A stretch of DNA of 44,039 nucleotides from an uncultured bacterium (GTDB lineage Bacteria; Desulfobacterota; GWC2-55-46), in contig CAJPGC010000026.1 of the NCBI GenBank assembly GCA_905339405.1, forward strand, positions 1-44,039. Reading direction: 5' to 3'. The position numbers and the translations under genes were made by a program. Below the pieces are notes generated by a model. That model was not told the origin of the DNA. It saw only the letters and a program-made list of their open reading frames with translations, and made no database searches. Every line of letters starts with the position of its first letter. Position 1 is the first letter of the stretch. Of this stretch, positions 1 through 44,039 are shown piece by piece.

Positions 1-2518
1 TCGCGTGCGCCCCTTCGCACTCAAGCGGAATATATGACGATGAATTGAAAAGCTCGAAGCGCTCCCTTCTCGCGTTAAGGGCCATGTACGTCAAAAAAAG
101 CTTCACGCGGCCGTCCTCCGGGCTTCCAAGCAGTTCGCCGATCAGCCCCTCAATATCGTTTTTCCCCTTCTTCGAGATATCTTCCAGCATCGCTCTTCTG
201 TTATTGAAGTCAACGGGACGTCTGTTGTCCGGGTCTACCATGTTGAGGTCCCAGAGCTCGGTGCCCTGGTAGAAGTCCGGCACCCCGGGGCAGGTTATCT
301 TGAGGAGCGTCTGGGAAAGGGAGTTCATCATCCCGTACCAGGCGGTCTTCCTGTGGAACGGCACGAAGGAATCGAGAAAGGGGTTTTCCACGGCGTCATC
401 AAGGCAGCCGTCGATGAACTTCAGGAAAGCCTCCTCGTATTCCCTGTCGGGCCGGAGCCACGCCGTGTGTATCTTGGCTTCCCGCACCGCCTTTATCATG
501 TGCTGGCGCATCCGCTCCCTGAACGCCTGAAGCTCCCCGCTTGAAAAAGGGTACGAGCCCAGCAGTGCCTGGTAAAAGTAGTATTCGTCGTTCCTGTCAG
601 GAGCTTCCCCGGCCTTTGCCCTCCGGCCCTTCCTGTTCAGGGCGTTCCATTTTTTGATGTGGCGCTCCCATTCAGAGGGCATCTCGGAGATGACGTTTAT
701 CCTTGCCCTCGCGTCCTCGCCCCTTTTTGTGTCGTGGGTGGCGGTCGCGCTCATCGACGCGGGCCTCATGGCCGCCGCGGTCCTCATCCTTGAATGGAAT
801 GACTCGAGCGGCGTGCCGAACCTCGCGGGGGAGCCCCCGACTTCGTTCAGGGAGATGAGCCTGTTGTAGACGTAAAAAAGGGTGTCCTCGACCCCCTTTG
901 CCATGAGCGGGCCGGTGAACTGCTGGAAGCGCATCACGAACCTCAGCCACTCGCCCTTTTCCTCCTCTGACTGGTACTCCCTGTAGTTGAGCGTCAATAC
1001 CTTCTCAAGGAAAGTGAGCTCGTTCAGGAGCGCCGGGTTTTTCCCGATCGCTTTGTAGACCGCCTCTTTTATATATCTGAGGCCGGTTGCCGAATCGGCC
1101 CTGATGTATGTCCTGTAGACAGTGAACTCGGCCATGACCTCGATGATGGCTTTTTTAAGCCCCTGGAGGGTTATGTCGCTGCCGTACCTGTCGCTGCTTA
1201 GCGTTAACTTAAGGAGCTGGGCGAGGTTGGTGACGTCGCTCATCATGTCCATCTCTGTTATGAGCTTTTTCTTCTCGTAGAAAAGGGCGGAGCAGGGGCT
1301 CTTGAGCCCGGTGAAAGAGGCGTATATGCGGCTGAAGCGGGCCTCGTTCGCTTCGTCGCAGAAAAGGCCGTTCACGTCTGCGAGAAAATCGTAGCCTGTC
1401 GTCCCCTCAAGCGGCCAGTCGAGCGGCAGCTCTTCATCGACGCCGAGTATCTTCTCGGCCACAGTGTAGATCCCTCCAGTGCGCTCTCGCAGGCGCATCA
1501 GATACTCCAGCGGGTCGAGGAGCCCGTCTATGTGGTCTATTCTCAACCCCGTGATGCCGTCCCCGATGAGGTTGAAGACGAGAGAGTGGGTCTTGGCGAA
1601 GACGTGCTCGTCCTCCGCGCGGAGCGTCACGAGCTCGTTTATGTTGAAAAAGCGCCTGTAGTTTATCTCCTCCGCTGCTACCTTCCAGAACGAGAGCTTG
1701 TAGACCTGCTCCGAGAGGAGCCTGTCGAGGAGGTTGAAGCTCTCGGGGTCTCCGGGCACTCCGTTGAACAGGGCGACGCTCTCGTCGACGTGCTTTCTTA
1801 TCGAGGCGTTCCTGGCGTAAAGTTCTCTGAGCATCCTCTTGACGAAGTTCACCTGGTCGTCGAGCTCCTCGTGCTCTCCGGCCGGGAGGTTCTTGAGGAC
1901 GTAGAGTATGCCGAGGAGCTTTATGAAGTCCGGGTCCTCCCTGCCGAGCTCGAAGGTGAGCTTCCTCAACCCGTATGTGAGGAAGTAGTGGTAGGAATCT
2001 ATGCGGAGCGGAAACGAGGTATTGAAGTAGTTGACCGAAAGCCCGGAGTCAGAGTAGGCGAGTTTTATCTCTCCGGCCTCCAAAGCCTCGCCGTATATCC
2101 TGCCGAGGAACGGGGCCAGCACCCGCTCCCGTATGCCTTCGTAGGGGTGGTCCCACTCTATGTCGAAAAAGCTCACGTACCTTGAGCTCCTCCCCTTTTC
2201 CATGACGTCCATGAGCATGGCGTTTGCGCTGCCGTAGTGCATGTGGTTCGGGACTATGTCCTGTATCCAGCCCATGCGCCTTGATTTGAGTTCCTCGAGG
2301 GCCCCGGCGAGCTCCTCTATCGTGCCTATCTCCGGGTTAAGGTGGTTGTGGTCGACTATGTCGTAGCCGTGCAGGCTCCCCGAGCGGGCCTTGAAGACCG
2401 GGGAGGCGTAGATGTCGGAAATGCCGAGGGCGTCGAGGTAGCCGACAATGGAGACGGCGTCCTTCAGTCGGAAATTTTTGTTGAACTGGAGCCTGTAGGT
2501 CGACGAGGGGACGCGCAT
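1..2518 (-). CDS. treY: Malto-oligosyltrehalose synthase (TreY), C-terminus cut by window edge
   Basis: TreY is a GH13 enzyme that isomerises the reducing-end alpha-1,4 bond of maltodextrins to an alpha-1,1 bond, giving maltooligosyl-trehalose in the cytoplasm. I read 839 open codons on the minus strand from ATG at 2516-2518 to the window edge; family members are usually about 900-950 aa, so only the extreme C-terminus is missing. The protein begins MRVPSSTYRLQFNKNF, typical of TreY. GLRIDHIDGLLDPLEYL carries the GH13 nucleophile, Asp328 (codon at 1535-1537), and is followed by the TreY-type AEKILGVDEELP and GTTGYDF blocks. The start lies one base past the stop of the upstream GH57 gene, so translation is probably coupled. 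It works with TreZ, encoded two genes upstream. Confidence 0.95.
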   Translation of the reverse strand, partial: MRVPSSTYRLQFNKNFRLKDAVSIVGYLDALGISDIYASPVFKARSGSLHGYDIVDHNHLNPEIGTIEELAGALEELKSRRMGWIQDIVPNHMHYGSANAMLMDVMEKGRSSRYVSFFDIEWDHPYEGIRERVLAPFLGRIYGEALEAGEIKLAYSDSGLSVNYFNTSFPLRIDSYHYFLTYGLRKLTFELGREDPDFIKLLGILYVLKNLPAGEHEELDDQVNFVKRMLRELYARNASIRKHVDESVALFNGVPGDPESFNLLDRLLSEQVYKLSFWKVAAEEINYRRFFNINELVTLRAEDEHVFAKTHSLVFNLIGDGITGLRIDHIDGLLDPLEYLMRLRERTGGIYTVAEKILGVDEELPLDWPLEGTTGYDFLADVNGLFCDEANEARFSRIYASFTGLKSPCSALFYEKKKLITEMDMMSDVTNLAQLLKLTLSSDRYGSDITLQGLKKAIIEVMAEFTVYRTYIRADSATGLRYIKEAVYKAIGKNPALLNELTFLEKVLTLNYREYQSEEEKGEWLRFVMRFQQFTGPLMAKGVEDTLFYVYNRLISLNEVGGSPARFGTPLESFHSRMRTAAAMRPASMSATATHDTKRGEDARARINVISEMPSEWERHIKKWNALNRKGRRAKAGEAPDRNDEYYFYQALLGSYPFSSGELQAFRERMRQHMIKAVREAKIHTAWLRPDREYEEAFLKFIDGCLDDAVENPFLDSFVPFHRKTAWYGMMNSLSQTLLKITCPGVPDFYQGTELWDLNMVDPDNRRPVDFNNRRAMLEDISKKGKNDIEGLIGELLGSPEDGRVKLFLTYMALNARRERFELFNSSSYIPLECEGAHA

Positions 2519-2519
2519 G

Positions 2520-4943
2520 TCAGGAGACTCTTACATGGAAGTAGTTGCCGAGGTCTTCGAAGACTGCCGCCCATCCGGCCGCTTTTTCGTCGCCTGTTTT
2601 CGCGTTGTCCTTCGCTTCCCGGTAGACGGTCCTGCCCAGGGCGAAGTAGATGTTCTGCGCCTTCCAGAGGTTGAGCTTCACAGGCGTCTCACGCAGGAGC
2701 CTTATGATGTCCCTCAGTCTGGTAAGAGGTTCGAGCCTCGAGGGGTCTTTTTCAATCTCCTCCATCCGCCCGTTTATCCACGAGCCAGCGACGAACCCTA
2801 TCGTCTCCGGGTCGAGCTGGACAGAGAGGTGCTTGGAGACCTTTACGAGCTGCGCCATGTGGCCCATCTCCGGCTCGCCGCCGTTGAAAAGGGCCTTGAG
2901 GTCGTGGTTTATGATGAACTCCGCCGACACCCCCAGAGGCTTGGGCAGCGGTATGCCGAGCTTCCCGAGAAAATCCGTGACCCCGTAATTGCTGTCGAAG
3001 ACGTTCCTGTGGAAAGCCTCGATGTCCTTGTAGGTGAGCTCAAGTATCTGGTTCAATATCCTTCTCTGCTCGTCCTTGAAAAGGTGCCAGAGCGTATAGC
3101 TCGCGGTGCCGTAGCGTTTGTCCATCAGCCTGATGACTTCCGGGAAGTCGCCCTTTTCAAAGGCGGCCTTGAGCTCAGAGGACGCGGCGCGGAATTCTTC
3201 GTCGTCCTTGAAGTACCTGATGCCGCAGTTCAGGCTCACGTCCCCCATGTGGAGGACCGCCGTGCTGACGAGCGCCTCCTGCCAGGTTATCTTCGAGCTT
3301 ATGCGGGTCTTTCCGATGGCGAGCTTGCGTTTTCCGGCCTCTATCTTGTCGAAGACCTCGTTTTCGGTCTTGAAGGAATATATCTCGGACTTCCCAACTG
3401 CGTCCTCGAACAGGGACGTTATGGCATGGTGCGCGCCCACCCTCAGGAGGTCGACCCTCGCGGGCTTCGCGTACATGTCGTATGCCGCTGCCGCGTTAGC
3501 GTGCAGGTTGCTGGGCGCGGCTTTTAGCGCGGCCTCGAAGTCCGCTTCCAGCGATGCCCCCGAAGTCTCTTGAGCGAGCTGTATGGCCCTGGAGGCGTAC
3601 TGCATTACCTGTACGGTCTCTATCCCGGAGACCTCGTCGAAAAACCAGCCGCAGCTCGTGTACATGAGCTGGGCGTTCCTTTGCATGCCGAGGAGCTTCA
3701 AGGCTTGTACCTTCTCGTCCCTTGAGAGCTCTTTGATGGCGTGTTGGCCCAAAAAGCGCTCGACGTTCTCCTGCGACCTGTCGTTGATGACGTCGATATA
3801 CTCCTCCCTTGCGGCCCAGGGGTCTTTGAGGTATTTGGCCCCTTCCCGCTCGAACAAGGGGGCAAGGGCCTCGCGGAGCTGGTCGAGGGCGGCCCGCAAG
3901 GGGCCGCGCCACTTCTGGTTCCAGCCGGGGTAGCCGCCGGTGGAGCATCCGCAGTCGCCCCTCCACCTCTCTACTCCGTGGACGCAGCTCCAGGACGAGT
4001 TGTCGTGTATCTCGACGAGGTGGTCAGGCGGGAACTTTTCAAGGTATTCGCCGTAGTTCGTGAGCCTTGCGGACTCTTGAGATTCTATCTGGTGTATGCA
4101 GTATGAAAGGGCCATGTCACCGTGCTTGTGGTGGTGGCCGTATGATTCGCCGTCGGTGGCAATGTGCACGAGCGCGCTTGTCCTGTTGTCCTGCGGGAAC
4201 GCGCCCGCAAGCCTTCTGGCGAAGTTCTCGCCGTTGTCGAGGAGGTGGCCGAAGCCGAGCTCCTGGGAAATCTCCCCGTTGTAGAAAAAGAGCGCTATCG
4301 ACCTGCCGGAAGGAAGCTGGCAGAGATACGGCATATTGGGGTCGACGGCCTCGCCGGTGAGCTCCTTCCATCGGCCCCCCTTCGTTATCTTCTTGACCCT
4401 TTTCGCCTGCCGGGGCGCGAGCACAGTGAACTTTATGCCGAGTTCAGAGAGCACCTCGAGCGTTTCGGTATCTACGGCAGTCTCCGGTAGCCACATGCCT
4501 TCAGGCTCCCTTTTGAAGCGGCTCCTGAAATCTTTTATGCCCCAGTACGCCTGCGTGCGCTTGTCCCGGCCGTTCGCCAGCGGCATTATCATGTGGTTGT
4601 AGACCTGGGCGAGGGCCGAGCCGTGGCCGGAAAACCTCTCCATGCTGAGCCGGTCCGCCTTCAATATCTGCTCGTATACCTCGGGGTTGTCTGCGCTCAT
4701 GTTGTAAAGGAGCGTGGGGCCGAAGTTGAAGCTCATCTTCGAGTAGTTGTTTATTATGTCTATTATGTTGAGGTCCGGGCCGAGTATCCTCGCGGCAGTG
4801 TTCGGCTCGTAGCATTCGGCCGTTATGCGCTGGTTCCAGTCGTGGTACGGGTAGGCCGAGTCCTGCAGCTCGATTTTTTCGAGCCAGGGGTTCTCCCTCG
4901 GCGGCTGGTAGAAGTGCCCGTGTATGCAGATGTATTTTTCCAT
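2520..4943 (-). CDS. GH57 family glycoside hydrolase with DUF3536 region
   Basis: This 807-aa protein starts MEKYICIHGHFYQPPREN, a GH57 N-terminus with the conserved HGHFYQP element. WLPE at about 151-154 holds the Glu expected to be the GH57 nucleophile, and IATDGESYGHHH near 261-271 supplies the conserved Asp/His-rich block. The long C-terminal half matches the DUF3536 type of GH57 protein. Family knowledge suggests alpha-glucan cleavage or transfer (amylase, 4-alpha-glucanotransferase or branching-like); the exact reaction cannot be read from sequence. The start codon directly abuts the treZ stop and its own stop is one base before treY, so the three form a coupled operon. The context suggests it trims or remodels glycogen or maltodextrin before TreY/TreZ. 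No signal peptide is visible, so it is probably cytoplasmic. Confidence 0.9.
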   Translation of the reverse strand: MEKYICIHGHFYQPPRENPWLEKIELQDSAYPYHDWNQRITAECYEPNTAARILGPDLNIIDIINNYSKMSFNFGPTLLYNMSADNPEVYEQILKADRLSMERFSGHGSALAQVYNHMIMPLANGRDKRTQAYWGIKDFRSRFKREPEGMWLPETAVDTETLEVLSELGIKFTVLAPRQAKRVKKITKGGRWKELTGEAVDPNMPYLCQLPSGRSIALFFYNGEISQELGFGHLLDNGENFARRLAGAFPQDNRTSALVHIATDGESYGHHHKHGDMALSYCIHQIESQESARLTNYGEYLEKFPPDHLVEIHDNSSWSCVHGVERWRGDCGCSTGGYPGWNQKWRGPLRAALDQLREALAPLFEREGAKYLKDPWAAREEYIDVINDRSQENVERFLGQHAIKELSRDEKVQALKLLGMQRNAQLMYTSCGWFFDEVSGIETVQVMQYASRAIQLAQETSGASLEADFEAALKAAPSNLHANAAAAYDMYAKPARVDLLRVGAHHAITSLFEDAVGKSEIYSFKTENEVFDKIEAGKRKLAIGKTRISSKITWQEALVSTAVLHMGDVSLNCGIRYFKDDEEFRAASSELKAAFEKGDFPEVIRLMDKRYGTASYTLWHLFKDEQRRILNQILELTYKDIEAFHRNVFDSNYGVTDFLGKLGIPLPKPLGVSAEFIINHDLKALFNGGEPEMGHMAQLVKVSKHLSVQLDPETIGFVAGSWINGRMEEIEKDPSRLEPLTRLRDIIRLLRETPVKLNLWKAQNIYFALGRTVYREAKDNAKTGDEKAAGWAAVFEDLGNYFHVRVS

Positions 4944-6767
4944 TCAGTCTTCCTTTATGAAAAGGGCGAAAGAAAGGGGCTTCATGACGGCGACGGCTGG
5001 GGCCGTTGACACTCCGGGAAGGTCCGACCCCGGCCCCTCCCAGACCTCTTCGGCCGAATCGAGCGACTTTACCCATTTGCCTTCCGGAAAGGGCATCTTG
5101 AGGCGTAATTCGGACCTGTTGAAGTTGAAGGCCGTGAACGTCGAACTGCCGTTGTGCTCTTTCCTGAGAAAAACCGCGGCCTCCTCTTCGAGCCCCCACG
5201 CGTGCACGTGCGAGCTCATTGGAGAGAGGGCGGGGACCTCGCGTCTTATCCTGATGAGGGTCCTGTAGAGGTTGAGGAGCGCTCCGTGCGCCCCTTCGGT
5301 CCTTCTCTCCCAGGAGAGTATTGAGCTTTCGAAAGTTTCGGCCTCGTCCGGGCTCGGAGGCTCTCCTTGCGCCATGAAACCGCTGAACTCTTTTTTCCTG
5401 CCGTCCCTTACGGCGGCTATGAGATCGCCGCCGGAGTGGCTCACGAAATAATGGAACGGCGCTTCTTCGCCGTACTCTTCACCCATGAATATGAGCGGGA
5501 CGTAAGGGGAAAGGAGGAGGCAGCCCGACGCGAGCTTCAGCCCCTCGAACGGGACAAGGGTTGAGAGCCGCTCGCCGAGAGCGCGGTTTCCCACCTGGTC
5601 ATGGTTCTGTGAGAATACTATGAACTTGTCCTTCGGGACGAGTATCGACCTGCTGCCGAAGCTCCTTTGCCTGAACCTGGAGTGCTGGCCCGAGTACGCG
5701 AACCCTTCGTTCATCGATTTAACGAGCTGCCAGACGGCCCCGAAGTCGGAGTAGTAGCCGTCCCTCTCGCCCGTGAGGAGGGCATGCAGGCTGTGGTGGA
5801 AGTCGTCGCACCAGAGGCCGTCAAGGCCGAAGGAGTGCTCGTCGGTAGAAACCGCCCTCGTGTCGTTGAGGTCGTCTTCAGCGAAAAGGTAAAAGGGCCT
5901 GCCCTTTTTTATGCCCAACTCCCCGGCCTTCCTCCTCAAGGCCTTGAGGAACGGCATGGCGCTCGTGTCTATCATGGCGTGCACTGCGTCGAGCCTGAGC
6001 CCGTCGACGTGATAGCGCTCGAACCAGTGGAGCGCGTTCTCAATGAAGTAGTTCCTCACGTGGTCGCTCTGCGCCCCGTCCAGGTTCATCGCCATGCCCC
6101 AGGGCGTCATGTACGAATCGGTCAGGTACGGCCCGAACTCCGGGGCCGGGCTGCCCTCCGGGCCGAAGTGGTTGTAGACGACGTCGAGTATGACCGACAT
6201 TCCTCTTGAGTGGCATTCGTCGACGAGCCTTTTCAAGGCTTCCGGGCCGCCGTAGGTGTTCTGGACTGCGAACGGGAAGGCACCGTCGTAGCCCCAGTTC
6301 CGCGTGCCCGGGAACTGGGCCACGGGCATGAGCTCGACCGCGTTGACGCCGAGGTCGGCAAGGTCGTCGAGTTTTTCTATTATCGAATCGAGGCGGCCTT
6401 CAGGCGTGAATACGCCGGTGTGTATCTCGTATATGACCATTGAGGCCGGGTGCAGGTTCTCCCATTCTTCGTCGTTCCAGGTGAACGAGGAGTGGTCGAC
6501 GACCTCGGACGGGCCGAAGACCCCGAGCGGCTGGAAATGAGAGGCGGGGTCTGGCATCTCGCGGCCGTCGAGCGTGTAAAAATAGCGGGAGCCGGGCCAT
6601 GCTTCGGCAACGGCGCGCCAGTAGCCGTCGCCTTCAGCCTCCATCGGGGCGCAACTCCAGTGCCCGCCCTCGGGCGAAGAGAGCTTGAGGCCGATCTCCC
6701 TTGCCTTCGGGGCCCATACGACGAACTCGCACCTGCCGTCTCCAAGGTAGCTGGGGCCTATGTTCAT
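4944..6767 (-). CDS. treZ: Malto-oligosyltrehalose trehalohydrolase (TreZ)
   Basis: TreZ hydrolyses the alpha-1,4 bond next to the terminal trehalose unit made by TreY and releases free trehalose. The 607-aa product has an N-terminal CBM48-like beta domain (about 1-95), then a GH13 barrel. Visible catalytic elements are DVVYNH (about 195-200), GLRLDAVH with nucleophile Asp260, LFAEDD with acid/base Glu297, and SQNHDQVGNR with Asp390. Length matches the family. The ATG start has only a weak upstream AGG. Gene order treZ-GH57-treY with no gaps points to one mRNA. The absence of treS or otsAB nearby suggests glycogen-derived trehalose synthesis, probably for osmotic or desiccation protection (inference). 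Confidence 0.95.
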   Translation of the reverse strand: MNIGPSYLGDGRCEFVVWAPKAREIGLKLSSPEGGHWSCAPMEAEGDGYWRAVAEAWPGSRYFYTLDGREMPDPASHFQPLGVFGPSEVVDHSSFTWNDEEWENLHPASMVIYEIHTGVFTPEGRLDSIIEKLDDLADLGVNAVELMPVAQFPGTRNWGYDGAFPFAVQNTYGGPEALKRLVDECHSRGMSVILDVVYNHFGPEGSPAPEFGPYLTDSYMTPWGMAMNLDGAQSDHVRNYFIENALHWFERYHVDGLRLDAVHAMIDTSAMPFLKALRRKAGELGIKKGRPFYLFAEDDLNDTRAVSTDEHSFGLDGLWCDDFHHSLHALLTGERDGYYSDFGAVWQLVKSMNEGFAYSGQHSRFRQRSFGSRSILVPKDKFIVFSQNHDQVGNRALGERLSTLVPFEGLKLASGCLLLSPYVPLIFMGEEYGEEAPFHYFVSHSGGDLIAAVRDGRKKEFSGFMAQGEPPSPDEAETFESSILSWERRTEGAHGALLNLYRTLIRIRREVPALSPMSSHVHAWGLEEEAAVFLRKEHNGSSTFTAFNFNRSELRLKMPFPEGKWVKSLDSAEEVWEGPGSDLPGVSTAPAVAVMKPLSFALFIKED

Positions 6768-6827
6768 CCTGGATGTGGTTCCCGGTTTAAGCGGCGCGTT
6801 CTGTCTTTACAAGTTTTCTCTTTCAGG

Positions 6828-6851
6828 GCAAAAGGGGGCACCCCCTTTTGC
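6828..6851 (-). terminator. Perfect 11-bp hairpin between phosphoketolase and treZ genes
   Basis: GCAAAAGGGGG and CCCCCTTTTGC are separated by only CA, giving a very stable stem in the 139-bp gap after the phosphoketolase stop. On the minus strand the 3' arm ends in CCCCCTTTTGC, not in a clean U-run, so it could be a leaky terminator, an mRNA stabiliser or a small palindromic repeat. It would partly uncouple the phosphoketolase gene from the treZ operon. Confidence 0.5.
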
Positions 6852-6906
6852 GAGAGGTCATTACAAGTCTATACCCGGATAATGATAAGTCAAACGCGGA
6901 AAGCCT

Positions 6907-9309
6907 TTATCGCCTGCCGCCCTCGTGACGCCATTCCCAGTCGGTTATCTCTGCCGGGTCGACCCCGTACTGGTCTATGTAGGCCCTGTGGTCGAGGAGC
7001 TTCTTCGAGTATTTCATCACGAGCTTTTCCGCGGCCACCGCCTTTGAAGGGCTGTGCATGGCTATCCTTTCCGCGGCCTGCATGACGAGGTGGTACCTGC
7101 TCGTCCTGTTCCTGACGTGCATGTCGAACGGGGTCGTGGTCGTCCCCTCTTCCCTGTAGCCGTTTACGGTGAACCTGTCGTTGCCCGGCCTCTCCCAGAC
7201 GAGCTGCTTTATCGCGGCTGTGTAGCCGTGGAAGTTGAAGAGGACCGGGCAGTCCACCGGGAATATCCTCTGGAACCTCGCCTCGTCGAGCCCGCCCGGG
7301 TACTTCTGGGGAATGCCGAGTACGAGGATGTCTATTACGTTCACCACCCGTATCTTCCAGTCGGGGGCCTCTTCCCGGAGTATCTGCGCCGCAGCCATAA
7401 CCTCCAGCGTCAGGTTGTTGCCGCTGGCGGCCAGGACCAGCTCCGGGTCTTCCCCGTTGTTGGTCGAGGCCCACTGCCAGATTGCTATTCCGGCGCGGCA
7501 GTTCTCCATCGCCTCGGCCATTGTGAGCCACTGCACCATGGGCTGCTTGCTCGCTATGACGAGGTTTATGCGGTCGGTCGAGGCGAGGCAGTCGTACATG
7601 GTGCAAAGGAGCGTGTTCGCGTCAGGAGGCAGGTATATGCGGTAGATGTACCCCTTTTTCGTGAGCATGTTGTTTATGAAGCCCGGCCCCTGGTGCGAAT
7701 ACCCGTTCTGGTCCTGCCGCCACGCCTCCGAGGTCAGGATGAAGTTCAGGGACGATATGGGTTTGCGCCATTCGACCTCGAGGGCGGACTTCAGGAACTT
7801 GGAGTACTGGTTTATCATGCCGTCGACTATTTGGAGGAAGGCCTCGTAGCAGGGGAATATGCCATGCCTTCCGGTAAGTAGATACCCCTGGAGCCAGCCC
7901 TGGCAGTTGTGCTCGCTCAAAATTTCCAGCACGCGCCCTTCCGGGCCTATCTTCTCGGAGCCGGGCGGCACCGGCCAGAGGTACTGGCGATTCGTGACCT
8001 CCAGGACGGCCCCGAGCTTGTTCGACTCCAGCTCGTCCGGGCAGACTATCCTGAAGTTGGCCTCCGGCGCGTTGCTCTTTACCACTTCTTTTAGGTAATC
8101 GCCCAAGACTTCCATCGCGCTCTCTTCGGTCGCCCCCCTTGCCTTGACTTTCACCCAGTGCTCGTCAAGGGGCGGAAGCTTCAAGGCTTTTCTCACGTCT
8201 CCCCCGAAGCTGTGGGAGTTCATGGACATTCGTTCAGGGCCCTTCGGGCATTGAGCGAGTATGTCATCTGCTATATGGCCGTCCTTGTCGAAAAGTTCCC
8301 AGGGCTTGTATGAGCGGAGCCACTGCTCGACCGCCTTGAGGTGGCCGGGGTTCGTCTTCAAGTCCTTGCCCGGGACCTGGTGGCTCCTGAAAGAGCCTTC
8401 GACCATCTTGCCGTCTAGCGTTTTCGGGCCTGTCCATCCTTTCGGCGTCCTGAGGATTATCATCGGCCACTTCGGCCTTTCGGCAGTCTTTCCGCTCTTC
8501 CACGCGGCCTGTAGATCCCTTATCTGCTTATAGGCGGCGTCGAGCGTCGCGTCGAATTTGCCGTGCACGTCTTGCCCGGCGTTAACGATAAAGACCGAGT
8601 AGCCGAAGCCGGTAAACAGGGCCGTCAGCTCCTCGTCCGACATCGTGCCGTATACGGTGGGAGAGGCAATCTTAAAGCCGTTGAGGTGGAGTATCGGCAG
8701 CACCGCGCCGTCTTTTGCCGGGTTCATGAACTTGTTCGAGTGCCACGAGCCGGCCGTCGGTCCCGTCTCGGCCTCGCCGTCGCCTATGATGCAGGCCACG
8801 ATGAGCTCCGGGTTGTCCAGGGCGGCCCCGTACGAGGTAGAAAGCGCGTACCCGAGCTCTCCGCCTTCGAGTATGACGCCGGGCAGCGCGGGGTTCAGGT
8901 GGCTCGGGAACTTGTCGGGCCACGAGAACCATTGGAGGAGTTTCTCGAGACCTTTTCTGTCCCTGGTGAGCTCTCTTTGATATTCGGTCAGCGTACCTTC
9001 GATATACATGTTCGAGATGTTGGCGGCTGCCCCGTGGCCGGGCCCCGTAACCAGCAGTACCGATGCGTGTGTCTTCAGTATGAGCCTGTTGAGGTGCAGG
9101 TAGGTGAGGTTTATTCCGGGTGCCGTTCCCCAATGGCCCAGAAGCCGTTCCTTTATATGCTCGAGCTTCAAGGGCTCTTCCATCAATGGGTTTGCCTTCA
9201 AGTAGATCTGCGCGGCTGAAAGATAGTTCACAGCCCTGAAATACCTTTCGGCGGCTGAGTCCGTCTTCCCGGCTTCTTTTGAGACCTTCCCTATACTCTC
9301 TTTAGGCAT
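6907..9309 (-). CDS. xfp: Xylulose-5-phosphate/fructose-6-phosphate phosphoketolase
   Basis: Phosphoketolase is a thiamine-diphosphate enzyme that splits xylulose 5-phosphate or fructose 6-phosphate with inorganic phosphate into acetyl phosphate and an aldose phosphate. The 800-aa length matches the family. The N-terminal domain shows LGHWGTAPG (about 57-65), GPGHGAAA (89-96) and the ThDP/metal-binding GDGEAETG (176-183). YLPPDANTLL and the remainder form the transketolase-like and C-terminal domains. The start is supported by GGAGGGAAACC just before ATG on the minus strand. It is transcribed toward treZ. It would yield acetyl-CoA precursors without decarboxylation. Neither an acetate kinase nor a phosphotransacetylase gene is in the window. 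Confidence 0.96.
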   Translation of the reverse strand: MPKESIGKVSKEAGKTDSAAERYFRAVNYLSAAQIYLKANPLMEEPLKLEHIKERLLGHWGTAPGINLTYLHLNRLILKTHASVLLVTGPGHGAAANISNMYIEGTLTEYQRELTRDRKGLEKLLQWFSWPDKFPSHLNPALPGVILEGGELGYALSTSYGAALDNPELIVACIIGDGEAETGPTAGSWHSNKFMNPAKDGAVLPILHLNGFKIASPTVYGTMSDEELTALFTGFGYSVFIVNAGQDVHGKFDATLDAAYKQIRDLQAAWKSGKTAERPKWPMIILRTPKGWTGPKTLDGKMVEGSFRSHQVPGKDLKTNPGHLKAVEQWLRSYKPWELFDKDGHIADDILAQCPKGPERMSMNSHSFGGDVRKALKLPPLDEHWVKVKARGATEESAMEVLGDYLKEVVKSNAPEANFRIVCPDELESNKLGAVLEVTNRQYLWPVPPGSEKIGPEGRVLEILSEHNCQGWLQGYLLTGRHGIFPCYEAFLQIVDGMINQYSKFLKSALEVEWRKPISSLNFILTSEAWRQDQNGYSHQGPGFINNMLTKKGYIYRIYLPPDANTLLCTMYDCLASTDRINLVIASKQPMVQWLTMAEAMENCRAGIAIWQWASTNNGEDPELVLAASGNNLTLEVMAAAQILREEAPDWKIRVVNVIDILVLGIPQKYPGGLDEARFQRIFPVDCPVLFNFHGYTAAIKQLVWERPGNDRFTVNGYREEGTTTTPFDMHVRNRTSRYHLVMQAAERIAMHSPSKAVAAEKLVMKYSKKLLDHRAYIDQYGVDPAEITDWEWRHEGGRR

Positions 9310-9509
9310 GGTTTCCCTCCAATAAATCCGTATGAAATAGACTCTATCATAATTTATCGGGATTAAAGGCCGTTCATGAAGCCGTATTTTTTAAAAAAGA
9401 TATTTAGTTTTTTACATGAAACGCCGATATAAATGTTGCGATACTCTATCTTGAGGGCGGATTTGTAAGGCAGTTGTTTTAAAAAGACTTTTCACCGGGG
9501 ACAAACAAC

Positions 9510-11333
9510 ATGAAAAGTTGGAATATCGGGGACCTCCCCGGGCTCAAGAAGAGCATCGAAGCCATGCAAGGGCTCTTCGGCTCTGAGCTTTCAGGCGGCC
9601 TCGAGAACTGCAAATCCATACTTGGCGGGATAAACGACGCCGCCTGCATGCTCAACGCCTCAGGCGCCGTCATCTACCTTAACCCCGCCTTCGAAGAGCT
9701 CTTCGGCAAGGAGTCCCGGTTTATTGGCAAGTCCTTTACGCTCCTTTTCGAGGAGAGCGAAGGCCGGAGCGCGGCCGCTCTTTTTTCAAGGGCCGTGAGC
9801 GGGGAGAGCCTTGTTGCGGAGCTTGCCCTGAAAAACGCCGCCGGAAGGCGCTCCTTCAGGTGTTTCCCCTTGAAGGACGGGTGCGGGCTCACTCAAGCCG
9901 TCTGCCTGATAGGAAAAAGCGGGGCCGCCTCTAAAGAGCTCGACGAGCTCATGGAGGCCAACCGGAGGCTTACCGAAGAGATACGCGAGAGCAGGAACGC
10001 CGAGAGCGAAAAGCTCGTCTTCCTCAAGAACTACGACCCTGTAACCGGGCTTTTCAACCGGCAGCATTTCATAGAGCTTCTGGGCAGCCGTCTCGTGGCA
10101 GCGGAAAAAGGCGCACTCCTCCTCATCGACATAGATCAGTTCAAGTTCATAAGCGACTCCTACGGACACGGCATGGGAGACGAGTTCTTAAGGCGAGTAG
10201 CTCGTCTCCTTCAGTTCAATGTCAGGTACCTTTCGACGAGGGTACTGAAGGACGGAAAGGACGAAGTCCTGCTCTCGAGATTGAGCGGGGACGAGTTCGC
10301 GGTCTACCTGCCTTCAGCTGGAATGGTCGAATCCATAGAGGCTGCGGAGCGTTTGAGGAGCGCTATCGAATGCTTCTACCAGTCGGACATGCACTGCCAC
10401 ATGACGGCGAGCATAGGGATCGCGCTTTCCCCTGAACACGGTACGACGGCAGCGGGCCTCCTTACGAAAGCCGACGCGGCCATGTACCGCGCAAAGGAGC
10501 AGGGCAGGAACAGGTTCCACCTCTACAGCCCGGAAGAGCGCGAGATAGAGCAGATGCACATGAGGCTGAAATGGAAGGAGAACATCCTTTCGGCCCTCAA
10601 GGACGGCCGCTTCAGCCCCTGGTATCAGCCGATAATCGGGCTTTCCGACAACAGGGTCACCCATTACGAGGTGCTCGCCCGCATGACTGACCTTGACGGG
10701 TCGATAGTGCTGCCGGGCCATTTCATCGACATAGCCGAGAGGTTCGGTCTCGTCGGGGCGATCTCCAGGGATGTCTTCGTGAAGGCCTTTGCGCTTCAGG
10801 AAGAGCTTCAGAAGGCCGGGAGGCCCGTGAGGTTCTGCCTGAACGTCTCGGGCAAGGAGCTCGGCGACAGGGAGTTCCTCTATTTTCTCAGAGGCTGCAT
10901 GATGGAAAGGGGGCTGGACCCGGGCAATCTCGTATTCGAGATAACCGAGACGGCTTCAATAAGTGACATGGACAAGGCCATGTCGTTCATATCGGCTTTG
11001 AAGGAGATGGGCTGCCATGTAGCTCTCGACGACTTCGGCATAGGCTTCACCTCTTTCCTTTACCTCCGCGAGATGCAGGTAGACTACATCAAGATAGCCG
11101 GCTCTTTCATAAAGTCCCTCGACAGGAACCTGAACGACCAGCTCTTCGTGAAGGCGATAACAGAGGTCGCAAGGGGCATGGGCATAAAGACCATAGGCGA
11201 GTTCGTGGAGACGGGGGAGATATTGTCGTTCCTGAGGAAGTTCGGGGTCGACCACGCGCAGGGCTACCTCATCGGAAGGCCCGCCAGCGCGCTCCTTCCA
11301 TCTGACGAGGTACCGGCCCTGGCCAACGGCTGA
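9510..11333 (+). CDS. PAS-GGDEF-EAL cyclic-di-GMP signalling protein
   Basis: The 607-aa cytoplasmic protein has a PAS-like domain (about 35-135), a short coiled coil (about 140-170), a GGDEF domain (about 171-340) and an EAL domain (about 350-595). The GGDEF signature reads SGDEF (259-263), with DIDQFK and YGHGMGDEFL intact, so cyclase activity is possible but uncertain. The EAL signature reads EVL (387-389). The other metal-binding and catalytic elements are present: N in CLNVSG, EITE, DDFG (507-510), YIKI, GEFVE and QGYLIG. Phosphodiesterase activity is therefore likely. No membrane segment is visible. It is divergent from the phosphoketolase gene across a 200-bp AT-rich gap. Target processes would be motility or biofilm (inference). 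Confidence 0.93.
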   Translation: MKSWNIGDLPGLKKSIEAMQGLFGSELSGGLENCKSILGGINDAACMLNASGAVIYLNPAFEELFGKESRFIGKSFTLLFEESEGRSAAALFSRAVSGESLVAELALKNAAGRRSFRCFPLKDGCGLTQAVCLIGKSGAASKELDELMEANRRLTEEIRESRNAESEKLVFLKNYDPVTGLFNRQHFIELLGSRLVAAEKGALLLIDIDQFKFISDSYGHGMGDEFLRRVARLLQFNVRYLSTRVLKDGKDEVLLSRLSGDEFAVYLPSAGMVESIEAAERLRSAIECFYQSDMHCHMTASIGIALSPEHGTTAAGLLTKADAAMYRAKEQGRNRFHLYSPEEREIEQMHMRLKWKENILSALKDGRFSPWYQPIIGLSDNRVTHYEVLARMTDLDGSIVLPGHFIDIAERFGLVGAISRDVFVKAFALQEELQKAGRPVRFCLNVSGKELGDREFLYFLRGCMMERGLDPGNLVFEITETASISDMDKAMSFISALKEMGCHVALDDFGIGFTSFLYLREMQVDYIKIAGSFIKSLDRNLNDQLFVKAITEVARGMGIKTIGEFVETGEILSFLRKFGVDHAQGYLIGRPASALLPSDEVPALANG

Positions 11334-11359
11334 CCGGAGTTTTCAGTCCTTGAAAAAAA

Positions 11360-11386
11360 GAGCGCGCGGCACTAAAATACGCGCTC
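11360..11386 (+). promoter_or_regulatory. Hairpin abutting the start codon of the SprT-like gene
   Basis: GAGCGCG (11360-11366) and CGCGCTC (11380-11386) form a perfect 7-bp stem with a 13-nt loop whose 3' arm touches the ATG at 11387. No free Shine-Dalgarno sequence is seen; the nearest purine run, AAAAAAAGAG, leads into the stem. The fold could limit translation initiation. It is also possible that the true start is elsewhere. Confidence 0.35.
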
Positions 11387-12058
11387 ATGGAACAGCTCCC
11401 TTTACAGCTCCCGGCGGATGCCGTAAGCCTCAAGAATTTTTTCGAGGCCGCCATCAAAAAGCCTGTCGAACTTACCCTCACCGCCAACTCCACCAGGATG
11501 CTCTCGTTCAGGCCGAAAGGGGGCTGTATCGCCCTGAGGCTGAGCCGTCTATTCCTTTGCGCCCCGGCTGATGTTCTTCACGAGGCCGCCTCTTTCATCT
11601 TGAGAAAGGGCGGGCCTACGCCTGTACTTAACAAGTTTTTGAGGAGCGCGGCCCCTGCGCATGGCACTCAAAGAAAAACAAAGACCCGCGTAAAGGGACG
11701 CCACCACGACCTCGGGGCAGCTTTCGAAAGGGTAAACAGCGAGTACTTCGGCGGGCTTGTCGAGGCTTCCATTACATGGTCGAGGAGGCAGCCCGGAAGA
11801 GTTCGCCGCAGGACCCTGGGGAGCTTCTGCCCGCTCTCGCGCACCGTTAGGATAAACCCGGTGCTCGACAACCCGGGCGTGCCTGCCTTATTCGTCGACT
11901 TCATCGTCTACCACGAGATGCTTCATGCCGCCGTCGGCATAAGGGAGAAGGGCGGCAGGAGAGTCGTCCATTCAAGGGAGTTCAGGGAAAGGGAGAGGGC
12001 CTTCAAGGGCTTTGAGGCGGCTTCCCGCTGGGAGAGGGCGAACAGGTCGCTTCTGTGA
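11387..12058 (+). CDS. SprT-like zinc metallopeptidase-domain protein
   Basis: The 223-aa product has a C-terminal SprT-like region: a strand-rich block with ITWSRRQPGRVRRRTLGSF, RTVRINPVLD, then VYHEMLHAAVG, an HExxH zinc motif, followed by VVHSREFRERERAF, whose His is a candidate third ligand. This order is characteristic of SprT/Spartan-type minimal metalloproteases. The N-terminal 80 residues are unrecognised. Bacterial members are poorly understood; a protease role is inferred from the intact motif. The gene follows the GGDEF/EAL gene by 53 bp on the same strand and may be co-transcribed. The start is uncertain because a hairpin replaces the usual ribosome-binding site. Confidence 0.75.
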   Translation: MEQLPLQLPADAVSLKNFFEAAIKKPVELTLTANSTRMLSFRPKGGCIALRLSRLFLCAPADVLHEAASFILRKGGPTPVLNKFLRSAAPAHGTQRKTKTRVKGRHHDLGAAFERVNSEYFGGLVEASITWSRRQPGRVRRRTLGSFCPLSRTVRINPVLDNPGVPALFVDFIVYHEMLHAAVGIREKGGRRVVHSREFRERERAFKGFEAASRWERANRSLL

Positions 12059-12180
12059 TATCACTGTTCTGAGTGACAGGTGCCGAAATGCACGGAAAAT
12101 GCTAAAGTCGTGAATAAAGATGGTTTGTTGGTTTACTCTTCGCTAACATAACCTACAAGGCTAAGAAAGAAAAATACACG

Positions 12181-12947
12181 ATGAAGAAAACTTTTATTTC
12201 GGAAGCCGAAAAACTGAGTCCGTCAGATATTTTGAAAATCATCACTGAATCTTATCGCGTGACCTCGAAATTGAAGATATAGAACTGACATTCGAATCTA
12301 CTGTAAAGGATTGGCGCGATGCTTGCGATCTGGTTGGGTGGAAGCAGTTGGGCCATGCTTTGAATAAACATTTCTTGGTCAATTTTTCAGACGAACAGTG
12401 GCGTGAAACTCTTGAGCCTGCACGCCAAAAGACAATTATGAATGTCTGTGAGCTTTTGTCTACCAGGGCAACCCGAGTAGCCGTAAAGCCGTTCCCAATA
12501 GCTGGAGGAAACTGTTTGTCAGCGGGTTCATTTCTTGCTGTTCGTACCGCATTGACGAATGCTGGGTTACCAGTTGCTCAAGTAAAGCCCTCTACCATGC
12601 TTGCTCCGTATCTGGGAAAGAATTGGTCTGTATTTTGGTCAGAAATCGACAAGATAGCGCCTGGGATTCTGACAGACTTCAAAATAAAATACCACTTGCA
12701 CTACTTACCAATCTGTCTTCTTGTGATTGGCATCTTATCTGCCGCACTGAGTCAGTATTTGGATATTAGAATCTTGCTTTTATGGCCGTTAATCTTTATT
12801 GGTGCAGTATTATCCGCTATTATTTTACGAGCACTTCTTCCGCCAAAAAAAGTTCAATTTGGGGATATGGAGACATTCGGGGATTTAAGCAGGCTGGTTG
12901 AAAAACATCATTTTGAGATTGAAAAAAGCAGCCGTGTAGCAAAGTAA
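12181..12947 (+). pseudogene. Frameshifted, AT-rich gene for an unknown two-TM protein
   Basis: An ATG at 12181 opens MKKTFISEAEKLSPSDILKI but meets a stop at 12280-12282. The continuation lies in another frame and runs to 12947, ending in ...EKSSRVAK. At 12256-12259 the sequence reads CGCG; removing one CG joins the frames as ITESYRDLEIEDIELTF, a smooth protein, so a CG duplication (net +2) probably broke the gene. The 3' part alone is open for about 200 codons from a TTG at 12348. It has two membrane helices near the C-terminus (LPICLLVIGILSAAL and LLLWPLIFIGAVLSAII). Base composition is clearly more AT-rich than all neighbours, suggesting recent acquisition. I do not recognise the family. 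A sequencing error instead of a real mutation remains possible. Confidence 0.6.
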
Positions 12948-13000
12948 GGTGCGCACCATTAATAATCTGCAAAGGCATAGCGTTACAATCCTAAGCATGA

Positions 13001-13032
13001 AAAAAACGGGCTCCCTTTCGGGAGCCCGTTTT
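13001..13032. terminator. Bidirectional intrinsic terminator
   Basis: CGGGCTCCC (13007-13015), loop TTTC, and GGGAGCCCG (13020-13028) form a 9-bp GC stem flanked by an A-run on the left and TTTT on the right. It can terminate the AT-rich gene on the plus strand and dedA on the minus strand, whose stop is 12 bp away. Confidence 0.9.
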
Positions 13033-13043
13033 CTGTTTGAGGG

Positions 13044-13688
13044 TCAAACGGCTGACTGTCTTTTTGCGCGTATGAACTCGATGACGCCCGGCATAACGGA
13101 AAGGGCGATGATGGCGAGGATGACGAGCGTGAAGTTCTGTTTCACGATGGGAAGGCCGCCGAAGAAGTACCCGCCGAGGACAAAGAGGAATATCCACGCG
13201 GCCCCGCCTACTATGTTGTAGGTGAGGAACTTGCCGTAGCTCATCGCGCCTATTCCCGCCACGAAAGGCGCGAACGTGCGCACGATGGGTACGAACCTGG
13301 CGAAGATTATAGTTTTGGCCCCGTACTTCTCGTAGAACCTGTGCGTCTTGTCCAGGTATTCCTTCCTGAATATCCTGCTGTCTTTTTTCGTGAAGACCTT
13401 CGGCCCCATGTAGTGCCCTATGGCGTAGTTGACCGAATCTCCGAGTATCGCGGCTATGGTGAGCCCCACGAGAAGGTACTCGAGCTCGAGCGCGCCGAGC
13501 GCCGCGAAGCTGCCGATGGCGAAAAGCAGAGAGTCGCCGGGGAGTATCGGCGTGACCACGAGGCCGGTCTCGCAGAATATTATGAGGAGCAGGATTAGGT
13601 AGGTCCAACCTCCGTAGGCCTGTATCACGGCCGAGAGGTGCGTGTCCAGGTGCAGGAATATCTCTATGAAATCCTTCAGAAGCTCCAT
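13044..13688 (-). CDS. DedA family membrane protein
   Basis: The 214-aa protein has DedA/SNARE-associated hallmarks. FCETGLVVTPILPGDSLLF is the first re-entrant segment with the Glu and Pro-Gly-Asp. GDSVNYAIGHYMG is the GDxxxYxxG block. RFVPIVRTFAPFVAG is the second segment with conserved Arg residues, followed by two C-terminal helices. DedA proteins are inner-membrane transporters linked to polyprenyl- or phospholipid flipping and envelope homeostasis; the substrate here is not predictable. The ATG start has AAAGGAGAGCGG before it. The gene stands alone between its own promoter and a terminator. Confidence 0.92.
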   Translation of the reverse strand: MELLKDFIEIFLHLDTHLSAVIQAYGGWTYLILLLIIFCETGLVVTPILPGDSLLFAIGSFAALGALELEYLLVGLTIAAILGDSVNYAIGHYMGPKVFTKKDSRIFRKEYLDKTHRFYEKYGAKTIIFARFVPIVRTFAPFVAGIGAMSYGKFLTYNIVGGAAWIFLFVLGGYFFGGLPIVKQNFTLVILAIIALSVMPGVIEFIRAKRQSAV

Positions 13689-13714
13689 CCGCTCTCCTTT
13701 CGAGGCAAAAGGAC

Positions 13715-13744
13715 AATATAAGATACAAACGGGAGGGTAGTCAA
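13715..13744 (-). promoter_or_regulatory. Sigma-70 promoter of dedA
   Basis: On the minus strand TTGACT (13739-13744), 18 bp, TATATT (13715-13720). The expected transcript start is near 13708, about 20 nt before the dedA ATG and just ahead of its strong ribosome-binding site. Confidence 0.65.
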
Positions 13745-13823
13745 CAGGCGCAAGGAGGCCGGGGCAGGCGGATTGGCGCGCGAGGGCTGTTTTTCATCTA
13801 CTTGCCCGTATTCACGAAGGAAA

Positions 13824-13851
13824 TTGACACGGCTCGAACTGATTATATAAT
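13824..13851 (+). promoter_or_regulatory. Consensus sigma-70 promoter for DUF1328 gene
   Basis: TTGACA (13824-13829), 16-bp spacer, TATAAT (13846-13851): both hexamers match the consensus exactly. Predicted start is near 13858, leaving a leader of about 68 nt before the ATG at 13926. A high basal transcription level is expected. Confidence 0.85.
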
Positions 13852-13925
13852 CAGGATATGAACAGCGTATTTGTCCGTTTACCTTTCGGGACGGGTCAAC
13901 CCTTTACGGGAAAGAAGGTGATCGC

Positions 13926-14093
13926 ATGCTTTCATGGGCAATAACCTTTTTAATCATAGCCATCATAGCCGCGGTCCTCGGTTTCGCTGGAGTCGCAGGG
14001 ACCGCCGCCTGGATAGCGAAGGTGCTTTTCGTGGTCTTCATCATACTTTTCGTCGTCTCGCTCATCGCCGGGAGGGGCAAGCCGGCGGTGTAA
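13926..14093 (+). CDS. DUF1328 (YtjA-type) small membrane protein
   Basis: This 55-aa protein begins [20 protein letters not shown], continues through a [14 protein letters not shown] linker and a second helix ending [13 protein letters not shown]. Two hydrophobic helices with the G-[FV]-x-G-x-A-A/G pattern are the DUF1328 signature. Members are widespread short inner-membrane proteins of unknown function, often stress-associated. AAGGTG lies nine bases before the ATG. It is monocistronic, with a consensus promoter upstream and a terminator right after the stop, which suggests abundant expression. Confidence 0.88.
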
Positions 14094-14119
14094 GGCCACA
14101 GCCTCGCAAAAGCTCGCAT

Positions 14120-14157
14120 AAAGAGGTTGCACATGATACGTGCGGCCTCTTTTTTTG
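14120..14157 (+). terminator. Intrinsic terminator after DUF1328 gene
   Basis: AAAGAGG-TTGCA pairs with TGC-GGCCTCTTT around a short loop, followed by a run of seven T. It begins 26 bp after the DUF1328 stop. Confidence 0.85.
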
Positions 14158-14252
14158 TGTCTTCAGGGCTGCCCGTGTGTTATATTTTCTTCTAATTCCC
14201 TTTGAAAATCCGGCCTCAGAAGACTGAAGACCACAAGACCTTACAATCCGAA

Positions 14253-14298
14253 AGGTTTTCAGGTTTGAGGGTAGTTGTGTTATGATATAAGAAAACCT
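14253..14298 (+). promoter_or_regulatory. Inverted repeat flanking the probable promoter of the AAA/Hsp70 cluster
   Basis: AGGTTTTC (14253-14260) and GAAAACCT (14291-14298) are perfect 8-bp inverted repeats 30 bp apart. Between them lie TTGAGG (14265-14270) and the -10-like TATGATATAAG (14281-14291). The arrangement could be a two-site operator around the promoter or a leader hairpin ending just before the AAGGTG ribosome-binding site of the gene at 14316. Promoter spacing is non-ideal, so this call is tentative. Confidence 0.4.
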
Positions 14299-14315
14299 CC
14301 AAAAGGTGTCTGCCT

Positions 14316-16451
14316 ATGAACACAAGGGATTTCGAGAACGAGATACGGATCCACATAGAGGCAAGGTACCCCATTCTCTGGCTGGTCTCCTTCGAAGAGC
14401 GCAGGGTGGAGCGCATAATCGAGAACCTCTCGGATTCCATGAAGCACAACTTCTGGTCCTGGTCGGTCTCGCGCGGCCTGTACGGCGGAGAGAAGAAAAA
14501 GCGCGAGCCCATCGGCAGGGAGAAGATACTCTCCATAATAGAGGAGAAGATAACCAAAGGGGAGAGCGTCAACAACCTGTTTTTGTTGAAGGATATCGCC
14601 TCCTATTTCAGCTCGCACGAGTTTTTGAGGCGTTTCCGCGACCTTCCCGCGATAATCGAGGAGCGCCATACGGTCAACACGGTCATCATCCTTTCGCCGA
14701 CGCTCGGCGAGATACCTCCTGAGCTCGAAGAGGACATCGTCGTCCTGGAGCTGTCGCTGCCGGACTACGACGAGATAGCCGAGATGGTCTCCAGGACCTA
14801 CGGCCACCTCATCCCCTCGAGCTGGCACGCCTCCACCCGCTCGATACTCTATAAGTCCCTCCAGGGCCTCTCGATGGACAATATCAGGAGGGTCGTGAGA
14901 AAGGCCATAAGCCTCAACAACGGCTTCCTCAACGAGAACTGCATCTCGTACATACAGGACGAGAAGCAGCAGATAATCAAAAAGCAGAAGATACTCGACT
15001 ATTATCCCCACAAGGAGATGATAGAGAACATAGGCGGCCTCTCCGAGATAAAGAAGTGGTTTGTCGAGAGGGAGCAGGTCTTCAGGCTCTCGCGCGACAA
15101 GATAGACACCCTCGGCCTCGATATCCCCAAGGGCCTCCTCCTCATCGGCGTGCCCGGCTCGGGAAAGAGCCTGTGCTGCAAGGCGCTGGCAGGGATATGG
15201 AACCTGCCTCTACTGAGGCTCGACGTGGGACGCCTGTTCGGGTCGACAGTCGGAGAGTCCGAGAAGAACATAAGAAGGTGCATACAGCTTGCCGAAGCCG
15301 TGGCGCCGTGTATACTCTGGATTGACGAGATAGACAAGGCGTTCGGCGGGGTCGGCGGCTACCAGGGAGACTCGGGAACGCAGCTCCGCGTATTCGGCAC
15401 ATTCATCACCTGGCTTCAGGAAAAGGAGCACCCGGTCTTCGTCATATCGACGGCGAACGAGCCCAGGAACCTCCCACCCGAGCTCTGGAGGAAAGGCAGG
15501 TACGACGAGGTCTTCTTCGTCGACCTCCCCAGCCAGGAGGAAAGGGAAGAGATATACAGGATACACCTTGAAAGAAGGGTGCAGAACCTCGCCAGGCTCA
15601 ACATAAAAGAGCTCTCAATGAACAGCCAGGGCTTTACCGGAGCCGAGATTGAGCAGGCCGTGAAGGACGCCGTCGTGACGACCTTCAACAACCTCCACGA
15701 GGACAACGGCGGCAGGAACATCGAGGACGTCATAGAGGGGCTCCTTTCGCTCGACGTCACGCAGGAAGCTCTCCTGAAGTCTATAAGGAACATAACGCCG
15801 CTTTCGGTGCTGAAAAAAGAGGAGATAGAGGAGCTGCGCGCGTGGAGCCACCAGAGGGCGCGCCCGGCCTCCAAGTCCCTTTTCCTCCAGAGGGCCGAGT
15901 CTTTGTCCGAGGCCGAGAAGAGGAACATCTCCATACACGAGGCCGGCCACGCGGTGCTGATGAAGTACCACTTCAACAAGACCCCGGCCTTCATAAGCGT
16001 GGACAACTACAAGAACTACGCCTCCTTCATACCGGTAGACGAGGCGATAAGGACGACTTACACGAAGCGCGACCTTGAAAAAGAGATTGGCGTCATAATG
16101 GGCGGCATGGTCGCCGAGGACGAGATAATCGGCGGCGACTCCAAGACAGTCGGCGCCTCCCACGACCTTATTCAGGCAACGGGCATAGCCAAGAAGATGG
16201 TCGTCGAGTACGGCTTCGGCGAGATGATGAAGAACAAGAGCCTCGTCGTCCTGCAGGACTACGCCCTGACTTCAGGCGGCGAAGTCCTCGAGGACATCCA
16301 GAAAATACTCGACAACGCGAAGGAGAAGTCCTCGAAGATAATCTCGGACAACAAGGACGTGCTCGAAAGCCTCGTCGGAAGGCTGATGAAGGACGTTCTC
16401 ATAAACGGCGAGGGCCTGAATACGTTCTTCAGGGAGAACCCCTTAACTTGA
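14316..16451 (+). CDS. Ycf46-like AAA+ ATPase fused to an FtsH-type M41 peptidase domain
   Basis: The 711-aa protein has three parts. Residues 1-230 resemble the N-terminal region of Ycf46-type AAA proteins. Residues 235-480 form an AAA+ module with Walker A GVPGSGKS (278-285), Walker B CILWIDEID (332-340), a sensor-1-like ISTANE and an RKGRYDE arginine-finger region. Residues 530-700 resemble the M41 peptidase of FtsH: HEAGH (541-545) plus SHDLIQAT, whose Asp617 corresponds to the third zinc ligand. FtsH has N-terminal membrane helices; none are visible here, so this should be a soluble ATP-dependent protease. It opens a cluster with DUF1257, DUF2997, a radical-SAM protein and an Hsp70-like protein; the next start is 11 bp away. 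A proteolytic quality-control role is inferred, not shown. Confidence 0.88.
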   Translation: MNTRDFENEIRIHIEARYPILWLVSFEERRVERIIENLSDSMKHNFWSWSVSRGLYGGEKKKREPIGREKILSIIEEKITKGESVNNLFLLKDIASYFSSHEFLRRFRDLPAIIEERHTVNTVIILSPTLGEIPPELEEDIVVLELSLPDYDEIAEMVSRTYGHLIPSSWHASTRSILYKSLQGLSMDNIRRVVRKAISLNNGFLNENCISYIQDEKQQIIKKQKILDYYPHKEMIENIGGLSEIKKWFVEREQVFRLSRDKIDTLGLDIPKGLLLIGVPGSGKSLCCKALAGIWNLPLLRLDVGRLFGSTVGESEKNIRRCIQLAEAVAPCILWIDEIDKAFGGVGGYQGDSGTQLRVFGTFITWLQEKEHPVFVISTANEPRNLPPELWRKGRYDEVFFVDLPSQEEREEIYRIHLERRVQNLARLNIKELSMNSQGFTGAEIEQAVKDAVVTTFNNLHEDNGGRNIEDVIEGLLSLDVTQEALLKSIRNITPLSVLKKEEIEELRAWSHQRARPASKSLFLQRAESLSEAEKRNISIHEAGHAVLMKYHFNKTPAFISVDNYKNYASFIPVDEAIRTTYTKRDLEKEIGVIMGGMVAEDEIIGGDSKTVGASHDLIQATGIAKKMVVEYGFGEMMKNKSLVVLQDYALTSGGEVLEDIQKILDNAKEKSSKIISDNKDVLESLVGRLMKDVLINGEGLNTFFRENPLT

Positions 16452-16461
16452 GGAGGCGGTC

Positions 16462-16800
16462 ATGTCTTTCTACACGGTCATAAAGACCGAGCTGTCCAGC
16501 AGGAAGTACCTCATATGCGCCCTCGAGGAGCTGAAGAAGAGGGGCGAGATAACGAGCTTCGTCGCAAACGAGCGCAAGGACACTGTCGAGATAGACAGGG
16601 ACGGCGACATAATCAACGTCATAAAGGAGAAGACCGGGAGCTACCAGCTCGGCGGCGACAACAGGGTCGTCGGCAAGTTCTCGAACAGGTTGAAGCAGAT
16701 ATACGCTTACGAGTCCATAAAGGACAACTTGCCGCTGGACTTCGAGATCGCTAGCGAACAGGAGACAGAGGGCGAGATCCAGATTCTTCTGAAGGGGTAG
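16462..16800 (+). CDS. DUF1257 (Ycf35-like) protein
   Basis: The 112-aa product begins MSFYTVIKTELSSRKYLICA, close to the opening of DUF1257/Ycf35 proteins, conserved in cyanobacteria and red-lineage plastids and scattered in other bacteria. Function is unknown. It is small, soluble, alternates helices and strands, and has one Cys, so it is unlikely to bind a cluster alone. GAGGAGG lies before the ATG, and it follows the AAA-protease gene by 10 bp. Family knowledge that DUF1257 genes often neighbour DUF2997 and Ycf46-like ATPase genes matches this context. An adaptor or substrate role for the ATPase is conceivable but unproven. Confidence 0.82.
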   Translation: MSFYTVIKTELSSRKYLICALEELKKRGEITSFVANERKDTVEIDRDGDIINVIKEKTGSYQLGGDNRVVGKFSNRLKQIYAYESIKDNLPLDFEIASEQETEGEIQILLKG

Positions 16801-16823
16801 GACTGAAAAACACCAATTTGGTT

Positions 16824-16932
16824 CAGGCTGCTCAAAAAGGCCCGGATTACAGGAGTCGAGGCGCGGGGAAGCAGTACGCCGCAGTGAACTCGCGCTAAAG
16901 ACGACAACGAAGACGGAACTTGAGGCAGCCTG
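16824..16932. repeat. Palindromic mini-element with CAGGCTGC ends
   Basis: The 109-bp segment between the DUF1257 and DUF2997 genes starts CAGGCTGCTCAA (16824-16835) and ends TTGAGGCAGCCTG (16920-16932), imperfect terminal inverted repeats. Its interior contains GCAGTACGCCGC. It carries no open frame. It resembles a non-autonomous interspersed repeat (REP or MITE type). The DUF2997 ribosome-binding site AGGAGG starts a few bases after it. Confidence 0.6.
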
Positions 16933-16945
16933 TCAGGAGGCTCCG

Positions 16946-17131
16946 ATGGACAGGCAGATAAAGATACGGATTACCCCGGACGGGAAGGTCGAGATAGACT
17001 CCAGCGTCTATAAAGACTGCAAGGAGGTCGCCCGCCACCTGACTAAGAACCTCGGCCAGATAGAAAGTTTCTCCGAGAAGGACGAGGTGCTGGGCTCCGA
17101 GGTCGCCGTAAAGCTGGAGACAGGCGATTAG
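16946..17131 (+). CDS. DUF2997 small protein
   Basis: This 61-aa protein reads MDRQIKIRITPDGKVEID at its start, then a helix with KDCKEVARHLTKNLG and an acidic C-terminus. The beta-hairpin I-x-I-x-PDG-x-V-x-I pattern followed by a Cys-containing helix is the DUF2997 signature. Family function is unknown; members are recurrent neighbours of DUF1257. Length is normal. AGGAGG sits nine bases before the ATG. The palindromic element directly upstream separates it from DUF1257, yet the shared direction implies one operon. Confidence 0.75.
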   Translation: MDRQIKIRITPDGKVEIDSSVYKDCKEVARHLTKNLGQIESFSEKDEVLGSEVAVKLETGD

Positions 17132-17199
17132 CGCCTCTCGGTAAAAGCCTCTCAGTCGGCCCGTGACGCTTTCGCGCGTCCCTGGGTTCGGAGGCCTCC

Positions 17200-17751
17200 A
17201 TGATAGATATCAACGTACACGCCGTGATTGGCCGCTCCAGGGTCAACGGCCCGGGGACAAGGCTCGTCATCTTCTTTCAGGGCTGCGCCAGGGCCTGCGA
17301 AGGGTGCTTCAACCCTGATACGCACTCCTTCGATGAAAAGGAGCGCATGACACCGGAGGCCCTTTTCGGGAAGTACCTTTCAAAGGGCGTGGAGGGCATA
17401 ACCGTGAGCGGCGGCGAGCCGTTCATGCAGCCCGCGGGGCTTTTAAGGCTCTTGGAGCTTTCCGCTGCAAGCGGGCTTACGAACCTCGTGTATACCGGAT
17501 TTACGCTCGAGGAGATATTGAAAGACCAGCCGATGGCCAGGTGCCTCGAATTCATTGACGTGCTCGTGGACGGGCCGTTCGAGCTCAAGATGGCCGAGCC
17601 CACGCTCCTTGCCAGGGGTTCGACGAACCAGAGGATACACCTCCTCACGCCGAGGTACTCCCTCGACGACCTCTATATGCCGGGCAAGGCAGAGGTGATA
17701 ATCGGCCCCGAGGGCGACGTAAGGAAGACAGGCTTCAGCAGCCTGGGCTGA
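17200..17751 (+). CDS. NrdG-like radical-SAM 4Fe-4S protein
   Basis: The 183-aa protein carries FFQGCARACEGCFNPDTH with Cys29, Cys33 and Cys36 in the radical-SAM CxxxCxxC spacing, then VSGGEPFMQ, the GGE SAM-binding motif. Its size and N-terminus match the minimal activating-enzyme type (NrdG/Fer4_12). NrdG normally makes a glycyl radical on NrdD, but no glycyl-radical enzyme is encoded nearby. The gene sits inside the AAA/DUF1257/DUF2997/Hsp70 cluster, which suggests a different partner. GGAGG is five bases before the ATG, and the Hsp70-like gene follows 14 bp later. It could modify a protein or act only as an Fe-S protein; the target is unknown. Confidence 0.85.
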   Translation: MIDINVHAVIGRSRVNGPGTRLVIFFQGCARACEGCFNPDTHSFDEKERMTPEALFGKYLSKGVEGITVSGGEPFMQPAGLLRLLELSAASGLTNLVYTGFTLEEILKDQPMARCLEFIDVLVDGPFELKMAEPTLLARGSTNQRIHLLTPRYSLDDLYMPGKAEVIIGPEGDVRKTGFSSLG

Positions 17752-17765
17752 TGTTCCGGCACTGA

Positions 17766-20453
17766 ATGACAATAACGGGTTTTCATGCCCGGATGACGGT
17801 TTTTGAGATGAGTATAGAGATATGCAGGCTGCATCTTCAGTCCGCAAGGGACACCGAAGACAATAAAGCCATATGGCCGCTCCTCATAAGGGCCGCCAGG
17901 GAATTGCCGAAGACGCCTGAGGCGCTCGAGCTCTTCAGGGCCGGTTTCGAGCTACTTGAAAAGATAGAAGACCCGGAAGGCCGCAAGCTCGCCCTCCTCG
18001 AGTACACGAAGGAGATACCTTCCGGCCCCGCTTTCGTCCCGCTTTATCTGAAGGCGTCAGAGGCTGCCATCTTCGCGGCCGACTCTCTCGACGAGAGCTA
18101 CAGGCGCATCGTCGAGCTCACGAGGATAGCCGAGGAGATACCAAAGGGCCCCGAGTTCGTCGAGCTGCGCGTCCTCGCCTGGCGTCTGGCCCTGGGCCTG
18201 CCTGACAGGCCGAAGTTCGCTTCTTCTTCCATCGAAAAAATAGCCACGGAGCTTCCTAAGTCGAGCGACATCGGCTTTTTCTCCCGCTACACGCTCATGG
18301 GGATCGCGAGGATGGCCCCGAAGGACGGCCCGTTCGCGAAAGTCTACAGGGAAGCCGTAGAGCTCGCCATGCAGGCCGCCGCAACGATAAGCGAGCCGTA
18401 CTACAGGAGGTACGCCAGCCTCAGCATAAGCGCCGAGCTGCCGAAGACCCCCGAGTTCGCCGACCTTTACCTGAAATCCCTCCAGGACGTCTACAAGTAC
18501 ACCCTCGAGATGAAAGACGTCTTCGCAAGGGAGTTCGGCCTCCTTGAGCTCCTGGGCCGAATCCCGAAGTCCCGCGAGTTCTTCTCCCTCCTCCAGCAGG
18601 TCCTCGAAGAGTGTCTGACGTTCTTCACCGTCAGGAAATGGATGGAGGACGTCGAGGTCTTCGACGTCGTCGACTACATACTTTCGGCCGAAGACCACAG
18701 CATGACCGACTCGAAGAAGAACAGGTGCCTGCGCGAGAAGTACTCGAAGATACTCGCCTCCGAGGTCGAAAAATTCGGCAATGAGATACACGACACGCGC
18801 TTCATCGAGACCCTGAAGCCGTATACGCACGTATGGGTGCAGCCCAAGAACCTGCGCGAGGCGGTCAAGAAGGTCGTCGACAGGCTCGAGGCGCTCAAAG
18901 ACACGTTCCATGGGGCTGAAGTGCAAAGGCCCGTGTTCGTCTCCGAGTTCCACGCCGACGCCAATGGTAACATGGTCCGCAAAAAAGACCTCCAGCCCTC
19001 GGAGTGCATCTCAATAGACCTGGGCGCGACCAATACCGTGGTCATGAGGAAGAAGGGGTCTGAAGCGCCGGACTTTTTGCATCTCGGCGCGATAGCGAGG
19101 CAGTACGAGGGCGTCCTCATAATCCCGACGCTCCTCAGCGCCGATACCAACAACATAGGCGCGGAGGCCGGGGACAACCCTGTGTCTAACATAAAGCAGA
19201 TGCTCCTGGAGGCCAACCCCAAAGGCAGGGAGCACATGGAGAGGTTCATAAGGCTTCTCTTCCAGCACCTCCAGAAAGTCACGGTAACACCCGGCTGGCT
19301 CAGGATAAAGCCCAAGAGCTCGGCCGATTATATCTATATAACAGTGCCGGTCGGCTACCAGGACTATACTTCCTCTATCAGGGAGATAACGAACAAGGTG
19401 ATGAAGGGCAACAGGGTGGAATTGATAGAGGAGCCCCTGGCCGCAGCCGTCGGCTACCAGGTCGTCGACCAGAGGGACAAGGTCATCATGGTCATCGACT
19501 TCGGCGGGTCGACCCTCAACACCATGCTGCTGCGCCTAAACCTCAACGAGGTCCATGTAGTGGCCAAGCCCGAGCGGGCGCAGATGCTAGGAGGCCATGA
19601 CGTGGACGTATGGCTCGCCGAATACCTCGCGGAAAAGGCCGAGACGCACGGGACGGTCCCCTACAGCCTGCTCGTGGCGGCCGAAGAGCTCAAGATAAGG
19701 CTCTCCGAAAGGAAGGAGGCCGCCTTTGTCTGGGAGGGCCGCGAGATATGCAGGGTGACGAGGGACGAGTTCGAGCAGGTCCTCGACGGGCACGAGTTCT
19801 ACAAGACGGTCGACAGGACCATCATAAACGTCCTCAAGAGGGCCGAGAAGGTAGGCCTCAAGAAGGACAGGATAGAAGCCATACTCATGACCGGCGGCTC
19901 TTCGCAGATACCGTCGTTCAAGGACAAGGTAGGGCACATATTCCCGGAGCTCAGGGCCAGGAACCAGATATACGACCACAGCCCGCTTACTGCGGTCGGC
20001 CTCGGGGCCGCCCTGTACGGCACGAGAGACATAACCGACAGGCACATCGCCGTCGCCTACGCCATGCGGTACGCCCCGTCTGAGCAGGACTCCGCCCATT
20101 CGTATTCCATCGTCCTTGAAAAAGGCGAACAGCTTCCGCTGGAGAAGTCTTTCAAGCTTAGGCCCGCAAGGAAGCTCGGCGTCCAGACCGACATCACGAT
20201 AGAGCTCTTCGAGGTGCCGGAGAACCTCCTGACCCGCAGGTGGGTCTCGGAGGAAGGCATAGAGTTCCTGAAGCAGGAGATGAAAGAGGCGGCGGACCTG
20301 AGCTTGAGCGGGTTGAAGCCGGTGACGGTCAAGATGGCGCACGAGGACGACGAGGAAGTGCTCGTCACCTTCTGCGTGGACCAGGCCGGGTCTTTGAGCC
20401 TTAAGTACGGCCCCGAGGCCAAAGCGGTTGACACTGGGCTGAGGCTCCAGTAA
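17766..20453 (+). CDS. Large Hsp70-like protein with N-terminal helical repeats
   Basis: The protein has up to 895 aa. Residues 45-280 contain seven copies of an [EIL]PK-x-PEF-like motif (near 46, 83, 124, 162, 183, 224, 265), mostly 37-41 residues apart, giving an all-helical repeat domain. Residues 414-740 form an actin/Hsp70 nucleotide-binding domain: DLGATNT (418-424), EEPLAAAVGY (555-564), DFGGST (578-583) and MTGGSSQIP (708-716). The last 150 residues resemble a short beta-rich substrate domain, without the DnaK lid. It is therefore not DnaK. In-frame starts also exist at 17793 and 17808; none has a strong ribosome-binding site. It ends the cluster before a terminator. A chaperone or sensor role feeding the AAA-protease is inferred. 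Confidence 0.85.
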   Translation: MTITGFHARMTVFEMSIEICRLHLQSARDTEDNKAIWPLLIRAARELPKTPEALELFRAGFELLEKIEDPEGRKLALLEYTKEIPSGPAFVPLYLKASEAAIFAADSLDESYRRIVELTRIAEEIPKGPEFVELRVLAWRLALGLPDRPKFASSSIEKIATELPKSSDIGFFSRYTLMGIARMAPKDGPFAKVYREAVELAMQAAATISEPYYRRYASLSISAELPKTPEFADLYLKSLQDVYKYTLEMKDVFAREFGLLELLGRIPKSREFFSLLQQVLEECLTFFTVRKWMEDVEVFDVVDYILSAEDHSMTDSKKNRCLREKYSKILASEVEKFGNEIHDTRFIETLKPYTHVWVQPKNLREAVKKVVDRLEALKDTFHGAEVQRPVFVSEFHADANGNMVRKKDLQPSECISIDLGATNTVVMRKKGSEAPDFLHLGAIARQYEGVLIIPTLLSADTNNIGAEAGDNPVSNIKQMLLEANPKGREHMERFIRLLFQHLQKVTVTPGWLRIKPKSSADYIYITVPVGYQDYTSSIREITNKVMKGNRVELIEEPLAAAVGYQVVDQRDKVIMVIDFGGSTLNTMLLRLNLNEVHVVAKPERAQMLGGHDVDVWLAEYLAEKAETHGTVPYSLLVAAEELKIRLSERKEAAFVWEGREICRVTRDEFEQVLDGHEFYKTVDRTIINVLKRAEKVGLKKDRIEAILMTGGSSQIPSFKDKVGHIFPELRARNQIYDHSPLTAVGLGAALYGTRDITDRHIAVAYAMRYAPSEQDSAHSYSIVLEKGEQLPLEKSFKLRPARKLGVQTDITIELFEVPENLLTRRWVSEEGIEFLKQEMKEAADLSLSGLKPVTVKMAHEDDEEVLVTFCVDQAGSLSLKYGPEAKAVDTGLRLQ

Positions 20454-20463
20454 AGAATTCCAT

Positions 20464-20491
20464 AAAAGCCCTTGATTTTCAAGGGCTTTTT
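20464..20491 (+). terminator. Intrinsic terminator ending the AAA/Hsp70 operon
   Basis: AAAAGCCCTTGA and TCAAGGGCTTTT form a perfect 12-bp stem with a 3-nt loop, followed by T-rich sequence, 10 bp after the Hsp70-like stop. It defines the 3' end of the cluster started at 14316. Confidence 0.92.
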
Positions 20492-20532
20492 CCTTTTTTT
20501 CTAAACCTTCCATTACGCACTGAAAACCTCCG

Positions 20533-20546
20533 GTGACCCCGGTCAC
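20533..20546. promoter_or_regulatory. CRP/FNR-like palindrome GTGA-N6-TCAC
   Basis: GTGACCCCGGTCAC lies about 120 bp before the TPR gene at 20668. The GTGA-N6-TCAC layout is that of Crp/Fnr family sites. No convincing -35/-10 pair is seen next to it, so the assignment rests on symmetry alone. Confidence 0.35.
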
Positions 20547-20667
20547 TTCGAAAAAAGCCGCCCTCTTATATAGTGGTCATGTCGAACGGTTCACCCCTTG
20601 ATAGTCACTTGTATCCGTTTAGCGGAGTCTCTTTATAGCGTTCAATTTATCAGGCAGGAGGGCGTGT

Positions 20668-21102
20668 ATGAGCAGTAGTGCAGTCATTGAAAAAGGTATC
20701 GGGTTCGCGCGCGAAGGGGAGTTCGAACAGGCGATAAAGGTCTTCGACCAGGACCTGTGCTTCACGCAGCACCCGACGGCGATGTCGTATTACGCCGTCT
20801 GCCTGGCTAACGTCGAGGGGAACTTCGACAAGGCCATTTCGCTTTGCCTGATGGCCGCTGAAAAGGAGTTCTACAACCCTGAAATTTACCTCAACCTCGG
20901 CAGGATATTCCTCCTGAACGGCCAGAAGGCCGTAGCCGTGAGGGCGTTCAGGAAGGGGCTCAAGTTCGACAACGGCAACTTCGGCCTCTTGAGCGAGATG
21001 AGGAAGCTCGGCGTGAGGAGAAAGCCGGTAATAGGCTTCCTCCAGAGGACGAACCCGGTAAATAAATTCCTCGGGATCATCGCTGACAGGATGGTCGTCT
21101 GA
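20668..21102 (+). CDS. Small TPR protein
   Basis: The 144-aa protein is built of TPR-like helical pairs: EKGIGFAREGEFEQAIKVFD, then YYAVCLANVEGNFDKAISL and IYLNLGRIFLLNGQKAVAVR AFRKGL. It has no signal peptide or membrane helix. The C-terminus is basic (RRKPVIGFLQR). A strong AGGAGG precedes the start. It lies downstream of the terminator of the Hsp70-like gene and is bracketed by its own terminator, so it is a separate unit, though on the same strand as the cluster. A co-chaperone-like link to the Hsp70-like protein is possible but only by proximity. Confidence 0.8.
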   Translation: MSSSAVIEKGIGFAREGEFEQAIKVFDQDLCFTQHPTAMSYYAVCLANVEGNFDKAISLCLMAAEKEFYNPEIYLNLGRIFLLNGQKAVAVRAFRKGLKFDNGNFGLLSEMRKLGVRRKPVIGFLQRTNPVNKFLGIIADRMVV

Positions 21103-21117
21103 GATAGATGGCAACTG

Positions 21118-21153
21118 AAAAGCCCCGCGTGGAAAGCACGCGGGGCTTTTTTT
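21118..21153 (+). terminator. Intrinsic terminator after TPR gene
   Basis: AAAAGCCCCGCGT (21118-21130) pairs perfectly with ACGCGGGGCTTTT (21138-21150) around a 7-nt loop and runs into eight T. It begins 15 bp after the stop codon. Confidence 0.93.
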
Positions 21154-21174
21154 TATTTCCTCTCAGGGTCAAAT

Positions 21175-21268
21175 ACCCCGCTGCTTGCCGCGACTCTTTC
21201 TCCCTCCCCTCGATGGGGGAGGGCAGGGGAGAGGGTGAACAAGCTTATCACCCTAGCTTGCTGCGGGG
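21175..21268. repeat. Nested palindromic REP-like element
   Basis: Outer arms CCCCGC (21176-21181) and GCGGGG (21263-21268) enclose an inner stem CCCTCCCC (21202-21209) / GGGGAGGG (21216-21223), followed by a G-rich tract ending GAGGGTGA. It sits between convergent genes, the usual home of REP-type sequences. No coding frame is present. Confidence 0.55.
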
Positions 21269-21307
21269 AGGTTCATTTTTTCTTTTCGAAAGGGAGCAGA
21301 GAACTAT

Positions 21308-23509
21308 TTAACGCCCGAGGTCTTTAAGTATCCCTTTGACCTGTTCCGCGTTCGGTGAGCCTGGCCCGGCTTCAGCAAGATAATTCCGGAAGTTCCCGGC
21401 TGCCTCTTTATTATCGCCTTTTTTCATGTACGCAAACCCCAGGTTGTAATACGCGTCAGCGTCCCCTGGCTGCCTCTTTAGCGCCTCCTTGAACTCCGTT
21501 ATGCTCTCGTCCACTCTGCCCAGATAATAATAAGCTATCCCGAGGTCATTTCTTGTCTTCGCGTTGTCCTCGTCCATCCTGAGGGCTTCTTTGTACTGAG
21601 CTGCGGCATCGTTGTATCTGCCGCCTTCCATGTACGCGTTCGCGAGGTTCTGGCGCGCCAGTGGGAAGTCTTTGTACTCCAGCGCCTTCTTGATAACGGA
21701 AACCGCATCGTCGAGACGGCCGAGCGACAGGTAGACCGCCCCTAGGTTGTTCAGGCACTCGGGATATTCCGGTTTGTACCTCAGGGCGGCTTCGAAAGAT
21801 GAGACGGCTTTTTCGTAGGAGGCCATGTCCTTGTAGACGTTGCCGGTGTTGAAGTGGGCTGGCGCGAAGTCCGGCTGGATCTTCAAGGCCTCGGCGTACT
21901 CGGAGAGGGCCTCGTTCAACTTCCCCTGGCTGGCGTAAGCGTTGCCGAGGTTGTAATGCGCGTCAAGGTAGTCCGGCTTATGACGGATTGCCTCTTTATA
22001 AGCGGCTACCGCTTCTCCGGTCATGCCTTTTTTCATATAGGCGTTGCCAAGGCCGAAATAGGTCTGCGGGTAAAAGACCGTCTCGAAGTTGAGGGATTCC
22101 TTGTACTTGGCGATTGCCTCGTCTGCCCTGCCCTGCTCTACATACGCGTTGGCGAGGTTTATGTAGCCCATCGCCTCGCCCTGGTTCTTGCTCAGCACGT
22201 CCTCCCACAGCTCGGCGCTTCCGCTCCATACGTTGTTCCTGAGATGGGCTGCTGTCCCCAATGGAATTACCGTAAGGGCGGTTATGACTAAAATAACGGA
22301 GGACGCGGGCGTCCCGCCCCATTTTTTTTCGATGTAACCGGCAGCCGATATCGAAAGGCAGCCGAAGACGAAGGCCGCCCCAACGCTGGGCAGGTAGAGC
22401 CTGTGCTCGAAGATAAGGTCTTTTATCGGGACGATGGACGATTCGATGGAGAGCGTTATGAAAAACCAGAGTATTCCGAACGCGGCAAGCGCCTGCAGCC
22501 CGCTTTTGGCATATGAGCGGATGAGCAGGTAAACCGAGAAGATGAAGAGCGAGGCCAGGAGGATGAACGACAAGAAGACCTGGGGATCAAAAAACGACTT
22601 GAAGAGCGTGTAGCCGTAATCGAGCTGCTGGTCTACTGGCAAAACGATGAGCCTCAGGTAGGTGACGATGACCCTGAACTGGGTAATGAGGTACTCGTAC
22701 CTTGAGAAGGTGGTCATCTCCTCGACCTGCTGCCTGCTTACCTTTGCCCATGTGCCGGGGACAAGCTCGGGGTTCAGCAGCGTCAGCGGGATTATGAGGA
22801 GCGTGGCCATGAAAGGCGCGAGGTACGCGGCCCTTTTCCTGTCGAACCCCCCTCCGAAGAACGTGAAGTCATAAAGGACTATGACGAACGGGAGGGTGAA
22901 GCATATCTCCTTGGTCATCTGCCCCATCAGCGCGGCCGCAACCGAAAGGACGTACAAGGCATGGGAGGCGGCCCCTGTGGTCCTGCCGGACTTCCATTTG
23001 GCGAAGAGCGTCAGCGAGGCCAGGTAGAAGAAGGCCGCAAAAGAGGTAAATCGCTGGGAGATGTAAGCGACGGCCTCAGTCTGCACCGGGTGGGCGACAA
23101 AAAGGAGCGAGACCAGAAGGGCCGCGCTAAGGCGGGTCTTTTGGCTCAAGCCAGGCGCGCGCCCGTTGAAGAATGGGGTATTGAATATGAGCGTTGAGAG
23201 GGCGAACACGAGCATGCCGTTTCCGGCGTGTATGAGGAAGTTGACGGCGTGAAAGCCCAGCACTTCCATGCCGCCTGAATAGTAGTTGAGCGCGAAAGTG
23301 AGAAAGGTGAAATAGCGAGTCCCGAAAGGCGGCCAGAAGTTCGAAAGGCCGGTGATGTCCCTGTTTCTGATTATGTACAGGTCGTCGTCGAACTGGAAAG
23401 GCGAATGGAAGGAATTGGAATAGACGAAAAAGGAGACCGCGGCGATGACCAGCAAATAGATAAAAAGAAGGGTATTGGGTTTTCCGGCTTCCTTTTGCAA
23501 TTGAATCAT
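21308..23509 (-). CDS. GT-C-like membrane protein with C-terminal TPR array
   Basis: The 733-aa protein has about ten transmembrane helices (residues about 15-400), then eight consecutive TPR units (about 420-725), each with the W/L-G-Y-A-F-A-P spacing (for example YNLGNAYASQGKLNEALSEY). An acidic QFDDDLY motif in the first extracytoplasmic loop resembles the Asp-rich site of GT-C glycosyltransferases. This architecture matches the TMTC/DUF1736-like group linked to protein O-glycosylation in eukaryotes; bacterial members are uncharacterised. A second, shorter relative is encoded at 38636-40351. The start lacks a clear ribosome-binding site. The gene is convergent with the TPR gene upstream in the window. 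Confidence 0.82.
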   Translation of the reverse strand: MIQLQKEAGKPNTLLFIYLLVIAAVSFFVYSNSFHSPFQFDDDLYIIRNRDITGLSNFWPPFGTRYFTFLTFALNYYSGGMEVLGFHAVNFLIHAGNGMLVFALSTLIFNTPFFNGRAPGLSQKTRLSAALLVSLLFVAHPVQTEAVAYISQRFTSFAAFFYLASLTLFAKWKSGRTTGAASHALYVLSVAAALMGQMTKEICFTLPFVIVLYDFTFFGGGFDRKRAAYLAPFMATLLIIPLTLLNPELVPGTWAKVSRQQVEEMTTFSRYEYLITQFRVIVTYLRLIVLPVDQQLDYGYTLFKSFFDPQVFLSFILLASLFIFSVYLLIRSYAKSGLQALAAFGILWFFITLSIESSIVPIKDLIFEHRLYLPSVGAAFVFGCLSISAAGYIEKKWGGTPASSVILVITALTVIPLGTAAHLRNNVWSGSAELWEDVLSKNQGEAMGYINLANAYVEQGRADEAIAKYKESLNFETVFYPQTYFGLGNAYMKKGMTGEAVAAYKEAIRHKPDYLDAHYNLGNAYASQGKLNEALSEYAEALKIQPDFAPAHFNTGNVYKDMASYEKAVSSFEAALRYKPEYPECLNNLGAVYLSLGRLDDAVSVIKKALEYKDFPLARQNLANAYMEGGRYNDAAAQYKEALRMDEDNAKTRNDLGIAYYYLGRVDESITEFKEALKRQPGDADAYYNLGFAYMKKGDNKEAAGNFRNYLAEAGPGSPNAEQVKGILKDLGR

Positions 23510-23618
23510 CCAGTTTCTAGAAGGCTATAGTAACCTAATAACAAAAAAAACCGGACAAAATCAATATAAATAGTAGGGGTGGGCCGGTTGAAGAACGCTG
23601 GTTCAAGAAGGGGGTGGG

Positions 23619-23645
23619 TCAGGCCCCGCGTACCGCGGGGCCTGA
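23619..23645. repeat. Perfect 12-bp GC-rich palindrome
   Basis: TCAGGCCCCGCG and CGCGGGGCCTGA around TAC form a stable hairpin with no T-run on either side, so it is not a standard terminator. A REP-like unit or the core of a structured RNA are the likely options. Confidence 0.5.
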
Positions 23646-23876
23646 ACGAGGGCAGCTTGTGACCGCAGGCGCCGTCTTCAGCTTCCTGCACAATGGGAGG
23701 AACGGGTGGATTTACATTCGGCCTGACACTTTACCGCACCTGGTAGACGCGCAACATCACGGGTGCGCTGAGGTGCTGCTGTAAGTTAGGTTCTGAGTCA
23801 AAAGGTGAGGAGGTTATCATCAAGAAAGACCTCCTTGAACATAGCCATGTTATATCACCCAATGAATAACAGGGCA

Positions 23877-23890
23877 GTGACTAATGTCAC
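23877..23890. promoter_or_regulatory. CRP/FNR-like palindrome upstream of DUF2156 gene
   Basis: GTGACTAATGTCAC is a perfect GTGA-N6-TCAC palindrome, the same layout as the site at 20533. It is 190 bp before the DUF2156 start; which of the two divergent genes it would control is not evident. Confidence 0.35.
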
Positions 23891-23904
23891 GACAGCTTGA
23901 GTTT

Positions 23905-23919
23905 TTAACGTCGCGTTAA
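23905..23919. promoter_or_regulatory. Operator-like palindrome TTAACG-TCG-CGTTAA
   Basis: A perfect 6-3-6 inverted repeat in the divergent intergenic region, 15 bp from the GTGA-N6-TCAC site. The regulator is unknown. Confidence 0.35.
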
Positions 23920-24079
23920 TTTGTCTTGGAGCCGCAAGTTGCCGAATTAATAAGGAAATCTTAAGCCGCTCGAACCTGCCTCAAAAACCAGGGTATCAGG
24001 GCCGCCGGTCATGATATGATTTATTCGTGCCTCAGAGGGGTCTGAAAACTGACCCGAGCGCTTCTTTGAAAGGACTTGA

Positions 24080-24943
24080 ATGGCTTACGTAATACCTCAA
24101 TATCCGGACTTCAATGGCCTCAAGCTCGAAGCCAGGGCGCTCCTTGACGCCAGGTTCAAATACCTAGGTCCGGAGATCTCGGAGTTTACCTTCGCCAACC
24201 TCTATCTTTTCAGGAGCGTTCACGGCTACGCAGTCTCTTTTCTGCCAGACGGGAACCCGGTCGTCTCCGGGGCCGACCACGGAGAGAGTTTTTTCATGCT
24301 CCCGTTCGGATTGCCATCGGACGCGGTGCTCGCGGACCTTTTTAAAAAGTTCTCCTTCATGAAGTGCGTATCTGGCGGCCATGCCGAAGCGCTCGAAAAA
24401 AAAGGTTACGCCGTCACTGAAGACGCCGCCGACTTCGACTACCTTTATTCGCGTGAGGAGCTGTCCTCTCTTGCCGGAAGGAAGTTCCACAGGAAAAAGA
24501 ACCTCGTCAACTTTTTTACCTGGAGGTACGAACACGGCGAGGAGCCTTTGACGGACGTGAGGATAGGCGACGCCCTCGAGGTATTGGAGTCATGGCGCTC
24601 CGGCGCACCCGGCCCCGGAGACTACGAGGCCGCCAAAGAAGGGCTTCTCCGCTGCGACGAGCTTAAGCTCTGCGGCGGCGTGTATTACGTTGAGGGCGCT
24701 CCTGCTGCCTACGTGCTCGGGGAAGAGCTCAACCCCGAAACGTTCGTCATACATTTCGAAAAGGGGGTCCCCGGCATAAAGGGGCTTCTCCAGTACGTGA
24801 CCATGCATTTCTCCTCCCTCCTGCCCGCGCGGTACAGGTACATAAACAGGGAGCAGGACCTGGGCGAAGAGGGGCTCCGGCGCGCGAAAGAGAGCTGGAG
24901 GCCGGTCGGCCATGTCAGAAAATACCGTGTAAAAACTTTTTAA
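24080..24943 (+). CDS. DUF2156 domain protein (GNAT-like, phosphatidylglycerol lysyltransferase-related)
   Basis: The 287-aa soluble protein begins MAYVIPQYPDFNGLKLEARA and contains SEFTFANLYLFR, FHRKKNLVNFF and the late RYRYINREQDLGEEGLRRAKESW block, all characteristic of DUF2156, a double acyltransferase-like fold related to the catalytic domain of MprF. No membrane helices precede it, so it is the stand-alone cytosolic type whose substrate is unknown. AAAGGA lies nine bases before the ATG. It is monocistronic: the next gene has its own consensus promoter. Confidence 0.85.
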   Translation: MAYVIPQYPDFNGLKLEARALLDARFKYLGPEISEFTFANLYLFRSVHGYAVSFLPDGNPVVSGADHGESFFMLPFGLPSDAVLADLFKKFSFMKCVSGGHAEALEKKGYAVTEDAADFDYLYSREELSSLAGRKFHRKKNLVNFFTWRYEHGEEPLTDVRIGDALEVLESWRSGAPGPGDYEAAKEGLLRCDELKLCGGVYYVEGAPAAYVLGEELNPETFVIHFEKGVPGIKGLLQYVTMHFSSLLPARYRYINREQDLGEEGLRRAKESWRPVGHVRKYRVKTF

Positions 24944-24992
24944 AAAGTCAAGGCGTCTTTAGTACTATCCGTCCAGTGAGCCTAATGGCCTA

Positions 24993-25020
24993 TTGACTTG
25001 TAGGCCGCCTATCTTATAAT
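24993..25020 (+). promoter_or_regulatory. Sigma-70 promoter of the ArsB/NhaD-type transporter
   Basis: TTGACT (24993-24998), 16-bp spacer, TATAAT (25015-25020), start expected near 25027, about 38 nt ahead of the ATG at 25065. Confidence 0.8.
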
Positions 25021-25064
25021 AGCCGCCTGTTCCCCCCAAAAACCATTTTACGGAGTTTTACGTT

Positions 25065-26345
25065 ATGCAGCAGACGTTTTACCTTGCCATAGGTATATTC
25101 GTGGCGGTGTACGCTCTTCTCATCTGGGACAAGCTAAACAGGGCGGTCGTGGCTCTCCTCGGGGCATCCGCGCTCATCCTGCTCGGCGTCCTTAACCAGG
25201 AGGCGGCCGTCCACGGCATCGACTTCAACACGATAGGTCTTCTCATCGGCATGATGGTCATCGTCTTCATATGCCAGGACACCGGTATGTTCCAGTACGT
25301 GGCCATAAAGGGCGCGAAGATGTCAAAGGGCGACCCCTGGAAGATACTCATCGCGCTTTCGGTCGTCACGGCCGGCCTTTCGGCCCTTCTCGACAACGTC
25401 ACGACCGTCCTTCTCACCGTCCCCATAACGCTCCTCATAACACAGGAGCTCGAGGTCAACCCGTACCCGTACTTCCTCTCGCAGATACTGATGTCGAACA
25501 TAGGCGGAACGGCCACCCTCATCGGCGACCCTCCGAATATCATGATAGGCAGCGCCACCGGCCTAACCTTCATGGACTTCGTCTTCAACGTCGGGCCGGT
25601 CATCCCGATAATCTTCATAGCGACACTCATCCCGCTGCGTTTCATCTACGGCAGCTCCTTCAAGGTGTCCGAGGACAAGAAGAAGAGGATAATGGAGTTC
25701 AGGGAGTCAGAGGCGCTGACCGACATACCGCTCCTGAAGAAGTGCCTCGTGGTCCTCGCCCTCGTCATCGGCGGCTTCATGATGCAGAGGCAGCTCCATC
25801 TCGAGCCCGCCACCATCGCCCTGTTCGGCGCCTCGGTCCTCCTTCTCATCTCGAAGAAGGACCTGCACCATGTAATGGAAAAGGTCGAGTGGACCTCGAT
25901 ATTCTTTTTCATAGGACTGTTCATCGTCGTCCACTCGCTCGTCGAGGTCGGTTTCATCAGGTACCTGGCTGACTTGATGCTCGAAGCCACCGGCGGCGAC
26001 ATGGCCGTCACGGGCTACGCCATACTCTGGGGCTCGGCCATAGCCTCCTCGATAGTCGACAACATACCGTTCGTCGCCACCATGATACCGCTCATAAAGA
26101 ACATGGCCCCGGCCTTCGGCGGGGACGCCGCAGTCCTTCCGCTCTGGTGGGCGCTCTCGCTTGGCGCGTGCCTCGGGGGCAACGGGACCATAATAGGCGC
26201 GTCGGCCAACGTCGTCGTCTCCGGCATAGCCCACAGGAACGGTCATGAGATGAAGTTCTTCAAATATATGCTCATAGCCTATCCGCTGATGCTCCTTTCG
26301 ATAGCGATTTCCACGGTGTACATGTACTTGAGGTTCCTCGGCTAA
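25065..26345 (+). CDS. ArsB/NhaD superfamily ion transporter
   Basis: The 426-aa protein has about eleven membrane helices in two repeats. The family loops are intact: DNVTTVLLTVP and GGTATLIGDPPNIMIGSA in the first half, DNIPFVATMIPLI and GGNGTIIGASANVVVSG in the second. These mark the ArsB/NhaD/P-protein branch of the ion transporter superfamily. Substrates in the family include arsenite, Na+/H+ and dicarboxylates, and there is no ars gene nearby, so the ion cannot be named. CGGAG precedes the start. A CBS-domain gene follows by 28 bp and may encode a regulatory partner. Confidence 0.88.
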   Translation: MQQTFYLAIGIFVAVYALLIWDKLNRAVVALLGASALILLGVLNQEAAVHGIDFNTIGLLIGMMVIVFICQDTGMFQYVAIKGAKMSKGDPWKILIALSVVTAGLSALLDNVTTVLLTVPITLLITQELEVNPYPYFLSQILMSNIGGTATLIGDPPNIMIGSATGLTFMDFVFNVGPVIPIIFIATLIPLRFIYGSSFKVSEDKKKRIMEFRESEALTDIPLLKKCLVVLALVIGGFMMQRQLHLEPATIALFGASVLLLISKKDLHHVMEKVEWTSIFFFIGLFIVVHSLVEVGFIRYLADLMLEATGGDMAVTGYAILWGSAIASSIVDNIPFVATMIPLIKNMAPAFGGDAAVLPLWWALSLGACLGGNGTIIGASANVVVSGIAHRNGHEMKFFKYMLIAYPLMLLSIAISTVYMYLRFLG

Positions 26346-26373
26346 AGGCCGGGACTGAAAAGGAGGAATTCAG

Positions 26374-26844
26374 ATGATAGCCGCGAACATAATGACTACA
26401 CAGGTGCTCACCGTCTCCGCGTCGGGGACCATGTACGACGCGTTCAAGCTCGTTCATGAGAGAAGCGTAAGGCAGATACCGGTACTGGACGAAAACAAGA
26501 AAGTGGCGGGGGTCATTACGCCTCGCTCCCTCATGAAGGCGATACTCCCGAATTACATAAGCGAGGGGCTCGTCGAGGACGTGAGATTCGCCCCGGAGCT
26601 CCCGGGTTTCGTACAGAACATAGACCAGCTCGCGTTCAAGAGGGTCTCCGACCTCCTCGAGAAGGACTTCGCGGCCGTCTCTCCGGAGACTTCGGTCATG
26701 GAAGTGGCCGCCCTCATGGTCAACGCGAAAAAGCACGTGGAGAGCGTGCTTGTCGTTGACGACAGGCATACCCTTCTTGGTATAATCTCTCCATGGGACG
26801 TGTTCAAGAGGCTGTGGGACTACTCGGAGAAGAACAGGAAATAG
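26374..26844 (+). CDS. Two-CBS-domain protein
   Basis: The 156-aa protein consists of a CBS pair. The first is at about 3-60 (IMTTQVLTVSASGTMYDA ... GVITPRSLM) and the second at about 92-152 (DFAAVSPETSVMEVAAL ... LGIISPWDVFKRL). CBS pairs bind adenosine nucleotides and modulate partner proteins. AAGGAGG lies nine bases before the ATG. Its position directly after the transporter gene suggests it senses energy charge for that transporter (inference). Its 3' end contains the promoter and the first codons of hemW. Confidence 0.9.
   Translation: MIAANIMTTQVLTVSASGTMYDAFKLVHERSVRQIPVLDENKKVAGVITPRSLMKAILPNYISEGLVEDVRFAPELPGFVQNIDQLAFKRVSDLLEKDFAAVSPETSVMEVAALMVNAKKHVESVLVVDDRHTLLGIISPWDVFKRLWDYSEKNRK
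26756..26786 (+). promoter_or_regulatory. Extended -10 promoter inside the CBS gene, driving hemW
   Basis: TGGTATAAT gives an extended -10 (TATAAT at 26781-26786) with TTGACG 19 bp upstream. The predicted transcript start coincides with the ATG at 26793, which would make that start leaderless. Confidence 0.6.
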
Positions 26845-27995
26845 GCGTATACGCCCATGTGCCCTTCTGCAAGAGGAAGTGCCCGTACTGCGATTTCAAA
26901 TCGATAGAGTCAGCCCGTCCGCCTGAGGACAGGTTCGCTTTCTGTCTCTCCAAAGAGCTCGAAAAACTCACCGGCGAGGAGGGCCTTCATAAGGCCCTCC
27001 TCCGCACCATCTACCTGGGGGGCGGCACGCCCTCCATCCTTTCGCCTGAGACCGTCGCGAAAATAATCGGCTCGATAAAATCTTTCTTAAGGCCAGCCGA
27101 AGGTCTCGAGGTAACGCTCGAAGCAAATCCGGACACGGTCGGCCTTCAAAAACTTGCCGCCTTCAGGAAAGCCGGGGCAACTAGGCTTTCCATAGGCTTT
27201 CAGGCCCTCGACGACAGGCACCTCGTCCTCCTGGGGCGGCCCCACACAGCCGAAGCTGCGCTCGATGCCTTCAGGCTCGCCAGGGAGGCGGGCTTCGATA
27301 ACGTCGGGGTCGATCTCATGTTCGCCATACCCGGGCAGACTCTGGCCGATTGGGAGGCGACTCTGAAGAGGGTTTCGGTCCTGAGGCCCGAGCACATATC
27401 CCTTTACGGCCTTACAATCGAAGAGGGCACGCCCTTTCACGGCCGCTACGGCAAGGGCAGGGAAGGATTGCCTTCCGAGGAGACCGAAGCCCGGATGTAC
27501 GTCATGGCAAGGGAAGTCCTCACAGGCGCCGGGTACAGCCATTACGAGGTGTCGAACTTCAGCCTGCCCGGCTACCAGAGCGCCCATAACAGCAGGTACT
27601 GGAAAGGTGGCGACTACCTGGGTATCGGCCCGAGCGCCCATTCGTACCTGTCGAGGCCCGGCTGGGGAAGGCGCTGGTGGAACATCGCCGGCCCTTACGA
27701 GTACATGGAGCGGGTCGAGAAGAGGGAGAGCCCGAAGGAAGCAGGAGAGGCGCTTACTCGGGAAGAGGCGATGGCCGAGGCAATGATGCTGGGGCTGAGG
27801 ATGGTTGAAGAGGGCGTGAACGGGGCCCTTTTTGCCGAAAGGTTCGGACTTGCGCCGGGGGAAGCCTTCTCTGGATGGGACGAGCTTGCCTCGGAGGGGC
27901 TGGTCACCAAACGGGGCCAGGACTTCAAATTGACGGAAAAAGGGCTTCTTTTCCTGAACGAGATACTTCTGCGTCTTTCTCCGAAAGCTTCGTAG
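26793..27995 (+). CDS. hemW: HemW-type radical-SAM heme chaperone
   Basis: HemW is a radical-SAM relative of coproporphyrinogen III dehydrogenase that binds and delivers heme. The 400-aa protein has HVPFCKRKCPYCDF with Cys26, Cys30 and Cys33, YLGGGTPSIL, EANPDT, GFQALDD and DLMFAIPGQ. The position after the third Cys is Asp-Phe, as in HemW, unlike the CxC of HemN. The C-terminal HemN-like domain is present. ATG 26793 overlaps the CBS gene by 52 bp and lacks a ribosome-binding site. GTG 26814 has AAGAGG before it and is an alternative start. hrcA follows after 139 bp. Confidence 0.92.
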   Translation: MGRVQEAVGLLGEEQEIGVYAHVPFCKRKCPYCDFKSIESARPPEDRFAFCLSKELEKLTGEEGLHKALLRTIYLGGGTPSILSPETVAKIIGSIKSFLRPAEGLEVTLEANPDTVGLQKLAAFRKAGATRLSIGFQALDDRHLVLLGRPHTAEAALDAFRLAREAGFDNVGVDLMFAIPGQTLADWEATLKRVSVLRPEHISLYGLTIEEGTPFHGRYGKGREGLPSEETEARMYVMAREVLTGAGYSHYEVSNFSLPGYQSAHNSRYWKGGDYLGIGPSAHSYLSRPGWGRRWWNIAGPYEYMERVEKRESPKEAGEALTREEAMAEAMMLGLRMVEEGVNGALFAERFGLAPGEAFSGWDELASEGLVTKRGQDFKLTEKGLLFLNEILLRLSPKAS

Positions 27996-28043
27996 GCGCG
28001 ATTTTTTCTCTTTTCAATCGAAGGGTTCTGTGTTTTTCCGCCC

Positions 28044-28099
28044 TTGACAACGGTTTGGGCGAATTGTTATTTTAAGTTGGGCCTGGATTCGTATATAAT
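28044..28099 (+). promoter_or_regulatory. Promoter region of hrcA
   Basis: Two candidates are seen: TTGACA (28044-28049) with TATTTT 18 bp later, and a strong -10 TATAAT (28094-28099) with a weak TTAAGT. No CIRCE element (TTAGCACTC-N9-GAGTGCTAA) is visible near either. Confidence 0.5.
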
Positions 28100-28134
28100 G
28101 AGTCATTGGAGTTTTTCAACCTTTTGGGACCCCT

Positions 28135-29160
28135 ATGGAACAGTTCCAGGAACGCACCAGGAAAATACTTAAAGCGCTTGTCCAGGACTACATCAGGACC
28201 GCCGAGCCCGTAAGCTCGAAGGCGCTGGCGACCAGCTATGCCCTCGGCGTGAGCCCCGCTACAATAAGGAACGTCATGGCCGAGCTCGAATCCCTCGGCT
28301 ACCTCGTCCAGCCGCACACTTCCGCGGGCAGGGTGCCTACCGAGAAGAGCTTCAGGTTCTACGTGGATAGCCTCCTGGAGCTCGAGGAGCCCGGCCAGGA
28401 CGCCAAGGACCTGCTGCGGCGCATATGCGAGCGCTCGGCAGCGGTCGACGAGGTGCTCTCCGATACCGCGAAGGTCCTCTCGGCCATAACCAACTGCGCC
28501 GGGGTGCTGTTCATACCTAAAAAGGAAAGCTTTACGATAAAGCACATAAGCCTCTTCCCGATAGACGCGGCGGGCCTCATGGTCCTCCTCGTATCGGACT
28601 GCGGCATGGTACATTCAAGGCTCGTGCCCGTACCCGGCATCGAAAAGCTCGAGCTGGAGAAAGTCTCCAACTACCTCAACGCCCTGGGCGCTGGCCTCAC
28701 CATAGGCGAGCTCAGGGCCAGGATAGTCGAGGAGATGACCAGGGACAAGAACCTCTACGACGAGCTCATGGCCAGGGCCTTGCGGCTCGGGGCCGCCGCG
28801 CTGGAGGACAGTGGGACGGGAGCGAGCGACATAGTCGTCGAGGGCAAGGTCAAGGTGCTGGAACAGCCCGAGTTCAGGGACGACTTCGACCGGATGAAGA
28901 CGCTTTTTTCAGCGTTCGAGGAGAAGAGCCTCCTCGTGAAGATACTCGACAAGAGCCTTGACGACGAGGGCTTGAGGATTTACCTCGGCTCCGAGAACGC
29001 GGTAAAGGAATTCAGCGGCCTCAGCTTCGTGACTGCCCCTTACGGCAGGAACGGGGAGGCGCTCGGCACCCTCGGGGTCGTCGGCCCTGTGCGGATGGAC
29101 TACTCGAAGATAATCCCGCTGGTCGATTATACGTCCGGGCTCTTAAGCCGGGTGTTCTGA
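28135..29160 (+). CDS. hrcA: Heat-inducible transcription repressor HrcA
   Basis: HrcA represses class I heat-shock operons by binding CIRCE. The 341-aa protein has the N-terminal winged helix (SSKALATSYALGVSPATIRN, LESLGYLVQPHTSAGRVPT) and the C-terminal GAF-like domain ending GPVRMDYSKIIPLVDYTSG. Length and motifs are canonical. The ribosome-binding site is weak. It heads the run hrcA-grpE-dnaJ. No CIRCE site is present upstream, so autoregulation cannot be supported from this window. Confidence 0.97.
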   Translation: MEQFQERTRKILKALVQDYIRTAEPVSSKALATSYALGVSPATIRNVMAELESLGYLVQPHTSAGRVPTEKSFRFYVDSLLELEEPGQDAKDLLRRICERSAAVDEVLSDTAKVLSAITNCAGVLFIPKKESFTIKHISLFPIDAAGLMVLLVSDCGMVHSRLVPVPGIEKLELEKVSNYLNALGAGLTIGELRARIVEEMTRDKNLYDELMARALRLGAAALEDSGTGASDIVVEGKVKVLEQPEFRDDFDRMKTLFSAFEEKSLLVKILDKSLDDEGLRIYLGSENAVKEFSGLSFVTAPYGRNGEALGTLGVVGPVRMDYSKIIPLVDYTSGLLSRVF

Positions 29161-29180
29161 ATTTTTCAGCTCCACTTTGC

Positions 29181-29210
29181 GCCGTGGGCTTGATTTTGCG
29201 GGCCCACGGC
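29181..29210 (+). other. Hairpin between hrcA and grpE
   Basis: GCCGTGGGC and GCCCACGGC pair perfectly across a 12-nt loop in the 92-bp gap. Only a short AT-rich tail follows, so it may attenuate or process the mRNA instead of fully terminating it. Confidence 0.45.
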
Positions 29211-29252
29211 ACTAAATTTTAAGGACAAAAAACTTTTTTCGAGGTTTGGGGA

Positions 29253-29816
29253 ATGAGCAAGGACGAGGGGATAGAAAAGGAACAGAGGGTTGAGACGGCG
29301 GGGGAAGAAGGGCCGCTGGCCGAGACCCCCGAAGAGGAGATAAAGAGGCTCGCCGGGCAGTATGAGGCCGCCTCAAGGGAAGCGGCCGCGAACTACGACA
29401 AGTACCTCCGGTCCGTTGCCGACCTCGACAACTACAGGAAGCGCGCCGAAAAGGAACGTGCCGACGCCATTACCTTCGCGAACGAGAAGCTCATCGAGGA
29501 GATCCTCCCCGTGATGGACAACTTCGAGAGGGCCCTTTCCCACGCTAACGGGGAAGAGAACCTCGAGTCCCTGAAGCAGGGCATCGGGCTCATATCCGGC
29601 CAGATGTCTGCCCTCCTGAGGAAGTTCGGCATACAGGAGATAAAGGCCGCCGGAGAGAAGTTCGACCCCGCCCTGCACCACGCCATCTCCGAGGAGGAGA
29701 ACCCGGACGCGGAGCCCGGGACGGTCGTGAGGGAGTTCCAGAAAGGGTACCTCTTGAAAGGAAGGCTCCTGAGGCCCGCGATGGTCGCGGTCTCCAGGAA
29801 GCCGGAGGTCCACTGA
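29253..29816 (+). CDS. grpE: Nucleotide exchange factor GrpE
   Basis: GrpE stimulates ADP release from DnaK. The 187-aa protein has an acidic N-terminus, a long coiled coil with [29 protein letters not shown], and the beta-domain block [16 protein letters not shown] followed by [17 protein letters not shown]. All are canonical. It lies ten bases before dnaJ. Its DnaK partner gene, normally between grpE and dnaJ, is not here. Confidence 0.97.
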
Positions 29817-29826
29817 GAAAAGGGAT

Positions 29827-30954
29827 ATGTCAAACCAGCAAAAAGACTATTACAAGGTACTCGGGGTAGGAAGGGACGCGAGCGACGACGAGATAAAGCG
29901 CGCGTACCGGAAGCTCGCCCAGGAGCTCCACCCTGACAAGCATTCCGGGGACAAGGACAAAGAGGACAGCTTCAAGCTCATAAACGAGGCTTACGAGGTC
30001 CTCAAAGACCCGCAGAAAAAGGCGCACTACGACAGGTTCGGCTTCGCAGGTTCCGGCAGCGGCTTCGGAGGAGGCCCCGGCGGGCCTGAGGCCGGTTTCG
30101 GCGCGGATTTCCAGGACATATTCAACGACGTCTTCTCGGACTTTTTCGGCGGAGGCGGCGGAAGAAGGCGGCCCGGTCCTGAAAGGGGAGCGGACTTAAG
30201 GTTCGACCTCGAGATAACCTTCGAGGAAGCCGCCTTCGGCACAGAGAAGACAGTAAGGGTGCCAAGGACCGTCGCGTGCAATACCTGCGGAGGCACGGGC
30301 GCGAAGCCCGGCACGTCAGCGTCCGCCTGCTCCACCTGTCATGGCGCCGGACAGGTAAGGTTCCAGCAGGGTTTCTTCAGCGTCTCCAGGACCTGCCCGG
30401 CGTGCAAAGGCGCGGGCTCGATAATAAAAGACCCGTGCACAGAGTGCAGGGGCGCCGGTAAGACAAGGTCTACTACCCCCCTTACCGTGAAGATACCCGC
30501 AGGGGTCGATACCGGCTCCAGGCTCCGGCTATCCGGGGAGGGCGAGTACGGCGACAGGAACGGCCCCTCTGGCGACCTGTACATTTTCATAACCGTTCTT
30601 CCCCATTCCATATTCATGCGCGAGGAGAACGACGTCATCTGCGAAGTGCCAATAAGCTTCGCGCAGGCCGCGCTCGGCTCGGAGATAGAAGTGCCCACGA
30701 TAGAGGGGCCCGCCAAGCTCAAGGTGCCTGCGGGCACGCAGTCCGGGAAGGTCTTCAGGATGCCCTCAAAGGGCATAGCCTCGGTGCACACCGGCAGGCG
30801 CGGGGACCAGCAGGTCATAATAAAGGTGGAGACTCCGACCAAGCTCAACAAGAGGCAAAAGGAGCTTCTCCAGGAGTTCGCCGAGATAAGCGGCGAAGAG
30901 ACGACGCCTTTGAGGAAGAACTTCTTCTCGAAGGTAAAGGAAATGTTCGAATGA
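29827..30954 (+). CDS. dnaJ: Chaperone DnaJ
   Basis: DnaJ delivers substrates to DnaK and stimulates its ATPase. The 375-aa protein has a J domain (about 5-70, with HPD at LHPDKH), a G/F-rich linker ([18 protein letters not shown]), four zinc-finger repeats ([32 protein letters not shown]) and C-terminal substrate domains. It is a complete type I DnaJ. AAAGGGA precedes the start. Its stop overlaps the next gene's ATG (ATGA, 30951-30954). Confidence 0.97.
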
Positions 30955-32510
30955 AAAAGCTTCTGGCGGCCATCCTGGCCATTCTCTTCTTATCGGTCCA
31001 GGCCCATGCCTTCTGGTTCGGCAACACGGAGCTCATAGACATCTTCGGCAGCCTCGACTTGAGCGGCCCCACGGAAACCAACGTAGCCTCTCTGGAGAAA
31101 TACGTGAGCGCGAACCCCGGCGAAGAAGGGATCGACGAGGCCCTGCTGAGACTCGGGCGCATCTATTCAGACAAGAAAGAATACCAGAAGTCGTCGGCCT
31201 CTTACGCCCGCATCCTCGAAGCCTTCCCAGGCTCGAAGTTCAGGGCGGAGGCCTCTTACGAGCTGGCCGCGATAAACTACCGCACTGGAAAACTCAAGGA
31301 GGCGCTCTTCCTCGTTGAGCCGCTGGCTTCCGACAGGGAAGCGACTTATGCGCTACGCGCAAGGGCCGGACGCCTCGTCAAGGAGATAGAGTCGGCCTCA
31401 TACGGAATAACGCCTTCCTCGGACCTTCCGGCTATCGGCGTGCTTTTGCCCCTGAAGGGCGACTACGGCCAGTTCGGCGAAGAGGCGCTCCAGGGAGTAC
31501 TTCTTGCGGCCGAGGTCTTCGGCTCTTTCGCCCCGAACATGGAAGTGGTCGTAAAGGACACCGGGTCCGACCAGAACTCCGTGGACATGGCCGTGACCGA
31601 ATTCGCCAATGACGCGAGGGTCGTCGGGGTCGTGGGCCCGCTTCTGTCATCCACTGCCGTGGAAGCTGCAAGGAGCGGCCAGAGGCTCCGCATACCCGTC
31701 ATAACTCTTTCCCAGAAGGACGGCGTGACGTCAGCAGGCGATTTCGTCTTCAGGAACTCCCTTACACCCGAGGACCAGGCAAGGGCCCTTGCAAGCCACG
31801 CCGCAGGGGCAGGCCTCAAGAGGTTCGCCGTGCTCTACCCGCAGACCAACTACGGGGTGGAGCTCGTCAAATATTTCGAGATGGCCGTGAAGGAGCAGGG
31901 CGGGTCTGTCGTAAGGCAGGCGGCTTACGCGCCAGGCACCGCGGATTTCAGCGCGGAGGTCAAGAGGGTCTTCGGAGTCAAGGCGACGGAGAAGATTGAC
32001 GGCAGGAGAAAGGTGCGCGAGTACACGCCGACGGTCAAGGTCGACGCGCTCTTCCTTCCGGACTCCTACGAATCGGTGGCTCTGATAGTGCCTTACCTCG
32101 ACTACTACAGCGTAAAGGGCGTCCAGCTCATCGGCTCCAACGGATGGAACTCGCCGAAGCTGCCCGAGCTCGGCGGCAAGGCGGTCGAAGGCGCGGTCTT
32201 CGTCGACGGCTTTTACGCGAAAAGCCTGAGACCGGGCACGGAGGATTTCACCAGGAGGTTCGTGGAAGCCTACGGAAAAGAGCCGGGGGTCATCTCGGCG
32301 CAGGCTTTTGACGCCGCCAGGATGCTGATAGCGGCCGCCAGCGGCCAGGGGGCCGACAGGGAAGCAGTCGCATCGAGGCTCCGGGAACTAAAAGAGTTCA
32401 GGGGGGCCACGGGCTCCATAAGCGTCAACGCGAGGCGCGAGGCCCAAAAGGGCCTGTTCTTCCTTACCGTCGAGGGCGGGCGGATAGTAGAGGCCGCGCC
32501 TGTAAAATAA
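30951..32510 (+). CDS. Periplasmic-binding-fold protein with TPR N-terminus (PBP activator-like)
   Basis: The 519-aa protein has a signal peptide ([20 protein letters not shown]), two or three TPR-like units (about 40-140) and a type I periplasmic binding domain (about 155-515, from [20 protein letters not shown], with [13 protein letters not shown] and YPQTNYGVE). This order resembles LpoA/LppC-type penicillin-binding-protein activators and branched-chain amino acid binding proteins. No lipobox Cys is seen at the cleavage site. Coupled to dnaJ by a 4-bp overlap. No ABC permease is adjacent, which favours a non-transport role. Confidence 0.82.
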
Positions 32511-32531
32511 TTTGCGGGGGTTATTCAAAGC

Positions 32532-33005
32532 ATGGGGCTTACGCACATAGACGAATCCGGCAAGGCGAGGATGGTCGACGTTACCGCTAAAACGGCGACC
32601 GAAAGGGAGGCCGTCGCAAAGGGCAGGGTGCTCATGAAAAAAGAGACACTCGAGCTCATCCTCGCAAGCGAGATAAAAAAAGGCGACGTGCTCGGTGTGG
32701 CGAGGGTCGCGGGCATAATGGCCGCCAAGAAGACAGCCGAGCTCATACCCCTCTGCCATCCGCTCAACATTACGAGCGTCACCGTGGATTTCGAGACTAT
32801 CTCCGACCCGCCCTCCATAGAGATAACCGCCACCGCGAAGATAGCCTCGCAGACCGGGGTCGAGATGGAAGCGATGACCGCCGTGTCAGCCGCGGCACTC
32901 ACTGTTTATGATATGTGCAAGGCCGCTGACAAGGGCATGGTCTTGACCGACATAAGGCTCGTCAGGAAAACAGGCGGCAAAAGCGGGACTTACGTCCGCG
33001 AGTAA
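32532..33005 (+). CDS. moaC: Cyclic pyranopterin monophosphate synthase MoaC
   Basis: MoaC converts the MoaA product to cyclic pyranopterin monophosphate in molybdenum cofactor synthesis. The 157-aa protein has the expected [29 protein letters not shown] and [11 protein letters not shown] blocks, the last holding the catalytic Asp and Lys. Length is normal. It follows the periplasmic-binding gene by 21 bp. No other moa gene is in the window. Confidence 0.97.
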
Positions 33006-33041
33006 GCGGAGGGCGCGGCGGCGGCCATTGAAGAAATTCTA

Positions 33042-33071
33042 TTTACAATTTAGTCTTTTTTCGGTTATACT
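33042..33071 (+). promoter_or_regulatory. Promoter directly in front of dksA
   Basis: TTTACA (33042-33047), 18 bp, TATACT (33066-33071). Only eight bases separate the -10 from the ATG at 33080, which has no ribosome-binding site, so the transcript may be leaderless. Confidence 0.6.
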
Positions 33072-33079
33072 TTAAAATC

Positions 33080-33448
33080 ATGGAAAAGGACAAGCTTGAG
33101 CATTTCAGGTCAATTCTGAACGGAAAACTCGAAGAGCTGCTGAGCGGGGCCGACAAGGCGGTCTCCGGGATGAGTGAAAAGGAAGAGAACTTCCCGGACC
33201 CAACGGACCGCGCTTCGCTCGAGACGGACAGGAACTTCCTCCTCCGGGTCAAGGACAGGGAGAGGAAGCTCATATCTAAAGTCAAAGAGGCTCTCCAGAG
33301 GATCGACGACGGCAGTTACGGGATCTGCGAGCTGTGCGGCGAAGGCATATCCGACAAGAGGCTCGAGGCAAGACCGGTCACGACCTGCTGCATTGAATGC
33401 AAAAAGGAAGAAGAAGAGCTCGAAAAGGCGAAAGCCAAGACCCTTTAG
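33080..33448 (+). CDS. dksA: DksA/TraR family C4 zinc-finger protein
   Basis: DksA-type proteins bind the RNA polymerase secondary channel and act with ppGpp. The 122-aa protein has a coiled coil with DPTDRASLETDRNFLLRVKD, containing the Asp-rich tip, and a zinc finger CELC ... CCIEC. GICELCGEGISDKRLEARP is typical. Its acidic tip is intact, supporting real DksA-like activity. It is somewhat shorter than E. coli DksA (151 aa), mostly at the N-terminus. Confidence 0.9.
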   Translation: MEKDKLEHFRSILNGKLEELLSGADKAVSGMSEKEENFPDPTDRASLETDRNFLLRVKDRERKLISKVKEALQRIDDGSYGICELCGEGISDKRLEARPVTTCCIECKKEEEELEKAKAKTL

Positions 33449-33540
33449 AAGCTCTGCCCGGTCCGTTTGTCCCTGGCCTGCCCGTTTAAGCCGCCCCGTT
33501 CACCCCTCTTTTTGCCCTCTTTTCGCTACAAGGAGCGTAA

Positions 33541-34539
33541 ATGCCTGAACTTAGAAAAGACCCCATCGTCGGAAGATGGGTAATAATATCCACGGAGAGG
33601 GGCAAGCGCCCCTCTGAGTTCGAGTACACCCAGCCGGCGGTCAAGGCCGGGTTCTGCCCCTTTTGCCCTGGCAACGAGGCAAAGACCCCGGGCGAGGTAC
33701 TGGCCTACAGGAAAAACGGCGGCGGGCCCAACTCCTCGGGCTGGCACGTGAGGGTCGTTCCGAACAAGTACCCGGCGTTGAAGGTCGAGGGCGAACTGAA
33801 CCGCGAGGGCGACGGCGTCTACGACAAGATGAACGGAGTGGGCGCCCACGAGGTAATAATCGAGTCGCCTCTGCACACCGACACGCTCGCCAGGCTTTCC
33901 CACGCGCAGATAGAGGAAGTCCTCTGGGCCTACAGGGACAGGATAATCGACCTGAGGAAAGACCAGCGGCTTCGCTACATACTGATATTCAAGAACCACG
34001 GGGAGGCGGCCGGGGCCACCCTCGAGCACAGCCACTCGCAGCTCATAGCCCTTCCGATCATCCCCAAGAGAGTCTCCGAGGAACTCGACGGCGCGCTCGA
34101 ATATTATAACTTCAAGGAGCGCTGCGTTTTCTGCGACATCATCCGCCAGGAGGTCATGCAGGGCGTACGCGTCGTCTCCGAGAACAGGGACTTCATAGCC
34201 ATCACGCCGTACGCGCCCAAATCTCCGTTCGAGATATGGATACTTCCGAAGGTCCACGAGTCTAACTTCGAGAACGCGCAGAAGCACCATTACGAGAGCC
34301 TTTCCATGATATTCTCCGACGTCCTCAGGAGGATGGACAAGGTCCTGAACTTCCCGCCTTACAACTTCATACTGCACGCCGCTCCCATAAGGGACGGGGC
34401 TTCTCAATTCTATCACTGGCATTTCGAGCTCATACCGAAGCTTACGAAGACCGCGGGGTTCGAATGGGGCTCCGGTTTCTACATCAACCCGACCCCCCCT
34501 GAAGAGGCGGCGAAGTTCCTGAGGGAAGCCAAGGTCTAG
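33541..34539 (+). CDS. galT: Galactose-1-phosphate uridylyltransferase family protein
   Basis: GalT exchanges UMP between UDP-glucose and galactose 1-phosphate. The 332-aa protein has CPFCPGNE (39-46), the nucleotide-binding RVVPNKYPAL, FKNHGEAAGATLEHSHSQ with the active-site His163-Ser-His165, a second CxxC (CVFC, 195-198), and the C-terminal FYHWHFELIP zinc block. The family also includes ADP-glucose/nucleotide phosphorylases, and HSHSQ instead of HPHGQ leaves that option open. Strong AAGGAG precedes the ATG. No galK or galE is next to it. It could serve glycogen or galactose metabolism. Confidence 0.88.
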   Translation: MPELRKDPIVGRWVIISTERGKRPSEFEYTQPAVKAGFCPFCPGNEAKTPGEVLAYRKNGGGPNSSGWHVRVVPNKYPALKVEGELNREGDGVYDKMNGVGAHEVIIESPLHTDTLARLSHAQIEEVLWAYRDRIIDLRKDQRLRYILIFKNHGEAAGATLEHSHSQLIALPIIPKRVSEELDGALEYYNFKERCVFCDIIRQEVMQGVRVVSENRDFIAITPYAPKSPFEIWILPKVHESNFENAQKHHYESLSMIFSDVLRRMDKVLNFPPYNFILHAAPIRDGASQFYHWHFELIPKLTKTAGFEWGSGFYINPTPPEEAAKFLREAKV

Positions 34540-34720
34540 GCAGAGTTGTCTCAAGTTTTGGAAAAGTACGGGCTGTAACGTTCCGGGAAGCTGGAAATCG
34601 GGGCGTGGACGCGAAGTACACCTTGAAGACGGGCTTCAAAGCCGCTGAAAGAAGGTTTTTTTCATCGGCTTGCCGGAAGGACTCAACCGGGCTTCGCATC
34701 GTTGTACCCCGGGGATGTCG

Positions 34721-35941
34721 ATGGAATATGATATAATAGAGAAGGTAAGCGATCTGGCCGCATCAGACCTGCCGCTCGATTCCAAGCTGGCAGAGGCAGC
34801 CGGAATATTGCTTGAGTACTTCCCCTTCGACCAGTGCCTTTTGTACCTCGAAGAGGAAGGGGCCTTGAAGCTCCGGGCGGAGGCGAACGGCAAGGCTTTC
34901 GCTGTCAAGGTTTACGCAATGGGCGAGGGTCTTCCCTGGCACGCCTGTGAAACAGGCGCTCCGGTAGAGGCGTTCAAGGCCCCGGAGGCCGCTTCCTGGG
35001 AAGGCATAGAGGACAACGGGCTCTTTGGCGCGGGGCACGCGCTCGCGGTGCCGCTCAAGGGAAGCGGCAGAGTCTACGGAGTCATTTACTTCAAGTCGGC
35101 AGAAAGAAAGCCCTTGAGCCTCCCCAAGAGGCGGATGTGCCGGATAGCCGCCCTGCAGGTCGTATCTCTTTTAAGGTGCGCACAGCTCTCTAGCGACCAC
35201 CGCAGGGTCTACGACGAGCTCCTCCAGATGCAGCAGAAGCTCGTGGACTCGGAAAAGCTCCTGGCTTTGGGCGACATGGCGGCCACTCTGGCGCACGAGA
35301 TAAGAAACCCGCTTTTGAGCATCGGGGCCTACGCCGCAAGGCTCAGGCGGCAGCTCCCCCCGGATTCTCCGGGCCTCAAGTACCTGGAGCAGATGTCCGC
35401 CGACATCGGCAGGATAGAGCGGATAATGAACGGCATTATCCGCTTCCTCAAGGACAACGCCGTAGAGCTGAAGACGGAGGACCTCGATTCCATCGCCGAC
35501 GAGTCGCTCGCGATTTTCAGCGACGAATTTCTGGCCCATAATATCAGGGTCGAACGGCTCGGGGCCGGCCAGAAGCTCCCGGTCCTCGCGGACAGGGAGC
35601 AGATGAAGATTGCTTTTGACAATCTGATAGCCAATGCGATACAGTCGATGGAAAATGGCGGAACCCTTTTCGTAAGTACCGCTTTTTTGGGCGGGTTCGC
35701 CGTCGCCAGGCTTTCCGACACCGGCGGGGGCATAGACCCGAGATATCTCGGATATATCTTCAACCCGTTTTTTACGACGAAAAAACACGGAACGGGCCTC
35801 GGACTTCCCATAGCCAGTTCGATAGTCATGAGGCACAAGGGGCAGCTCGAAGCGGGGAACGAAGGGCCTGGAGCAGTGTTCACGATCAAGATCCCGTACG
35901 CCGGAGCCCGTGAGACGGCTTCGATCACTCCGGCCAGTTGA
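34721..35941 (+). CDS. GAF-domain sensor histidine kinase
   Basis: Read from ATG 34721 (GGGGA five bases upstream), the protein has about 406 aa; in-frame starts also exist at 34715 and TTG 34670. A GAF domain covers roughly the first 170 residues, then a short coiled coil, the HisKA box LAHEIRNPLLSIGAYAARL with the phospho-accepting His, and an HATPase domain with the N box FDNLIANAIQSMENGG, G1 LSDTGGGI and G2 KHGTGLGL. No membrane segment is visible, so it senses a cytoplasmic signal. A response regulator gene follows after 41 bp, its likely partner. Confidence 0.9.
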   Translation: MEYDIIEKVSDLAASDLPLDSKLAEAAGILLEYFPFDQCLLYLEEEGALKLRAEANGKAFAVKVYAMGEGLPWHACETGAPVEAFKAPEAASWEGIEDNGLFGAGHALAVPLKGSGRVYGVIYFKSAERKPLSLPKRRMCRIAALQVVSLLRCAQLSSDHRRVYDELLQMQQKLVDSEKLLALGDMAATLAHEIRNPLLSIGAYAARLRRQLPPDSPGLKYLEQMSADIGRIERIMNGIIRFLKDNAVELKTEDLDSIADESLAIFSDEFLAHNIRVERLGAGQKLPVLADREQMKIAFDNLIANAIQSMENGGTLFVSTAFLGGFAVARLSDTGGGIDPRYLGYIFNPFFTTKKHGTGLGLPIASSIVMRHKGQLEAGNEGPGAVFTIKIPYAGARETASITPAS

Positions 35942-35982
35942 GCCGCACAGCCGTTTACTTTCCACGTACCACGGGGTTATAA

Positions 35983-36345
35983 ATGAAGAAACGGATTCTT
36001 GTTGTCGACGATGAAGAGGGCCTCAGGCTCCTTTACAAGGAGGAGCTCGAGGACGAGGGCTGGGAAGTAGAGCTCGCGGCCTCGGGTGAGGAATCGCTCG
36101 AGAAGCTCGAGAGGGATTCCATCGACCTCGTTCTCCTGGACATAAAGATGCCGGGCATGGACGGCGTCGAGGTGCTGCGTCGCGTCAAGGAGAAGTGGAA
36201 GGAACTCCCGGTCATACTCTGCACGGCGTATCCTCATTACAAGCACGATTTCGGCACATGGGCATCAGACGCGTATATCACGAAGTCCTCCGACCTTACC
36301 GAACTCAAGCAGACCGTAAAAGACATCCTCGGTAAAAGGCCATGA
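35983..36345 (+). CDS. Single-domain response regulator
   Basis: The 120-aa receiver begins MKKRILVVDDEEG, has the phospho-acceptor Asp in LVLLDIKMPGMDG, CTAYPHY for the switch Thr and the conserved Lys in YITKSSD. There is no output domain, so it acts by protein contact. It is placed between the histidine kinase gene and an NDUFA9-like reductase gene, whose ATG overlaps its stop (36342-36345). Confidence 0.93.
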   Translation: MKKRILVVDDEEGLRLLYKEELEDEGWEVELAASGEESLEKLERDSIDLVLLDIKMPGMDGVEVLRRVKEKWKELPVILCTAYPHYKHDFGTWASDAYITKSSDLTELKQTVKDILGKRP

Positions 36346-37235
36346 TACTCGTTACCGGCGGAACAGGTTTCGTCGGTAACGCGGTAGTAAGGGAACTGCT
36401 CGACAGCTCCCACAGGGTGCGCGTCCTCGCGAGGCGCCCTGAACGGGCCGCTCTCCAGCCGGGCCCCTCTTTCCAGGCGGCCTCTGGCGACGTCACCGAC
36501 ATCTCTTCGATACTCAAAGCAATAACTCCTGAAATAGAAACGGTCATCCATCTTGTGGGAATCCTCGCCGAGTCAAGGGGCGCGCGCTTCCAGGCGGTCC
36601 ATGTCGACGCCACGAGGAACGTGGTCGAGGCCTGCAAGGGCATGGGGGTCGGCAGGCTCCTCCACATGAGCGCGCTGGGCGCCAGGGAAGGGGCCGCAAG
36701 CGAGTACCACAGGACCAAGTGGGAAGCCGAGGAGATCGTCCGCGCCTCAGGGCTCGGCTACACGATATTCCGGCCATCGGTCATCTTCGGGCCTCGCGAC
36801 CATTTCACGAACCTCTTCGCCAGGATGATGCGTCTCTCGCCGGTAGTCATGGTGCCGGGCAGCGGACGGGGCCTCATGCAGCCGGTCTACGTTGGGGACG
36901 TCGCGAAGGCCTTCGCCCTCTCCCTCAGGAAAAAAGAGACTATTGGCAAGACGCTCGAGCTCGGAGGCCCGGAGAAGCTTACATTCGACGAAGTGATAGA
37001 GAGGATAGGCGAGGCTGCGGGGCTGAGGAGAAGAAAGCTCCACGTGCCGATGCCGCTCATGAGGGCCAACGCGCTCCTGGCAGAAAAACTTCTTTCGAAG
37101 CCGCCCTTTTCAAGGGACGCGCTTAAGATGCTCGAAGAGGAGAACACGACCGCTCTCAACGCGCTCGTCGAGGTCTTCGGAATGACGCCCAGGGCCCTTT
37201 CAGAGGGTATGAGGGAATACCTTGGCGCGGCATAG
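36342..37235 (+). CDS. NDUFA9-like NAD(P)-binding epimerase/reductase
   Basis: The 297-aa protein is an atypical short-chain dehydrogenase/reductase: Rossmann motif TGGTGFVG at residues 5-12, VIHLVGIL, MSALGAREGAASEYHRTKWEAEE (the YxxxK-like Tyr and Lys), FRPSVIFGPRDHF, and a C-terminal substrate domain. This composition matches the complex I NDUFA9 subunit-like family. Bacterial members have no settled function. AAAAGG is seven bases before the ATG. Coupling to a two-component pair is unusual for this family. Confidence 0.88.
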   Translation: MILVTGGTGFVGNAVVRELLDSSHRVRVLARRPERAALQPGPSFQAASGDVTDISSILKAITPEIETVIHLVGILAESRGARFQAVHVDATRNVVEACKGMGVGRLLHMSALGAREGAASEYHRTKWEAEEIVRASGLGYTIFRPSVIFGPRDHFTNLFARMMRLSPVVMVPGSGRGLMQPVYVGDVAKAFALSLRKKETIGKTLELGGPEKLTFDEVIERIGEAAGLRRRKLHVPMPLMRANALLAEKLLSKPPFSRDALKMLEEENTTALNALVEVFGMTPRALSEGMREYLGAA

Positions 37236-37249
37236 TACCTTGAAATAGA

Positions 37250-37285
37250 AGATACGGACGCGACGGGCCGCATCCGTATCTCTTT
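37250..37285 (+). terminator. Intrinsic terminator of the kinase/regulator/reductase operon
   Basis: AGATACGGA (37250-37258) pairs with TCCGTATCT (37273-37281) and the stem extends inward past one mismatch; CTTTATC follows. It lies 15 bp after the reductase stop. Confidence 0.75.
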
Positions 37286-37319
37286 ATCATCTTTTCTCAC
37301 TCATGTGCGCGGTTGTTCT

Positions 37320-38045
37320 TTACTCTCCTTCCCTGAACCTTCTCCTGAAGAATACTCCGGCCGCCAGGGTGGAGCCTAAAAGGGCCAGCATCCCCGGCTC
37401 GGGCACCTTGTGGAGGCTCACGTTATCGATTCCCCTCAACCCGGTGGTGTTATCTCCGAAAGCTCCGGCGGTGAAGACGACCGCAAGCGAGTCATATTCC
37501 TGGCCGAGAGAGAAGTTGGCTGTCGGGAACGCCGTCCAGTCTGCCGCAAGCGGCGGCGTCAGGGCCGATGAGAACAGGACGTCTCCGGGAGGGAAGCCGT
37601 CCCCTCCGAACAGGAAAACGCTTATGGGGCCGTCTGAGTCTTCAAGGCCGAGCACGTGGACAGCGCTCTGCGTTATGCCCGTAAACCCGCTCTGGTATAT
37701 GAAGTCGAAGTCGAGCTGCATATCGGTCCCAGCAGGGAGCTGTCCGGGAGCGAGGTCAATGCCCTGGAAAAGGCGCACCGTATTTTGAAGGTGACGGGCG
37801 TAGAAATCTCCGGCTCCCCCCTGGCCGAGACCGTCGTTCACGATATTCCAGTTGGCGGGCTGCGAAAGCCACTGGTTGAACGGGCCTGTTGCCGAGTTGA
37901 AGTCGCTCTGTACTGTCGACCCGTCGGCCTGGAAGTCGCCGTTCGTGAGGAGGTTCGGCTGCGCGAGCGCGCCTCCGGCTGCAATGATAGAGATGACGAG
38001 AGCTGCGCCTGCTGATTTAAAGAAATTACTCCACCGTCTTTTCAT
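37320..38045 (-). CDS. PEP-CTERM sorting-domain exported protein
   Basis: Read from the ATG at 38043-38045, preceded by AAGGAGGT (38052-38059), the product has 241 aa. It has a signal peptide (SAGAALVISIIAAGGALA), a beta-rich extracellular domain starting NLLTNGDF, and a C-terminal VPEPGMLALLGSTLAAG followed by FFRRRF, the PEP-CTERM tripartite signal. Such proteins are processed by exosortase and linked to extracellular polymer matrix in Gram-negative bacteria. The exosortase is not in the window. An upstream in-frame ATG (38075) lacks a ribosome-binding site. A sigma-54 promoter lies upstream. Confidence 0.92.
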   Translation of the reverse strand: MKRRWSNFFKSAGAALVISIIAAGGALAQPNLLTNGDFQADGSTVQSDFNSATGPFNQWLSQPANWNIVNDGLGQGGAGDFYARHLQNTVRLFQGIDLAPGQLPAGTDMQLDFDFIYQSGFTGITQSAVHVLGLEDSDGPISVFLFGGDGFPPGDVLFSSALTPPLAADWTAFPTANFSLGQEYDSLAVVFTAGAFGDNTTGLRGIDNVSLHKVPEPGMLALLGSTLAAGVFFRRRFREGE

Positions 38046-38097
38046 CGGTACACCTCCTTGTTTTTTTTGCGTCAATTTTGGGGATGAGCTTTATATG

Positions 38098-38114
38098 AGC
38101 AAAAGGCGTGCCAC
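38098..38114 (-). promoter_or_regulatory. Sigma-54 (RpoN) promoter of the PEP-CTERM gene
   Basis: The minus strand reads TGGCACGCCTTTTGCT, with the invariant GG and GC dinucleotides exactly 10 bp apart, matching TGGCACG-N4-TTGCT. Transcription should start near 38087, about 42 nt before the ATG. Sigma-54 promoters need an enhancer-binding protein. Confidence 0.88.
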
Positions 38115-38178
38115 TGGTGAGTTTCCGGTTTTTTCAGGGATAAAACGTGAAAAGGGTTTTCTTCAAGGCAGCCGCGCC

Positions 38179-38193
38179 GTAAAATCGTTTTAC
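38179..38193. promoter_or_regulatory. Candidate upstream activating sequence, copy 1
   Basis: GTAAAATCGTTTTAC is a perfect 6-3-6 palindrome about 100 bp upstream of the predicted sigma-54 start. A near-identical copy lies 87 bp further out. A half-site-like ATAAAACG is at 38140-38147. Confidence 0.6.
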
Positions 38194-38265
38194 TCTTTTT
38201 TGCGTGAAGTCTGGTTTGCCGCCGGAACCGCCTTGATTTAAAAGAATAAAATTACATCGGCTGGA

Positions 38266-38280
38266 GTAAAGGCGTTTTAC
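38266..38280. promoter_or_regulatory. Candidate upstream activating sequence, copy 2
   Basis: GTAAAGGCGTTTTAC matches copy 1 at 13 of 15 positions and keeps the outer dyad. It is about 185 bp from the sigma-54 start, in the normal range for enhancer sites of NtrC-type activators. Confidence 0.6.
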
Positions 38281-38353
38281 AGCGTCGAAAGCTCTTTTTC
38301 AAAGGGCATTAATCAGTGAAAAAGTCTTGCGGAAGCTGTTTTTTTTTGATAAT

Positions 38354-38359
38354 TATAGT
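38354..38359 (+). promoter_or_regulatory. Likely -10 element of the tRNA-Ala gene
   Basis: TATAGT lies 16 bp before the tRNA 5' end. TTGCGG at 38327-38332 is 21 bp further up, longer than ideal, so only the -10 is proposed. Confidence 0.4.
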
Positions 38360-38375
38360 TGTTCCAGTTGATTTC

Positions 38376-38451
38376 GGGGGGTTAGCTCAGCTGGGAGAGC
38401 GGCACGTTCGCAACGTGCAGGCCACCGGTTCGATCCCGGTACCCTCCACCA
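38376..38451 (+). tRNA. tRNA-Ala (CGC anticodon)
   Basis: The 76-nt sequence folds as a cloverleaf: acceptor GGGGGGT/ACCCTCC with G3-U70, the alanine identity pair; D arm GCTC/GAGC; anticodon stem GCACG/CGTGC around TTCGCAA, giving anticodon CGC for GCG codons; T arm ACCGG/CCGGT with loop TTCGATC; encoded ACCA end. A terminator follows. Confidence 0.97.
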
Positions 38452-38459
38452 GAAAAATC

Positions 38460-38487
38460 ACGGGGCTGCATTCGCAGCCCCGTTTTT
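38460..38487 (+). terminator. Intrinsic terminator of tRNA-Ala
   Basis: CGGGGCTGC (38461-38469), loop ATTC, GCAGCCCCG (38474-38482), then TTTTT, starting ten bases after the CCA end. Confidence 0.93.
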
Positions 38488-38505
38488 GTTTTCAGGCTGC
38501 CATCC

Positions 38506-38566
38506 GCTTCGTTCTCTTCGCCGCTCGAAGAAGCGGCGTACAAAGAGTACGCCTTCAACGCTTCGG
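38506..38566. repeat. Palindromic repeat segment after the tRNA
   Basis: Nested inverted repeats are CCGCT/AGCGG (38521-38537) and GGCGTAC-AAAGA-GTACGCC (38535-38553). CGCTTCG occurs on both sides. It is open in the frame of the downstream gene, but the true start of that gene is later. The GTACGCC core also occurs in the element at 16824. Confidence 0.45.
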
Positions 38567-38635
38567 TTCCATTTCCCTTCTTTTTATTGTAAACTGCCTG
38601 TAACTGTTGTCTTTTCCAGTGTCGCAAGGTTTACG

Positions 38636-40351
38636 ATGACCCGGCCCAGCCAATCGAAAATACCTTTTGTTGCCTTCGGCCTGCTCGCGGCCGTCATAAC
38701 GGCGCTCGTCTATTTGCCCGCGCTCGGCAACGGTTTTGTCGATTGGGACGACCACGTCTACGTCTACGAGAACAAAGGCCTCGCACTGGAGGGTCTCGAT
38801 TTCCTGAGGTGGGCTTTAACGGCTGTCGTGAGCTCGAATTGGCACCCGCTTACGCTCCTCACCTATGTGGCCGAGTACAGCCTGTGGGGCATGGACCCCT
38901 TCGGCTATCATCTTGTCAACGTCGTATTCCACGCCGTCAATACTTTCCTCGTCTTTGTGCTCGGCTCGATGCTCTTCAGGAAAGTACTCTGGGAGGAAGA
39001 GCGGACGGCCCGGACAGGGGCCGTCTTCGCAGCTTTCATTGCCGCCATTGTCTTCGGTATCCACCCCCAGCACGTCGAATCTGTCGCCTGGGTCTCCGAG
39101 AGAAAAGACGTCTTGAGCGGTTTTTTCTTCCTCTTGAGCCTGATCCTCTATCTGCAGCAGGCCGGTAATAGCGAAAGACGGCTTTTGTATTGGGCCTCGT
39201 TCGCCTCTTTTGTGTTCGCTCTTTTAAGCAAGCCCATGGCCATAACCCTTCCAGCAGTCCTCCTGATACTCGATTTCTATCCGTTGAAAAGGCTCAACGG
39301 GCCCAAAGACCTCAAAAGCCTTCTTTCTGAGAAGCTCCCATTCCTCGCGCTCATCCCGGCGGCGGCTTTCCTGACTGTCTGGGCGCAGCACGGGGACAAG
39401 GCGATGGCCACCATCGAGGCCTCCCCGATTGCCGAGAGGCTCGACGTTGCGACAAGGGGTTTTGTCTTCTATCTTGAAAAGCTCGTCTACCCCGTCGACC
39501 TCGCGCCATTTTACGTGAGGCCGCTGGAGGGCGAGTTCTACAACCACGTTTTTTTACTGAGCCTCATCGCCACAGCGTTGATAACGGGCCTTGCTCTCGT
39601 TTTCTGGAAAAGACGCTCTCTTGCGGCAGCATGGGCCTATTATGTTGTGACCCTCCTGCCGGTCATCGGGCTCGTCCAGGTGAGCGACATGGCGGCGGCA
39701 GACAGGTACAGCTACCTGCCCTCGCTCGGGCCCGTCTTTTTCATCTCGGGCGTCGTGGGTATGCTTGTTTTGCGCCGCCCTGGAAGACTTGTCCCCGTAG
39801 CGGTAATATTGCTGCCGCTTCTGGTCTTCTCCGGCCTTCTCACGGTAAGGCAGGTTGCTGTCTGGAAGGATACCGTCTCGCTGTGGACGCAGGAGATAAA
39901 GGTCTTCCCGACGGCGCAGGCCTACATGAAACGGGCCAGGGCGTATGAGGCTGAAAAAAAGTTTGCCGAGGCCGCAGCTGATTATACGGTTGTCATAAAC
40001 AACGACGGTGAGGGGCGCTCGGGACTTTACATGAGACGGGCGCTGGCGTGGAAAAACGCCGGGGCTGGCGAGTCGGCGCTCTCGGACCTTTCCGAGTCGA
40101 TACGGCTTAGCCCGGGGAACTACCGCGCTTACCTGTTAAGGGGTGAGTTGTTAATGGGCTCTGGAGAGCTGGCAGCAGCTTTGGCTGATTTTGAAAAGGC
40201 TTTGGAACTGAGCCCGGAAGACCCGGCGGCCCTTTACTACGCTGGGGCCGCCCATGAAAGGGCAGGGGACAGGGAAAGAGGGCTCGCGTACCTCAGAAAG
40301 GCCGCTGACATGGGCGTCAGGGAGGCCGCCGAACGGCTCGAAGGCCGGTAG
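38636..40351 (+). CDS. Second GT-C-like membrane protein with TPR C-terminus
   Basis: From ATG 38636 (AAGG six to nine bases upstream) the product has 571 aa and starts MTRPSQSKIPFVAFGLLAAV. It has about ten membrane helices up to residue 400, with FVDWDDHVYVYENKGL in the first external loop (Asp pair as in GT-C enzymes), then HPQHVESVAWVSERKDVLS, a block common in TMTC-like bacterial proteins. About three TPR units end the protein. An open frame extends back to 38486, but that part is basic, repeat-derived and overlaps the tRNA terminator region. It is a shorter relative of the protein at 21308-23509. Function is uncharacterised; protein or lipid glycosylation is inferred. Confidence 0.83.
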   Translation: MTRPSQSKIPFVAFGLLAAVITALVYLPALGNGFVDWDDHVYVYENKGLALEGLDFLRWALTAVVSSNWHPLTLLTYVAEYSLWGMDPFGYHLVNVVFHAVNTFLVFVLGSMLFRKVLWEEERTARTGAVFAAFIAAIVFGIHPQHVESVAWVSERKDVLSGFFFLLSLILYLQQAGNSERRLLYWASFASFVFALLSKPMAITLPAVLLILDFYPLKRLNGPKDLKSLLSEKLPFLALIPAAAFLTVWAQHGDKAMATIEASPIAERLDVATRGFVFYLEKLVYPVDLAPFYVRPLEGEFYNHVFLLSLIATALITGLALVFWKRRSLAAAWAYYVVTLLPVIGLVQVSDMAAADRYSYLPSLGPVFFISGVVGMLVLRRPGRLVPVAVILLPLLVFSGLLTVRQVAVWKDTVSLWTQEIKVFPTAQAYMKRARAYEAEKKFAEAAADYTVVINNDGEGRSGLYMRRALAWKNAGAGESALSDLSESIRLSPGNYRAYLLRGELLMGSGELAAALADFEKALELSPEDPAALYYAGAAHERAGDRERGLAYLRKAADMGVREAAERLEGR

Positions 40352-40356
40352 CCTTT

Positions 40357-40830
40357 TTAGTCGTTCTCGTTCTTCCTTACCCTGGAGTAGACGTAAAGCC
40401 CGCCAACGAGCACCAGCACTATGACCGCGTGTATGCCGAGCTGTATGACCGCGGACTCCCATTCGGCCTCGCCCATCCCGAGCTTCATCTGAGTGAGCAG
40501 TATGCCCCTTATGCTGGCGATGACCCCTATGAAGATGAAGGGGTTCAGCGAGAAGGCGTGCTTGTTTATCTGCCGCATCACCTGTCTGAAAAGTTCCATG
40601 ATGATGAGGACGAACATGAGGTCGCTTATTATGTGCGAGATGGAGTGCTGGGTGTAGTAGATGAAGTCCGTGAGGGCCTCGAGCATGAGGAGGAAGGCAA
40701 CGCCTATGATGCCGAGGGCGACCCAGATGAGTATTACGTCGTCCACTATGGTGAGGAGCCTGTTGACGTAAGGGATGACTATGCTCTTGCGCTGTTCCCT
40801 GCCCTGGTCGGTCCCGGACATCTTGTCCAT
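40357..40830 (-). CDS. PsiE family (phosphate-starvation-inducible) membrane protein
   Basis: Read from the ATG at 40828-40830, preceded by GGAGGGA, the protein has 157 aa. Four membrane helices are visible, with VDDVILIWVALGIIGVAFLLML, SHIISDLMFVLIIMELFRQ, FIFIGVIASIRGIL and HAVIVLVLVGGLYVY. The pattern matches PsiE, an inner-membrane protein named from E. coli phosphate starvation, with no known activity. A further upstream ATG (40890) lacks a ribosome-binding site. It is convergent with the GT-C/TPR gene, five bases apart. Confidence 0.86.
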   Translation of the reverse strand: MDKMSGTDQGREQRKSIVIPYVNRLLTIVDDVILIWVALGIIGVAFLLMLEALTDFIYYTQHSISHIISDLMFVLIIMELFRQVMRQINKHAFSLNPFIFIGVIASIRGILLTQMKLGMGEAEWESAVIQLGIHAVIVLVLVGGLYVYSRVRKNEND

Positions 40831-40919
40831 CGTTCCCTCCGGAAAGCGTTTACTCGTATGGATTCTATTACGCTTCGGCCGCGAAATCAAAGGGTTTGTC
40901 CGGAGGGCCGCAAATGAAA

Positions 40920-40943
40920 GGGGCGCGCCTTATGGCGCGCCCC
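40920..40943 (-). terminator. GC-rich hairpin after the thioredoxin-like gene
   Basis: GGGGCGCGCC and GGCGCGCCCC pair perfectly around TTAT, 23 bp past the stop of the minus-strand gene. On that strand it is followed by CTTTCATTT, a poor U-run, so termination may be incomplete and read on into psiE. Confidence 0.65.
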
Positions 40944-40966
40944 TGGTCCAGGGAGATGGAGGAGCT

Positions 40967-41599
40967 TCAGTAGGCTCCGCTACCGGCTGAACCGCCGCCG
41001 TCATATCCGACGAAAGGCCTCAGGTAGTTCGTGGTGTGCCCCCAGATCGAGCACCTCTTCGTCCACGCGCTCTCAGGGTGCGTCATCGTGAGGTCGTGGC
41101 AGACCTCGGAGAGTTTTTCCGTCTCTCCAGTGAGCTTGAAGGTAGCCGCTCCGAGGTAGTATTCGGCCTCAGGCACGAGCTCCGAGCCCGGATGCTCCTC
41201 GACGATGAGCTCGAATTCCCTGATGGCGTCCTCATGCCTCTGGAGGTGGAAGTCGGCCAGCCCCTTGGCGAGGATGAGCTGAGGGACGAACTCCTCCTTC
41301 GGCAGATAGCCTTCGATGCGCTCCAGCGCGTTGCCCTCGTCGTCGCAGATGACGAACGCCGGGGTCCAGTCGACCTTGAAGCGCCTTGCGAGCTCCTGGT
41401 CCTGCTCCACGTCGACCATCATGGGGGCCGTCTCGCGCTCTACCGCGAGCGCCACTTTCTCGTCGGTCAAAACCTCACCCAGCATCTTGTTGGAGCCTTC
41501 GCATTCCTTGCCGAAAAAGAAGATCATGGGAAGCCTTGAGCCCCCCCGGGTCTCGATGAGGGCCTCTGTCATGTTTTTTTTCCATTCTATCCGGTTCAT
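40967..41599 (-). CDS. Thioredoxin-fold protein with TPR-like C-terminus
   Basis: The 210-aa cytoplasmic protein has a thioredoxin-like first half (about 20-110): PMIFFFGKECEGSNKML, MVDVEQDQELARRFKVDWTPAFVI with the cis-Pro loop WTP. The active site reads CEGS (Cys33, Ser36), so the resolving Cys is missing. Residues 110-170 form a TPR-like helical pair (LAKGLADFHLQRHEDAIREF). The C-terminus ends GYDGGGSAGSGAY, a Gly-rich tail. It may sense or bind thiols but probably does not catalyse ordinary disulfide exchange. GGGAGG before the ATG supports the start. Confidence 0.8.
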   Translation of the reverse strand: MNRIEWKKNMTEALIETRGGSRLPMIFFFGKECEGSNKMLGEVLTDEKVALAVERETAPMMVDVEQDQELARRFKVDWTPAFVICDDEGNALERIEGYLPKEEFVPQLILAKGLADFHLQRHEDAIREFELIVEEHPGSELVPEAEYYLGAATFKLTGETEKLSEVCHDLTMTHPESAWTKRCSIWGHTTNYLRPFVGYDGGGSAGSGAY

Positions 41600-41660
41600 A
41601 CTGGCACCTCCCTGCTTTTTTCCTGCCTGCCTGAAAACACCATGTTAAAAGGCCTTAGTG

Positions 41661-41706
41661 ATAATGATTTTCGATTTCATTATATCGTTATCCGGGGTTC
41701 AGTCAA
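41661..41706 (-). promoter_or_regulatory. Promoter with overlapping operator for the thioredoxin-like gene
   Basis: On the minus strand TTGACT (41701-41706), 16 bp, TATAAT (41679-41684). The palindrome ATAATGA-N9-TCATTAT (41661-41683) covers the -10 and the predicted start near 41672. The adjoining GATAATGAT resembles half of a Fur-family box. A repressor bound here would block polymerase. Confidence 0.6.
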
Positions 41707-41774
41707 AAAACGTAACATCCGGAACTGCCCCGCCGGGGAGTCCCGTGTTCCGGCTGGCCTGCGAGCAAGCCGCC

Positions 41775-41803
41775 TTGACTAACAGGGGGAATTCATATAA
41801 ATT
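41775..41803 (+). promoter_or_regulatory. Probable promoter of the YqhA-like gene
   Basis: TTGACT (41775-41780), 17 bp, TAAATT (41798-41803) within CATATAAATT; start near 41811, 20 nt before the ATG. Confidence 0.5.
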
Positions 41804-41830
41804 ATCCCGTCCAAAAGGGGGTGTTTTACG

Positions 41831-42289
41831 ATGAAGGAACTTCTCGAAAAAAGCAGGTTTCTCGTTCTCATACCGGTTGCCGTCTCGCTCATCGCAGCTG
41901 CAGCGGCGTTTCTGTGGGGAGGCTACAGGACCTTCGACGTGCTTGCCCATATGGTTTCCACGATCGGCACCAGCGAGGCCCAGCACGCGATAATCGAACT
42001 TATCCCGGTCATGGACACTTTCCTCATAGCCACCGCCCTCCTCATATTCGCGCTCGGCATGTACGAGCTCTTCATCGGCAAGCTCGACTTTCCCGAATGG
42101 CTCGTGATACACGACCTGCACGACCTGAAGGCGAAGCTCGGAAGCGTGATAATTCTCGTCATGGCCGTCGTCTTCCTCGAGAACCTCAGCCACTGGAAGG
42201 ACGGCTTTGAGACACTCCTGTTCGGAGGCGCGATAGCCCTCGTCTCTGGGGCGCTCATCGCCTTCAGCCATTTCATGGGCAAGGATTAG
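41831..42289 (+). CDS. UPF0114 (YqhA) family membrane protein
   Basis: The 152-aa protein has three to four membrane helices: FLVLIPVAVSLIAAAAAFLW, VMDTFLIATALLIFALGMYE followed by LFIGKLDFPEWLVIHDLHDL, and LGSVIILVMAVVFLENL. The D-x-F-L and G-x-Y-E-L-F-I blocks define UPF0114/YqhA. Function is unknown. AGGGGGTG is upstream of the ATG. It is a single-gene unit with its own promoter. Confidence 0.9.
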   Translation: MKELLEKSRFLVLIPVAVSLIAAAAAFLWGGYRTFDVLAHMVSTIGTSEAQHAIIELIPVMDTFLIATALLIFALGMYELFIGKLDFPEWLVIHDLHDLKAKLGSVIILVMAVVFLENLSHWKDGFETLLFGGAIALVSGALIAFSHFMGKD

Positions 42290-42312
42290 GCGACCCTGTA
42301 CCCTGGTACGGG

Positions 42313-42340
42313 TTGACAGGCGCTTTGCGGCGGATATAAT
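42313..42340 (+). promoter_or_regulatory. Consensus sigma-70 promoter of a response-regulator gene
   Basis: TTGACA (42313-42318), 16 bp, TATAAT (42335-42340), both perfect. The start near 42347 leaves a leader of about 135 nt before the TTG start at 42482. Confidence 0.85.
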
Positions 42341-42481
42341 ATAAGCGCGTCAGTATTCCTCTTCTCGACTCTTTCAAAATTAAAAATCCCAAAAACCAAT
42401 ACCCGGATTGCGCGATTAGCGATGTCCATTTCAAACGGCCTTAAACGGGCCCGGCCGCCCCTTAATCCCGGAGGTCATATC

Positions 42482-42868
42482 TTGGCTGACGTGAAAAAAA
42501 ACGGCAGGATACTTGTCGTGGACGACGAGGAGACCGTAGGAATCGGCATGAGCGAGATATTGAAAGACGAAGGTTTCGAGGCGGCCTACGTCGTGTGCGG
42601 CAGGGACGCTGTTCAGGCAGTGAAAGAGGCCCCCTATAACCTCGTCTTCATGGACATCGTGATGCCGGGCATGAACGGCCTCGATACCTTCAGGGAAATA
42701 AGAAAGGCCAGGCCCGATACCAGGGTAGTGCTCTTCACGGGCTACTTCAGGGACGCCGAGGACGTCATCCTCCAGGGTATAAAGGAAGGCATGATAGACG
42801 AGTTCATAAGGAAGCCCTACTTCGCCGACGAGATAATACGCTCGGCGAAAAAATACGCGACCGCCTAA
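42482..42868 (+). CDS. Single-domain response regulator
   Basis: The receiver starts best at TTG 42482, with GGAGGT six bases upstream, giving 128 aa (MADVKKNGRILVVDDEE). An in-frame ATG at 42422 would add 20 residues but lacks a ribosome-binding site. It has the acidic pair DDEE, phospho-acceptor Asp in LVFMDIVMPGMNG, the switch Thr in LFTGYF and Lys in FIRKPYF. No output domain is present and no kinase is adjacent; an orphan kinase elsewhere is expected. Confidence 0.9.
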   Translation: MADVKKNGRILVVDDEETVGIGMSEILKDEGFEAAYVVCGRDAVQAVKEAPYNLVFMDIVMPGMNGLDTFREIRKARPDTRVVLFTGYFRDAEDVILQGIKEGMIDEFIRKPYFADEIIRSAKKYATA

Positions 42869-43106
42869 GGTTCATCAAAGCCACGGTCAGACCAGCCCCG
42901 CTTGACAAATTCCTTCAAAGCAGGCCTGTTTGTGTTATATTGACAGACCGGCAGCCCCCATTTTCCGCACCTCTGGGCGGAATCCTTTTCCGTATCAATA
43001 ACAAAGTCCGGGTATTTGTTACATTCGCCGTCCGGCCCATCTTTTTTTTTAGGCTGGGGTGCGCTCAGGGCGGCCGCATGAAAATCATCAGGGAGAATTG
43101 AACGAT

Positions 43107-44039
43107 ATGCCTGGAAGGGCCGTAATACATATAGACCTGGATTCGTTTTTCGCCTCTGTAGAGATAAAGAAAAGGCCTGAGCTCAAGGGCAAGCCCGTTG
43201 TCGTCGGCGCGGACGGAGACCCATCGAAAAGAGGCGTCGTCTCCGCGGCCTCCTACGAGGCGAGAAAGTTCGGGGTAAAGGCCGCAATGCCGCTCCGCCA
43301 GGCAAAAAAGCTCTGTCCCGAGGCCGTGTTCCTGCCTGTCGATTTCGAAGCCTACGAGGAAATCTCGGAGAAGTTCATGGCGATCCTCCGCGATTACAGC
43401 CCGCTGGTCGAGTCTTTCGGCCTTGATGAGGCCTTCATAGAGGTGCTGGCCGACAAGGGTGGGGACGCCTACAAGCACGCGCTCGCCCTCTCTATGGAGA
43501 TGAAGGGACGCGTAAAAAAAGAACTGGGACTTACGGCATCGGTGGGGGTCGCGCCGAACAAGCTCCTCGCGAAGATGTGCTCAGAGGTTAAAAAGCCGGA
43601 CGGCTATTTCGTGCTCGAGGAGGGCGAAGTCGAAAAGTTCCTGAAGGACCTGCCCGTGCGTAAGCTCTGGGGGGTGGGGGCCAAGACCGAGGCGCGCCTC
43701 AAGGACCTCAACATAAAAACGGTGGGCGAGCTTGGACGCGCGCCAGTGACGCATATTGAGAAGTACTTCGGCCCGGTCATAGGCAGGAGCCTTCATGAGC
43801 ACGCAAGGGGCGTTGACGACAGCCCGGTCGTGCCTTTCTACGAGCCCGAGTCAATGGGCAGGGAAGTCACCTTCGATGAGGACGCCGCGGACTTCTATAT
43901 CTTGAAGGAGACCCTTTACGCCCTCACGGAAGACGTCGTGGCCCGCCTGAAATCCGCCGGCGACAAGGCCCGTACCGTGACGATAAAGGTGAGGTTCAAC
44001 AACTTCAAGACACTTACCCGCTCCGAGACGATAGAAGAG
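43107..44039 (+). CDS. dinB: DNA polymerase IV (DinB), C-terminus cut by window edge
   Basis: DinB is a Y-family translesion polymerase. From ATG 43107 there are 311 open codons to the window edge, out of about 350-400. Visible motifs are AVIHIDLDSFFASVE (first catalytic Asp and steric Phe), KRGVVSAASYEARKFGVKAAM, FGLDEAFIEV (catalytic Asp-Glu), SVGVAPNKLLAKMCSEVKKP and the HhH-like region VRKLWGVGAKTEARL. GGGAG is 11 bases before the ATG. The 238-bp gap upstream holds TTGACA (42902) and TGTTATATT (42933-42941), but no recognisable SOS box. Confidence 0.95.
   Translation, partial: MPGRAVIHIDLDSFFASVEIKKRPELKGKPVVVGADGDPSKRGVVSAASYEARKFGVKAAMPLRQAKKLCPEAVFLPVDFEAYEEISEKFMAILRDYSPLVESFGLDEAFIEVLADKGGDAYKHALALSMEMKGRVKKELGLTASVGVAPNKLLAKMCSEVKKPDGYFVLEEGEVEKFLKDLPVRKLWGVGAKTEARLKDLNIKTVGELGRAPVTHIEKYFGPVIGRSLHEHARGVDDSPVVPFYEPESMGREVTFDEDAADFYILKETLYALTEDVVARLKSAGDKARTVTIKVRFNNFKTLTRSETIEE

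Follow-up and report, generated by a model that had tools for sequence, protein, structure and literature searches.

The region from 14316 to 20453 of the window (the whole 44,039-nucleotide stretch of DNA analysed here) holds five genes that encode a Ycf46-type AAA+ ATPase fused to an M41 zinc peptidase, relatives of Ycf35 and DUF2997, an activase-type radical-SAM protein and a protein that joins an alpha-solenoid to an Hsp70-like ATPase. With modest confidence, we read the products as a soluble AAA+ machine that would remodel or degrade a client protein, served by small adaptors and a redox-linked maturase. Sequence comparison establishes the gene identities, the catalytic motifs, the single fusion and the recurrent genomic association of the genes. 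The initial annotation had put the set forward as a candidate undescribed system, and we found no description of it in the open literature (5.39 million papers, with subscription papers mostly outside the scope of the search), where DUF1257 or DUF2997 is mentioned in three papers. The features are as follows.

14120–14152, + strand: intrinsic-terminator-like hairpin upstream of the cluster, closing the DUF1328 unit
14316–16451, + strand: gene 1, Ycf46-type AAA+ ATPase/M41 zinc peptidase fusion, 711 aa, soluble
14316–14990, + strand: Ycf46 N-terminal domain of gene 1 (residues 1–225), probably an AAA domain that has degenerated and lacks Walker A
14991–15695, + strand: active AAA+ domain of gene 1 (Walker A K284, Walker B D337/E338, R392/R395, pore position T311)
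15903–16418, + strand: M41 peptidase domain of gene 1 (residues 530–701; HEAGH 541–545, D617 invariant)
16462–16800, + strand: gene 2, DUF1257/Ycf35-like small protein, 112 aa, predicted helix-grip (TBP-like) fold
16946–17131, + strand: gene 3, DUF2997 protein, 61 aa, invariant Cys25
17200–17751, + strand: gene 4, NrdG/PflA-activase-type radical-SAM protein, 183 aa, CxxxCxxC and GGEP
17766–20453, + strand: gene 5, alpha-solenoid plus Hsp70-like ATPase, 895 aa as the annotated ORF
17808–18902, + strand: N-terminal helical-repeat (alpha-solenoid) part of gene 5, 365 residues, helices in the model
18996–20045, + strand: Hsp70 nucleotide-binding domain of gene 5, from the model alignment
20052–20450, + strand: C-terminal beta domain of gene 5, which aligns with the beta domain that binds substrate in Hsp70; the alpha lid is absent
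20464–20490, + strand: intrinsic terminator downstream, closing the five-gene unit
20668–21102, + strand: TPR protein, a separate unit and a conserved neighbour in the family

As had been described, the five open reading frames run in one direction and end at a terminator. The gaps between them are 10, 145, 68 and 14 bp, and a hairpin scan found no intrinsic terminator on the + strand inside the cluster. The true start of gene 5 is probably at 17793 or 17808. Upstream, a gene for a small DUF1328 membrane protein (13926–14093) carries its own terminator and is a conserved neighbour across the family. A perfect (12/12) sigma-70 promoter match at 13824–13851 does not serve the cluster because it precedes this DUF1328 gene. 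The TPR gene, a possible sixth member of the cluster, lies downstream in most family members and is on the opposite strand in locus L035; planctomycete clusters contain a TPR gene as well.

Co-occurrence of the families in other genomes, the check that the initial annotation had set beforehand, was borne out. Gene 1 occurs in 46 of the 63 class genomes, at 70–95% identity and with conserved neighbours. Of the 27 loci with gene 1 in our collection, 6 are cut by a contig end; the other 21, on contigs long enough to be complete, all carry the complete set in one order and on one strand, so that the gene order is not due to chance. Elsewhere in the same phylum, DUF1257 was found in 14 of 198 genomes, at 17 loci, where Ycf46 adjoins it at 16, DUF2997 at 16 and Hsp70, next to a HEAT-repeat gene, at 8. 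Outside the class, the Ycf46–Ycf35–DUF2997 core lacks the protease. On the planctomycete side (149 genomes from the phylum of the Phycisphaerales genome G263), 29 DUF2997 loci were found, 27 with DUF1257 beside DUF2997 and 22 with Ycf46 within 1.5 kb. A radical-SAM gene like gene 4 lies by DUF2997 in 5 of these 29, and in six other planctomycete loci a different type of radical-SAM gene directly precedes Ycf46.

The cyanobacterial arrangement is related. Eleven loci pair DUF2997 with Ycf35, and those among them that were read gene by gene have a 4Fe-4S ferredoxin gene next; Ycf46 is elsewhere in those genomes, apart from Ycf35 and DUF2997 in most that we saw, a point against our reading of the cluster. 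Like our cluster, the published DUF2997–ycf35–fed7 cluster (PMC4284462) has Ycf35 and DUF2997 adjacent and accompanied by an Fe-S protein, but ferredoxin replaces the radical-SAM protein, and neither AAA nor Hsp70 genes belong to it. As judged from these neighbourhoods, the recurring unit is Ycf46, Ycf35 and DUF2997, accompanied by an Fe-S partner (ferredoxin or a radical-SAM protein) and in many cases by chaperone-like genes in a pair. A divergent second branch of Ycf46 (L203–L207) also occurs with DUF1257, mostly with DUF2997, and with a recurrent uncharacterised protein of ~315 aa; read by eye, the neighbours of some of these loci are probably genes for restriction-modification or for RecB-like nucleases.

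Gene 1 matches AAA (2e-30) and Peptidase_M41 (PF01434; 5e-23) in Pfam. When its ortholog alignment was scanned against 84,980 species genomes, the matches fell into two tiers. The first consists of M41-bearing orthologs with 70–88% identity. The second, with 38–41% identity over residues 1 to about 525, comes from cyanobacteria, Planctomycetota, Sumerlaeota/BRC1 and one Deferrisomatales MAG, and these proteins end shortly past the AAA domain. The cyanobacterial matches of this length we take to be Ycf46. The relationship to Ycf46 and Ycf35 and the added protease in a non-photosynthetic bacterium, both anticipated by the initial annotation, thus hold up, and the alignment shows gene 1 to be Ycf46 with a protease added. 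The fused proteins come together as a single clade with 100/100 support in an IQ-TREE tree. The sole row in this clade that appears unfused, L064, is truncated by a contig end, and a single fusion is therefore the simplest account. Four rows titled Nitrospirae (L057, L059, L063 and L065) also carry the fusion and are nested inside the deltaproteobacterial clade, which suggests lateral transfer or misnamed MAGs. In the Sumerlaeota/BRC1 loci L069, L070 and L109, a gene of the peptide-deformylase family (by Pfam in L069 and L109, by similarity in L070) precedes that for Ycf46; the L069 and L109 genomes have no DUF2997 match.

The alignment shows no variation in the Walker A and B motifs, the two arginines, HEAGH or D617, which is the third zinc ligand; for the M41 site this holds in 21 of 21 fused rows. 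Residues 86–201 align with the Walker-B/sensor/lid half of an AAA domain in a profile comparison (E 5e-4, probability 30%), and the N-domain may therefore be a degenerate AAA domain. At the pore-loop-1 position, every fused protein has threonine (T311), unfused Ycf46 has L or F, and VAT has W/Y. A pore-loop aromatic is the residue normally used for threading; with an invariant threonine in its place, classical threading may be weak. Gene 1 resembles Ycf46 (Synechocystis slr0374; plastid ycf46) in its N-domain and AAA domain over residues 1–525 (40–42% identity) and in its genomic link to Ycf35 and DUF2997, but differs in the M41 fusion, in the pore residue and in its clustering with radical-SAM and Hsp70 genes. 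With FtsH it shares an AAA domain followed by M41 with HEXXH and an Asp ligand; unlike FtsH, it has the Ycf46 N-domain, no membrane anchor and an AAA domain nearer to that of Ycf46, and it scores 176.5 bits against the 600-bit cut-off of the FtsH equivalog TIGR01241. We set aside the PADLOC matches of the cluster as generic AAA or viperin similarity, the related NCBIfam models scoring far under their cut-offs.

Genes 2 and 3 are identified through their orthologs. For gene 2, Pfam gives no direct match to DUF1257. A profile built from its orthologs does, however, pick up PF06868 (DUF1257) proteins in other families, at about 2e-4 to 6e-7, and these all adjoin a Ycf46 gene, the same syntenic place. 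On this profile evidence, gene 2 is a divergent Ycf35. Its AlphaFold model is a small helix-grip domain (pLDDT 85.6) with no significant match in the PDB (best Foldseek E 0.02; VIA Z 8.4 to KA1). The DUF1257 fold was dropped as a clue to function, being only a common helix-grip arrangement. Gene 3 matches DUF2997 (PF11211) at 1.4e-4 and 22.1 bits, just under the 24.1 cut-off, and its ortholog profile joins known DUF2997 members. One cysteine, C25 in gene 3, is invariant in all 58 DUF2997 sequences compared, the cyanobacterial ones included. Together with the Pfam matches of the other genes, these profiles uphold the five gene identities first proposed.

Gene 5, at 44–66% identity, is the least conserved of the five. 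Its N-terminal part consists of internal repeats (profile E 4e-24). The remainder matches HSP70 (PF00012; 3e-19), and its ATPase domain superimposes on DnaK/BiP with Z 33 and rmsd 2.6 over 320 residues; confidence in the whole model is moderate (pTM 0.49), and the relative placement of its parts is not trustworthy. With DnaK, HscA and BiP it shares the Hsp70 nucleotide-binding domain and a beta region like that of the substrate domain, but it adds the N-terminal solenoid and lacks the alpha lid, no DnaJ or GrpE is encoded among the five genes, and its scores fall far below the DnaK and HscA equivalogs (60.8 versus 822 and 86.3 versus 708 bits). In L132, L133, L135–L137, L139, L140 and L074, separate HEAT-repeat and Hsp70-like genes are paired with Ycf46–DUF1257–DUF2997, a parallel to the fusion in gene 5. 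Homology between the solenoid and these HEAT proteins was rejected for want of a profile match, which leaves an analogous pairing only.

The low conservation of gene 5 bears on one alternative, that two units stand together by chance, namely a Ycf46–Ycf35–DUF2997–radical-SAM unit and an independent Hsp70. The absence of Hsp70 beside many planctomycete and cyanobacterial cores points the same way. Against this, Hsp70-like genes adjoin the core at the eight same-phylum loci mentioned above and in L074, in two different gene orders, and gene 5 is kept in every contig-complete relative. We consider a chance pairing unlikely.

A somewhat smaller chance attaches to the cluster being a biological-conflict system, anti-phage or abortive, comparable to IetAS or to ternary systems of the FtsH type, with an AAA-protease that would be unleashed on infection. 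The AAA domain of gene 1 does resemble that of IetA/IteA (98–105 bits), and the FtsH-containing MoxR–vWA ternary systems (PMC7159879) likewise combine a double AAA protein, its first domain dead, with a radical-SAM protein. Further, some DUF2997–DUF1257–radical-SAM sets on the planctomycete side adjoin an MkoA-like helicase, one of them also a PLD-like gene. But the IteA score is 98.2 against a cut-off of 510 bits, and IetAS needs a subtilisin partner, whereas the only protease among the five genes is the M41 fusion. The ternary systems need MoxR and vWA, neither of which occurs among the five genes or the neighbours scanned with Pfam at 4.9–9.3, 9.5–12.9 and 21–28 kb, and these flanking genes are housekeeping genes. 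Finally, the cluster behaves as core genome within the class, with a conservation like that of housekeeping genes. In L199 (3–6563) and L200 (1–6852), from two genomes of the planctomycete-side sample, an MkoA-like SF1 helicase (PADLOC 1e-77 and 7e-34) lies upstream of DUF2997(–DUF1257)–radical-SAM sets, and L199 also encodes PLD-like and wHTH-PRTase-associated proteins; these two sets are possibly a conflict-system variant.

A remodelase of carbon metabolism, comparable to Rubisco activase, is very improbable. It is suggested by the lowered activity of the carbonic anhydrase EcaB when Ycf46 is inactivated in Synechocystis (PMC7496141), the only reported Ycf46 phenotype that we found and one that gives no pointer to Fe-S. 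The large subunit of Rubisco and CdhC-type acetyl-CoA synthase are absent from all 63 class genomes, by which Rubisco as the client is largely refuted and acetyl-CoA synthase is likewise rejected.

Gene 4 matches Fer4_12 (4e-33), with CxxxCxxC and GGEP invariant and an activase-type GPGxR...CxxxCxxC motif, and the sequences closest to it are NrdG and the PFL-activating enzyme. It shares with these activases the radical-SAM fold and the activase motif, but differs in having no glycyl-radical partner in the source genome. That it is an ordinary activase of a glycyl-radical enzyme or class III ribonucleotide reductase, which the cluster would service, is hardly credible and largely refuted: its score against the NrdG equivalog TIGR02491 comes near the cut-off (117.7 versus 126.1 bits), but the partner is essentially absent, since Gly_radical (PF01228) is missing from 38 of 40 relatives and from the source genome, NRDD exceeds its cut-off in only 1 of the 40, the weak NRDD match in the source genome is a B12-dependent (class II) NrdJ, no NrdD was recognised by length and eye beside the homologues in L198–L202, and haem-copper oxidase (COX1-family) genes match in 63 of 63 class genomes. 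With its usual targets missing, gene 4 is an orphan activase-type enzyme, and its presence in bacteria that respire and have no recognisable glycyl-radical enzyme implies a target of an undescribed kind. A link of the cluster to oxygen use was also considered and dropped, as COX1-family genes in every genome of the class leave no contrast.

We thus return to the client-remodelling and degradation machine. Its engine would be the Ycf46-type ATPase, predicted to form a ring, with the M41 domain acquired in this lineage; ring formation, ATP-driven unfolding, proteolysis and chaperone action would all be expected by analogy with the respective families. Ycf35/DUF1257 and DUF2997, as recurrent small partners, are most likely adaptors or client-recognition subunits, although any adaptor role is a guess. 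The solenoid–Hsp70 protein may bind the client or hand it over. If the pore threonine weakens threading, clients may need to be delivered unfolded, and we guess that this is a plausible job for an Hsp70-like protein. The radical-SAM protein could respond to iron or redox state by modifying or licensing a partner, its best candidate targets, again guesses, being the client or DUF2997 with its invariant cysteine. The initial annotation had supposed that the machine recognises and holds one particular client, perhaps an Fe-S or redox protein, and then degrades or remodels it. We only infer as much, the nature of the client being guesswork; no client gene is encoded near the cluster. The recurring Fe-S partner, hints in the literature and the absence of Rubisco and CdhC lead us to favour a redox- or iron-linked remodelling module whose client is, in this lineage, degraded. 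A narrower form of this model, in which the radical-SAM protein installs a modification on DUF2997 (at Cys25) or on Ycf35 and so creates a redox-controlled adaptor that gates the Ycf46-based soluble protease, is speculative, with a small but real chance of being right. Such a system would regulate proteolysis through a radical-modified adaptor and would be related to ycf35 and ycf46, two unexplained genes of plastids.

Cyanobacteria keep ycf46, ycf35 and DUF2997, and many algal plastids keep ycf46 and ycf35. That the three form a compact unit in bacteria which do not photosynthesise, with a protease fused to Ycf46 and with radical-SAM, HEAT and Hsp70 partners, points to a joint role in protein remodelling rather than in photosynthesis as such. 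The cluster makes the function of ycf35 and ycf46 testable; a protease-dead mutant and substrate traps offer handles on the client. In other work, SigD was found to control ycf35 and fed7 (PMC8875361), and many plastids of freshwater red algae lack both ycf35 and ycf46, along with ycf34 and the heme oxygenase gene pbsA (PMC5940233).
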